From a virus, in the IMG/VR virus record IMGVR_UViG_3300046557_000146, positions 1 to 37,398 of that record: 37,398 nt of DNA. The stretch is one strand, 5' to 3'. The notes beneath the pieces are model-generated. The model had not been told where the DNA came from and searched no databases. It worked only from the letters and a program-made list of their open reading frames with translations. The position numbers and the translations under genes were made by a program. Positions 1-37,398 of this stretch are shown piece by piece; the stretch's first letter is position 1, and each line of letters opens with the position of its first letter.

Positions 1-4
1 ATGT

Positions 5-187
5 TTAAGGCTCAGGCAGAGGGAGAGGCACTCTCCCAAGGCAACCGTCAGGTGTCGGATCACCCGGCTTCCAGCCTTGCTCGCGAGCGCAGCCGTAGCT
101 CTTCGGGCAGCCTTCGGGCGGACAGTAGACGAACGGGTTCTTGCCGCATCGCCAGCTCGCCCAGTCGTCAAGACCGGTCTCAGCCAT
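5..187 (-). CDS. Small Cys-rich protein, function unknown
   Basis: A 60-aa protein, Met-Ala-Glu-Thr start. The start was chosen because its ATG overlaps the stop of the upstream MazG-like gene by 8 bp (ATGGCTGA), the junction type used repeatedly here. Four Cys in the middle (WRCGKNPFVYCPPEGC followed by SYGC) could bind a metal, and the C-terminus is Pro/Leu-rich. It is the last gene of the operon that begins at 4694. No family was recognised. Confidence 0.6.
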   Translation of the reverse strand: MAETGLDDWASWRCGKNPFVYCPPEGCPKSYGCAREQGWKPGDPTPDGCLGRVPLPLPEP

Positions 188-623
188 CGCGTCTCTCCGG
201 ATCGAGGTAGAACCGATACTCCAGGCCTTCGCGGTGCCACTGGCCATCGCACACGGCGATGACCTTGTTGGCTGCCAGGAAATCCTCGTCGGTCATGTCG
301 TCTTCCTCGTACAGCTCGCGCAGCTCCTTGGCCGGCACGAGGTCCGTGGTCCAGACCAACTCGGTATTGCCGACCTTGATCCTTGCCATTTCTGTGATCG
401 TGTTCTCTACCACAGAGACGGCATGGCGCAGGTCAGCCATCTCCGACAGGAGCAGGGCAGCGTTGTTCGGGCCGCCTCCTGGGTGAGCACTCAGGAAGCC
501 GAACCGGTCGATCTTGCCTTTGGCGCGCAGGACTCTGCCAATGACCTCGACGACCTCTCCGGCCTCCTCGCCGAGGCGGTCGACCATGCCCTGCGGCGTG
601 GTGGGGAGGTGTTTGGGGTTCAT
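180..623 (-). CDS. MazG-like nucleotide pyrophosphohydrolase
   Basis: A 147-aa protein whose N-terminal half has the all-alpha NTP pyrophosphohydrolase signature: EEAGEV near residues 19-24, then a second acidic helix SEMADLRHAV near 60-69 (E-x-x-D type). These Glu/Asp residues normally bind Mg2+ for hydrolysis of (d)NTPs to monophosphates. The family is common in phages, where it is proposed to clean nucleotide pools or lower alarmone signals. The C-terminal 60 residues (acidic EEDDMTDEDF, then WHREGLEYRFY) are extra to the core fold. The start overlaps the preceding stop by 4 bp (ATGA). Family assignment is from motif pattern; the substrate is unknown. Confidence 0.7.
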   Translation of the reverse strand: MNPKHLPTTPQGMVDRLGEEAGEVVEVIGRVLRAKGKIDRFGFLSAHPGGGPNNAALLLSEMADLRHAVSVVENTITEMARIKVGNTELVWTTDLVPAKELRELYEEDDMTDEDFLAANKVIAVCDGQWHREGLEYRFYLDPERRDG

Positions 624-1168
624 GACTTGGCGACCTTGAGCACGATGTCCATCGCAGCCGTGACCTTGCGATCGATCTCGTTCATGGTGATCGAACTGAC
701 CTTGCGGTTGATCTGGGCGTCGATGTTGGCCATGGCTTTCTCCTGGACGCGCTCGAAGGCAGCCTGAGCAGCGGCGGTAATCAGCTGCTCTCCGGTCACG
801 GCATATTCCTTCATCAGGGCTTCGACCTGCTCCTTCAGAGCCTTGTCGAGAGCTGCCTTCGCCTCGGGCTTCAGTTTGACGCTGGTGTTGCTGCTCCAGG
901 CGTCCTTCTTGATCTGGGCGAGGCCGTCGTTGAACATCTTCTCGAACTGAGCCTTCATGTTCTCGTTCTCGAACAGCGTCTTCGCCAATGTTTCGGAGCC
1001 GGAGCTGAACGCTGCGTCGACCAGCTTGACCACGTCCTTGTCGATCCAGTTGGTGAACATGCGCTTGCAGATCTCAGCGATGACTGCGTTCTGCAGCCGC
1101 AGCTTGGCGTCCGCATCGGCGAATAGCTTGTCGATGCCGTTGGCATCCAGTTTCAGCTCGATGGTCAT
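620..1168 (-). CDS. Helical hypothetical protein
   Basis: A 182-aa protein beginning MTIELKLD. The start at 1168 gives an ATGA overlap with the upstream gene; the reading frame is open further upstream but there it overlaps the coding frame of that gene. The sequence is rich in Ala, Lys and Glu with long predicted helices (for example ALDKALKEQVEALMKEY). No catalytic motif is seen and no family was recognised. Confidence 0.65.
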   Translation of the reverse strand: MTIELKLDANGIDKLFADADAKLRLQNAVIAEICKRMFTNWIDKDVVKLVDAAFSSGSETLAKTLFENENMKAQFEKMFNDGLAQIKKDAWSSNTSVKLKPEAKAALDKALKEQVEALMKEYAVTGEQLITAAAQAAFERVQEKAMANIDAQINRKVSSITMNEIDRKVTAAMDIVLKVAKS

Positions 1169-1437
1169 TTCAGTGCCTTCATCTCGATCTTGATGGTGGT
1201 GAGGTTGTTGCCGATCAGCCAGGCAAGGACGTTCATGGCCTTGAAGTGCCAGACCCTGGTGCCGTCTGGCCTGACGAGGTTGAGCCTGCCACGCGGAAAC
1301 CGCGGGGGAGCCTTCCATCCCTTCGGTGTGGTGAGCAGGACGCCCGCCTCCTCAGCGGGCATCTTGTTGGTGGTGTAGAAGTTGATGTTGTCGACGCACT
1401 GCTTGGCGAGATCGTCGGGTTTCACAGCGGTCTCCAC
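1165..1437 (-). CDS. Hypothetical protein, 90 aa
   Basis: A 90-aa protein starting METAVKPDD, overlapping the upstream 47-aa gene by 16 bp and the downstream gene by 4 bp. The middle is basic and Pro-rich (TTPKGWKAPPRFPRGR), followed by a short hydrophobic stretch (AMNVLAWLIG). No recognised domain. Operon position between the recombination genes and the MazG-like gene gives no specific role. Confidence 0.6.
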   Translation of the reverse strand: METAVKPDDLAKQCVDNINFYTTNKMPAEEAGVLLTTPKGWKAPPRFPRGRLNLVRPDGTRVWHFKAMNVLAWLIGNNLTTIKIEMKALK

Positions 1438-1565
1438 TGGATCTTGCCGTCAGCGATGCGCCTCTCCAGCATCTTGAAGGCGGCCTTGAGGGACGGGGCG
1501 ATGCAGCAGAAGCTGCCACCCCAGCGCCCTGTCGGCGTGCAGATGATCGGCCGGTAGAACTTCAC
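1422..1565 (-). CDS. Short hypothetical protein, 47 aa
   Basis: A 47-aa reading frame starting with GTG that overlaps the upstream stop as GTGA. The protein begins VKFYRPIICTPTGRWGGS and contains CC and a Lys/Arg-rich helix (KAAFKMLERRIADGK). It fills what would otherwise be a gap of about 120 bp in a gapless operon, which supports it being real. Function unknown. Confidence 0.55.
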   Translation of the reverse strand: MKFYRPIICTPTGRWGGSFCCIAPSLKAAFKMLERRIADGKIQWRPL

Positions 1566-2005
1566 GCCGCCGCCCTCAGTGAGGCTCGCAGTTCAGCCTT
1601 GACGCGATCGATGACGCGGCCGGAGAAGTTGTCCGGATGGCGCGGATCGGTGATGAAGCCGTCCGTGGTCTCGGCGTCCTCTGCCTCGGTGTACGGATTG
1701 TTCGCATGCCACATGCCGTAGTAGTTCCGGATCGACATCGGAGCGAACAGCAGGCAACCGGCGTGTTCTGGCGTCTCGACCTTCGGTGCGAACGGAATCT
1801 GCCGGTCCAGGACCGGGAAGCGCCAGCTCCAGGGATCGAGCCAGCGCTTGACTGCCACCTCGTCGGACTGGATACGCTTGAGAACGTCGGCGACGACGCC
1901 GTCCTCGTCGAGGTAGGAGCCGAACCACGGCTCTTGCTGCGGCTTTTCTTTCTTCCCGAGACCACGCATCAGGTTCGAAAGCTTCAGAAGGGTGGCCAAT
2001 ACCAT
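1562..2005 (-). CDS. Hypothetical protein, 147 aa
   Basis: A 147-aa protein starting MVLATLLKLSNLMRG. The ATG at 2005 overlaps the upstream stop as TGATG; a GTG one codon earlier is also possible. The middle contains a Trp-rich segment (RWLDPWSWRFPV) and the motif RNYYGMWHANNPYTEAED. The C-terminus is helical and basic. No family was recognised. Confidence 0.65.
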   Translation of the reverse strand: MVLATLLKLSNLMRGLGKKEKPQQEPWFGSYLDEDGVVADVLKRIQSDEVAVKRWLDPWSWRFPVLDRQIPFAPKVETPEHAGCLLFAPMSIRNYYGMWHANNPYTEAEDAETTDGFITDPRHPDNFSGRVIDRVKAELRASLRAAA

Positions 2006-2505
2006 CACGCTACCTCTCGGTTCTGCCGCTCGTCGTTGTCGTTGGCGGCGTCTTTGTAGTTGGACTGGGCCCGGGCTTCCTTCAGCAGCTCGTCTAGATC
2101 GAGCCCGGGGATGATGACCGACGCGACGATTTCCATCGCCCGGTCGAAGTAATCCTTGAACTCCTCTTCCGGCATCGCATTGAAGGCGGTGGAGGATGGG
2201 ACGTAGATGAACTCGCCCTCTGTGGTTAGGATCGGCTCCGTCACGTTGCAGGCCAGCAGCAACGTCTTATGGAGCGCGTCGTCGGTCGTGAACTTGTCCG
2301 TGTTGTTGACGATGATCCGCAGGGACACGCGGTAAAGACGATGTCGCGGGCCGCTGCGCGGTTGGGCGAGCTGGATCCGAAGCGGGACGTTCTTCGGAAA
2401 GCGCGCCAGCATCTCCGCGTCGTACTGTGCGTGCGGACCCAGGTAGCCGTCCTCGTCCATTCTGACGAGGATCCAGTTGTCCTTAGACTTGTTGCTCTTG
2501 CTCAT
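2005..2505 (-). CDS. DUF1367-like phage protein
   Basis: A 166-aa protein. Residues about 20-150 resemble in layout the DUF1367 (YdfU-like) phage proteins: PRHRLYRVSLRIIVNN, then a block reading VPSSTAFNAMPEEEF, then FDRAMEIVASVIIPGLDLDELL. Family members sit among phage recombination and replication genes, as here, just downstream of the annealing protein. Biochemical role is not established. The tail ends ANDNDERQNREVA and carries one of the recurring NDN motifs. Family call is by pattern only. Confidence 0.6.
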   Translation of the reverse strand: MSKSNKSKDNWILVRMDEDGYLGPHAQYDAEMLARFPKNVPLRIQLAQPRSGPRHRLYRVSLRIIVNNTDKFTTDDALHKTLLLACNVTEPILTTEGEFIYVPSSTAFNAMPEEEFKDYFDRAMEIVASVIIPGLDLDELLKEARAQSNYKDAANDNDERQNREVA

Positions 2506-2511
2506 GAGGCC

Positions 2512-2763
2512 TCAGATCAGGGGTCCGCGCTTCGGCTTCGGCTTTCGCTTCACCGGCTCCGGAGGGCGTTCCTTGGCGATTTCACCCAGGTCCCGGATAT
2601 GATCGCGGCAGGCATCAGCCAGTCCGTCGATCTGCTTCTGGGACAGCTCGTACTTCTCCCGGTGGGCGGACTCTGCCGCCCACCAGGCACGAAGGCTGTT
2701 GGCGCTCTGCGAAAACTTGATCGCAAAGAGCGCCATCTCGCAGTAGGCCTCAGCTCGGCTCAT
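2512..2763 (-). CDS. Hypothetical protein, 83 aa
   Basis: An 83-aa protein starting MSRAEAYCEMALFAIKF. The start overlaps the stop of the upstream 52-aa gene by 14 bp; an upstream in-frame ATG at 2814 would lie wholly inside that gene. Mostly helical with two Trp (AWWAAES) and a strongly basic Pro-rich C-terminus (PEPVKRKPKPKRG) that could contact nucleic acid. Function unknown. Confidence 0.6.
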   Translation of the reverse strand: MSRAEAYCEMALFAIKFSQSANSLRAWWAAESAHREKYELSQKQIDGLADACRDHIRDLGEIAKERPPEPVKRKPKPKRGPLI

Positions 2764-2908
2764 GCCACTTGCCGAGGAATCTGGCGGCCTGCTCATAGAA
2801 CTCCATCCAGTCACTCTTGAACGTCGTGTTCTGGTTGGCCTTCAGGAAGTTGCGATGGAGCTTCTTCGCCAGCTCCACCGCCTCGGGATCGAACCTCGTG
2901 TCAGCCAT
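2750..2908 (-). CDS. Short hypothetical protein, 52 aa
   Basis: A 52-aa frame starting MADTRFDPEAVELAKK. Its ATG overlaps the stop of the annealing-protein gene as ATGGCTGA, the same 8-bp junction seen elsewhere in the window, and its frame runs 14 bp into the next gene. Helical and charged, ending FLGKWHEPS. Short, but it fills the gap between two well supported genes. Confidence 0.6.
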   Translation of the reverse strand: MADTRFDPEAVELAKKLHRNFLKANQNTTFKSDWMEFYEQAARFLGKWHEPS

Positions 2909-3707
2909 TCGCGGCCTCCTTGGCCGGCTTCTTCCATCCCAGATCCTTCAGCCGCTCAGCTGCGAACGCTCGGAGGTCGTCGATTTCCTGCTTCGACATC
3001 TCCTTCATCGCATCCTTCATGTCCGCGCCGTTCATGAAGTCCGTGAGGTCCTTGATCGACTTGCAGTTGCGGATGTCCGTTTCGAGCTTGACAATCATGT
3101 CCTCGATCCGGGTGTTGCCACCGCCGCCGTTGCCTTCGTTGCGACCTTCGTCACGGCGATCATCACGACGGTCGTCGCGGCGATCATCGCGATCGTCACG
3201 GCGATTGTCGTTGCTGGCCGGGGCGTCGAACTCGTCACCGTCACGGAACTCGCGCTTCATGTCGTTGACGTAGCGGTTGTCGTCGTACATGCCGAGGTGG
3301 ATGTCGGCGGCGAAGCCCAGGCCGGACAGGCTCTTCGAGATAGCGTCCGTCAGCGACTTCTTCGGCGCCTCCTCGTCGGTGAAGTAGCCGTTCTTGTTCT
3401 TGCCGACGAACTGGGTCTGACCGAAGTGCTCGATCTCACCCTTCTGACCGTCGAGCATGTACCAGAGCTTGATCCGGACGACGTGGATAACGTCCTTGTC
3501 CTGACCCGGCTGGTACTTCTCGTCGATCACGTTCCAGCCCCAGCCAATGCCGAGCGGGCCGAACGTCTTGGTGGCCTTCTTGAACAGGTACGTGGCGTTG
3601 GTCGCCGTGCCCTTGAAGCCGCCGCCGCGGTTGAACTGCTTGGTGTGCTTGGGATCGGTCGCCTCGACAGCGTTCCAGATCCTGAGGTGGTCTTTCTGCT
3701 CGGACAT
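2901..3707 (-). CDS. Single-strand annealing protein (Rad52/Sak/ERF-like)
   Basis: A 268-aa protein with an N-terminal domain (about residues 8-150) resembling phage annealing proteins: WNAVEATDPKHTKQF, then an aromatic-rich block with FGPLGIGWGW, then KSLTDAISKSLSGLGFAADI. Such proteins coat and anneal complementary single strands in phage recombination. It lies directly downstream of a YqaJ/lambda-type exonuclease, the usual partner. Residues about 160-195 form a low-complexity Asp/Arg linker with repeated RRDD units after a NDN motif, and the C-terminal 65 residues are helical. Start: ACGGAG lies 7 bases upstream of the ATG at 3707. The annealing role is well supported by context; the exact subfamily is less certain. 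Confidence 0.75.
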   Translation of the reverse strand: MSEQKDHLRIWNAVEATDPKHTKQFNRGGGFKGTATNATYLFKKATKTFGPLGIGWGWNVIDEKYQPGQDKDVIHVVRIKLWYMLDGQKGEIEHFGQTQFVGKNKNGYFTDEEAPKKSLTDAISKSLSGLGFAADIHLGMYDDNRYVNDMKREFRDGDEFDAPASNDNRRDDRDDRRDDRRDDRRDEGRNEGNGGGGNTRIEDMIVKLETDIRNCKSIKDLTDFMNGADMKDAMKEMSKQEIDDLRAFAAERLKDLGWKKPAKEAANG

Positions 3708-3719
3708 TTTTTGCTCCGT

Positions 3720-4694
3720 TTATGCCGCTTCTTCAGCAGCGGGTTTCTCGTTGGAATTGGCGGGTTTCCTGCGCGGCGCCCGGGTCTTCTTTGCCGGTTC
3801 GTTTGCCGGTTCCTCGGGCGGCGCCTCCGGACGGTTGGCAGCTTCGGCGACGGCCTCCTTGATGGCTTCCTCGTCGAACTTGATCAGCTGCTTGCCGTCC
3901 TTCGACAGGTTGATGGAGACGCCCTTGCCGGTCGCCGACTTGGCATCGGCCGGGAAGAGCTTCTTGATCGCCTTCTTCGCCTTGTCGTGCTTTTCGACTG
4001 CCGGCTTGGTGCTGAGCAGCGTGAATGCCAGGTCGCACCATTCGTTATTGGTGCTCATGTCGTGGATCTTGATCCGCTCGGCGATCGGGATCTCGATCTT
4101 CGGAGCGCCTGGCGTGCGGCCGGTCTCGACGCAGTCCCAGAAGTCCTTCTCGGCTTCGAGCAGGGCGATCTGGTAGAACAGGTCAGCCTCGACATCGATG
4201 ATGACGTGCTGGGCTGCACCGGTCAGGATCGACAAGTAGCCCTTCGACAGATCAGTCACCATCATGTTGTGCTGAACCTGCGGGAAGTACTTCTCGTACG
4301 CCTCCTGCTTGTTGAAGCCGAAGGGGAACATGAACTTGAACTCGACGATGGCGATCGGGTCAGAGTCCTCAGATCGGCGCACCAAGCCATCCAGCGTGGT
4401 GTGAGCCTTGTCCCAGGCGTAGTAGTGGACCTTCTTCTGCTCGTCGGTGACCAGCAGATCCATCTCGTCTTCGAACAGGTCGGCGTTCAACGGCTCGGTC
4501 AGGTTGCCGAGGTTGATCAGGATGACTTCGTCGAGGTTCTCCGGGACGATCTCGCCGCGCTTCTCCAACCAGAGGCGCTCGATCGCGTCCTGGTCTCCCG
4601 ACATGATGATCTTGGCATCAGAGCCGCCGATCGACTTCATGCGAGCTGCACGAGCCTCAGCACTCATGCCGATGTTTCCAGTACGCCTGCGCAT
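3720..4694 (-). CDS. YqaJ/lambda-type recombination exonuclease
   Basis: A 324-aa protein of the PD-(D/E)XK viral recombinase family (YqaJ, lambda Exo). Visible motifs: IGGSDA at 22-27, NLGNLTEP at 61-68, catalytic Asp102 (TLDG) and the E-x-K pair Glu118/Lys120 (VEFK), then YFPQVQHNMMVT. It would digest one strand of duplex DNA and load the annealing protein encoded next in the operon. The C-terminal 60 residues are a Lys/Pro/Ala-rich tail. Start: the ATG at 4694 has AAGGAT 8 bases upstream, whereas the ATG at 4712 lies inside the operator-like element 4707-4720 and lacks a site. First gene of its operon. Confidence 0.85.
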   Translation of the reverse strand: MRRRTGNIGMSAEARAARMKSIGGSDAKIIMSGDQDAIERLWLEKRGEIVPENLDEVILINLGNLTEPLNADLFEDEMDLLVTDEQKKVHYYAWDKAHTTLDGLVRRSEDSDPIAIVEFKFMFPFGFNKQEAYEKYFPQVQHNMMVTDLSKGYLSILTGAAQHVIIDVEADLFYQIALLEAEKDFWDCVETGRTPGAPKIEIPIAERIKIHDMSTNNEWCDLAFTLLSTKPAVEKHDKAKKAIKKLFPADAKSATGKGVSINLSKDGKQLIKFDEEAIKEAVAEAANRPEAPPEEPANEPAKKTRAPRRKPANSNEKPAAEEAA

Positions 4695-4706
4695 TTTCGC
4701 TATCCT

Positions 4707-4720
4707 TTGCATTCAAACAA
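4707..4720. promoter_or_regulatory. Operator-like inverted repeat, recombination operon
   Basis: TTGCATTCAAACAA, 13 of 14 match to the recurring element TTGCATTCAAGCAA. It ends 12 bases before the exonuclease start, in the short gap after the DnaQ-type gene. The spacing matches the other sites that sit 11-14 bases ahead of a gene. Binding of the phage repressor is inferred. Confidence 0.65.
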
Positions 4721-4724
4721 GTGG

Positions 4725-5402
4725 TTAAACGTACTCGCGCCAGATGGCCTTATCGCCGAGTGTCTCGACGAAAGCCCTGTGCGCAGCGATTTCTTCGTTG
4801 GTAAGCCGACTCTTCAGCGGTGTTGGCCGTTGAAGAGTTTTTGGTGCCGCGAACTCCTCCTCCTGCTTGAGGAGGTCCATCTGCATTCCGAATTGCCGGC
4901 CGCCCTGCAGCTCGACGTAGACCTGAGCCAGAAGCTCGGAGTCGATGAGGGCGCCGTGAACCTCCGACCTTTTGGAGGTGTCGATGTTGTAGAGCGAGCA
5001 AAGCGCATCGAGCGTGTGCCGGCGTCGAGGATGGACGGCCTTTGCCATCTCCAGCGTGTCGACGACCTCGTTTTCGAGCGGGGCAATGTTGAGCCTGTCC
5101 AGCTCCTCATTGATCATCCCCATGTCGAAGGGGGCATTGTGGATCACCAGCCTGGCCCCTTCGATGAAGCTCAGGAACCGGTTGTGGATCCTCTTGAACG
5201 TCGGCTTCGTGCGGAGGAAGACGTCGCTCAGGCCGTGGACCTTGTAGGCTTCCCTGTGAACAGGGTGCAGCGGGTTGCAGTAGGTGTGATAGGTGCGCCC
5301 GGTCGGGATCATGTCGATCACCTCGACGCAGCCGATCTCGCAGATCCGATCGGTTTTCCGATCGAGCCCGGTCGTTTCCGTGTCGAGGATGATCTCTCTC
5401 AT
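4725..5402 (-). CDS. DnaQ-type 3'-5' exonuclease
   Basis: A 225-aa DEDDh exonuclease like the epsilon subunit of DNA polymerase III. Exo I is LDTETTG with Asp7 and Glu9; Exo II is HNAPFD with Asp93; Exo III is HGALIDSELLAQVY with His149 and Asp154. All catalytic residues are present. It probably proofreads or trims DNA ends during phage replication. Length fits an epsilon catalytic domain plus a 50-residue tail. Starts in a 4-bp ATGA overlap with the upstream gene and is the last gene of its operon. Confidence 0.9.
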   Translation of the reverse strand: MREIILDTETTGLDRKTDRICEIGCVEVIDMIPTGRTYHTYCNPLHPVHREAYKVHGLSDVFLRTKPTFKRIHNRFLSFIEGARLVIHNAPFDMGMINEELDRLNIAPLENEVVDTLEMAKAVHPRRRHTLDALCSLYNIDTSKRSEVHGALIDSELLAQVYVELQGGRQFGMQMDLLKQEEEFAAPKTLQRPTPLKSRLTNEEIAAHRAFVETLGDKAIWREYV

Positions 5403-5650
5403 GGGCGTAGCGGTCTCCTGGTGAACGGGTCGATCCCGTCTTCCCGTATCTGGACGTTGAGCTGTTCCTGCGTCCGGTCGAGCACAGCCTCGCCTGCCGC
5501 GTGATAGGCGGACCGGGCCAGCTCGATCTCGTGAGGCGAGGCAGCGTTAAGGATCGCTGCCTTGAACCGCTCCAGCGTTGAGAACTGCACATGGAAAGCC
5601 GCGTGCAGGTTCAGGTGAGCGTTGGCTCCCTCGGGACTACGCTGCGTCAC
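5399..5650 (-). CDS. Hypothetical protein, 83 aa
   Basis: An 83-aa protein with a GTG start (VTQRSPEG), overlapping the cupin-like gene by 14 bp and the exonuclease gene by 4 bp. Helical, with the segment ASPHEIELARSAYHAAGEAV, ending in Arg/Pro (DPFTRRPLRP). No recognised domain. No clear Shine-Dalgarno site; translation may be coupled to the gene before. Confidence 0.55.
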   Translation of the reverse strand: MTQRSPEGANAHLNLHAAFHVQFSTLERFKAAILNAASPHEIELARSAYHAAGEAVLDRTQEQLNVQIREDGIDPFTRRPLRP

Positions 5651-6263
5651 GGATGCCGCCGAGCGTGATGCCCGTGCGCTGCTCGAACCGGTTGAGCAGG
5701 GCTATCACCTCGTCCTCAGTGAACTTGGTGTAGAGGCCATCCAGGGAAGGCGCCGCGTCCTTGAAGAATGTCGAGGTCGGCTTCCCGATCGGATAGATGT
5801 CCTCGAACTGCAGGAGCATCAGGACGGTCTCGTTGCCGGCGATGCGGATGGTGTGCAGGTCGTCGGCCTGCATGTAGTAGGACTCGCCGTTGGTGAACCG
5901 GCTGCGGTTCGCCTCGTAGAGCATCTCCTCACCCGCGAAGGTGAAGCCGTCGCCGCCGTTCATGGGCGTGCGGTACTCGAACCAGTTGTAGATCTTGCCC
6001 AGCTCGTCGTTCATGGTCCGGCGGAACCAGACGTTCTCGACTGCGCCGGCCGCCACGTAGGTCTCGAAGTCGTAGCGGTGATCGTGCGGGGCGATGACCT
6101 CCGGCAGCTTGTTCACGTCGCCGTCGAAGAAGTACAGCTTGACCGTCTCGGTCTCTGAGCGCTGGAGACAGAGATAGTGAAAGCCCTTCTGGTGCATGTC
6201 CTTGAAGGAATGCTCGACGACTTGCTCGACGTTAATTCTCTGGGGAATCGGCAGATCAGACAT
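5637..6263 (-). CDS. Cupin-like protein
   Basis: A 208-aa protein with a likely small beta-barrel metal site: PHDHRYDFETYV (His60, His62, with Glu67 nearby) and, about 75 residues later, ADDLHTIRI (His137). This HxH...H spacing is that of cupins and cysteine-dioxygenase-like proteins. Substrate unknown; it could be a small-molecule dioxygenase or a binding protein. Neighbours give no pathway. Its start overlaps the upstream stop by 8 bp (ATGTCTGA). The fold is inferred from the motif only. Confidence 0.55.
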   Translation of the reverse strand: MSDLPIPQRINVEQVVEHSFKDMHQKGFHYLCLQRSETETVKLYFFDGDVNKLPEVIAPHDHRYDFETYVAAGAVENVWFRRTMNDELGKIYNWFEYRTPMNGGDGFTFAGEEMLYEANRSRFTNGESYYMQADDLHTIRIAGNETVLMLLQFEDIYPIGKPTSTFFKDAAPSLDGLYTKFTEDEVIALLNRFEQRTGITLGGIRDAA

Positions 6264-6846
6264 GTTCGTGGACCTCTTTGAAGGTGATTCCGTCTCCCGG
6301 CGCGATGCCGAGATCGTTCTTCAGGCCGGTCAGGATGAAACCGACCGTCCGGGTTTTGATTTCGTGGAAGTTCTGGCGGTTGGGCTTTCGGGTCGGGCAA
6401 TAGAGCCGATGCACGACTTCCTGATCTCCGCCGCGAGCCAGCGCCACAGCTGCCTTCGTAAGTCGCTCCGGTAGGCGCGCAGAATTGCACCAACGAAGCC
6501 ATGCCAGGACACCAAGGGCTCGATCGGCGTCGTTTCGTTGCGGCGCATACTTGGTGCTCCCGTCGAAGGGCTTCATCGCGGACAGCAATCTGATCTTCTC
6601 GATCTCGATCAGCTCGGCACGCGACATGCCGACCATGTTCCAGCCACCGGACCGGTTGCCGGACGTGAGCCAGCGCCTCTCGTTGTCCGGCGTCTTGTCG
6701 ATGACCTCTACGGCCTCGACAAGAAGTTGCCAGATGACGTCGGAGTGGCGGGCATGATCACCCTTCAGCTCGACGGCCAGCTCGCCACCATGTGCGAGCC
6801 AGCCGAGAGCCTGTGTGCGATCCTCATGCAGGGACGAGGTTGTCAT
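6256..6846 (-). CDS. Hypothetical protein with possible C-terminal HTH
   Basis: A 196-aa protein starting MTTSSLHEDR. That start gives a 23-bp overlap with the upstream gene; the earlier ATG at 6885 would lie deeper inside it. The C-terminal half (DADRALGVLAWLRWCNSAR, then RLTKAAVALARGG, then KTRTVGFILTGLKND) has the layout of a small helix-turn-helix region seen in some phage DUF6362-like proteins, but the match is weak. Function unknown. Confidence 0.6.
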   Translation of the reverse strand: MTTSSLHEDRTQALGWLAHGGELAVELKGDHARHSDVIWQLLVEAVEVIDKTPDNERRWLTSGNRSGGWNMVGMSRAELIEIEKIRLLSAMKPFDGSTKYAPQRNDADRALGVLAWLRWCNSARLPERLTKAAVALARGGDQEVVHRLYCPTRKPNRQNFHEIKTRTVGFILTGLKNDLGIAPGDGITFKEVHEHV

Positions 6847-7174
6847 TCCTGATTTCCGAGGCCGTGGGTTGGCCGCCGAGGACACGGCGACGGGTTGCGC
6901 GATATTCGAAGAGGTTCGTTCCGATGCGCGCTTGCGTCAGGTGAAGCAGACCTTGCTTCGAGTCCGCATGGATGCGATCGGCAACGAAGTTGAGCGCTTG
7001 GATGCGGGTGCGCAGAGCAGACTGGAGGACGTCATCAGCCGGCACGTTGACTTGGCGGTCGTACTGGAGGTCGCCCTGCCAGTAGACCAGGACGTCGCCG
7101 TGAGCGGCGTCCTTGATCCAGTCGTAGTACTCGGAGAGTGCGCCCTGTCCGACTTCCAGGACGGTTCTTGCCAT
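6824..7174 (-). CDS. Conserved-looking phage hypothetical protein
   Basis: A 116-aa protein starting MARTVLEVGQGALSEYYDW; the ATG at 7174 overlaps the upstream stop as TGATG, with a GTG one codon earlier as alternative. Motifs VYWQGDLQYDRQ and LLHLTQARIGTNLFEYRATRR recall small winged-helix-like proteins in other proteobacterial phages, but no named family could be fixed. It may bind nucleic acid, given the basic tail. Confidence 0.6.
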   Translation of the reverse strand: MARTVLEVGQGALSEYYDWIKDAAHGDVLVYWQGDLQYDRQVNVPADDVLQSALRTRIQALNFVADRIHADSKQGLLHLTQARIGTNLFEYRATRRRVLGGQPTASEIRNDNLVPA

Positions 7175-7620
7175 CACGCCACCAGCTTCTTCAGAAGGGT
7201 GGCATGCAGCTCGACAACCGTCGTCAAGCCTTCGATGATGCGGCCGAGCTGAGCGACAGCCTCGACCTTATCCTCGGAGGCCATGTCGATCGGGTCGAAG
7301 TCGAAGTCCGGCTCGAACACGATCTCGAACTCGTCCTCGTCATCCTCTTCGTCGTTCACGTCGGTCTCGTCGCCGCTGTCACGAGCGAGATCCAGGTCGA
7401 AGGCAGCGTTCACGCTCGCTTCGAGCCGGTCGTAGTCGTCGAGCGCCTTGAGGAAGTCGTCCTGATCGCCGAGGCAGATGCCGGGCGGGCAGTCGCACAG
7501 TTCCGGCTGCTCGCCGATAGCGCCGAGCACGGTCAGGAGGGCGATCAGATCAATCGGCATCCCGGACTTCGCCAGGGCCTCGCCGATCGCGCGATCGTCC
7601 AAGGAAACGTTGGGTGTCAT
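7174..7620 (-). CDS. Acidic hypothetical protein
   Basis: A 148-aa, strongly acidic protein starting MTPNVSLDD. The start at 7620 has ACGGAG 7 bases upstream and an operator-like repeat just before that; an in-frame ATG at 7683 is upstream of the operator and unlikely. A Cys pair (CDCPPGICLG) is followed by a long Asp/Glu stretch (DVNDEEDDEDEFEIVFEPDFDF) broken by hydrophobics, which could mimic DNA or bind cations. C-terminal helix VVELHATLLKKL. First gene of its operon. No family recognised. Confidence 0.65.
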   Translation of the reverse strand: MTPNVSLDDRAIGEALAKSGMPIDLIALLTVLGAIGEQPELCDCPPGICLGDQDDFLKALDDYDRLEASVNAAFDLDLARDSGDETDVNDEEDDEDEFEIVFEPDFDFDPIDMASEDKVEAVAQLGRIIEGLTTVVELHATLLKKLVA

Positions 7621-7631
7621 TCTTGCTCCGT

Positions 7632-7645
7632 TTGCACTCGTGCAA
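7632..7645. promoter_or_regulatory. Operator-like inverted repeat
   Basis: TTGCACTCGTGCAA: 6-bp arms TTGCAC/GTGCAA with a 2-base centre, flanked by one more T/A pair. It lies 11 bases before the ATG of the acidic-protein gene, immediately upstream of its ACGGAG ribosome site. It varies from the consensus at the inner arm but keeps TTGC...GCAA. Confidence 0.65.
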
Positions 7646-7662
7646 ATGATTTGATGTGAAAA

Positions 7663-7700
7663 GGGGCGCCCCAGCACGCGCAACCAGAATGGGGCGCCCC
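7663..7700. repeat. Paired GGGGCGCCCC palindromes
   Basis: Two identical 10-bp palindromes at 7663-7672 and 7691-7700, separated by 18 bases, in the gap between the SSB gene and the next operon. They can pair as a 10-bp stem. They lie downstream of the SSB hairpin and upstream of the operator at 7632, so they could act as transcription barrier or protein site. Function inferred. Confidence 0.5.
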
Positions 7701-7705
7701 TCGAT

Positions 7706-7724
7706 TTCCCCGCTCAACGGGGAA
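7706..7724 (-). terminator. Hairpin after the SSB gene
   Basis: TTCCCCG, loop CTCAA, CGGGGAA: a perfect 7-bp stem about 50 bases downstream of the SSB stop. There is no real T-run after it, so it may be a weak terminator or a 3' stabilising hairpin. Confidence 0.5.
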
Positions 7725-7775
7725 GCTCAGATAAACTGACCAGTGCGAAGCTTGGTCAGGACGTCATCGCCCTTG

Positions 7776-8420
7776 TCAAAAGGGGATGTCGTCATCCATG
7801 TCGTTGTTGCGACCACCGCCGCTGCCACCGCGGCTACCGCCGCCACGGCTGCGGTCATCGCGACCATCGTCACGCTCGCTGCCGCCGCGACCGCCGCGGG
7901 TCGAACCGCGATCATCGCCGCCACGGTCGTCGTCACGGCCACGGCTGGAGCTGCCACGGCTGCTGGAGCCGCGATCATCGCCACCACGGTCATCGTCGCG
8001 ACCACGGCCACGGCTGGAGCCGCGGTCATCATCGCCACGGCCACCGCCGTTGCTGTTGTCGTTGGCCGAACCCAGCTTCATCAGCTGCTCGACGAGTGCG
8101 AACTGCGGGATGACGATCTCGGTCGAGTACTTCTCGACGCCCTGCTGATCCTGCCACTTGCGGGTCTCGATCTTGCCCTCGACGCGGACCAGGTCGCCCT
8201 TCTTGAGGTTCTTCTCGGCGTACTCGATCGTCTTCTCGGCCCAGACGGTGACGCGGTGCCACTCGGTCTTTTCCTTCCACTCGCCGGAGCGCTTGTCCTT
8301 CCAGCTCTCGCTGGTGGCGACGCTCAGGTTCGCGACGGAGCCGCCGTTCGTCATGTTCTTGACTTCGGGATCCTTGCCCAGGCGACCGATCAGGGTCGCT
8401 CGGTTCAAACTGTTAGCCAT
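7776..8420 (-). CDS. ssb: Single-stranded DNA-binding protein
   Basis: A 214-aa SSB. The OB-fold spans residues 1-110 (MANSLNRATLIGRLGKDPE, VANLSVATSESWKD, EWHRVTVWAEKT) and the protein ends in the canonical acidic tip DDDIPF used to recruit partners. The linker of about 90 residues is unusually long and made of Arg/Asp/Gly/Ser repeats (DDRGGDDRGSS, SRGRGRDDDRG), beginning with a NDN motif. It binds ssDNA at the fork and during recombination with the annealing protein. Start: AAGGAGAG lies 7-8 bases before the ATG at 8420; the ATG at 8474 is in the operator. Single-gene unit with its own promoter and a downstream hairpin. Confidence 0.95.
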   Translation of the reverse strand: MANSLNRATLIGRLGKDPEVKNMTNGGSVANLSVATSESWKDKRSGEWKEKTEWHRVTVWAEKTIEYAEKNLKKGDLVRVEGKIETRKWQDQQGVEKYSTEIVIPQFALVEQLMKLGSANDNSNGGGRGDDDRGSSRGRGRDDDRGGDDRGSSSRGSSSRGRDDDRGGDDRGSTRGGRGGSERDDGRDDRSRGGGSRGGSGGGRNNDMDDDIPF

Positions 8421-8447
8421 TGGTGGTCTCTCCTTTTCGAGGTTTGC

Positions 8448-8475
8448 ATTATCAGACGGTTTGCATTCATGCAAG
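8448..8475 (-). promoter_or_regulatory. Likely ssb promoter
   Basis: Read on the minus strand, CTTGCA (8470-8475), 16 bases, then GATAAT (8448-8453). The -35 hexamer lies inside the operator-like repeat 8461-8474 and a half-site TTGCAT overlaps the -10, so a bound repressor would block polymerase. Inferred from sequence only. Confidence 0.5.
8461..8474. promoter_or_regulatory. Operator-like inverted repeat, ssb
   Basis: TTGCATTCATGCAA: perfect 6-bp arms TTGCAT/ATGCAA. It lies between the primase-helicase stop and the ssb start, with a further half-site TTGCATT at 8444-8450. Confidence 0.7.
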
Positions 8476-8482
8476 CAAATTC

Positions 8483-10048
8483 TTAAAAAACTGGCTTGAC
8501 GAACAGGCCGGTGTTCTCGTCGAAGGCCAGAAGGGTTCGACCGGTATTGCCGGCGATGCGCTTCAGGCGGACCTTCGCGATGTTGATCGTACGGGCGTTG
8601 GGGTTCTCCTCGTCGCCGCCGAGCACGATGATGCCCAGGTCCGGCTTGTTAGCCCAGTGAGCCGAGTCTGAGATCGAATAGAGGCCGGGCTCGGTGTCGC
8701 CCGTGATCTTGGTCGGATGCGCAACTACCACCACACACACTCCGAATTGTTTCGCGAACCGTTTCATCTTCTTGATCATCTTGCCGACGTATTCGGTCAG
8801 CGAGATGTTCATGGGTCGGTTGTGCTCAAGCTCGTTCCAGGGGTCGATGATCAGCATGCGGACGCCGTCGCGGAACACCGCGGCAGCTGCGCACTCCAGC
8901 AGGAAGTCGACGTCGATGTCGAAGTCCTTGGTCTCGTCGTAGTCGATGAACCGATAATACCTCTCGACGAAGGCCTCGGCTCTCTTCTTCTCTTCGAACG
9001 TCCAGTCCTTGCGCGGCTTCTCCAGGAAGGCCGTCATCAGCTCGTGCGCCAGGAACGGCTTGACGTCCTTCTCGCCCGAAAAAATGGCAACCGGCCACTT
9101 GTGCTTCTTCGCGAGCAGCACGGAGGCCTGGTTGATCAGCGTCGACTTACCGACGTTGGGGACGCCGGTAGCGACGACGAACTGGCCGCCGTAGAACTTC
9201 ATCAGAAGATCAAGCTCTTCCGACAGACCAATCTCGGCCATCTCCGGCATCTCCATTTCCGGATAGTCGGAGAGGCGGAACAGACCGTTGACGGGCCACG
9301 GCTTGGCGTTGTCGATCATCTCCCGGACGCGCTCGACGCCGAGATATTTCTTGACCTCGTTCAGATCCTTTGGGGCTCTGAAGGCCCCCTTGTTCTTCTT
9401 GTCGGGGACGACCTCGTCCTTCGGGTACTCGACCCAGAAGCACTTCGGCGCGCCGAGACGTCTAACCAGTTCCTTGGCCAGGCGCTGACCTGGCTCGTCC
9501 GCATCGGTGCAGATGATGTGGTACTTGACCTCCATCAGCTGGCCGTAGAGGCGAGCCATGAACGAGAACTTATCGTCGTCGTCGGGATCGATATCCCGAG
9601 CATCATCCGGCACCGGTATCAGCTTGCCCTTGGCATCGCGAGCCGGCGGCGCACCATCGGGCACCGAGATGATCGTCTCGTAGCCGGACTCCTTGCCGGC
9701 CTGAGTGTCGAACTCACCCTCGGTCCAGATCAGCGACTCCTGGCCGGTGCTGAGCATCTCCATCAGCGCGGGGTCGAACAGGACGTCAGCGTTGTAGACG
9801 GTCTTCACAGCGTCGCGGCGCTGCATGAACCGGCGCTCGCCGTCCTTCGACCAGCGGTACTTGGTGTTTACCTCGATACCGTGTTCGTAATACGGGAAGC
9901 AGAGAACGTTGCCGTGCTCGTCGGGCTCAACGATTACGCGGTCCTGCGAATCTCGCGAGAGACGCCCGCTGTAGTGCCCCATAGCCGCCGACATTTCCAC
10001 GCTCAGGCCGCGGTCCTCGATCCCCCTGGCGTGCTTCTCGTTTAGCAT
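8483..10048 (-). CDS. Primase-helicase (Twinkle/T7 gp4-like)
   Basis: A 521-aa replicative primase-helicase. Linker KHARGIEDRGLSVEMSAAMG comes first, then a TOPRIM-type region with WTEGEFD (109-114) and TDADEPG (181-187), then a RecA/DnaB helicase core with Walker A GVPNVGKST (295-303), Walker B LIIDPWNE (399-406) and VVVAHPTK. It lacks its own zinc-binding domain: that domain is encoded just upstream in a different frame. The ATG at 10048 has only a weak ribosome site, and an in-frame TAG sits four codons before it. The real product may therefore start here by coupling, or arise by frameshifting from the zinc-ribbon gene. Confidence 0.9.
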   Translation of the reverse strand: MLNEKHARGIEDRGLSVEMSAAMGHYSGRLSRDSQDRVIVEPDEHGNVLCFPYYEHGIEVNTKYRWSKDGERRFMQRRDAVKTVYNADVLFDPALMEMLSTGQESLIWTEGEFDTQAGKESGYETIISVPDGAPPARDAKGKLIPVPDDARDIDPDDDDKFSFMARLYGQLMEVKYHIICTDADEPGQRLAKELVRRLGAPKCFWVEYPKDEVVPDKKNKGAFRAPKDLNEVKKYLGVERVREMIDNAKPWPVNGLFRLSDYPEMEMPEMAEIGLSEELDLLMKFYGGQFVVATGVPNVGKSTLINQASVLLAKKHKWPVAIFSGEKDVKPFLAHELMTAFLEKPRKDWTFEEKKRAEAFVERYYRFIDYDETKDFDIDVDFLLECAAAAVFRDGVRMLIIDPWNELEHNRPMNISLTEYVGKMIKKMKRFAKQFGVCVVVVAHPTKITGDTEPGLYSISDSAHWANKPDLGIIVLGGDEENPNARTINIAKVRLKRIAGNTGRTLLAFDENTGLFVKPVF

Positions 10049-10253
10049 TCTCTGAACCTACCCATTGACAGTTTTTGCAGTTCCACACGACGCCGCTGTC
10101 GTCGATCTTCACCGACAGGCAGCGGATTTTTTTGTGAGCGCCCTTCCGCTTGTGCGAGCACTGCGGACAGGTCGAGTACTGGTTTCCGAATTTCAGGGAT
10201 CGAAGCTTGATCCCTTCCTCCGCGAGGACCTTGCCGACATCGACGCCGGCCAT
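9927..10253 (-). CDS. Primase zinc-ribbon domain protein
   Basis: A frame of 108 aa starting MAGVDVGKVLAEEG, in an ATGA overlap with the replication initiator gene. Residues 26-65 are a four-Cys zinc ribbon: CPQC (Cys29, Cys32) and CKNC (Cys59, Cys62), like the DNA-binding domain at the start of T7 gp4 and DnaG-type primases. In those proteins the primase/helicase follows in the same polypeptide; here it follows in the +1 frame. Beyond residue 66 the sequence is Arg/Gly-rich and looks like out-of-frame reading of the helicase gene, with which it overlaps by 122 bp. It may be a separate subunit, a frameshifted fusion, or broken. Confidence 0.7.
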   Translation of the reverse strand: MAGVDVGKVLAEEGIKLRSLKFGNQYSTCPQCSHKRKGAHKKIRCLSVKIDDSGVVWNCKNCQWVGSENAKREARQGDRGPRPERGNVGGYGALQRASLARFAGPRNR

Positions 10254-11074
10254 CAGATCGCCATCCGCTTGCTGGGCGGACCCTTCTTCGACTTCTTGTT
10301 GTCGAACTGGTCGTCCCAGCGCTGGCCGTGGATGAACTTGTCCGGCGCCATCATGAACTCGAGTTCTTCGCAGCTGGCGACGTATCGGCGGACACCATCC
10401 ATGATGGTCGTGAACTCGACCTTGTCCTCCCTGAAGACCCGGTTGAGCTTCGTCATGGCGATGGCCTTCGCCACCTTCTTCGGCCACTCGCTCCAGAACT
10501 GCTCATGATAATCATCAGGCCAAGTCGAGGTCCTGCGCTTCTTCGGCGCAGCGGTTCTAGCTTGCGGTTCTGGTGGTGGTTCTAAGTGGTGGTTCAAGGT
10601 GTCAGGCTCGCTAACACCCCCCTGTTCGTCAGACGAACACCCCCTGTTAGGCTCGCTAACACCCCCCTGTTCGTCAGACGAACACCCGGTGTCATCGTCG
10701 CGAACACGGGGGGCGTTCGTAAAACGAACACGGGGTACGAAGGGCGGACAGGCGTCCGGATCTTTGTAGAAGAGGGTCTGGTCGACGGCCGGATTGTCGT
10801 CGATCAGCAGCAGGTACTCGGATGATCGCGTGCCGCCATTGGCGTGCTTACGGCCGGTCGCGATGATCAGCCCGATGTCCTGGAGGTAGCCGAGGTTGAT
10901 GTTGACCGTGGGTCGGCTCAGGCCAGTGATCTTGGCGATGATGGTCTGGCGCGGGAAAGCGGTGTCCTCGTCGCTGGCGAAGTCGGCCAGCACCAACAGG
11001 ATGTGGCGCATGGTCGACGTCAGCTCTTTGCAGTCGCCAAGGTGCTTGGCCCAGTTGATTGCTCTGATGCTCAT
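10253..11074 (-). CDS. Replication initiator, HTH plus lambda O/DnaT-like C-terminus
   Basis: A 273-aa protein. Residues 1-90 hold a winged HTH of the phage replication-protein type (MSIRAINWAKHLG, MRHILLVLADFASDED, PRQTIIAKITGLSRPTVN). Residues 130-159 are two 15-residue repeats (GCSSDEQGGVSEPNR type) encoded by the iteron-like array at 10601-10729. The C-terminal 80 residues (FWSEWPKKVAKAIAM, ending FIHGQRWDDQ) resemble the helicase-loading part of such proteins. It probably binds the origin within its own gene and loads the primase-helicase encoded downstream. Start: ACGGAACGAC precedes the ATG at 11074; upstream frame to 11158 runs through the operator. Confidence 0.75.
   Translation of the reverse strand: MSIRAINWAKHLGDCKELTSTMRHILLVLADFASDEDTAFPRQTIIAKITGLSRPTVNINLGYLQDIGLIIATGRKHANGGTRSSEYLLLIDDNPAVDQTLFYKDPDACPPFVPRVRFTNAPRVRDDDTGCSSDEQGGVSEPNRGCSSDEQGGVSEPDTLNHHLEPPPEPQARTAAPKKRRTSTWPDDYHEQFWSEWPKKVAKAIAMTKLNRVFREDKVEFTTIMDGVRRYVASCEELEFMMAPDKFIHGQRWDDQFDNKKSKKGPPSKRMAI
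10601..10729. other. Iteron-like palindrome array, putative replication origin
   Basis: Inside the initiator gene. Perfect palindromes GTTCGTCAGACGAAC at 10624-10638 and 10669-10683, GTTCGTAAAACGAAC at 10715-10729, and GTTAGGCTCGCTAAC at 10646-10660 with a one-mismatch copy at 10601-10615. Centres fall every 22-23 bp, with a degenerate site at 10691-10705 filling the next position. Spacers are C-runs such as ACCCCCCT. A 39-bp direct repeat (10604-10642, 10649-10687) has a 45-bp period. Position inside an initiator gene parallels lambda ori in gene O. Confidence 0.7.
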
Positions 11075-11100
11075 GTCGTTCCGTTGATCTGGTCCGCGGG

Positions 11101-11129
11101 CTTGACGCCTCTTGCGGGTTGGTGTACTT
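11101..11129 (+). promoter_or_regulatory. Possible promoter of the resolvase gene
   Basis: CTTGAC at 11101-11106, 17 bases, then GTACTT at 11124-11129. The -35 matches the alphaproteobacterial form well, the -10 poorly. The start of transcription would fall inside the operator-like repeat at 11128. Inferred. Confidence 0.35.
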
Positions 11130-11141
11130 GCACGAATGCAA
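11128..11141. promoter_or_regulatory. Operator-like inverted repeat between divergent genes
   Basis: TTGCACGAATGCAA, followed at 11146 by a half-site AAATGCAAG. It lies between the minus-strand initiator operon and the plus-strand resolvase gene and could control both. Confidence 0.65.
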
Positions 11142-11200
11142 ATGAAAATGCAAGCCACGAGATGTGGTTATTGCGTCTTTCGAGTCACACTAGGGAACTC

Positions 11201-11812
11201 ATGGACCGAATCCTCGTAGCCGGCCTCGATCCGGCTTTCGCCGCCTTTGGCATCAGCAGACTTTGGTTGGACCTGGGTACCCTTGAGTTTTCCTTCGACC
11301 GATTCCGGACCATCTGGACCGACAAGCGGGCGGGGAAGGGCAAAGTCGTGCGCCAGAACTCCGACGACCTGCGTCGGGCGACCGAGCTGCACGATGCGCT
11401 CCACGAGGAGCTGGAAGGCTGTACCGTTGCGTTCGGCGAGATCCCTTCAGGGTCTCGGCGCGCGAGGGCTGCGTTCGCTTTTGGCGCTGCTGTTGGTATC
11501 CTCGCCTCGGTGAAGATCCCGCTCATCCAGGTCATGCCCCTGGAAACGAAGCTGGGCTCCGTGGGCAGCAAGACGGCCGAGAAGCCAGAGATCATCGCCT
11601 GGGCCGCGGAGCGCTTTCCTGAGGCTCCCTGGCAGCGCTACGAGGCCGATACGAAGAACAAGACCGGCAAGATCGTGAACCGGGCAGGGGACTTGCACAT
11701 CGACAACGAGCATGTGGCCGACGCCTGCGCTGTCCCCCACGCTGGCATTCGGACCCCCGAGTTCAAGCAATTGCTTGCACTCTGGAAGATGTCCAAGGCA
11801 AACTCCGGTTGA
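11201..11812 (+). CDS. RuvC-like Holliday junction resolvase
   Basis: A 203-aa RNase H-fold nuclease. Asp10 (GLDPAFAAFG), Glu80 (AFGEIPSGS) and the C-terminal cluster IDNEHVADACAV (Asp168, Asp174) match the acidic metal-binding set of RuvC-type resolvases found in phages. It would cut branched recombination or replication intermediates before packaging. It is one of three plus-strand genes, divergent from the initiator operon, so it may be expressed under different control. Start: AGGGA lies 5 bases before the ATG at 11201; an in-frame ATG at 11162 is possible but lacks a ribosome site. Length agrees with the family. Confidence 0.8.
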   Translation: MDRILVAGLDPAFAAFGISRLWLDLGTLEFSFDRFRTIWTDKRAGKGKVVRQNSDDLRRATELHDALHEELEGCTVAFGEIPSGSRRARAAFAFGAAVGILASVKIPLIQVMPLETKLGSVGSKTAEKPEIIAWAAERFPEAPWQRYEADTKNKTGKIVNRAGDLHIDNEHVADACAVPHAGIRTPEFKQLLALWKMSKANSG

Positions 11813-12086
11813 AAACTCCGGCCTGCACCGTTCCATAAACCATTGATTTTGTTTGATTTTCTTCCCGTTTGCAGAACGGACGGGGAACAAAAAAACATTT
11901 GCAATCGCGCGAAACCTATCGTATTTGCCGTTGTTAGCATCCAAGCAAATGGATGGACACGGAAAACGATGACTGCAAACGCTACCAGATTTCAGAAGTC
12001 CCTAACGGTTCACAATTGTACACAGGCCACATCCGGGCCTCACTAATTATTTGTTATGCGAAAACCATGATATTGGAGGATCGCAA
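11813..12086 (+). promoter_or_regulatory. Upstream region of the repressor gene
   Basis: A 274-bp AT-richer gap with no convincing gene. A possible plus-strand promoter is TTGCAA (11899-11904), 17 bases, TATTTG (11922-11927). A degenerate copy of the operator, TAGCATCCAAGCAA (11935-11948, 12 of 14), would lie at or just after the start, suggesting autoregulation. Further on, AGGCC/GGCCT (12024-12040) can form a small leader hairpin. Promoter and operator assignments are inferred. Confidence 0.4.
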
Positions 12087-12800
12087 ATGGCATTGGCACA
12101 AATGAAAAAAGCACAGACCCCGAAGGAGATTGTGATCGAGTGGATCGATCACATTCTTGATCGAAAGAAGTGGACAGGAACGGATCTGGCCCGGCACTCG
12201 GATATCGCGCCGTCAACGATCTTGCGCCTTCTCAACAATCCAAAGCACCGTTTTGTCCCTACGGTGTCGACGCTCCAGAAGATCGCGGTCGGATCAGGAT
12301 ACCCGATCCCGAAGAAGGTGATGGAAGCTCTCGGCGCCGAGGGTGAAGCTCGGGCCGACGCTCCTACGGAAATCGAGCCGGACAACATCCGGCGGGTCAA
12401 CGTCCGCACCGCACGTCAGGCGACGGTCGAGCTGCGTCATGTCTCGTCGCTGCCTCAGGCGTTGCAGTCGGCGGCGAGCCCACGGCGTGAGGGGTACGTG
12501 CCTGCTCCGCCCCAGCTCGAAGGGGATGAGACGGCGTTCGCGTTCCACATGCCGGACAGCTCTCTTGGCGCTTGGGTTAAGACAGGTCAGCTGATGTATG
12601 CCACCAAGCAGCGTGATCCGGTGCCCGGTGACCTCGTCGTGATCACCGACAAGAACGAGAAGACCCGGGTTCGGCTTCTGTTGGACATCACGGAGAACGG
12701 CCTCAAGCTGTCGAAGTCGATACCGGAGAAGGAAGATGAGGCCATGCCCTTCGATGACATCAAGGATATCGCGATCGTCGCGATGACCTGCCGTATCTGA
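12087..12800 (+). CDS. Phage repressor, HTH plus S24-like domain
   Basis: A 237-aa CI/LexA-like regulator. An N-terminal HTH (about 31-53: TGTDLARHSDIAPSTILRLL) is followed by a linker and a C-terminal S24/LexA-like beta domain (HMPDSSLGAWVKTGQLMY, then VPGDLVVITD). The serine region is present (Ser158/Ser159), but where the family has the catalytic Lys in V-K-R-L this protein reads TRVRLLLD, so self-cleavage may be lost. No Ala-Gly cleavage pair is obvious in the linker. It is the best candidate to bind the repeated TTGCATTCAAGCAA sites. Start: TTGGAGG lies 7 bases before the ATG at 12087. Confidence 0.8.
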   Translation: MALAQMKKAQTPKEIVIEWIDHILDRKKWTGTDLARHSDIAPSTILRLLNNPKHRFVPTVSTLQKIAVGSGYPIPKKVMEALGAEGEARADAPTEIEPDNIRRVNVRTARQATVELRHVSSLPQALQSAASPRREGYVPAPPQLEGDETAFAFHMPDSSLGAWVKTGQLMYATKQRDPVPGDLVVITDKNEKTRVRLLLDITENGLKLSKSIPEKEDEAMPFDDIKDIAIVAMTCRI

Positions 12801-12802
12801 CA

Positions 12803-12826
12803 GAGGGTCGCCGGTCGGCGGCCCTC
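12803..12826. terminator. Hairpin between convergent genes
   Basis: GAGGGTCGCC, loop GGTC, GGCGGCCCTC: a 10-bp stem with one G-T pair, sitting exactly between the repressor stop (12800) and the stop of the convergent minus-strand gene (12825). Probably a bidirectional terminator, though T-runs are weak. Confidence 0.6.
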
Positions 12827-13205
12827 ATTCCAATCCAAACATTTTGTTGACGCGATCGAGCATCGCCCGAATCGTCTCGGGCGGAGACGTCATCACATCC
12901 ACATTGAAGTCCTCCTCAAGCTTCGCCAGTTGCTTGAGCCAGTCTTCAGCTTCCCGGACAGCAACGAGGTCAACCTGCGGCTCCCATCGAAGCCGCTGGA
13001 TCTCCAGCGCTGTCTTCTGGATCTCGAAGTCCAGATAATCGAGAAACTCCCGAAGCTGCACGGTCATCCGACTGACAGCCGGCTCGATCACGACAAGCGC
13101 GTCGATGATCTCCACCATGATGCCAGGTAATCGATCCTTGAACTTCGGGTTGATAGGACGGACGACCATCTTCGATGGCGCCACGGCACTAGCATTTGCT
13201 TTCAT
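12825..13205 (-). CDS. Hypothetical protein, likely coiled coil
   Basis: A 126-aa protein starting MKANASAVAPSKMVVRP, overlapping the HTH gene stop as TGATG. Residues 35-110 are mostly helical with heptad-like spacing (VQLREFLDYLDFEIQKTALEIQ, with DWLKQLAKLEED further on), suggesting a coiled coil or helical bundle. Convergent with the repressor gene. The link with the upstream HTH gene might indicate a partner protein, but function is unknown. Confidence 0.6.
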   Translation of the reverse strand: MKANASAVAPSKMVVRPINPKFKDRLPGIMVEIIDALVVIEPAVSRMTVQLREFLDYLDFEIQKTALEIQRLRWEPQVDLVAVREAEDWLKQLAKLEEDFNVDVMTSPPETIRAMLDRVNKMFGLE

Positions 13206-13489
13206 CAGTGTTCCCTGGTGCGCAGCGTCCTCATGCGCTCGCTTGTTGCGATCGAGTTGAGGTCGGCCTTTGTTGGTTTAAAGGGTTGCAGCCCGCGATC
13301 GATGGCGGAAAGTGCCAGAGCGATTGCCTTGGTGACGCCTCGGATCTCGTACTTCGCGATCGCCTGCGGCGTCAGTCCAAGCCATCCTGCAAGCTCGGGT
13401 TGGGTAAGATTTCTGGAAATGCGGAAGGCCTTTACCTCCTCGCCTTTTAGGAATTTCTTTGATGGATTTCGACTGAGCGCCATCGCCAT
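13205..13489 (-). CDS. XRE-family HTH protein
   Basis: A 94-aa regulator starting MAMALSRNPSKK. The HTH lies at about residues 24-55 (RISRNLTQPELAGWLGLTPQAIAKYE), a typical XRE/Cro-like sequence. It sits near the repressor gene on the opposite strand and could be a Cro-like antagonist or an independent regulator. Start: AGAGG lies 5 bases before the ATG at 13489; earlier in-frame starts (13522, 13558) have no ribosome site. The next gene upstream ends about 95 bases away, so it may have its own promoter. Confidence 0.75.
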   Translation of the reverse strand: MAMALSRNPSKKFLKGEEVKAFRISRNLTQPELAGWLGLTPQAIAKYEIRGVTKAIALALSAIDRGLQPFKPTKADLNSIATSERMRTLRTREH

Positions 13490-13585
13490 CACTGCCTCTG
13501 GTAAGGTGCTGCATTTGCGCATAGGCCGGTTGCGGTTTAAGGCTGCCGACAGCAACATGGTTCCTGCCGGCGAGCCCGGTTCACT

Positions 13586-13705
13586 TTACGTACAAAGGTT
13601 CGAGATGCCCCCGAATCTGCGATCTGTGGTCTCATCCTCGCAGAAACCGATGGAATGGCCCGCGTGCTGATAGCTCGGATCGAAGCGCAACAAATAGACA
13701 CTCAT
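13586..13705 (-). CDS. Short hypothetical protein, 39 aa
   Basis: A 39-aa frame starting MSVYLLRFDPSYQHAGHS, in an ATGA overlap with the upstream gene. Ends RRFGGISNLCT. The N-terminus looks like a beta strand followed by a His-containing loop. Supported by overlap and by filling a gap; function unknown. Confidence 0.5.
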   Translation of the reverse strand: MSVYLLRFDPSYQHAGHSIGFCEDETTDRRFGGISNLCT

Positions 13706-13905
13706 TTGCTTTCCCGCAACGCCTCCTGATTGCGTGCAGGCGCAGGCCTGATGCGCGCCAGTCGCTTTTGCTTCCACTGATCTCGCACGATAAGAACCAG
13801 CTCCGACCGCGGCTTTGGCTCGGAGACCATCTGCCATTTCGGGCCCGGACTGCAGAGTGCCCACACGACGTAGAGCGTGGGCATGGGCTTCGACTTCGGC
13901 TTCAT
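13702..13905 (-). CDS. Basic hypothetical protein, 67 aa
   Basis: A 67-aa protein starting MKPKSKPMPTLYVVW, preceded by AAGGAG 6 bases before the ATG. Very basic (QWKQKRLARIRPAPARNQ), with a short beta-prone N-terminus and a central PGPKWQMVSEPKPRSE loop. It may bind nucleic acid, but no family was recognised. Overlaps its neighbours by 4 bp on both sides. Confidence 0.6.
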   Translation of the reverse strand: MKPKSKPMPTLYVVWALCSPGPKWQMVSEPKPRSELVLIVRDQWKQKRLARIRPAPARNQEALRESK

Positions 13906-14198
13906 GTGGACTCCTTCGCTTTTAAAAAGTTCGTGATAGGACCGTCGTCCTCGTCGAACACGTTGACGATGCCGCGGCCCTCCAGCTCGTTGATGGGAAT
14001 CCAAACCGTGAAGGTGAGGCCCTGCGGCGGGGCCAGGTGCTCGATGCACTCGATGAGTCCGTCAGCACCTGGAAGGATGGTGTGCTCGATGTCGTCGTGG
14101 TCTGCACCGACGCAGGCATCGAGCATTGTGACACGCTGACCGAGCTTGAAACCGCTGGCCTCGGGCAGGCCGTGACGGTGATCCAATGCCCTATCCAT
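13902..14198 (-). CDS. Hypothetical protein, 98 aa
   Basis: A 98-aa protein starting MDRALDHRHGLPEASG. Its ATG overlaps the upstream stop by 8 bp (ATGGATAG). The sequence alternates beta-prone stretches (LTFTVWIPINELEG, GIVNVFDEDDGPITNFL) and acidic turns, suggesting a compact beta domain. No family was recognised. Confidence 0.6.
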   Translation of the reverse strand: MDRALDHRHGLPEASGFKLGQRVTMLDACVGADHDDIEHTILPGADGLIECIEHLAPPQGLTFTVWIPINELEGRGIVNVFDEDDGPITNFLKAKEST

Positions 14199-14577
14199 AG
14201 ACGATGTCCTGGAAGAGACAGGCCTGCAGGAAGACGTCGGCTGTCTCGGCGTCGCCGGTCTCCTTGACGATCTCTTCAATGCGCCAGAGGTGATTGTCGG
14301 CGAGCCACTGAAGGCCTTTCTTCAAACCATCTGGTGTGAAGTAGAAGGTCTCGCCGCCCTCGCCATCGCGCACCTTGATGTTGAAGTCACCGGCCCAAAT
14401 CTTCTCGTCGTCGTACCAGGGCTGGACATCGGTCTTGATGTCATTCGGGTTGACCGGCCTGAAGCTGGTGGCCCAGTAGCCGGACCCGCCCTCGATCGCC
14501 GTGACAATCTGGTCGGCAATCTTGCGCCATGTGATCCCTGCGATGTCCAGCGGGATGGCGGTGGTCGTGTCAGTCAT
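14191..14577 (-). CDS. Hypothetical protein, 128 aa
   Basis: A 128-aa protein starting MTDTTTAIPLDIAGITW, with AAGGAG 8 bases before the ATG. Notable motif EGGSGYWATSFRPVN, followed by WYDDEKIWAGDFNIKVRD and TPDGLKKGLQWLADNHLW. The pattern recalls small conserved phage proteins with an EGG-GYW motif whose role is unknown. Confidence 0.6.
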   Translation of the reverse strand: MTDTTTAIPLDIAGITWRKIADQIVTAIEGGSGYWATSFRPVNPNDIKTDVQPWYDDEKIWAGDFNIKVRDGEGGETFYFTPDGLKKGLQWLADNHLWRIEEIVKETGDAETADVFLQACLFQDIVYG

Positions 14578-14588
14578 GTCAATTCTCC

Positions 14589-14762
14589 TTAGGCAAAGTC
14601 GAGTTCGCCGTATCCGTCTTCGGTGTAGCGATTGGATCGCCGGTATTCCCCGCTGCGACGCGGGGACGATCTGCGCTCACCTCTGCTGGTGTTGATGATC
14701 TCGCCGACGCTGGCGTCGTCGAACTCCTCGTCGATCAGGTCGGTATCCCAGGGACCGGTCAT
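14589..14762 (-). CDS. Short charged protein, 57 aa
   Basis: A 57-aa protein starting MTGPWDTDLIDEEFDD, with a strong AAGGAGG site before the ATG at 14762 and an ATGA overlap with the upstream gene. An acidic N-terminus is followed by an Arg/Ser-rich middle (RGERRSSPRRSGEYRRS) and a tail EDGYGELDFA. Probably disordered. Function unknown. Confidence 0.6.
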   Translation of the reverse strand: MTGPWDTDLIDEEFDDASVGEIINTSRGERRSSPRRSGEYRRSNRYTEDGYGELDFA

Positions 14763-15517
14763 GCTGCCTCCTTGGCGCGCTCGAAGTTCGAGGCGCCAGC
14801 TCCGTGAGCGATGATGGTGATGTCGGCCTTGGCGGCCGAGCGTGAGCCACCGCAGAGAAGGCACTGAGCGCACTGCGTCGCCTTACCCATCTCCTTGGAT
14901 GCCGGGCAGTGGCCTTCGCCGGCCAGCTTAGGGTCGTCTTTGCCGCGGACGCGGAAGGTGCGGAAGCCGAGAGCCTTGGCTTCATCTCGATCCTGCTCGG
15001 TGTCGCAGGACGCCATGCAGAATGCCGACAGCATCGGATACTCGCGCCACATGTGAGTGTAGCCAGACAGCTCGCTCACGAGATCGAGCGCCTGCTCCCA
15101 GACCCGGAACGGGACTGCTGCGGGATCGCCATAAGCGCCGAGCCTGACCTTGCGGTGGGCGAGAAGCTTGCGTGCCTGCTTCAGAGGGACGTCGGGATAG
15201 ATGCCGCGGGAGAACGCATCCCAGACCACGCGCGGGCCGTGGAAGAGTGTGACGTAGCAGGAGCGGCCGACGTTCTTGCGCTCGCCGGTCTTGGGGTCAG
15301 TGACGATCTTGCCGCGGTGGCCGCAGCCAGCGCAGATCGAATAGTCGGCGCCGATCTGCGAAGCCACCAGCGGGTTCATATCGGCTCGCATGATGTAGAT
15401 CTGCGTCATGCTGCCGGTTTTGGAGTTGTTGCCGCCGGTCAGCAGACCAGTGACGATGACGACGATCGGCTCTCCGTCCACCTCGGACGGGCCTCGATAG
15501 AGAACAAAACCGTTCAT
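14759..15517 (-). CDS. Cys-rich conserved phage protein
   Basis: A 252-aa protein with several Cys clusters: CAGC (Cys62, Cys65) followed by RSCYVTLFHGPRVVW, CMASCDTE in the middle, and HCPASKEMGKATQCAQC then LLCGG near the C-terminus. The layout matches a family seen in actinobacterial and proteobacterial phages, where a metal or Fe-S site is suspected but the function is not known. Start: AAGGAGAG lies 5-6 bases before the ATG at 15517, and the operator-like repeat at 15532 lies directly upstream, so this is the first gene of its operon. Confidence 0.7.
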   Translation of the reverse strand: MNGFVLYRGPSEVDGEPIVVIVTGLLTGGNNSKTGSMTQIYIMRADMNPLVASQIGADYSICAGCGHRGKIVTDPKTGERKNVGRSCYVTLFHGPRVVWDAFSRGIYPDVPLKQARKLLAHRKVRLGAYGDPAAVPFRVWEQALDLVSELSGYTHMWREYPMLSAFCMASCDTEQDRDEAKALGFRTFRVRGKDDPKLAGEGHCPASKEMGKATQCAQCLLCGGSRSAAKADITIIAHGAGASNFERAKEAA

Positions 15518-15531
15518 GGATCTCTCCTTGC

Positions 15532-15545
15532 TTGCATTCATGCAA
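15532..15545. promoter_or_regulatory. Operator-like inverted repeat
   Basis: TTGCATTCATGCAA, identical to the ssb site. It overlaps the stop codon of the upstream gene (15538) and lies 14 bases before the ATG at 15517. Confidence 0.7.
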
Positions 15546-15909
15546 CTCTCAGGACAAGCGCATCCAGCGCGTGCGGTTCGGTGAGCGCCAGCTCTTGCTG
15601 GGCTCGTCGCAGCTGCCGGGTGACGATGTCGATTTGCTTGCGCTTCCGGGCCTTGAAGTCGTTGATCGCGTCTTCCTCGGTCGCCGAAAACTTCTTCTTG
15701 AATGCGGTGAGCAACTGAAACTCACCGCACACCCAGGCGCCCTTGGGCGTCCGGCGATCGACGGGGTACCAGCGCAGCTCGAGTCGCGGGTCCGTGACGC
15801 CATAGCGATCGGCGTCTGCGTCGATGATGTAGGAGTAGCTCTGGGCCTCGCACCGCCAGAGGACGTCGACACCCTCTGGCGGCTTGCCGTGCGGATAGTG
15901 CGGCCTCAC
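15538..15909 (-). CDS. Hypothetical protein with C-terminal coiled coil
   Basis: A 123-aa protein starting MRPHYPHGKPPEGVDV. The first 75 residues look like a beta-rich domain (RCEAQSYSYIIDADADRY, LELRWYPVDRR). The rest is a basic helix likely to form a coiled coil (RKRKQIDIVTRQLRRAQQE). Overlaps the UvrD-like helicase gene by 4 bp and is the end of that operon; a role with the helicase is possible but unproven. Confidence 0.6.
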   Translation of the reverse strand: MRPHYPHGKPPEGVDVLWRCEAQSYSYIIDADADRYGVTDPRLELRWYPVDRRTPKGAWVCGEFQLLTAFKKKFSATEEDAINDFKARKRKQIDIVTRQLRRAQQELALTEPHALDALVLRVA

Positions 15910-17489
15910 GCCGCCTTCTCCTTCGGCTGCTTCTCGTTGTCGTTGACCGCCTTCTGCTTCGGCAGCGGCGGCAGTAGGTCAATCAGCTCGCCCATGGACC
16001 GGGTGGCTGCGACGTACTGAAGGTGCTTCTCCTGCTCGCGCTCCCAGTCCTGCGTGGCGTACTTGGACGGGCAGGTGCTAAACCGATCCAGCCAGAAGAC
16101 CCGCTTCCACTCCCGGCCCTTGGACCGGTGGATGGTCGACAGGGTCAGGATGCCGGTCACGTTGTCGGCGAAGATCGAGTCGATGTAGGCTACGACATCA
16201 GAGACCTTGTGGCGCTTAGCCTCGCGGCAGGCATCCATCACGACCTTAAGCGTCTCAACCTTGTCCTCGGCCTCCTGGACCCTGGACAATTTCTTCTTCG
16301 GAAGCCACTTGGCCTTTTCCTTCTCCAGCCACTCGTCGAGCTTGTCTTCGAGGGCCGGGATGTTGGTGACCGACTTCCAGCGCGTCGCCAGCTTCTTCAG
16401 CTGCTCGCCGATGTCCCGGCCTTCGATCCGGCAGGGGATCTTGGCGCGGATCAGGGCGAAAGCAGCGTTGACCAACGGTCGAGTGTTACGGCACAGGATC
16501 GCTGCATCACCGTCGAGCCGGTCCGGCTTCTGCATGACCTGCTCGAAGGCCTCCAGCGTGACCGATCCTTCCGGGGCCGAGGGGTGGGCCTGAATGTGGT
16601 CCACCCAGGCCTGAGCCATCTTGACCACCGCCTTTGGGCAGCGGTACGTGACGGTCAGCGGCATCTCGATCGCGTTGAAGTCGCGCTTGATAATCTCGAT
16701 GCTGTCGTTGTCGGCACCCGTGAAGCCGTAGATCGCCTGGTGCGGATCACCCACAGCGAACAGTCGACCACGAGGCTTCATCAGAGCGCGAGCGAGAAGC
16801 CGGCGTACGGTGTTGGTGTCTTGGGCCTCGTCGATCCAGACGTTGTCGTACTGCCAGAATCGCACACGGTAGAAGAGTGGCAGGTAGATCATGTCGTCGA
16901 AGTCGATCTGGAGCCGGTTGGCGTTCGACTCGTGAAGGACCTTGATGGCCCAGTCGATCAGGTCCTCGGCCTTCTTGGCCAGTTCCTCGGTGTCGAACAG
17001 GTCGAAGTGCTCGACGATATCCTCCCAGATCGAGGCGTCCTCGATATGCCCCTGTCCCTCGATGCCGAGGCCGCTCTGCTTGGCGAGAGAGACCAACTGG
17101 CAGACGACGGATGCGTGAGCGTGCAGCTCGACGGGGACCTTCATGTACTGAATGTGGTCGGACGTGATGTTGGCGACCTTCTCCTTGACCGTCTTGGCAG
17201 GATAGGCCTTCAGATAATTGCGGGCGCCGATGGAGTGGGTGGTCGCAGCTTCGGCCTTCTTCCAGTCGATTCCGGCCTTCTTCAGCTTGTCCTTGATCTC
17301 GTCCGCGATCTTGCGGTTGAAGGCGAGGATCACCGATGTGCCGAACATCCGCTCGACCGTCTTGAGGATTGTCGTGGTCTTGCCGGCGCCGGCCACGGCG
17401 ATCAGCACGATGGAGCTGGTGCTGTTCCAGGCTTTGTCCTGGAACGCAGCCTGCTGCGGGGATGGAACCCAGATGTTTTCGACTTGCAT
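15906..17489 (-). CDS. UvrD/Rep-like superfamily I helicase
   Basis: A 527-aa SF1A helicase. Motifs in order: AVAGAGKTTT (31-40, Walker A), DEAQDT (220-225, Walker B), GDPHQAIYGFTGA (247-259, motif III), VTYRCP (motif IV), STIHRSKGREW (motif V) and QYVAATRS (motif VI). Such 3'-5' helicases unwind duplex DNA in repair, recombination or replication restart. It is shorter than UvrD (about 720 aa), with reduced 2A/2B domains. C-terminus VNDNEKQPKEKAA carries a NDN motif. First gene after the double operator at 17532-17568. Confidence 0.9.
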   Translation of the reverse strand: MQVENIWVPSPQQAAFQDKAWNSTSSIVLIAVAGAGKTTTILKTVERMFGTSVILAFNRKIADEIKDKLKKAGIDWKKAEAATTHSIGARNYLKAYPAKTVKEKVANITSDHIQYMKVPVELHAHASVVCQLVSLAKQSGLGIEGQGHIEDASIWEDIVEHFDLFDTEELAKKAEDLIDWAIKVLHESNANRLQIDFDDMIYLPLFYRVRFWQYDNVWIDEAQDTNTVRRLLARALMKPRGRLFAVGDPHQAIYGFTGADNDSIEIIKRDFNAIEMPLTVTYRCPKAVVKMAQAWVDHIQAHPSAPEGSVTLEAFEQVMQKPDRLDGDAAILCRNTRPLVNAAFALIRAKIPCRIEGRDIGEQLKKLATRWKSVTNIPALEDKLDEWLEKEKAKWLPKKKLSRVQEAEDKVETLKVVMDACREAKRHKVSDVVAYIDSIFADNVTGILTLSTIHRSKGREWKRVFWLDRFSTCPSKYATQDWEREQEKHLQYVAATRSMGELIDLLPPLPKQKAVNDNEKQPKEKAA

Positions 17490-17531
17490 GGTCTCGTCTC
17501 GGTCAGAGGTGAATGAGGGTTAGCATCGTGC

Positions 17532-17568
17532 TTGCATTCAAGCAAACATAAAGTTGCAGAAAATGCAA
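17532..17568. promoter_or_regulatory. Double operator-like site upstream of the helicase
   Basis: TTGCATTCAAGCAA (17532-17545) and TTGCAGAAAATGCAA (17554-17568), centred about 22 bp apart, that is about two helical turns. They fill the gap between the helicase start (17489) and the stop of the next gene (17570). Cooperative repressor binding is possible. Confidence 0.7.
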
Positions 17569-17569
17569 A

Positions 17570-17950
17570 TTAGGCGGCGAGCGAGGAGGCCCTGGGAAAG
17601 TCCGCCTCCTGTTGCCGCAGCGCCTTCAGCGCCTTGACGATACGGTCCGCCTTATCCTCGGAGCGGGGTTTTGCGACCAGCTCGCGATCCTCGAAGATCA
17701 GCCAGCAGTTGTCGTAGATGTCCTGGATCGCGAACACCTCGTCGTTCTCGCCGAAGAAGACCGACTTGATCTGGGGAGTGAGGTACTGCGACTGGATCAT
17801 CGACCCGTAGCAGTGCCGGTCGATCAGGCCCTTGTCGATCAGGCTCTTCGCCGAGTTGACGTAACCCTTCGAGAGATAGAGCGTGTTCATAGGATCGGCG
17901 ATCACGCGAGCGACAATGCGCTCTTGCAGCTTGGTCAGCGTCTTCTTCAT
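17570..17950 (-). CDS. Hypothetical protein, 126 aa
   Basis: A 126-aa protein starting MKKTLTKLQERIVARVIAD. The ATG at 17950 is 6 bases from CGGAGG; the ATG at 17956 touches it and is less likely. The N-terminal 60 residues could be a winged helix (TLYLSKGYVNSAKSLIDKGL), followed by a beta-rich half (VFFGENDEVFAIQDIYDNC). Possibly DNA-binding; not recognised. Confidence 0.6.
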   Translation of the reverse strand: MKKTLTKLQERIVARVIADPMNTLYLSKGYVNSAKSLIDKGLIDRHCYGSMIQSQYLTPQIKSVFFGENDEVFAIQDIYDNCWLIFEDRELVAKPRSEDKADRIVKALKALRQQEADFPRASSLAA

Positions 17951-17963
17951 CTTCATCCTCCGT

Positions 17964-18209
17964 TCAGTCGTAGGTTTCCTTGATGCTGTCCGGATCGGTC
18001 AGCTCGTATCCGTGGTCGGTGCCGTTCTCGATGTCCCAGCTACCGGTCCTGCCGCCGATTTCCTCGAACTTCTCGAAGTCGAATTTGCCGTCTTTGTCGA
18101 TGCACTCAGCAATCTTGCGTTGGGCATCGTCCTTGTCGTTCGCGGTGATCGTGTAACCCCTCGTCACGCAGGACATCAGGAACGAGACTTCGAAATCGAA
18201 CGTCTGCAC
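17964..18209 (-). CDS. Hypothetical protein, 81 aa
   Basis: An 81-aa protein starting with GTG (VQTFDFEVSFLMSCVTRGY). AAGGAG lies 6 bases before this GTG, while the ATG at 18230 lies inside the operator-like palindrome. Beta-alpha pattern with ITANDKDDAQRKIAECID and KFDFEKFEEIGG, resembling small proteins of unknown function that sense or modify nothing obvious. First gene behind the perfect palindrome at 18221. Confidence 0.6.
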   Translation of the reverse strand: MQTFDFEVSFLMSCVTRGYTITANDKDDAQRKIAECIDKDGKFDFEKFEEIGGRTGSWDIENGTDHGYELTDPDSIKETYD

Positions 18210-18220
18210 GGTCGTCTCCT

Positions 18221-18234
18221 TTGCATGCATGCAA
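18221..18234. promoter_or_regulatory. Perfect symmetric operator-like palindrome
   Basis: TTGCATGCATGCAA, a fully symmetric 14-bp palindrome and the ideal form of the repeated element. It lies 11 bases before the GTG at 18209, with AAGGAG directly after it, and next to the hairpin at 18236. Confidence 0.75.
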
Positions 18235-18235
18235 G

Positions 18236-18263
18236 CGGCCGGGCAGCGTGAGCCACCCGGCCG
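18236..18263 (-). terminator. Hairpin ending the rII/peptidase operon
   Basis: CGGCCGGG, 12-base loop, CCCGGCCG: a perfect 8-bp GC stem just after the stop at 18271 of the last gene in the six-gene operon. No T-run follows, so termination efficiency is uncertain. Confidence 0.5.
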
Positions 18264-18270
18264 GATGCGA

Positions 18271-18675
18271 TTACAGGTCTGCGGCGAGTTTGCGGAGGTC
18301 GTCGAGCGACTTGCCGGCCTGCTCCTCCAACTCCTTGGCGGCGATCAGCGCGAGGATCTGCTGCTTCTTGTCGCGGTTCGATGCGGTCTCGGCAGCCTTC
18401 GCGGCCTCCGCCTGCTTCGTTTCGACGATGTGCCGGACGATGTCGAAGGCGAGCTGGGTGTCGCTGTCCGCCTTCTTGCCGGTGGACAGGAACGGCAGAT
18501 CGTCGTCGCTGTTGGCCTTGAGCTGCTGGTTCAGGTTGCGGGCGATGCCGGCCAGATCAGCCGCGTTCTTCGCCTTGGTGGTGATCGGGAGATCCCACAG
18601 CTGCTCGACCGACAGAGGGCCGACCGCGGAGGCGAAGCGAAGCTTCAGGCGGGATGCTTTTTCGAACAAGTCCAT
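18271..18675 (-). CDS. Conserved phage protein, 134 aa
   Basis: A 134-aa protein starting MDLFEKASRLKLRFAS. The pattern (LTV/SVEQLWDLPIT near 27-38, RNLNQQLKA, then a long Ala/Lys helix with KKQQILALIAAKELEEQ and SLDDLRKLAADL at the end) matches small proteins encoded in many proteobacterial phages; their role is unknown. AAAGGA precedes the ATG at 18675. Last gene of the operon from 25869. Confidence 0.7.
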   Translation of the reverse strand: MDLFEKASRLKLRFASAVGPLSVEQLWDLPITTKAKNAADLAGIARNLNQQLKANSDDDLPFLSTGKKADSDTQLAFDIVRHIVETKQAEAAKAAETASNRDKKQQILALIAAKELEEQAGKSLDDLRKLAADL

Positions 18676-18688
18676 TGTAGTCCTTTCC

Positions 18689-20758
18689 TTAGATGACGAC
18701 CTTGAGGGTCCGATTGAAGTTGCCGGCCACCTTGACCACGAGTTCGGCACGTTGCGTGCTGGAGAACCCGAGGCCGCTGACCTGATTGGCCGATTTCTCG
18801 GCCTTCATCTTCGAGCCGACGAGATTGATGACCTTGCGGTGCGGTTCGAGATCCTGACGCAGGAACTCGTTGTAGAAGCCGCGCGCCTCGCCATCGTTCT
18901 GGCAGCCGTCAAGCATGAAGAAGAAGTGCTTGTTGCCGACGCCCTGATTGCCCCAGTAGTTCGGGGACAGCATCATGGTGTTGACCTTGTGGAAGTCCTG
19001 GGTGTCGAGACCCCAGACCTTCTTGCTCGTCTGCGTCGTGTCGCGGCTCTCGATGAACCTGAACTGTCCATCCTTCAGCTCGACCTTCGCCAGCGTCACC
19101 CACTCCTTCTGCTTGAGCGGAGCCCGATGCTCGAACTCGTAGACGTTCCCGCCGAAAGCGATTTCAGCGCTGAAGCCGGAGTCCGTGGGTGAGCGGAGCG
19201 CCCAGTTGTGAACCTTGAACGTGTAGATGCCCTCGGGCATCTTGCTCAAGTTCGGGAACGTGATGTTCTCGACCGGGATGTAGCCGGGCGGGGCGACCTG
19301 GGTGTAGTCGACATCCTGCTCGCCGCCGGAGAGCGGATCGCCACGGTGGTTCCAGCCGATGCGACGACCGCGGCCATAGCTGTCGTGGCAGCCGTCCTTG
19401 TGATCGCTGTGGCCAGGCATGAACACATGCAGGTCCATCAGGCTGCCGTTGCGGCCCAGGTGATTCCACATGTGGGTGAACCGCAGTACGCCGTCGACGC
19501 GACCGCCGCGCTCCTGCACCCTCTGGCTCATCGACGAGTCCGCCATGTCGCCGTTGTAGGACCACGAGTAGTTGTTGCCCCACTTGAACAGCGGCTCAGC
19601 GGTCGGATCGACCGGCGCGATCAGGCTGACCAGGTTGCCGATGTGCCGGCTCTCCAGCATCACCTCCAGTGACTGCGCCTTGGGCACAACATTGGCGATG
19701 AAGTTCTCGATGCTGACCTCCTCGATCTTGTCGAGTTTGCGGGAGGTCTTCTTGACCGGCAGCATGTCGAAGACGTCGCCGCTGATGGCCTTGCGAACGG
19801 AGTGGTCGGCGAACAGGATGTTGGCGGCCGAGATGTCCGTCAGTTGCGCATAGCGTCGCTCCAGGGCGGAGGTGAGCCCCAGCTCCTGCACGGTCTCCTT
19901 GGCCTTCTTGACCATGGCCGGCGTCACCAACGCGGTCGGGCGCTTGTAGTTCTCGGGCGCCATGATCGACTTCTCGAACTTCCGGACCGCGTCCTCGAGT
20001 TCCACGCCGTCCGACAGGTCGATCAGCAGCGTGCCGATCGATGTGTTGCGGATGCGGGTGACCGAGCCGGGCGTGGCCTTGATGGTCAGCCAAATCCACG
20101 GATCGCGGGCTCCGTCCGGAAGTGCGTCGTAGGCCGCCTTAGCCTTGCGGAAGGCGTCCACGGCGAACTTGTGCTCGCTGCCGCGGTAGAGCGAGTTCTG
20201 GCTGATCAGCTCAAGCACCGTGTCGACGGCATCCATCGTCAGCTCGGTGAGGCCGCGCTTGAAGACGTCGTAGGTTGACCTTGTCTCGCCGAGCAAGGTC
20301 CCGATCTTCGCCTTCGCGGTGACGACCTCCTTCGGCATGCGGACGTGGAAGTGCTCCCAGGTCTGCACCTTGCCGAGGACGTCCTCGAAGTTCTTGTCGG
20401 TGCCGGCAGCGGTCTCCGAGGTCAGGAACTCGTTGACGATCGGTTTCGAGCGCACCAGGCTGGACATCATGCCGGCGATGGCAGCGTAGGTGGGATCGCT
20501 GATCTTGCCGTCCCAGATGGTCACGATGTTGTGCTTGTCGTCTATCGAGACGACATTGCCGACCGCCCGGATGAACTGGCGGCAGCAGCTGCAGTCGTGC
20601 TCGGTCCGCTCGCGGTACACCGGGTTGGTGCCGGCCGGGAAGGCGCCGAGGTAGGCGGACCAGAGGTCATCCTTCTCGACGTCAGTGCAGAAGAGCTTGC
20701 CGGCGCTCATCGTCTTGAACTGCTTGGCGACGGCGGTCTTGAACAGGCAGAAGTCCAT
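18689..20758 (-). CDS. Large conserved phage protein with beta-sandwich-like C-terminus
   Basis: A 689-aa protein. The N-terminal part has a Cys cluster HDCSCCRQFIRAVGN (about 54-68) and a long helical middle. The C-terminal third (from about residue 395) has WGNNYSWSYNGDMADS, MDLHVFMPG, VDYTQ, and VENITFPNLSKMPEGIYTF followed by VHNW, then AEIAFGGNVYEF. This resembles the all-beta module of bacterial DUF2135/YfaP-like and similar phage proteins. Role unknown; no signal peptide, so cytoplasmic. It follows the rIIA/rIIB-like pair in the same operon, with a 6-base gap, which suggests shared function in exclusion or takeover of the host. Confidence 0.65.
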   Translation of the reverse strand: MDFCLFKTAVAKQFKTMSAGKLFCTDVEKDDLWSAYLGAFPAGTNPVYRERTEHDCSCCRQFIRAVGNVVSIDDKHNIVTIWDGKISDPTYAAIAGMMSSLVRSKPIVNEFLTSETAAGTDKNFEDVLGKVQTWEHFHVRMPKEVVTAKAKIGTLLGETRSTYDVFKRGLTELTMDAVDTVLELISQNSLYRGSEHKFAVDAFRKAKAAYDALPDGARDPWIWLTIKATPGSVTRIRNTSIGTLLIDLSDGVELEDAVRKFEKSIMAPENYKRPTALVTPAMVKKAKETVQELGLTSALERRYAQLTDISAANILFADHSVRKAISGDVFDMLPVKKTSRKLDKIEEVSIENFIANVVPKAQSLEVMLESRHIGNLVSLIAPVDPTAEPLFKWGNNYSWSYNGDMADSSMSQRVQERGGRVDGVLRFTHMWNHLGRNGSLMDLHVFMPGHSDHKDGCHDSYGRGRRIGWNHRGDPLSGGEQDVDYTQVAPPGYIPVENITFPNLSKMPEGIYTFKVHNWALRSPTDSGFSAEIAFGGNVYEFEHRAPLKQKEWVTLAKVELKDGQFRFIESRDTTQTSKKVWGLDTQDFHKVNTMMLSPNYWGNQGVGNKHFFFMLDGCQNDGEARGFYNEFLRQDLEPHRKVINLVGSKMKAEKSANQVSGLGFSSTQRAELVVKVAGNFNRTLKVVI

Positions 20759-20764
20759 GTTGGC

Positions 20765-21244
20765 TTAATCCTTGATGATCTCTTTGATGGACGTGTTGGC
20801 GACGAAGCCCATGAACCAGTCTTCGCTGTCAGGATCTTCGCTTTCCACCATCACGCGCTTGTCGGCGTCGGCATTGTCGACGTCACCCACGATGTAGATG
20901 CCGTCTTTCGCTTCCTCGTCGCCCGCGACGCGGACCCGGTCTCCCGGGGTCACGACGAGAACTCGCAGCGAGTCTGGCTGGGCCATGGCTTTGAGGTGCC
21001 AGGCTTCAGGCATCTGCTCGCCGTCAAGGGTCAGGCCATCCTCGTCGAGGACAGCCCTCCCTTCAGTGGCGTCATTCACCGCCACCCGAACGTCCGTAAG
21101 GCGGACGATCTCGTCTTCGTCGTCACACCCTTCGGTCAGGCGAGACTTCACCTGGCCGAATGCCGGGTGATCCACCGCCAAGGTCCACGGACGACCCTTG
21201 GCGATGAAGAAGATTGACGTGTCGGTGATCACGCTGCGGATCAT
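20765..21244 (-). CDS. rIIB-like protein
   Basis: A 159-aa protein. Residues 10-60 (SIFFIAKGRPWTLAVDHPAF, then VKSRLTEG and a following acidic helix) match the pattern of the N-terminal domain of phage rIIB-like proteins, in which a GKPxT...HPNF segment is followed by helices. It lies directly downstream of a rIIA-like gene, the usual order. The rest is acidic (ESEDPDSEDWFMGF). Shorter than T4 rIIB (312 aa). CGGAGC lies before the ATG at 21244. Assignment rests on both motif and context. Confidence 0.6.
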   Translation of the reverse strand: MIRSVITDTSIFFIAKGRPWTLAVDHPAFGQVKSRLTEGCDDEDEIVRLTDVRVAVNDATEGRAVLDEDGLTLDGEQMPEAWHLKAMAQPDSLRVLVVTPGDRVRVAGDEEAKDGIYIVGDVDNADADKRVMVESEDPDSEDWFMGFVANTSIKEIIKD

Positions 21245-21261
21245 GATGTGCTCCGGTTGGG

Positions 21262-23394
21262 TTAGGCGGCGATGTCGAGATCTTCGACGAGATCTTCGAC
21301 GAAGCCGTCCTCGTCCTCGTCGTTGTCATTTGCCGCTTCGGGTCGGGAGAGAAGCTGGAAATAGTGCTTGAGCTTCGCCGCCTTATCCTGACCGCGGTAG
21401 GAATACTCGTACGCCTCGACGATGGTCTTCAGCAGCAGGTACTCATTGCAGAGAAGGTTGAAGCGATTTTGGATCGCTTCGATCGGACACTGCACTTCCG
21501 GCTTGTCGATCTGCACGCCAATCCGCTTCAGGGCCGCGTACGCCTTGTCGCTCTCCGTCGCCGCAGTCGAGTTGCTCTGCAGCGAGCGGTAAAGCGACTT
21601 GAGGTCACGAAGGAACGTGAGAACGTCCTCCGGAGCCTGACGGATACGCATCTTCGCCACTGCCTGAAGGTTGGAGTCCAGGTTGTGGAGCGTCTTCTTG
21701 TGCAGGCCGGTGAACTCCTGCACGTTGACCTTCGCCTTCAGTTCCTCGACCATGTCGTTGGCCAGCATGGTCCAGTCGCCCGGAATCTCCTGGTCACTCG
21801 ACTTGACGAGGATGACGGTGCCAACCTCGACCAGCTGAAACTCCACCATCGACCTGATGAAGCTCTCGGCTGCGCTGAAGTCGATTGCACCGGCTTGGTC
21901 ATCGTGCAGCCGATACCAATCACTGCCGCCGCGACGACGGCGGAACGTTCCCGGCTGGCTCTCGACCATCAATCCGCCTTCAGCCAGATCGACGTCCTGG
22001 GTGATGCGTTGCAGACCGTGGTTGGTCACGACCAAGGTTTTGCGCTTGCGGATCGTCTTACTGACCCGCTTGGCGACCGGAACCTTGAAGCTGTCGAGAT
22101 CGATGACCTCGGGATTGCCGAGAGCAGCGAGCACCTGGTCGCGGACCAGCCGCTTGCAGCGCACCCACAGCACCTTCTGACCAACCAGTTCAGCCATGTG
22201 GAAGCGGCTGAGCGAGTAGCTCGGATTGTGCTCAATGACGATCTTGGCATCGGCCGCCCACTTCGCGCGGACGCCCTTGTCTTCGAACTTCTCGAACTGC
22301 TGCCAGCCCTCCTGGAGCATGTCCATCTTGCAGTTCTCTTTGGTGAGCATCTGCGGGATGTACAGTTCACGGTAGCGCACCGCGTCGCGGAGCCGGAACT
22401 GCCGGGTTGCGCCCAGCATTTCGGTCTCGTCGTCGAAGATCTTGGCGGCTTCGAACAGGGTCTCGGCCGCATCCACTTTGTCGCGGAGCTGGTCGAGGAA
22501 GCTGTCCTCATACTGCTTGACCAGGTTCTTCAGCGTCGTCCTGGTCGTGTCGTCATAGGCCAGTTCCTCGCGGGACAGCGTGACCTTGAGCGAACCGATC
22601 GGAGCATCGAACAGAACCTCGTCGCTGATGTCCAGGAACCCGCTGTTCTCGATCTGGCGCAGGTCGAAGGGATACATGACGCAGCCCATGCGAACGCGCG
22701 GACCCTGGAACGGCACCGTTCCGGACTTGTACTTGATCCAGTTCTCACCCTCGGTCTCGATGACCGGATCCTTCCAGGTGACTGCATCCCTCGGGAAGAT
22801 GTTCGGGCGCGGCAGGAAGGACCACAGGATGGAGCGGGCGCCGGCAACGAAGTGATCGATGTCCTCACGGCGGACAGCGAACGAAACGTCCAGGCCATTG
22901 CGCTCCTCGGTTGGGACCTCGGCCATCAGGCGCATGACGGGCGCGCCGTCCTGGGCCAGCGAGAGCACATAAGAGCGCATCACGCCGTCATGGTAGGAGG
23001 TCACGTAGTAGGAGCCGGCACCGTTGTCGCCGATCAGATAGGCGAACGGGCTCTTGGAGCCGAGGCCCCAGCCGCCGACCTGCTCGTTGGTAGCGCGCTT
23101 GGTGGAGGCGTAGAGGCGAGCGTAGACGTTGACCATCTGCTCGTGGCTCATGCCGGAACCGTAGTCACGGACGCGGAACACGGGGTTGAGCCGGGTGGGA
23201 AGATGGACCTCGAAGTCGCCGCGAGAGGCGTCCCAGGCGTTGGTGGACAGCTCCCGGATCGGGTAGCGGATCTTGTCCTTGGCGAGGCCGGAGATCTGAG
23301 CGTAGAATGCCACGCTGTTGGCCTCGAAGGCGATCTTGATTTCGTCCTGAACGCCGGTTGCGACGTCGACGTGGTCCTTCATTCCGAGCTGCAT
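21262..23394 (-). CDS. rIIA-like GHKL ATPase
   Basis: A 710-aa protein close in length to T4 rIIA (725 aa). The N-terminal GHKL/Hsp90-type ATP-binding fold shows the N box RELSTNAWDAS (Glu48, Asn52), G1 box VRDYGSGMS (Asp77, Gly79, Gly81) and G2 box GGWGLGSKS (107-115). In T4, rIIA with rIIB affects lysis and growth in Rex-positive hosts; biochemical role is still unclear. Tail EAANDNDEDEDGF holds a NDN motif and is very acidic. Start at 23394 with AAGGGAAC upstream. Confidence 0.8.
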   Translation of the reverse strand: MQLGMKDHVDVATGVQDEIKIAFEANSVAFYAQISGLAKDKIRYPIRELSTNAWDASRGDFEVHLPTRLNPVFRVRDYGSGMSHEQMVNVYARLYASTKRATNEQVGGWGLGSKSPFAYLIGDNGAGSYYVTSYHDGVMRSYVLSLAQDGAPVMRLMAEVPTEERNGLDVSFAVRREDIDHFVAGARSILWSFLPRPNIFPRDAVTWKDPVIETEGENWIKYKSGTVPFQGPRVRMGCVMYPFDLRQIENSGFLDISDEVLFDAPIGSLKVTLSREELAYDDTTRTTLKNLVKQYEDSFLDQLRDKVDAAETLFEAAKIFDDETEMLGATRQFRLRDAVRYRELYIPQMLTKENCKMDMLQEGWQQFEKFEDKGVRAKWAADAKIVIEHNPSYSLSRFHMAELVGQKVLWVRCKRLVRDQVLAALGNPEVIDLDSFKVPVAKRVSKTIRKRKTLVVTNHGLQRITQDVDLAEGGLMVESQPGTFRRRRGGSDWYRLHDDQAGAIDFSAAESFIRSMVEFQLVEVGTVILVKSSDQEIPGDWTMLANDMVEELKAKVNVQEFTGLHKKTLHNLDSNLQAVAKMRIRQAPEDVLTFLRDLKSLYRSLQSNSTAATESDKAYAALKRIGVQIDKPEVQCPIEAIQNRFNLLCNEYLLLKTIVEAYEYSYRGQDKAAKLKHYFQLLSRPEAANDNDEDEDGFVEDLVEDLDIAA

Positions 23395-23435
23395 TGTCAG
23401 TTCCCTTGAATGTGTGTGTGTTGCGTGAATTGCGA

Positions 23436-24410
23436 TCAGGAGGCGACGCTGAACAGGTCGTCGACGTCGTCGAAGACGCTGCCTGTCCCGGACTTCCGTG
23501 GTTCGGACTTTCCGTAGATCGCGTCGTGGAGCTGGTCGAAGGTGACGCCGGTATTCTCAAGGAAGGCCGCAACCTTGTCGGCGTGATGCCAGACCAGGTC
23601 ACGCAGGGTCTCCTCCTTGCGATAGCGCAAGCTGCCGAAAGAAGACTTCCCAACGTCCTTCATCGTCATCTTCGGCTTGGCAAAAGGGTCGCGTTCGATC
23701 ACCAGCTTCGACTGATCGAATTTGACCATCCAGTTGCGCAGTTCGATCAGGTGACCGACATCGAGCGCCTCCTGAGGGCGGTGCTCGTTGTAGTAACCGA
23801 CCGAGATGTTGGTGCATTCGGCCACCAGCTTGCGGTAGTGCTTGGTGTCGGTCAGGATGCCCTTGTCAGACGGTGCGAACCGGCTCGGCAGCTGCCCAGC
23901 CACCGACTTGGCGAAGTTGTCCGATGCAGTCCTCACCCCCTGATGGGTGATGACCTCAGCGGTGCCGCGACGATCGAATGCGATAGCGGCATTGATGCCG
24001 GTCAGAAGCCCAGGCTCCTTGTCGACGATAGCGTGGGAGCCGACGCAGCCGATCTCTTCCGCGAAGTGGAAGACGTACAGACCCGGCACCTTCGCCTTGA
24101 TCATCTCCGTCATGATCCAGACGCCGGCAGCGCAATCTGCTCCCAGGCAGTTCGACTTCGAATTGACGGGCAGAGAGAGATACTTCCCGTCGTAGTCGAC
24201 CTTCTGGTAGCCCTCCTTGCCGTGGACGCTGTCGGTGTGCGAGGACCACAGTACGGTCGGGGTCTCGCCGATCGTCAGCCTCCAGTTGCCGTGCTTGTCC
24301 ATCTTCGCGCCGAGCGGGATGATGAACTTCTTGATGAACTCCATCTCGGTGGCCGAACCCGCCGGCCGGCGATAGGAGAGCATCGAGATGATGGTTTCGA
24401 GATCAGTCAT
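23436..24410 (-). CDS. M20/M28-type zinc metallopeptidase
   Basis: A 324-aa protein with the full metal-binding set of co-catalytic aminopeptidases: His58/Asp60 (SSHTDSVHG), bridging Asp92 (LGADCAAG), Glu118/Glu119 (HFAEEIGC), Asp146 (AFDRRGT) and His210 (YYNEHRP). The usual lid insertion appears between about 155 and 205. Probable role is release of amino acids from peptides or hydrolysis of an acylated amino acid. No signal peptide, so cytoplasmic. AAGGGAAG precedes the ATG at 24410. Peptidases of this type are unusual in phages; the operon also holds rIIA/rIIB-like genes. Confidence 0.8.
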   Translation of the reverse strand: MTDLETIISMLSYRRPAGSATEMEFIKKFIIPLGAKMDKHGNWRLTIGETPTVLWSSHTDSVHGKEGYQKVDYDGKYLSLPVNSKSNCLGADCAAGVWIMTEMIKAKVPGLYVFHFAEEIGCVGSHAIVDKEPGLLTGINAAIAFDRRGTAEVITHQGVRTASDNFAKSVAGQLPSRFAPSDKGILTDTKHYRKLVAECTNISVGYYNEHRPQEALDVGHLIELRNWMVKFDQSKLVIERDPFAKPKMTMKDVGKSSFGSLRYRKEETLRDLVWHHADKVAAFLENTGVTFDQLHDAIYGKSEPRKSGTGSVFDDVDDLFSVAS

Positions 24411-24420
24411 GGGTCTTCCC

Positions 24421-25869
24421 TTAGGCAACGCGACGGCTGCGGGTGAGGATCAGCTCGTTGATGGTGGGGTTGAGCGGATTCAACAGCTCGACGTCGTCGA
24501 CGATGAACTGTGAGGCGTCATTCCCGCGGATGGTGGTGAGGACGGCGAAGTCACTGCCGCTGGCCGGATCGATGCCGACGATCTTCTTTGATCGGCTGCG
24601 TCGCTTTGGCTTGACCTCGATCTTGGTGCCGGCGTCGTCGTAGTCGTCGGCGGAGTGTTTATGCACCCACTTGTCGCCCTTCTGGACCATCACCGACTTC
24701 GGCCAGGCCTTGTAGGTGACGGCGCATCGTTCGCCGTGTTGCTCGAACCACTCCTTGGACCAGGACGTGCCATCGCCCATCTGGACCCTGAACTCGCGAT
24801 CCCAGATCTTTCCGCTGCCACCGCAGGTGAATGCGTACTTTTCGATCGCATTGGCAGACCACAACTGATCAGCGCCATGGACGTACACCATGTTGCTAAC
24901 CGGATAGGCCGACCCAATCTTTGGGCAACGGGTTTGCAGGTTCGAATGGCCAGACGATGAGCTGGTGACGTACTTCGGGCCAGCCTCTGTCGGAGCGGCA
25001 GCAGCCGTCACGAAGTACTCGCCATCATCGATCGCGACACCGATGTCGTCGAAGTAGGGGATGATGAACTGGTGGTCGTAGCCTTCGTTCGGGATCTTCA
25101 GGAGCCGGGCGCCGACGAAAGTGTCCTGCTTGAGGCCGGTACCCTTACGCAAGTCGCTGTAGCCTTCGGCAGCCAGCGCCGAACGCATCCGCTCGATGTC
25201 GCCGTAGCACCGGCCATGAAGCTTCTTGTCAGGCCAACACAAGGCGCGAGACTGGATGCGGCCCTTGCTGTTCTTGGTGTAGGCGACGGCCAGATCACCA
25301 GCCCCGTACGGCGCAACCGGCCATTCCGACAGGTCGTGGAAGTCGTGATCGCCGTCCATGCATGACGACGGGCCGTGCTTGTAGACGTAGACGATCTCTT
25401 CTGGAGTCCTGGCGTAGAATACCTCGCCACTCGGATCGATCGCGGCGATCAGCTCGCGGCGACGCTTGTCGATCATCTTGCTGTCGTCGGTCTCGTAGAA
25501 CCGGCTGATGTAGCGACCGGGCGTCAGCGCCGTCAGCTTCTGGATGATCCCGTGGTCTTCGCTCTCGATGAAGGCAATCTTGCTCGCATCGGGGGCCCAC
25601 AGATGAGCGAAGTGGTCCTTGATCGGCTCCAGATCCCACTTCTTGGGAAGGGGAGTCAGATCACCAGAGTCCAGCCGCTTCTGCATGGCGGCTCGCCAGT
25701 CACCGGCCTGCGCGATGCGGCGGCACTGGACCTTCAGGCCGGTGGTCGCCGCCACAGTCTTGGACGCCTTGGCAGCGTCGGCCCCCTTGTCGAACGTGCC
25801 GGCATCCGGCAGCGGCGTCTCGACAAGGTTCCCGTCTGCGTCGCGGTCCAACCTCACAAGGTAGAACAT
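24421..25869 (-). CDS. Conserved phage protein, 482 aa
   Basis: A 482-aa protein starting MFYLVRLDRDADGN. The central block (GPSSCMDGDHDFHD, PVAPYGAGDLAVAY, GRIQSRALCWPDKK then HGRCYGDIERM) resembles a large phage protein family of unknown function in which SCM, AGPDL, ARALVWP and GRxYGD motifs recur. Several Cys later (RCPKIG, FTCGGSG). ACGGAG lies 7 bases before the ATG at 25869; the ATG at 25887 is inside the operator-like site. First gene of the six-gene operon that ends at 18271. Confidence 0.7.
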   Translation of the reverse strand: MFYLVRLDRDADGNLVETPLPDAGTFDKGADAAKASKTVAATTGLKVQCRRIAQAGDWRAAMQKRLDSGDLTPLPKKWDLEPIKDHFAHLWAPDASKIAFIESEDHGIIQKLTALTPGRYISRFYETDDSKMIDKRRRELIAAIDPSGEVFYARTPEEIVYVYKHGPSSCMDGDHDFHDLSEWPVAPYGAGDLAVAYTKNSKGRIQSRALCWPDKKLHGRCYGDIERMRSALAAEGYSDLRKGTGLKQDTFVGARLLKIPNEGYDHQFIIPYFDDIGVAIDDGEYFVTAAAAPTEAGPKYVTSSSSGHSNLQTRCPKIGSAYPVSNMVYVHGADQLWSANAIEKYAFTCGGSGKIWDREFRVQMGDGTSWSKEWFEQHGERCAVTYKAWPKSVMVQKGDKWVHKHSADDYDDAGTKIEVKPKRRSRSKKIVGIDPASGSDFAVLTTIRGNDASQFIVDDVELLNPLNPTINELILTRSRRVA

Positions 25870-25881
25870 CGTTTGCTCCGT

Positions 25882-25895
25882 TTGCATTCAAGCAT
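25882..25895. promoter_or_regulatory. Operator-like inverted repeat, rII/peptidase operon
   Basis: TTGCATTCAAGCAT, 13 of 14 match to the consensus, 12 bases before the ATG at 25869 and directly upstream of ACGGAG. Confidence 0.65.
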
Positions 25896-25968
25896 GCCAC
25901 CAGGCGTGGCTTTCCCGTTGATGGTGCGCGGAGCCCCAATTGGCACCGCGAACCGCGACTAGCTCTAT

Positions 25969-25982
25969 TTGCATTCAAGCAA
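25969..25982. promoter_or_regulatory. Operator-like inverted repeat, distal copy
   Basis: TTGCATTCAAGCAA, exact consensus, flanked by GCTCT/AGAGC that extend the symmetry. It is 87 bp upstream of the operator at 25882, so the pair brackets the likely promoter of the rII/peptidase operon. Confidence 0.7.
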
Positions 25983-25995
25983 GCAAAAGAGCAAG

Positions 25996-26019
25996 TGAAA
26001 AATTAGCCCCCTATGGGCT
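25996..26019 (-). terminator. Rho-independent terminator, second of a tandem pair
   Basis: Read on the minus strand: AGCCC, loop ATAGG, GGGCT, then AATTTTTC. Five-base-pair GC stem followed by a run of T. Confidence 0.6.
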
Positions 26020-26047
26020 CCGTGCTGCAGGTCTATCCCTCGAATTG

Positions 26048-26076
26048 AAAAGGCGAAGCCAGAACACGGCCTCGCC
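26048..26076 (-). terminator. Rho-independent terminator, first of a tandem pair
   Basis: Read on the minus strand: GGCGA, GCC, loop GTGTTCT, GGC, TCGCC, then TTTTC; one internal G/T pair. It would end transcripts from the 28269-26233 operon. Confidence 0.65.
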
Positions 26077-26116
26077 GAACTTGAGAACAATCATTTTTGA
26101 CGCCTTTACTGCTACT

Positions 26117-26155
26117 CTTTTGGGTGGTTCCCCGCCCTATTTTTGTCTCCAAAAG
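26117..26155 (+). terminator. Compound hairpin, possible plus-strand terminator
   Basis: GGGTGG (26122-26127) and CCGCCC (26132-26137) form a 6-bp stem followed by TATTTTTG on the plus strand. An overlapping outer stem CTTTTGG/CCAAAAG (26117-26123, 26149-26155) is an alternative fold. No plus-strand gene is seen upstream. Confidence 0.4.
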
Positions 26156-26232
26156 AGGTCTGTTCAATGTGATGCTTTCGAATTGAGTGCAGATGTAGTC
26201 GCCGGCTCTACCGCGTCGGCCAGCTCGCTTGT

Positions 26233-26427
26233 TCAGTCCTCCTTGTCCACGTAGTCGATGATGAATGCTGCAAGGCCATCCTCGTGGGCTGCGTCGCAGA
26301 CCGCGTCGATGTTCTTGTATTTGCCGTGCCAGCGCTTCCCGGGCCACGAAGCCCGGAGCGTGCCTTCCGGCGTCAGCCTGGCGTAGAGCACAGGCTTGCC
26401 GGCTTGCTCGTTAGAGAGTTCGGACAT
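26233..26427 (-). CDS. Small hypothetical protein, 64 aa
   Basis: A 64-aa protein starting MSELSNEQAGKPVLYARL. The pattern LTPEGTLRASWPGKRWHGKYKNI then a helix (DAVCDAAHEDGLAAF) and IDYVDKED looks like a small alpha/beta protein. Overlaps the upstream 54-aa gene by 17 bp and ends the operon before the tandem terminators. Confidence 0.6.
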   Translation of the reverse strand: MSELSNEQAGKPVLYARLTPEGTLRASWPGKRWHGKYKNIDAVCDAAHEDGLAAFIIDYVDKED

Positions 26428-26575
26428 TGTCGACTCCGAACAGTCGCACCTGCTCGCGCATCGAGGCGACCGCGATCACATCTCCGAGTGCGTCGTCCCA
26501 CGCCTGTAACAGCAGTTCTCCCGTGCGACCGCGCTTCTTCGTGTCCTGGTTATTCCGCTTTGTCTGCGAACCCAT
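26411..26575 (-). CDS. Short basic protein, 54 aa
   Basis: A 54-aa frame starting MGSQTKRNNQDTKKRGRTG, with GGAAGGA about 9 bases before the ATG and only two bases after the stop of the Myb-like gene. A basic N-terminus is followed by a helix (ELLLQAWDDALGDVIAVAS). May bind nucleic acid; no family recognised. Confidence 0.6.
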   Translation of the reverse strand: MGSQTKRNNQDTKKRGRTGELLLQAWDDALGDVIAVASMREQVRLFGVDNVRTL

Positions 26576-26577
26576 GG

Positions 26578-27165
26578 CTATTCGTCCTTCCAGTTGATCG
26601 TGAGTTCGCCGCCGAAGAACTCGACGGCTGCCAGAATGTGCTTCATGATTGGAGGCCTCTGCTTCGCCTTCTCTGCTAAGCAGTGGCTTGAAAAGTATCG
26701 GCTCGATCCGATCTCGCGATCGAGCGCCATCATGGGGATCCCGTCAGCGTTCGCGCGGGACCGGATGGCATCGATGAGAGCGTTGCCGGTCTGCACCAGA
26801 TGGCGCTTCGGCTTCTTCGGCATGCTGGTGACGGGCTTGATGCCCATCTGGATGCGCTGACCCTGGATGCTCTTGATCGAGCGACCAGGAAGCAGGCGCT
26901 GAAGCTGCCTTGCTGTCAGGTTGGGGTTATCGAAAAGTGCCGCCTTCTCCTCGTGGTCCCAGACCTTGAGGACACCGAGGCGGCGACTCCTGTTGGCAAT
27001 CGCTTTCTCGGTTCGTCCTGGGAGAAGGCGAGCAAGCTGTCTTGCCGGTAACCGTCTGTTGGACCGGATGACGTCGTCCTCGGCGTCAGTCCAGACATTA
27101 GAGAACCTGACGGCACCACGGGCAATCGAAATGGGTTCGTAGTGAACCGGTGACATGCTCTTCAT
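26578..27165 (-). CDS. Double Myb/SANT-like DNA-binding protein
   Basis: A 195-aa protein with two tandem Myb-like HTH repeats: VWTDAEDDVIRSN with RQLARLLPGRTEKAI, then VWDHEEKAALFDN with RQLQRLLPGRSIKSI. The spacing of Trp, hydrophobics and LPGR resembles bacterial GcrA/Myb-like regulators in phages. The C-terminal 90 residues add a basic segment and a helical tail. Probably a transcription or replication regulator. The start is uncertain: ATG at 27165, or GTG at 27174 (6 bases after the upstream stop), both with weak ribosome sites. Confidence 0.7.
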   Translation of the reverse strand: MKSMSPVHYEPISIARGAVRFSNVWTDAEDDVIRSNRRLPARQLARLLPGRTEKAIANRSRRLGVLKVWDHEEKAALFDNPNLTARQLQRLLPGRSIKSIQGQRIQMGIKPVTSMPKKPKRHLVQTGNALIDAIRSRANADGIPMMALDREIGSSRYFSSHCLAEKAKQRPPIMKHILAAVEFFGGELTINWKDE

Positions 27166-27180
27166 ATTTATCACGCTCGC

Positions 27181-27381
27181 TCACGCGAATGCTCGCTTGT
27201 TGGCGTCGACGAAGCGGCGTTCGCTCCGTCGATCGCGACCGCGCTGGGTCTTTGCGAATGGTTGATGGTGTCGCTTCCAGGTGCTGCTTTCCAGCAGGAA
27301 GCGGAATGCAGCGCCCAGCTTGCGGGCTGACGGCGATCCCCTGTCGCAGGGGTGACGCCACCTACGGCGGTTCAGAAACAT
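27181..27381 (-). CDS. Very basic hypothetical protein, 66 aa
   Basis: A 66-aa Arg-rich protein starting MFLNRRRWRHPCDRG, with a strong AAGGAG 7 bases before the ATG. Two Cys-free basic halves are joined by FRFLLESSTWKRHHQ. Such proteins often bind nucleic acid, but no family was recognised. The composition is unusual enough that a non-coding origin cannot be excluded; the ribosome site argues for expression. Confidence 0.5.
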   Translation of the reverse strand: MFLNRRRWRHPCDRGSPSARKLGAAFRFLLESSTWKRHHQPFAKTQRGRDRRSERRFVDANKRAFA

Positions 27382-27393
27382 TGGTGGACTCCT

Positions 27394-27663
27394 TCATGCG
27401 ATAGCCCTCCGCTTGATCGTGTCGATCATGCAGTCGTATTCCATCGGGTTGTTGTCCTTGAGGAACTGCAGCGCACGCTGGTGATACTGACTGCCAGCGT
27501 CGGCGTAGTTGATGACCAGGCGCCAGGCATCGATGTCGGTATGGAAGGTCTCGGCATTGTCGCACTTCTGCAGCTGCCAAGAGCCGTTCTCGCTGCCGAA
27601 GCATTCGAAAATGCTCCAGCCCTCGTCGACCGCCTGTCCGTTGTCGAATGCCGGCCCGATCAT
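27394..27663 (-). CDS. Hypothetical protein, 89 aa
   Basis: An 89-aa protein starting MIGPAFDNGQAVDEGWSIF, with AGGAGG before the ATG at 27663 and an ATGA overlap with the phosphoribosyltransferase-like gene. Motifs GWSIFECFGS, FHTDIDAWRLVINYADAGS and YHQRALQFLKDNNP suggest a small alpha/beta domain. Resembles phage proteins with a GWxIFxxxG start, function unknown. Confidence 0.65.
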   Translation of the reverse strand: MIGPAFDNGQAVDEGWSIFECFGSENGSWQLQKCDNAETFHTDIDAWRLVINYADAGSQYHQRALQFLKDNNPMEYDCMIDTIKRRAIA

Positions 27664-28052
27664 GCGGCCTCCTGAAGTGTGGGAATTTCGTGGCGGTAGA
27701 ACTGGGGCTTGGGTGCCTCGTACCAGAAGGCCACGCGCGGCGGCTCTTCGTAGACGGCGATCACGATCGGGTTGGACCTGTGATACCAGCGCGCCGCTTT
27801 CCGCAGCGTGCGTCCGCTCTCGCGGGCCGTGTCGATGATGAGGAGCCGGAATTTCTCGGGGCACAGCTGACCGTATGGAATGAACGGGATGTGCAGCATG
27901 TGCGAGGTGTAGACCGCGGCGATTGCGCCGGACCGGCCTGGCCCTGTGACAGCGCCGACGCTGTCGACGTTGTGCTCTTGCAGCGCGATGCGCAGCTGGG
28001 AGGCAAACTCTTCTTCGCTGACGATGCGGACGGTTCTTCTGGGCTCAGTCAT
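27660..28052 (-). CDS. Phosphoribosyltransferase-like protein
   Basis: A 130-aa type I PRTase-like protein. The PRPP-binding loop LLIIDTARESGRTL (70-83) matches the family pattern VDDxxxTGxTL, and AVTGPGRSGAIAAVY (34-48) is the typical pyrophosphate loop region. The hood is short. It might salvage a nucleobase or regulate nucleotide supply, alongside the MazG-like enzyme. In the usual motif two consecutive Asp bind Mg-PRPP; here the sequence is IDTA, so the second Asp is missing and catalysis is uncertain. AGGAGC precedes the ATG at 28052. Confidence 0.7.
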   Translation of the reverse strand: MTEPRRTVRIVSEEEFASQLRIALQEHNVDSVGAVTGPGRSGAIAAVYTSHMLHIPFIPYGQLCPEKFRLLIIDTARESGRTLRKAARWYHRSNPIVIAVYEEPPRVAFWYEAPKPQFYRHEIPTLQEAA

Positions 28053-28269
28053 GGTGCTGCTCCTGGTCGGCGTTGAGTTCGTTGATGAGGACACGTTCAG
28101 GAAAGTCGGGCGGCAGGCCGTATGCTTTCAGCGCCAGCTCGACGATCGGTTGAAATTCCTGGGGCACATGGCCCGGCGACTCGCAGATGAGGTTGATCAG
28201 TCGACGCGACGCCTCGAAGGCGTTGAAGGCGTCCTTGACCTGGGCGTCTTCGCCCAATCTTCGCGGCAT
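28045..28269 (-). CDS. Hypothetical protein, 74 aa
   Basis: A 74-aa protein starting MPRRLGEDAQVKDAFN; GGAGGAGAG sits just before the ATG at 28269, and the ATG at 28281 overlaps that site. Mostly helical, with VPQEFQPIVELALKAYGLP and an acidic/His tail (NELNADQEQHHD). Overlaps the PRTase-like gene by 8 bp. First gene of its operon. Function unknown. Confidence 0.6.
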   Translation of the reverse strand: MPRRLGEDAQVKDAFNAFEASRRLINLICESPGHVPQEFQPIVELALKAYGLPPDFPERVLINELNADQEQHHD

Positions 28270-28292
28270 GCTCTCCTCCATGGATGGGCGAA

Positions 28293-28314
28293 CCCGTCCC
28301 CCGAAGGAGACGGG
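28293..28314 (-). terminator. Hairpin with UUCG tetraloop
   Basis: Minus strand: CCCGTCTCC, TTCG, GGGGACGGG. A nine-bp stem with one T-G pair closed by a UUCG tetraloop, 14 bases after the stop at 28329. Very stable; T-run short (GTT). Confidence 0.6.
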
Positions 28315-28328
28315 CCGCTTTTGCAGGC

Positions 28329-29222
28329 TCAGTAGCGGACGTTCTTGTTCAGCGCCCAGTAGGGGCCGTTGCCGTCCTTCGGGTCGAGGTACAGCGACTT
28401 GCGGCTGTCACGACGCATCTTCACGATGGTGCAGACGCGGGTGCCGAAGCCCTGACGCGAGGCGTGGACCGTCTCGCCGACCTTGCGGGTGCGTCCGGCG
28501 ACGTACATCTCGGTCGGTGCTTCGACGGAGGGCGGAGCGGCTGCCGCAACTTCTTCCTCGTGCTCCTCGGCTTCGTCGAGCTGCTCGTCGATGCCGTCGT
28601 GGACGCTGCCAGCGCCCGCCACATCCTCGGCCAGCGTCGGGGTCGGAGCCTCGATCACGACCGGGAAGATCCCGGCGATGTCGAGACTGGTCTCGTCGCG
28701 AGCGATATCCACGCTGATGTACAGCTCTTCGTCGATGACCAGGTTGCGACCGTCCCGTCCGATGACCACCCAGCGGGTGACCGGGTAGATCAGGTCCTGC
28801 TCGACCTTGAAGTTACCGCAGGATGACTGACCGTCCGTGTCGAACTGCGCGAGACACTGCTCGCCGTGCTTCCAGAAGCTGATGGCGACCGGATACTCGC
28901 TGCCCTTCAGGATCGTGATGACCTGGGGGTTGTCGTAGACCTCGTTGCTGTAGTCGGCGCTGTCGAGGATGGCGATCGGCTCGTTGAAGTCGATCAGGCC
29001 GATCGGGTACTGCGGGATGCTGGGGGGCGTCTCGGGTGCGGGTGCCGGCGGCGCTTCTGGCGGGAGGATCTCGCCGTTCAGCGGCGCGTCGATGGTGACT
29101 GCGGTCGTAGCCACGGTCGTGACGTCCTCGGCAACGGTGACGGTTGCCTGAGGCTGCTCCTGCTGGAGCTGTTCCGAGACCGCAAGGTAGCGGAACGGGT
29201 CGTTTGCAGTCGGGTTGCTCAT
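28329..29222 (-). CDS. Hypothetical protein, 297 aa
   Basis: A 297-aa protein starting MSNPTANDPFRYLAV. Long N-terminal stretch rich in Thr, Val, Pro and Ala (ILPPEAPPAPAPETPPSIP) is probably disordered; residues 75-200 look like a beta domain (YPIGLIDFNEPIAILD, VAISFWKHGEQCLAQF, RWVVIGRDGRNLVID). A second acidic linker (DEAEEHEEE) leads to a basic C-terminal domain (GTRVCTIVKMRRDSRKSLY). No signal peptide. Transcribed alone between operator 29311 and the UUCG hairpin. No family recognised. Confidence 0.65.
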   Translation of the reverse strand: MSNPTANDPFRYLAVSEQLQQEQPQATVTVAEDVTTVATTAVTIDAPLNGEILPPEAPPAPAPETPPSIPQYPIGLIDFNEPIAILDSADYSNEVYDNPQVITILKGSEYPVAISFWKHGEQCLAQFDTDGQSSCGNFKVEQDLIYPVTRWVVIGRDGRNLVIDEELYISVDIARDETSLDIAGIFPVVIEAPTPTLAEDVAGAGSVHDGIDEQLDEAEEHEEEVAAAAPPSVEAPTEMYVAGRTRKVGETVHASRQGFGTRVCTIVKMRRDSRKSLYLDPKDGNGPYWALNKNVRY

Positions 29223-29258
29223 GTAGTCTCCTTCGGTGGTTGCGGGCCGTTGAAGCTC

Positions 29259-29301
29259 ACCCCCGTTCGTGAGGGCGGCGCGCTGGGTTCAGAACGGGGG
29301 T
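29259..29301 (-). other. Large leader hairpin
   Basis: ACCCCCGTTC (29259-29268) and GAACGGGGGT (29292-29301) form a perfect 10-bp stem with a 23-base loop in the 5' leader of the 297-aa gene. Its arms CCCCCGTTCGT resemble the iteron spacer-plus-half-site at the putative origin. It could be a leader regulator or plus-strand terminator. Confidence 0.45.
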
Positions 29302-29310
29302 ATTTGCAGC

Positions 29311-29324
29311 TTGCATTCAAGCAA
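29311..29324. promoter_or_regulatory. Operator-like inverted repeat
   Basis: TTGCATTCAAGCAA, exact consensus, extended by GC on both sides (GCTTGCATTCAAGCAAGC without the outermost match at one base). It lies 88 bp before the ATG at 29222 and 14 bp from the stop of the gene at 29339. Confidence 0.7.
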
Positions 29325-29338
29325 GCGTGAAGGCATGG

Positions 29339-29797
29339 CTACGCCGGACGAACCTCGATCGCCTGATCCGCGCCGACCGCACGGCCCCAGTCGGGATCGC
29401 CAGTGGCCAGGAAGCTGTCGATCGCAACGAGCGCGGCAGCCGGCGTGATGTCCGAATATGCCATGTCGTCAATTTCGTCCTGGTCGGGGTAGAAGAGCGG
29501 ACGAAGAGCAAGGCTCCTGTCGCTGTTGACGTAGAAGCCAGGGCTCGGGCTCGTAGTCGCGCGGTCACGGCTCAGGGCGGCGTACATCCATCCGCCGATG
29601 CAGCATGTCGTGCCGCAGTCGGTAGTCTTCTCGGCGTGATCCATGTTGAAGCCGTCCGGGTGATCGGCGTCGCTGTTGGGATCGTGCTTGAAGACGCCCT
29701 TGGCGAACAGGTCCCGGATTTCCAGAAGGGCGCGGTGCTCTCCTGACGTGATCCTTAGGGCCTTCGCCGACATGACTGCTCTGTTGTCGTCGCTCAT
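29339..29797 (-). CDS. Hypothetical protein with CGTxxCIGGW motif
   Basis: A 152-aa protein starting MSDDNRAVMSAKALR. Residues 25-90 resemble phage and actinobacterial proteins in which a FNM..W segment precedes CGTTCCIGGWMYAAL; here GFNMDHAEKTTDCGTTC followed by CIGGW is visible. The Cys may bind a metal. The family is widespread and uncharacterised. ACGGAG lies 7 bases before the ATG at 29797. Divergent from the GIY-YIG-like gene. Confidence 0.65.
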   Translation of the reverse strand: MSDDNRAVMSAKALRITSGEHRALLEIRDLFAKGVFKHDPNSDADHPDGFNMDHAEKTTDCGTTCCIGGWMYAALSRDRATTSPSPGFYVNSDRSLALRPLFYPDQDEIDDMAYSDITPAAALVAIDSFLATGDPDWGRAVGADQAIEVRPA

Positions 29798-29823
29798 GGA
29801 AATCTCCGTGTGGGTTGTGTCTC

Positions 29824-29852
29824 GAATAGGGTCCGTTTGCAGGACTTGCAAG
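29824..29852 (-). promoter_or_regulatory. Likely promoter of the 152-aa gene
   Basis: Minus strand: CTTGCA (29847-29852), 17 bases, CTATTC (29824-29829), a good match to alphaproteobacterial CTTGAC/CTATAT. The -35 is inside the operator-like repeat 29837-29851. Confidence 0.55.
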
Positions 29853-29873
29853 CACAAATTTGCAGGAATGCAA
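29837..29873. promoter_or_regulatory. Double operator-like site between divergent genes
   Basis: TTGCAGGACTTGCAA (29837-29851) and TTGCAGGAATGCAA (29860-29873), centred about 22-23 bp apart as at 17532-17568. They lie between a minus-strand gene and the plus-strand GIY-YIG-like gene. Confidence 0.7.
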
Positions 29874-29895
29874 ATTATCTGCTAAGTGGTTGGGA

Positions 29896-30342
29896 ATGCA
29901 GCGAACCGAGATTGTTTGTGGACTCCCGTGGCTTCAAGCGAAGCCGGAACTCGCCATCTTTAAGGAACTCAGCTTCGCCTGCGTCTACGCGGTCGGTCCC
30001 TCCGGGGGCCGGCCGGTACGCATTGGCTGGGCCAAGCAGCTGAAGGACAAGCTCGCCGAGCTGCAACCTGGCTGCTGGAAAGCGCTGTCCGTTCACGACG
30101 TCATGTGGACCGTGGGCGACATGCTCGCCGTCCGCCTTCTGGGCGAGACGACCGCTCTGCTCGACGGGGCGAAGCGACGGCTGACTGGTGACTGGTTCGA
30201 CGTCACGGCCGAGCTGGCTCAGCAAACGCTCCGCATCGCCAGGGAGAAGTCTGGCGTCCCCACCTTCACCCATGCCGAGATGCTCGACAAGGTGAGGGCG
30301 GAGCGCAAGCGACGGATCGACCTAGCGGTCAAGCACGCCTGA
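29896..30342 (+). CDS. GIY-YIG-like (T5orf172/Mug113-type) protein
   Basis: A 148-aa protein on the plus strand. FACVYAVGPSGGRPVRIGWA (about 28-47) followed by LAELQPGCW has the layout of the T5orf172/Mug113 branch of GIY-YIG nucleases, with Tyr in CVYAVG and RIGWA in place of YIG. The usual catalytic Arg after the second strand appears to be Lys, and Glu in LLGETTALL may be the metal ligand. Nuclease activity is therefore uncertain. Start: ATG at 29896 with only a weak AAGTGG site; an in-frame ATG at 29860 is within the operator. It converges with the gene at 30329, overlapping by 14 bp. Confidence 0.6.
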   Translation: MQRTEIVCGLPWLQAKPELAIFKELSFACVYAVGPSGGRPVRIGWAKQLKDKLAELQPGCWKALSVHDVMWTVGDMLAVRLLGETTALLDGAKRRLTGDWFDVTAELAQQTLRIAREKSGVPTFTHAEMLDKVRAERKRRIDLAVKHA

Positions 30343-30541
30343 GCTGCTCGATGATGCTGAGCAGCTCGTTGTAGTCATCGCCGTCCGGTGGCTTGGAGTC
30401 GTTGTAACGTGGCGGCGTTCCATTGAGTCGCCGGTTAAGAGCATCGACCTCTTCCACCGCTCGCTTTGCGGTTTGCTCAAGCCGCATCAGATGCCGGATA
30501 CGAAAGACGGCGCGGATGGTCTGGAAAGTCTCGGTAATCAT
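30329..30541 (-). CDS. Hypothetical protein, 70 aa
   Basis: A 70-aa protein starting MITETFQTIRAVFRIRHLM, with AGAGGGAA before the ATG at 30541 and an ATGA overlap. Amphipathic helix (RLEQTAKRAVEEVDALNRRL), then a Pro/Asp linker and helix ELLSIIEQLRR. Convergent overlap with the plus-strand gene. Function unknown. Confidence 0.55.
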   Translation of the reverse strand: MITETFQTIRAVFRIRHLMRLEQTAKRAVEEVDALNRRLNGTPPRYNDSKPPDGDDYNELLSIIEQLRRA

Positions 30542-30783
30542 CGTTCCCTCTTGACGTAGGGGTGGTTGCACTCGCTGCCGTCCATGAAGCGATAGTGGAC
30601 CCTGCCTCCGCGGACCGCGGTGGCCTCAGCCGGCACGTTGAAGGCTGACACGTTCGCCACCCGCTCCAGGTGGAGAGCTGCCATGGTGCGGCCCGTCTGA
30701 GTCGCCTCACGCTGCAACATCATGGCGTGCCAGCCCCTAGCCCAGCCGCGAGCGTTGATCTCGTCGACCAATTTGCTCATCAT
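30538..30783 (-). CDS. Hypothetical protein, 81 aa
   Basis: An 81-aa protein starting MMSKLVDEINARGWARGW; two adjacent ATGs give either an ATGA or a TGATG junction. It contains a helix with Trp and Met followed by a beta half (RGGRVHYRFMDGSECNHPYV). Resembles small phage proteins with an ARGW...H pattern, role unknown. Confidence 0.55.
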   Translation of the reverse strand: MMSKLVDEINARGWARGWHAMMLQREATQTGRTMAALHLERVANVSAFNVPAEATAVRGGRVHYRFMDGSECNHPYVKRER

Positions 30784-31115
30784 GGCATCTCCGTGTACCA
30801 GGTGAACCAGTCGAGCTTCTCACCAAGATGGTCAGCCAGCGCTTCCAACTCATGGTCCTGGAGGCTGGGATAGGTCATCCTCAGCCAGTTGTCGTCGTTC
30901 TGCTTGAGCACGAAATGGATCGTAGGATATTCGGCCGATGGCTTTGGTACCCTGCGCTCCTTGATCTGGTCGATCGTCTCTTGCGCCTGTCGGAGCGCCT
31001 TGTTGCGCCGATCATCCATGGCGGCCTTGAAGAATCGACCCTTGCCGCTGTAGCTGACCCAGCAAGGCGGATCGATCGTGTAGGCCAGCTCCTTTACGTC
31101 TTGCTCGAAAGGCAC
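30780..31115 (-). CDS. Hypothetical protein, 111 aa
   Basis: A 111-aa protein with GTG start (VPFEQDVKELAYTIDPPCW); GGAG sits 8 bases before it and the gene overlaps the upstream one by 22 bp. Contains SYSGKGRFFKAAMDDRRNK, a helix, and LKQNDDNWLRMTYPSLQDHE. The longer frame to 31322 would lie over the upstream gene and has a low-complexity Arg-rich start, so it was rejected. Confidence 0.55.
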   Translation of the reverse strand: MPFEQDVKELAYTIDPPCWVSYSGKGRFFKAAMDDRRNKALRQAQETIDQIKERRVPKPSAEYPTIHFVLKQNDDNWLRMTYPSLQDHELEALADHLGEKLDWFTWYTEMP

Positions 31116-31393
31116 TTTTCGATCTCCTTGATGAAGCCGAGTAGGGCACCTGTGGTGATGGCGTAGCCGCCCTCGTAAGTCGCCGTCTCCAGGTAGAGCT
31201 TCTTCATCTGCTCCAGGACACGACGGAGATCCTTCGAAGGATCGCGACCGCAGTCCTCGAAGGCGACCTCTCGGCAGCGCCGCATCATGAACTCGTAGGC
31301 GCCTTCTCCGTCGTCCTTCCATCCCAGAGACCTCGCCGCCTTCAGGAGGTGGGCTCCGGTGCGACGTTCTCGTTCGGCCTGCTCGTCAGTCAT
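31094..31393 (-). CDS. Hypothetical helical protein, 99 aa
   Basis: A 99-aa protein starting MTDEQAERERRTGAHLLK, with GGAGG 5 bases before the ATG. Almost wholly helical (AYEFMMRRCREVAFEDCG, LRRVLEQMKKLYLE), ending GFIKEIEKCLSSKT. Function unknown. Confidence 0.6.
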   Translation of the reverse strand: MTDEQAERERRTGAHLLKAARSLGWKDDGEGAYEFMMRRCREVAFEDCGRDPSKDLRRVLEQMKKLYLETATYEGGYAITTGALLGFIKEIEKCLSSKT

Positions 31394-31408
31394 GAATACC
31401 TCCGATAG

Positions 31409-31439
31409 CGGCGCCGGCAGCGTGATGCGACCGGCGCCG
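31409..31439. terminator. GC-rich hairpin
   Basis: CGGCGCCGG and CCGGCGCCG, 9-bp stem with a 13-base loop, after the stop at 31447. On the plus strand TTTT follows; on the minus strand there is no T-run. Probable transcript end or 3' stabiliser. Confidence 0.5.
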
Positions 31440-31446
31440 GCTTTTG

Positions 31447-31974
31447 TCAGGCTTTGGCCAAGCTCTTCAGCTCAGCCTTGGTGTAGATGTTGCCGATCAC
31501 GTCGGTCGGCTTGCCGCGCAGATTGTCGATGATGTTGAGGAGTCCGCCGATCTTCGGCTTGAGCGTCTTCGCTTCCTTCACCGTGCATTCGTGCAGCCGC
31601 TTCCCGTTCGGCATCGGGTAATCCCAGAAGCCGACCTCGACGGCGTACTTGATCACCGAATCGCGCGCCTTCTCGGTGATCTGCTCCAGCTTCGCCTTGT
31701 GAGCGACCAGCTCGGCGCCGGTCTTGCGGGTCTTCTTGCTGGAGTGCAGCTTTCCATAGTTCAACGAGAACGAGGTCTCGATCGCGCTGATCAGCAGATC
31801 GCGGTTGCTGGGGTCGAACATCTGCTCGCGATACTCTTCGAGCAGGCCGTCACGACCAAGGCGTGGGTTCTGCTGTTCGAGCTGAACCAAAAGCTCCATC
31901 GTCGTCTGAGGCAGGCGGCTTTTTCGCGATCTGCGGGCCGGCGTCGATGTTTCATGAACCGTCTGTAGTGACAT
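31447..31974 (-). CDS. Hypothetical protein, 175 aa
   Basis: A 175-aa protein starting MSLQTVHETSTPARRSRKS, overlapping the zinc-ribbon gene by 23 bp. Basic N-terminus, central helices (LLISAIETSFSLNYGKL, VAHKAKLEQITEKARD), motif VGFWDYPMPNGKRLHECT and a C-terminal helix-rich part with TDVIGNIYTKAELKS. No recognised domain. Ends before the hairpin at 31409. Confidence 0.6.
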   Translation of the reverse strand: MSLQTVHETSTPARRSRKSRLPQTTMELLVQLEQQNPRLGRDGLLEEYREQMFDPSNRDLLISAIETSFSLNYGKLHSSKKTRKTGAELVAHKAKLEQITEKARDSVIKYAVEVGFWDYPMPNGKRLHECTVKEAKTLKPKIGGLLNIIDNLRGKPTDVIGNIYTKAELKSLAKA

Positions 31975-32824
31975 CCTCTAGTATCTCCTTTGCGAGGTTA
32001 TCCAAGTTAACGCCGAGCGACTCGGCCCACGTCTTCCATGCAGTTCCCTCGTCAGGCGATGGGTCGAACCCGTGCGAGCGAGCCAACTTCATGGCAAGAT
32101 TCTTCTTCAGAGAACTGATGCGCGCCCTCTTCAGGCTCCGGTTCTCCCGACAATCCGAACACAAGAAAAACCGAAAATCTGCGTTCTGCTCGATAGGCTT
32201 CCCGCACTCGCAATCTTTCGGGTACTCGCATTCCTTGCAGAGACTGCGATATTTGCCTTTGAGATTTAGGGGTTTGATCCACTGTTCGTGCTCGCAGGCC
32301 AGGCACTGACACATCCAAGGAATTTGCCCTCCCGGTATTGCTGGCTTGATTGGAGGTCCCCGATACAGAGCCTTCCACTTGCCTTGAAATATTTGGCCGG
32401 TCAGGTCCTCAGGGAGGTTCCCACGTTTTCCGCCTTTGCCAATCCTCGGCTTTCCAGGTGATGCGTAAACAGTATTGTCGTCGCTCCGTGGACGTCCAAT
32501 TGGTCTGCGAGGCAATCCGCTGAGAGGATCGATTACGAGAGGAGGGGGCGGCTTCCGTGTCCGTCGCGGCTTAGCTGGCGCATAGATCTTGGTGTCGACG
32601 GCCTTCAATCGACCGCGCGGACGTTTCGGCAGGATGCCTCCGGTCGACTCTCGAACCGTGCGGATGAAGCCGTCGAAGACAGCCTTGTGGAGCCGATCGA
32701 GATCGAGTGGGCCTTTGTACCAAATCTGACGGGATGCATCCGTTACATGAAGGTATGGTGCATCCGCAGCCTGCTTGACGATCTCGGATCGGATCGCCTT
32801 CGCAAGCCAGTCATCCTGCTGCAC
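31952..32824 (-). CDS. Zinc-ribbon protein with DLTGQ-type DNA-binding motif
   Basis: A 290-aa protein with GTG start (VQQDDWLAKAIRSEI), AAGGAG 7-8 bases before it. Residues about 75-125 are basic and Pro-rich (PAKPRRTRKPPPP, GLPRRPIGRPRSDD) with two related segments reading KIYAPAKPR and TVYASPGKPR. The core EDLTGQIFQGKW then WMCQCLACEHEQWIKPLNL and CKECE follows the LTGQ...W.C.C.C...L pattern of a zinc ribbon found in phage endonuclease-like proteins. A second pair, CECGKP and CSDC, follows. No nuclease motif is seen. GC content is visibly lower than in neighbours, suggesting recent transfer. Confidence 0.65.
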   Translation of the reverse strand: MQQDDWLAKAIRSEIVKQAADAPYLHVTDASRQIWYKGPLDLDRLHKAVFDGFIRTVRESTGGILPKRPRGRLKAVDTKIYAPAKPRRTRKPPPPLVIDPLSGLPRRPIGRPRSDDNTVYASPGKPRIGKGGKRGNLPEDLTGQIFQGKWKALYRGPPIKPAIPGGQIPWMCQCLACEHEQWIKPLNLKGKYRSLCKECEYPKDCECGKPIEQNADFRFFLCSDCRENRSLKRARISSLKKNLAMKLARSHGFDPSPDEGTAWKTWAESLGVNLDNLAKEILEDVTTDGS

Positions 32825-33356
32825 GGAGAAGCTCCTTCTCAGCTCTGGTGACGCCCTCCCACGCTTCGTACCAGATGCCCATGTTGTACGTTCGGACATT
32901 GGCGAGAAGCGGCAGCAGCGCCAACTTCTCCGGGATGTAGGCGTACTTGGCGAAGCGTCGGTCGTTCGCGACGATGTCGGCCGTGTTGCTGATGGTGTCG
33001 GCGCACTTGATCATCTGCCCGCGCCAGGAAGCGCCGGCCAGATATTGCCGATCGATCCGCTTGCGGACGTCGCGGAGGCCGTGCTCCTGTCGGCTAACGT
33101 CGGTCACCTCAAGAACCAGGTCAGCAACCGCTTGACCGAACTCGACGAGGAGCATCCCATAGCGGACCTCGGTATCTTCGATCACGTCGTGCAGCCATCC
33201 AGCAGCAACCACGTCTGGCTCTGCCGAATAACGCAGCAGGGTCGACGCCACCTCTTGGAGGTGATGCCAGTACGGCTCGCCCTTGTATTTGCGCTTCTGG
33301 TCGCCGTGCGCCTTGATGGCGTATTCCTTGGCTCTGTGGATCAGATCCAGTTCCAT
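32811..33356 (-). CDS. MESH1/SpoT-like (p)ppGpp hydrolase
   Basis: A 181-aa HD-domain protein, the length of MESH1 (179 aa). Motifs match the small alarmone hydrolase family: AHGDQKRKYKGEPYWHH (residues 16-32), WLHDVIEDT (54-62, His56, Asp57, Glu60, Asp61), FGQAVADLVLEVTD, and KCADTISN (117-124, Asp120, Asn124). These are the metal ligands and phosphate-binding residues for removing the 3' pyrophosphate of (p)ppGpp. No synthetase or ACT domain. In a phage it would lower host stringent signalling. Start: AGAGGG upstream of the ATG at 33356, one base after the preceding stop. Confidence 0.85.
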   Translation of the reverse strand: MELDLIHRAKEYAIKAHGDQKRKYKGEPYWHHLQEVASTLLRYSAEPDVVAAGWLHDVIEDTEVRYGMLLVEFGQAVADLVLEVTDVSRQEHGLRDVRKRIDRQYLAGASWRGQMIKCADTISNTADIVANDRRFAKYAYIPEKLALLPLLANVRTYNMGIWYEAWEGVTRAEKELLRAAG

Positions 33357-33357
33357 G

Positions 33358-33555
33358 TCAGGCGGCCCTCTGGTTGTCGTTGACTGGCATCTCGATGCCG
33401 TCGAGGCGGACCGCCAGGACGTGGATGTCCTGCGTGATCTCTTCCTTCCAGCCGTAGCCGGTGACGGTGCGGTGCATATGGGTGAAGGTGCGCTGGCCGA
33501 GGACCAGCGTGGTGAAGGGCAGGCGAGTGCCCGGCGGAACGGCAATGGCGAACAT
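33358..33555 (-). CDS. Hypothetical protein, 65 aa
   Basis: A 65-aa protein starting MFAIAVPPGTRLPFTTLVL, overlapping the upstream stop as TGATG. Beta-rich (THMHRTVTGYGWKEEI, IHVLAVRLDGIEM), ending PVNDNQRAA with a NDN motif. May be a small beta barrel. Function unknown. Confidence 0.6.
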   Translation of the reverse strand: MFAIAVPPGTRLPFTTLVLGQRTFTHMHRTVTGYGWKEEITQDIHVLAVRLDGIEMPVNDNQRAA

Positions 33556-33794
33556 CAGATCCTCATGAGTTTGCGGCGCTGCGTCGTGCTCAGTCCGAGC
33601 AGCAGGCAGGCCAGTTCGTGGCCTTCGGTGTCGCCGCTCGCCAGGGCGCTCTCGATGCAGCCCTTGACGTGGACGTCGCGGACGTTGCCGTCGTCGAGGA
33701 CTACGTGGAGAGCGCCCCAGGATGGGTTGTCCTGGTGGTAGGCACGGAACCGGTCAGTGACCTCTGGCAGTGAGAAGGAGTTGCTGGGCTTCAT
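33555..33794 (-). CDS. Hypothetical protein, 79 aa
   Basis: A 79-aa protein starting MKPSNSFSLPEVTDRFRAY, with AAGGAT 7 bases before the ATG at 33794 and a double operator-like site just upstream. Contains WGALHVVLDDGNVRDVHVKGC and a C-terminal helix LACLLLGLSTTQRRKLMRI. The upstream ATG at 33848 lies in the operator. First gene of the operon that holds the MESH1-like gene. Function unknown. Confidence 0.6.
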   Translation of the reverse strand: MKPSNSFSLPEVTDRFRAYHQDNPSWGALHVVLDDGNVRDVHVKGCIESALASGDTEGHELACLLLGLSTTQRRKLMRI

Positions 33795-33805
33795 TTGCGG
33801 TATCC

Positions 33806-33834
33806 TTGCACGAATGAAAATTGCATTCAAGCAA
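33806..33834. promoter_or_regulatory. Operator-like pair upstream of the alarmone operon
   Basis: TTGCATTCAAGCAA (33821-33834, exact consensus) and a partial site TTGCACGAATGAAA (33806-33819), starts 15 bp apart. A CATAAT-like -10 lies at 33839-33844 on the minus strand, so the site would cover the transcription start. Confidence 0.7.
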
Positions 33835-33925
33835 AGATTATGGCACACCAGACCAGCGCCGAGACGCCGAGAGCGGTCAGGATAGTCCTGGCGCTTATGA
33901 ACTCGGACGCTGGAGCCTGGAGCAT
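33827..33925 (-). CDS. Small membrane peptide, 32 aa
   Basis: A 32-aa frame starting MLQAPASEFISARTILTAL and ending GVSALVWCAIIFA, a single hydrophobic helix of about 17 residues at the C-terminus. AAGGAA lies 7 bases before the ATG. Its stop overlaps the operator pair. Single-pass inner-membrane peptides of this kind are common in phages, for example as lysis or exclusion modulators, but no role is shown here. Confidence 0.5.
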   Translation of the reverse strand: MLQAPASEFISARTILTALGVSALVWCAIIFA

Positions 33926-33957
33926 GCTGTTTTCCTTGCTGATGTTGATTGACTGGA

Positions 33958-33983
33958 TCAGGCGGCGATTTGCTTCCGCCTGA
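33958..33983 (-). terminator. Hairpin after the zinc-ribbon gene
   Basis: TCAGGCGG, 10-base loop, CCGCCTGA: a perfect 8-bp stem immediately after the stop codon at 33984. No T-run, so a weak terminator or mRNA 3' structure. Confidence 0.45.
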
Positions 33984-34193
33984 CTACTGCACCGCGCCGC
34001 AGCTGTTGCAGATGAACACGCCCTGATCCTTGTTCCAGTCCCAATCGGACTCGATGCCGGCCTCGGTGCATTCGCAGCCGATGTCCTCGGCCTCGCAGAT
34101 CGGCTCGGCACCATCGTCAGTGTCGTCCTCTCCGTTCAAGATCGCTTGCCTGCGCTTCAGCAGCTCGGCGACTTCCTTATCGCTAATGGTCAC
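33984..34193 (-). CDS. Small zinc-ribbon-like protein, 69 aa
   Basis: A 69-aa protein starting MTISDKEVAELLKRRQ. A helical N-terminus and acidic linker are followed by Cys pairs (CEAEDIGCEC and ICNSCGAV) that could form a zinc ribbon. It might contact nucleic acid or polymerase; no family was fixed. Overlaps the 58-aa gene by 11 bp. Confidence 0.6.
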   Translation of the reverse strand: MTISDKEVAELLKRRQAILNGEDDTDDGAEPICEAEDIGCECTEAGIESDWDWNKDQGVFICNSCGAVQ

Positions 34194-34359
34194 GATCGGC
34201 CTCGCTGTTCTCGACCTTGATCTTGAAATGCTGCGAGATGCGGCCGGTCGACTGGCTGATCTCCAAGATGCCGTGGCTTGCGCGGTCGATGGAGAGCCCC
34301 CGCTCTTCGAGGGCCTTCATCATGATCCGCTGGATTTCGCGGGTGGAATACAGCTTCAT
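34183..34359 (-). CDS. Short hypothetical protein, 58 aa
   Basis: A 58-aa frame starting MKLYSTREIQRIMMKALEE, in an ATGA overlap with the upstream gene. The sequence ALEERGLSIDRASHGILEIS could form an HTH-like helical pair, but this is weak. Supported by overlap on both ends and by filling a gap. Confidence 0.55.
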   Translation of the reverse strand: MKLYSTREIQRIMMKALEERGLSIDRASHGILEISQSTGRISQHFKIKVENSEADRDH

Positions 34360-34616
34360 GATCCGATCACCTCGTGCTCAGTTACCTCGACGCGAGGCTC
34401 CGAGTTGTAATGGTCGATGTAAGTGACCTTGGCTGCCTCCAGCTCATCTTCCCAGTTGTCGACCGTCACATTCGGCTTCTCATCGTTGATGAGGTCGTTG
34501 AAGATGATGTTGACCAGCGCCACCGCTTCGAGATCAGCCAGCGTCTTGGACGCGCAGACCTTGACGATGACGCCCGGAACGTAATGGTGCTCGCCTTCGA
34601 CGATCCATACCTTCAC
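34356..34616 (-). CDS. Hypothetical protein, 86 aa
   Basis: An 86-aa protein starting MKVWIVEGEHHYVPGVIVK, in ATGA overlaps at both ends. Beta-alpha-beta pattern: VWIVEGEHHYVPGV, ADLEAVALVNIIFNDLI, then an acidic segment DNWEDELEAAK. Resembles small phage proteins that start VWIVE; role unknown. Confidence 0.6.
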   Translation of the reverse strand: MKVWIVEGEHHYVPGVIVKVCASKTLADLEAVALVNIIFNDLINDEKPNVTVDNWEDELEAAKVTYIDHYNSEPRVEVTEHEVIGS

Positions 34617-34990
34617 AGCTCGTAGCTCCTCTGTCCTGCGATGTCGCGAGCGATTTCAATGTGCCTCTCGGCAATCACGTCACCGTCGTAGTTGTCGCGC
34701 CGCCACTGCGCCGCTTCGTCGAAGGTGCGAGCCTCGTGCAGGTCTTTCTCGCCCTCATAGCCGGCGTTGTAGACCACGACGTAGACCGGGATGCGAGCCC
34801 GGGCGTCAGCCACCTTGGTCAGCGCCAGGTCCAGATCGTCCCGCAGGGTGCGGGCCTGGAGCGGTGTGAGATGGCCGGTAGAGAGCGTGCCGCCCCGAGG
34901 ACCGTTGAGGAACAGGACCACGACGTCGTTCTCGCCGTCGTCATAGGCGCGGCCTGATGTGTAGGCGTTGATGAACTCACGAACCGGCAT
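34613..34990 (-). CDS. Hypothetical protein, 125 aa
   Basis: A 125-aa protein starting MPVREFINAYTSGRAYDD. A central helix (LTPLQARTLRDDLDLALTK) is followed by a beta strand and a helix (ARTFDEAAQWRRDNYDG). Alternating helix and strand suggests a compact alpha/beta protein. Overlaps its upstream neighbour by 14 bp. Not recognised. Confidence 0.6.
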   Translation of the reverse strand: MPVREFINAYTSGRAYDDGENDVVVLFLNGPRGGTLSTGHLTPLQARTLRDDLDLALTKVADARARIPVYVVVYNAGYEGEKDLHEARTFDEAAQWRRDNYDGDVIAERHIEIARDIAGQRSYEL

Positions 34991-35303
34991 CTTCGTCCTC
35001 CTCTTCTTCCTCTTCCTCGTCCTCTTCGAGGTCGGGTTCGGGCAGGTTCTGGAGCTTCTCGATCAACTCGCGAGATGCCTTGGCGTCGTCCGGCCGATCA
35101 TTATCGTCGTCGATATCCTGGACCGTCGACAGAGCGCCGATGATGTGGTCGAGGTTATCCCGAAGGAGCTTCTCGATGCCCTTCAGGCGGTGGACCTCCG
35201 CGACGGCGATATCCGTCACCAGCTCTGCGCCATCCTCGACGGCGATGCTGATGCCGAGCGCCTCGTTCACGTAGTCCATGTAGTCGCATGCAGAGACGGT
35301 CAT
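34977..35303 (-). CDS. Acidic hypothetical protein, 108 aa
   Basis: A 108-aa protein starting MTVSACDYMDYVNEALG; GAGGAAG precedes the ATG at 35303. Helical middle (VAEVHRLKGIEKLLRDNL), then an Asp-rich segment (DIDDDNDRPDD) and an extreme Glu/Asp tail (EEDEEEEEEEDED). Possibly a DNA mimic or ion-binding tail; function unknown. Confidence 0.6.
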   Translation of the reverse strand: MTVSACDYMDYVNEALGISIAVEDGAELVTDIAVAEVHRLKGIEKLLRDNLDHIIGALSTVQDIDDDNDRPDDAKASRELIEKLQNLPEPDLEEDEEEEEEEDEDAGS

Positions 35304-35980
35304 TTCCGCTTCCTCGTGTGTGATCCATAGCCGCCCCTGATCCACTCCTCGCGAGGGATCAGATCGTACTTCTCGCCGAGCCACTTGATGAACTCGGCCG
35401 GCTTCTCGTTGGAGGCGAAGGCCTGTTCGACGCGCTCCGGATGATCCTCGGGAAACTCGCGATATCCCCACTGTTTCGAGGACTCGAGCTGGCAGCCGAC
35501 CAGATAGTCGTCGAACGCATGCCGGTACGCGACCAGCGGAGCGATCTTGTTCGGATCTGGCAGGGCGTGATCGTAGATCACGGGCTCGCCTTCATCGTTG
35601 CGGGCGTAGCCCAGGATCATCGGGATCACCTCCCAGTCATAGGCCGAACCGTCGAAGAAGCTCCGATTGTGCCTGGTGCAGATGTTGTAGATCTTCAGGC
35701 ACCACTGGCCGAGCACGATCGACTGATGCCGCAGCTCGACCGAGCCGATGCCTTCGCGCAACTCGACCCAGTCCTTGTGGTGCTGAGAGATCGTCTCGTG
35801 CAATGTCCACTCGCACAGGCATTCCCAGACGCACAGCCCAGCCTCCATTTCGAGGTGAGTGTATTGCTTCGCGTCCAGCAGCTCGATGATCTTGTCGGCG
35901 AACGCCGGGATATCGATCAGGCCATGCGGGTTCGGCACGACCTGGCGCAGCAGCGTCTCGAGTTCCTTGTTCACGGTCAT
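35300..35980 (-). CDS. Hypothetical protein, 226 aa
   Basis: A 226-aa protein starting MTVNKELETLLRQVVP, in ATGA overlaps at both ends. Contains a Cys/Trp-rich helix (GLCVWECLCEWTLHETIS), WCLKIYNICTRHNRSFFD, then RHAFDDYLVGCQLES. The C-terminus is basic (GYGSHTRKRK). The larger frame to 36133 lies over the upstream gene. No domain recognised. Confidence 0.6.
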   Translation of the reverse strand: MTVNKELETLLRQVVPNPHGLIDIPAFADKIIELLDAKQYTHLEMEAGLCVWECLCEWTLHETISQHHKDWVELREGIGSVELRHQSIVLGQWCLKIYNICTRHNRSFFDGSAYDWEVIPMILGYARNDEGEPVIYDHALPDPNKIAPLVAYRHAFDDYLVGCQLESSKQWGYREFPEDHPERVEQAFASNEKPAEFIKWLGEKYDLIPREEWIRGGYGSHTRKRK

Positions 35981-36267
35981 TGTCCGATCATCTTCAGGTG
36001 AGCTTCCATCTCGGCTCGGGTGGCGGCATCCTTGCGCAGCCACTCGTCGTAGAGAGGCTTCAGCGACGGCGCGATGCTGATCTCGATGTGAACAACTCCG
36101 GTCGGACACCAGCTGTCCGCGACCGGGTAGCACTTGATGCAGCTGATCTTGCCGGTGTCCTGCCCATGATCGTCGAGTACGCCATCGAGCAGATGGATGT
36201 CTTCGAGGATGCGGCAGTAGGAGCAGCGCTCGGCATCTGCCGGATCGTGCTTGAAGATCCTGGCCAT
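35977..36267 (-). CDS. Cys-rich hypothetical protein, 96 aa
   Basis: A 96-aa protein starting MARIFKHDPADAERC. Cys pairs CSYC (15-18) and CIKC, with further Cys (SWCPTG), suggest a zinc site. The C-terminal helix is charged (YDEWLRKDAATRAEMEAHL). Follows the 64-aa gene after a one-base gap. Function unknown. Confidence 0.6.
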   Translation of the reverse strand: MARIFKHDPADAERCSYCRILEDIHLLDGVLDDHGQDTGKISCIKCYPVADSWCPTGVVHIEISIAPSLKPLYDEWLRKDAATRAEMEAHLKMIGQ

Positions 36268-36268
36268 C

Positions 36269-36463
36269 TCACTCGTCTCCCTGCACGTTGCGGACTATCG
36301 CCCGCAGTTCGAAGAAGATTTCGTTGCGAGCCGGATCATCGGGGCCGACGTTCTCGATGAACCACCATGCGAGAGACAGCGCACGCTCTGCGGGGAACGG
36401 GCAAATCTCGTCGAAGAGAGCCTTGGCCTGACGGAACTGAGCGTGAGTCTTCTTGAGCGCCAT
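36269..36463 (-). CDS. Hypothetical protein, 64 aa
   Basis: A 64-aa protein starting MALKKTHAQFRQAKALFDE, with a helix-rich sequence (ERALSLAWWFIENVG) and an amphipathic C-terminus (EIFFELRAIVRNVQGDE). Joins its upstream neighbour as TAATG-like overlap of one base. Function unknown. Confidence 0.55.
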   Translation of the reverse strand: MALKKTHAQFRQAKALFDEICPFPAERALSLAWWFIENVGPDDPARNEIFFELRAIVRNVQGDE

Positions 36464-36684
36464 CAGCTCGTCCTCGCGTTGATCTTCTGTTGGATTTCCT
36501 TGGCGACGCCGTGCCAGGCGTGGCCGCTAATGAGTGCGGTGTCGAGTTCGGCCGGCGTTGATGCCGCGACCTTCTGCGACCACTTGTCGAGCGCATCGAG
36601 CACGAACAGCTGGGCGAGGGCGCCGAACTGGCTGTGCTCCATCAGGCTCTTGACGAACTGGACGTTGGTCTGCGTCTTAGCCAT
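36463..36684 (-). CDS. Conserved small phage protein, 73 aa
   Basis: A 73-aa protein starting MAKTQTNVQFVKSLMEHSQ. The pattern FVKSLMEHSQFGALAQLFVL then ISGHAWHGVAKEIQQKI matches small proteins seen in many phages of diverse proteobacteria, of unknown function. Overlaps the upstream gene by 8 bp. Confidence 0.65.
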   Translation of the reverse strand: MAKTQTNVQFVKSLMEHSQFGALAQLFVLDALDKWSQKVAASTPAELDTALISGHAWHGVAKEIQQKINARTS

Positions 36685-36949
36685 TGACTTCCTCCGTGCA
36701 TCGGATCGGCATGGCGAACTGCTTGTCCGCCCGGGTGAAAAGACGAGCGCAATCCCTGCAGTAGTAGAGACGTGCGTCGGTGAAGGTCTCGTGGTCGGTC
36801 ATGTAGAACTGGCGCTGTCCTTCGAGCGGACGCAGGCAGCCGGACCGATTGCAGTGGCCATCCTTCAGGCCCTTGTCCTCGGGATAGCCGTCCTTGTTGT
36901 TGCGCATCCGCTTCTGCTGCTCGAACCAGCTCATGTCGGCGAACTTCAC
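36677..36949 (-). CDS. Cys-containing hypothetical protein, 90 aa
   Basis: A 90-aa protein starting MKFADMSWFEQQKRMRNN. Cys residues CNRSGC (33-38) and CRDC (about 69-72) could form a zinc finger. An aromatic N-terminal helix precedes. Overlaps the next upstream gene by 4 bp. Function unknown. Confidence 0.6.
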   Translation of the reverse strand: MKFADMSWFEQQKRMRNNKDGYPEDKGLKDGHCNRSGCLRPLEGQRQFYMTDHETFTDARLYYCRDCARLFTRADKQFAMPIRCTEEVNG

Positions 36950-37194
36950 TGCGGTGACTCCTCGACGAGGTCGTCGTTGCTGATCCAGATGAAGTAGTAG
37001 GTGCTGTCATGGTCGAAGAGTGCCTGAGTGTTGGTCAGCAACTCGACGTTGTGCCGATGCACGGCGTAGCTGGCGCCCCATCCGGAGCGCTGCCTCTCGA
37101 CGCGGGTGCCGCGCTTGACTGCCAGGCGGTGGATGTCCTGGTAGTTGATGATCAGGTCGCGGCTGACGTACTTCCATTGGGGAGGTGTCGGCAT
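36946..37194 (-). CDS. Hypothetical protein, 82 aa
   Basis: An 82-aa protein starting MPTPPQWKYVSRDLIINYQ, with AGGAT before the ATG at 37194. Beta-rich, with SYAVHRHNVELLTN and YYFIWISNDDLVEESPQ. The longer frame to 37314 overlaps another gene. Function unknown. Confidence 0.55.
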   Translation of the reverse strand: MPTPPQWKYVSRDLIINYQDIHRLAVKRGTRVERQRSGWGASYAVHRHNVELLTNTQALFDHDSTYYFIWISNDDLVEESPQ

Positions 37195-37196
37195 GA

Positions 37197-37373
37197 TCAA
37201 TCCTGCGGAAAGAGGATGGCAATTGCTTCGAGCTGCGAGCAGAGGGTGTGGTGGCCGACGAATTGTCCTGCCTGCCACCACACCCACTGGAAGGTGAAGG
37301 GGAGATGCGGGCATGCATCGTCACCCTCCAGGCCAGCTGCATAACCAGCGTCGTAGAACTCGAACGGGTTCAT
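37197..37373 (-). CDS. Short hypothetical protein, 58 aa
   Basis: A 58-aa frame starting MNPFEFYDAGYAAGLEGDD, rich in Trp and aromatics (FTFQWVWWQAGQFVGHH) and ending AIAILFPQD. FYDAGYxAG is a motif common in small phage proteins. Its ATG overlaps the preceding stop as TGATG. Confidence 0.55.
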   Translation of the reverse strand: MNPFEFYDAGYAAGLEGDDACPHLPFTFQWVWWQAGQFVGHHTLCSQLEAIAILFPQD

Positions 37374-37398
37374 CAGCTGAACTCGTAGAAGGCGATCG
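37373..37398 (-). CDS. 3' end of a gene cut by the window edge
   Basis: Only the last seven codons are visible (IAFYEFS then TGA). The TGATG junction with the next gene suggests it is coding. Nothing can be said about the product. Confidence 0.35.

Follow-up and report, generated by a model that had tools for sequence, protein, structure and literature searches.

A putative phage replication origin within the initiator gene, composed of palindromic iterons and an array of AACC repeats

The window, the whole stretch of 37,398 nucleotides analysed here (IMG/VR record IMGVR_UViG_3300046557_000146), carries on its minus strand a gene predicted to encode an O-like initiator of phage replication with an HTH_36 winged helix (Table 1). 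Besides PHROG 270, the protein matches PHROG 1032 and 391, which are likewise phage replication-initiation families. HTH_36 was its sole Pfam domain. The Pfam N-terminal family of lambda O proper was not found, unlike PHROG families named O-like, which do match. In the AlphaFold2 model the winged helix and the helical C-terminal domain are connected by a linker (aa 96-180) that is modelled with low confidence and is predicted to be disordered. A sequence search of solved structures with the initiator gave no match, and a fold search with the model retrieved generic winged helices only (MarR/Fur-type). Genes for a primase/helicase and a single-strand DNA-binding protein lie downstream, and a RuvC-like gene is divergent from the initiator gene. 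GC skew across the 37-kb window was too weak for placing an origin. Two viral contigs (L002 and L003) contain the initiator gene without a base difference and with upstream flanks that are 99.9-100% identical, and thus represent the same virus sampled more than once.

Table 1. Features at the initiator locus (window positions) and the values supporting them.
Feature	Position	Strand	Support
Predicted replication initiator gene, 273 aa	10253-11074	-	HTH_36 1.6e-7; PHROG 270 replication initiation protein 4.1e-31; AlphaFold2 model
Predicted winged-helix DNA-binding domain, aa 1-95	10790-11074	-	pLDDT ~90 in most blocks; HTH_36 match 17-70
Predicted helical C-terminal domain, aa 185-235	10370-10522	-	AlphaFold2 pLDDT ~83
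Iteron 1, GTTCGTAAAACGAAC	10715-10729		6/6 arm pairs
Iteron 2, degenerate	10691-10705		3/6 arm pairs
Iteron 3, GTTCGTCAGACGAAC	10669-10683		6/6 arm pairs
Iteron 4, GTTAGGCTCGCTAAC	10646-10660		5/6 as 15-mer; TGTTAG..CTAACA 6/6 over 17 bp
Iteron 5, GTTCGTCAGACGAAC	10624-10638		6/6 arm pairs
Iteron 6, GTCAGGCTCGCTAAC	10601-10615		4/6 arm pairs
45-bp tandem duplication, copies 10600-10644 and 10645-10689	10600-10689		93% identical
Second array, four AACC on the coding strand (10591-10594, 10578-10581, 10566-10569, 10553-10556)	10553-10594	-	P 0.003, codon resampling
Primase/helicase gene, next downstream of initiator	8483-10048	-	PHROG 239 DNA primase/helicase 8.5e-69; DnaB_C 1.2e-6
Single-strand DNA-binding protein gene	7776-8474	-	Pfam SSB 2.2e-35
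Operator-like palindrome TTGCACGAATGCAA, one of ten, between initiator and divergent RuvC-like gene	11128-11141

Six 15-mer sites lie mid-gene at 10601-10729. The palindromes given in a preliminary description of this DNA are present in the record, with GTTAGGCTCGCTAAC corrected to five of six arm pairs as a 15-mer. A centre spacing of 22-23 bp had been reported, which holds for the first four steps (23, 22, 23 and 22 bp); the last step is 24 bp. The 45-bp period described there was also recovered, as the tandem duplication listed in Table 1. Two alternating recognition types, A and B, had been distinguished on top of this period, and these had to be given up. Both are one degenerate site, TGTTMG(N5)CKAACA, read in different frames within the 45-bp duplication, and the alternation arises because a two-site unit was duplicated in tandem. 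Since B in the frame of A would hold stop codons, the reading frame limits which variant stands where. The core GTTCGTNNNACGAAC occurs at three places in the 37,398-base record, all of them in the array, while the reversed control sequence does not occur.

The iterons encode aa 115-159 and thus fall inside the linker. In order to separate DNA-level signal from coding, the protein was held fixed and codons were redrawn from the phage's own usage. The linker contains four perfect 6-pair palindromes compared to a mean of 0.41 in the resampled sequences (P ~1e-4). Across the six sites 30 of 36 arm positions are paired and the maximum in 20,000 resamplings was 28, a figure that is somewhat favoured by the six registers having been taken from the sequence itself. 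A laxer greedy count allowing one mismatch discriminated weakly (4 vs 1.19 expected, P 0.008) and was replaced by the stricter arm-pair count; even by this laxer measure, the top-scoring 140-nt windows of the record are those in the linker stretch. The iteron array goes beyond the needs of the encoded protein.

Immediately after the last iteron, on its 3' side, the coding strand has the sequence TTGAACCACCACTTAGAACCACCACCAGAACCGCAAGCTAGAACC and with it a second array, of four AACC repeats. Their steps are 13, 12 and 13 nt, which places them in frames 0, 1, 1 and 2. The array encodes aa 160-174, still within the linker, and the AT content of this stretch is 49% in a gene with ~40% AT. The preliminary description had let the proposed origin end with the palindromes; its array at 10601-10729 stands, but the proposed origin reaches beyond 10601 to include the AACC array at 10553-10594, which had been missed.

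Both elements were followed in relatives of the phage. Bradyrhizobium phage BDU-MI-1 (KY940711) has the same gene order and an initiator that is 47% identical. Like the window it carries iterons, at about equal spacing, and four AACC repeats in the initiator linker, but its iteron arms read TGTCA..TGACA, compared to GTTCG..CGAAC in the window, and the 45-bp duplication is absent. Relatives that lose the palindromes had been named beforehand as evidence against an origin. Such a loss is seen in part, in one of eight related clusters: L101 (6001-6708) has one iteron site left, possibly after deletion between repeats, and retains all four AACC repeats. The other seven (BDU-MI-1, L017, L018, L019, L097, L102 and L103) keep the iteron array in the linker, with other arm sequences (TGTCA..TGACA). 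The AACC array is conserved among the relatives, L101 included. More distant initiators, from phages of Pseudomonas, Arthrobacter, Rhodococcus, Moraxella, Vibrio and others, carry different repeat families in the same linker, and many iterons of the Pseudomonas-type relatives are direct repeats with half sites. Because imperfect or direct-repeat iterons are so common among relatives, simple palindrome counts were significant in only some of 24 initiator clusters. The 5-mers most enriched over synonymous shuffles in 24 clusters were GGGTG (75 vs 20.9) and GGGGT (66 vs 18.8). Among 75 non-redundant initiators, winged-helix identity correlated with iteron similarity (r 0.64, a statistic that ignores kinship), and most of the strongest covarying columns, computed in the same way without regard to kinship, are found close to the recognition helix or in the wing. 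This covariation fits recognition of the iterons by the winged helix; the single-column signal is suggestive only.

The AACC array was then surveyed across phages. In 24 initiator clusters gathered by protein alone, 39 AACC steps of 11-13 nt were found against 6.8 expected. Steps of 11, 12 and 13 nt occurred 11, 10 and 18 times (synonymous shuffles predict 1.05, 3.28 and 2.45) and fall in each of the three frames. Conversely, the DNA pattern GAACCRTC-N(2-6)-GAACCRTC-N(2-6)-GAACC was run on viral contigs without protein information. Its specificity was judged by the genes matched, since the raw match counts of the AACC and control patterns were uninformative. Among the matches listed, 52 of 80 loci lie in sense within initiator ORFs, compared to 0 of 80 listed for a control pattern of equal composition. 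The listed matches cover 71 ORFs of at least 110 aa; 48 of them gave matches to PHROG replication-initiation families and 46 to HTH_36. All full-length ORFs among the matches listed that have a step not divisible by 3 are initiators (34/34); the profile behind this last figure was refined once with first-round matches, and 48/71 and 46/71 are the independent check. In bacterial genomes 30 of 63 listed matches fall in initiators, and the rest are mostly near-perfect 11-bp tandem repeats outside them. Such GAACCRTCNNN repeats outside phage initiators (L346, L348, L349, L352, L360 and others) are a different kind of repeat.

Initiator matches were found in Pseudomonadota, Actinomycetota, Verrucomicrobiota, Hydrogenedentota and a Rhodothermus-like genome, host labels being provisional as they derive from record titles and include several metagenome bins. 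In every one of 63 non-redundant cases the AACC array is preceded on its 5' side by iteron-type repeats, with 53.0 repeated 7-mer positions vs 5.7. AT content in these 63 phages is 0.52 within the array and ~0.40 beside it. The arrays contain 3-5 copies with step lengths ranging from 10 to 14 nt, and where the base after GAACCRTC is unforced it is A in 80% of units. The iterons upstream vary between phages and the AACC sequence is constant. The gene that follows AACC-type initiators also varies, encoding a DnaC-like loader, a DnaB-like helicase, a primase/helicase or a P-like loader. Not all initiators have the array: of 43 HTH_36/O-like ORFs from an independent genome sample, ~10-13 have it on visual inspection and 5 reach P 0.05 in a shuffling test. 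It is absent from lambda and P22. The window fits the combination seen in this survey, an HTH_36 domain followed by an iteron array and then by coding-strand AACC repeats at 11-13 nt. Iterons and AACC array occur in fixed order and orientation, are common to other phages, and both go beyond the demands of the protein.

The arrangement resembles known intragenic origins. In lambda, O binds inverted-repeat iterons and a neighbouring AT-rich tract opens (PMC5043065); O also binds single-stranded DNA of that AT-rich region (PMC7466680; PMC5043065). Like the window, lambda ori in gene O has palindromic iterons ~20-24 bp apart in the middle of the gene and replication genes next; the lambda opening region lies 3' of the iterons (PMC5043065, PMC7466680). 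The inverted repeats of the window have the spacing and the place within the initiator gene expected of a lambda-type intragenic origin. The window differs in having an HTH_36 initiator instead of the O type, unrelated iterons, an AACC array where lambda has the purine/AT tract, and a primase/helicase rather than P as the next gene. The P22 origin in gene 18 likewise lies in the middle of the gene of an O-like initiator, with palindromic repeats followed by AT-rich DNA and a helicase gene next; unlike the window it has no AACC array, and its opening region contains A-rich repeats of the AACAAAAGACA type. Annotated lambda iterons and the P22 origin occupy the same place in the initiator gene, with AT-rich DNA adjoining, so that the comparison with lambda O and its ori made earlier holds. 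In the window, the AACC array takes the position of the AT-rich opening tract of lambda and P22. Within the AT-rich stretch after the iterons, P22 (L452:2841-3020) and lambda (L104:509-545) carry ACAAAAGA-type short repeats ~14-15 nt apart, possibly another repeat code at the same place.

Other origin types are less similar. In repABC plasmids oriV lies inside repC, and replication is lost when its A+T region is mutated silently (PMC3155836). This shares with the window an origin within the initiator gene, but it is a plasmid origin without iterons and with an unrelated initiator. Iteron plasmid origins have direct-repeat iterons bound by monomers together with DnaA boxes, whereas the sites of the window are palindromic. 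The unwinding elements of oriC and RK2 are short direct repeats of ~13 nt that adjoin initiator sites and whose single strands are bound there (PMC5043065; PMC4081077). The array of the window differs from these 13-mers in its AACC unit, its 11-13 nt step, its moderate AT content and its position within coding sequence.

We therefore read 10553-10729 as the probable replication origin of the phage, intragenic like lambda ori and placed in the part of the initiator gene that encodes the disordered linker, with a probability of about 0.8. This reading is based on the initiator family, the replication genes in the neighbourhood, iterons beyond codon constraint and the linker arrays of relatives. 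Initiator families and linker arrays, together with the position of the lambda and P22 origins, likewise lend good comparative support to the earlier proposal of an origin that is embedded in the gene of its own initiator and under a double constraint. The N-terminal winged helix would bind the palindromes, probably as dimers, and wrap or bend them. The strain would open the adjoining AACC stretch, and the coding-strand AACC repeats may then be kept single-stranded, either by the initiator or by some host factor of wide occurrence, during loading of the primase/helicase that the next gene encodes. Opening may be assisted by transcription from the initiator promoter, as in lambda. Iteron sequences would change from phage to phage along with the winged helix, and the AACC repeats would not.

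Other explanations of the repeats were considered. They could be purely coding, reflecting a low-complexity linker that expanded by slippage while the DNA itself has no role. The linker is predicted to be disordered and contains a recent 45-bp duplication, and in-frame 12-nt GAACC coding repeats do occur elsewhere, e.g. in T4-like portal genes. However, iteron pairing exceeds codon resampling, and AACC steps of 11 and 13 nt shift the repeated DNA from one frame to another; a single DNA motif of Arthrobacter phage Jamun, for instance, encodes RTV, EPS and NRP. Moreover, the DNA motif is kept in distant phages while the protein varies. The resampling and the frame changes speak against a coding-only origin of the repeats, which we reject as highly improbable. 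It is also very unlikely that the palindromes serve autoregulation of the initiator, as operators or RNA hairpins acting as roadblock or attenuator, and mark no origin. Winged-helix proteins often bind palindromic operators, the model resembles winged helices of the MarR/Fur type, and each palindrome could fold as a 6-bp mRNA hairpin. Yet the array lies mid-gene, away from the promoter, and a different operator-like palindrome is present upstream. The direct-repeat and half-site iterons of Pseudomonas-type relatives would form no hairpins, and the constant order from iterons to AACC repeats, with replication genes next, suits origins.

A further question concerns the function of the second array within the proposed origin. 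We propose that the AACC array is an opening and single-strand recognition element. Alternatively, it might consist of double-stranded sites for a host protein, or be a loading signal for helicase or primase, instead of single-stranded sites of the initiator. We consider this possible, though rather less probable than not. The 11-13 nt step comes close to a helical turn, and an array that stays constant despite differing iterons may answer to a conserved factor. The step length of 10-14 nt is loose for fixed helical phasing, however, and the varying downstream gene, with hosts spanning five phyla by record title, argues against one specific loader. Since the following gene is of four kinds, a single loader is a less likely reader of the AACC repeats than the initiator or some general host factor.

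To our knowledge, the site and manner of replication initiation have been worked out for only a few model phages. Origins within phage initiator genes are known from lambda and P22, and the window appears to be a new example with iterons of its own. The shared AACC array may be a new and general element. Its novelty is provisional: a search of mostly open-access literature found no published description, only unrelated primer sequences. We tentatively suggest, at slightly below even odds, that HTH_36-class initiators share a two-module origin in the linker, in which phage-specific iterons are combined with a universal AACC (GAACCRTCA) array with steps of 11-13 nt. The array would be kept at the DNA level in all frames, across phages of at least five bacterial phyla, as a code for strand opening and single-strand recognition, comparable in phages to the oriC/RK2 13-mers or the DnaA-trio. 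A single linker coding sequence would thereby provide a protein tether, an array of initiator sites and a probable opening element. Variable iterons next to constant AACC repeats offer a DNA signature by which putative origins may be located from sequence in uncultured phages and prophages, and pose the testable question of what reads the AACC repeats.

Apart from the iterons, the window contains ten 14-mer palindromes of the TTGCATGAATGCAA type (0.39 expected), at 7632, 8461, 11128, 15532, 17532, 18221, 25969, 29311, 29860 and 33821. Several are located just upstream of gene starts, e.g. those of the SSB and initiator genes. A phage regulator, perhaps the HTH protein encoded at 12051-12800, likely uses them as operators, and the TTGCACGAATGCAA site could govern transcription through the putative origin. 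In BDU-MI-1, L099 and L103, too, a palindrome of this same type precedes the initiator gene.
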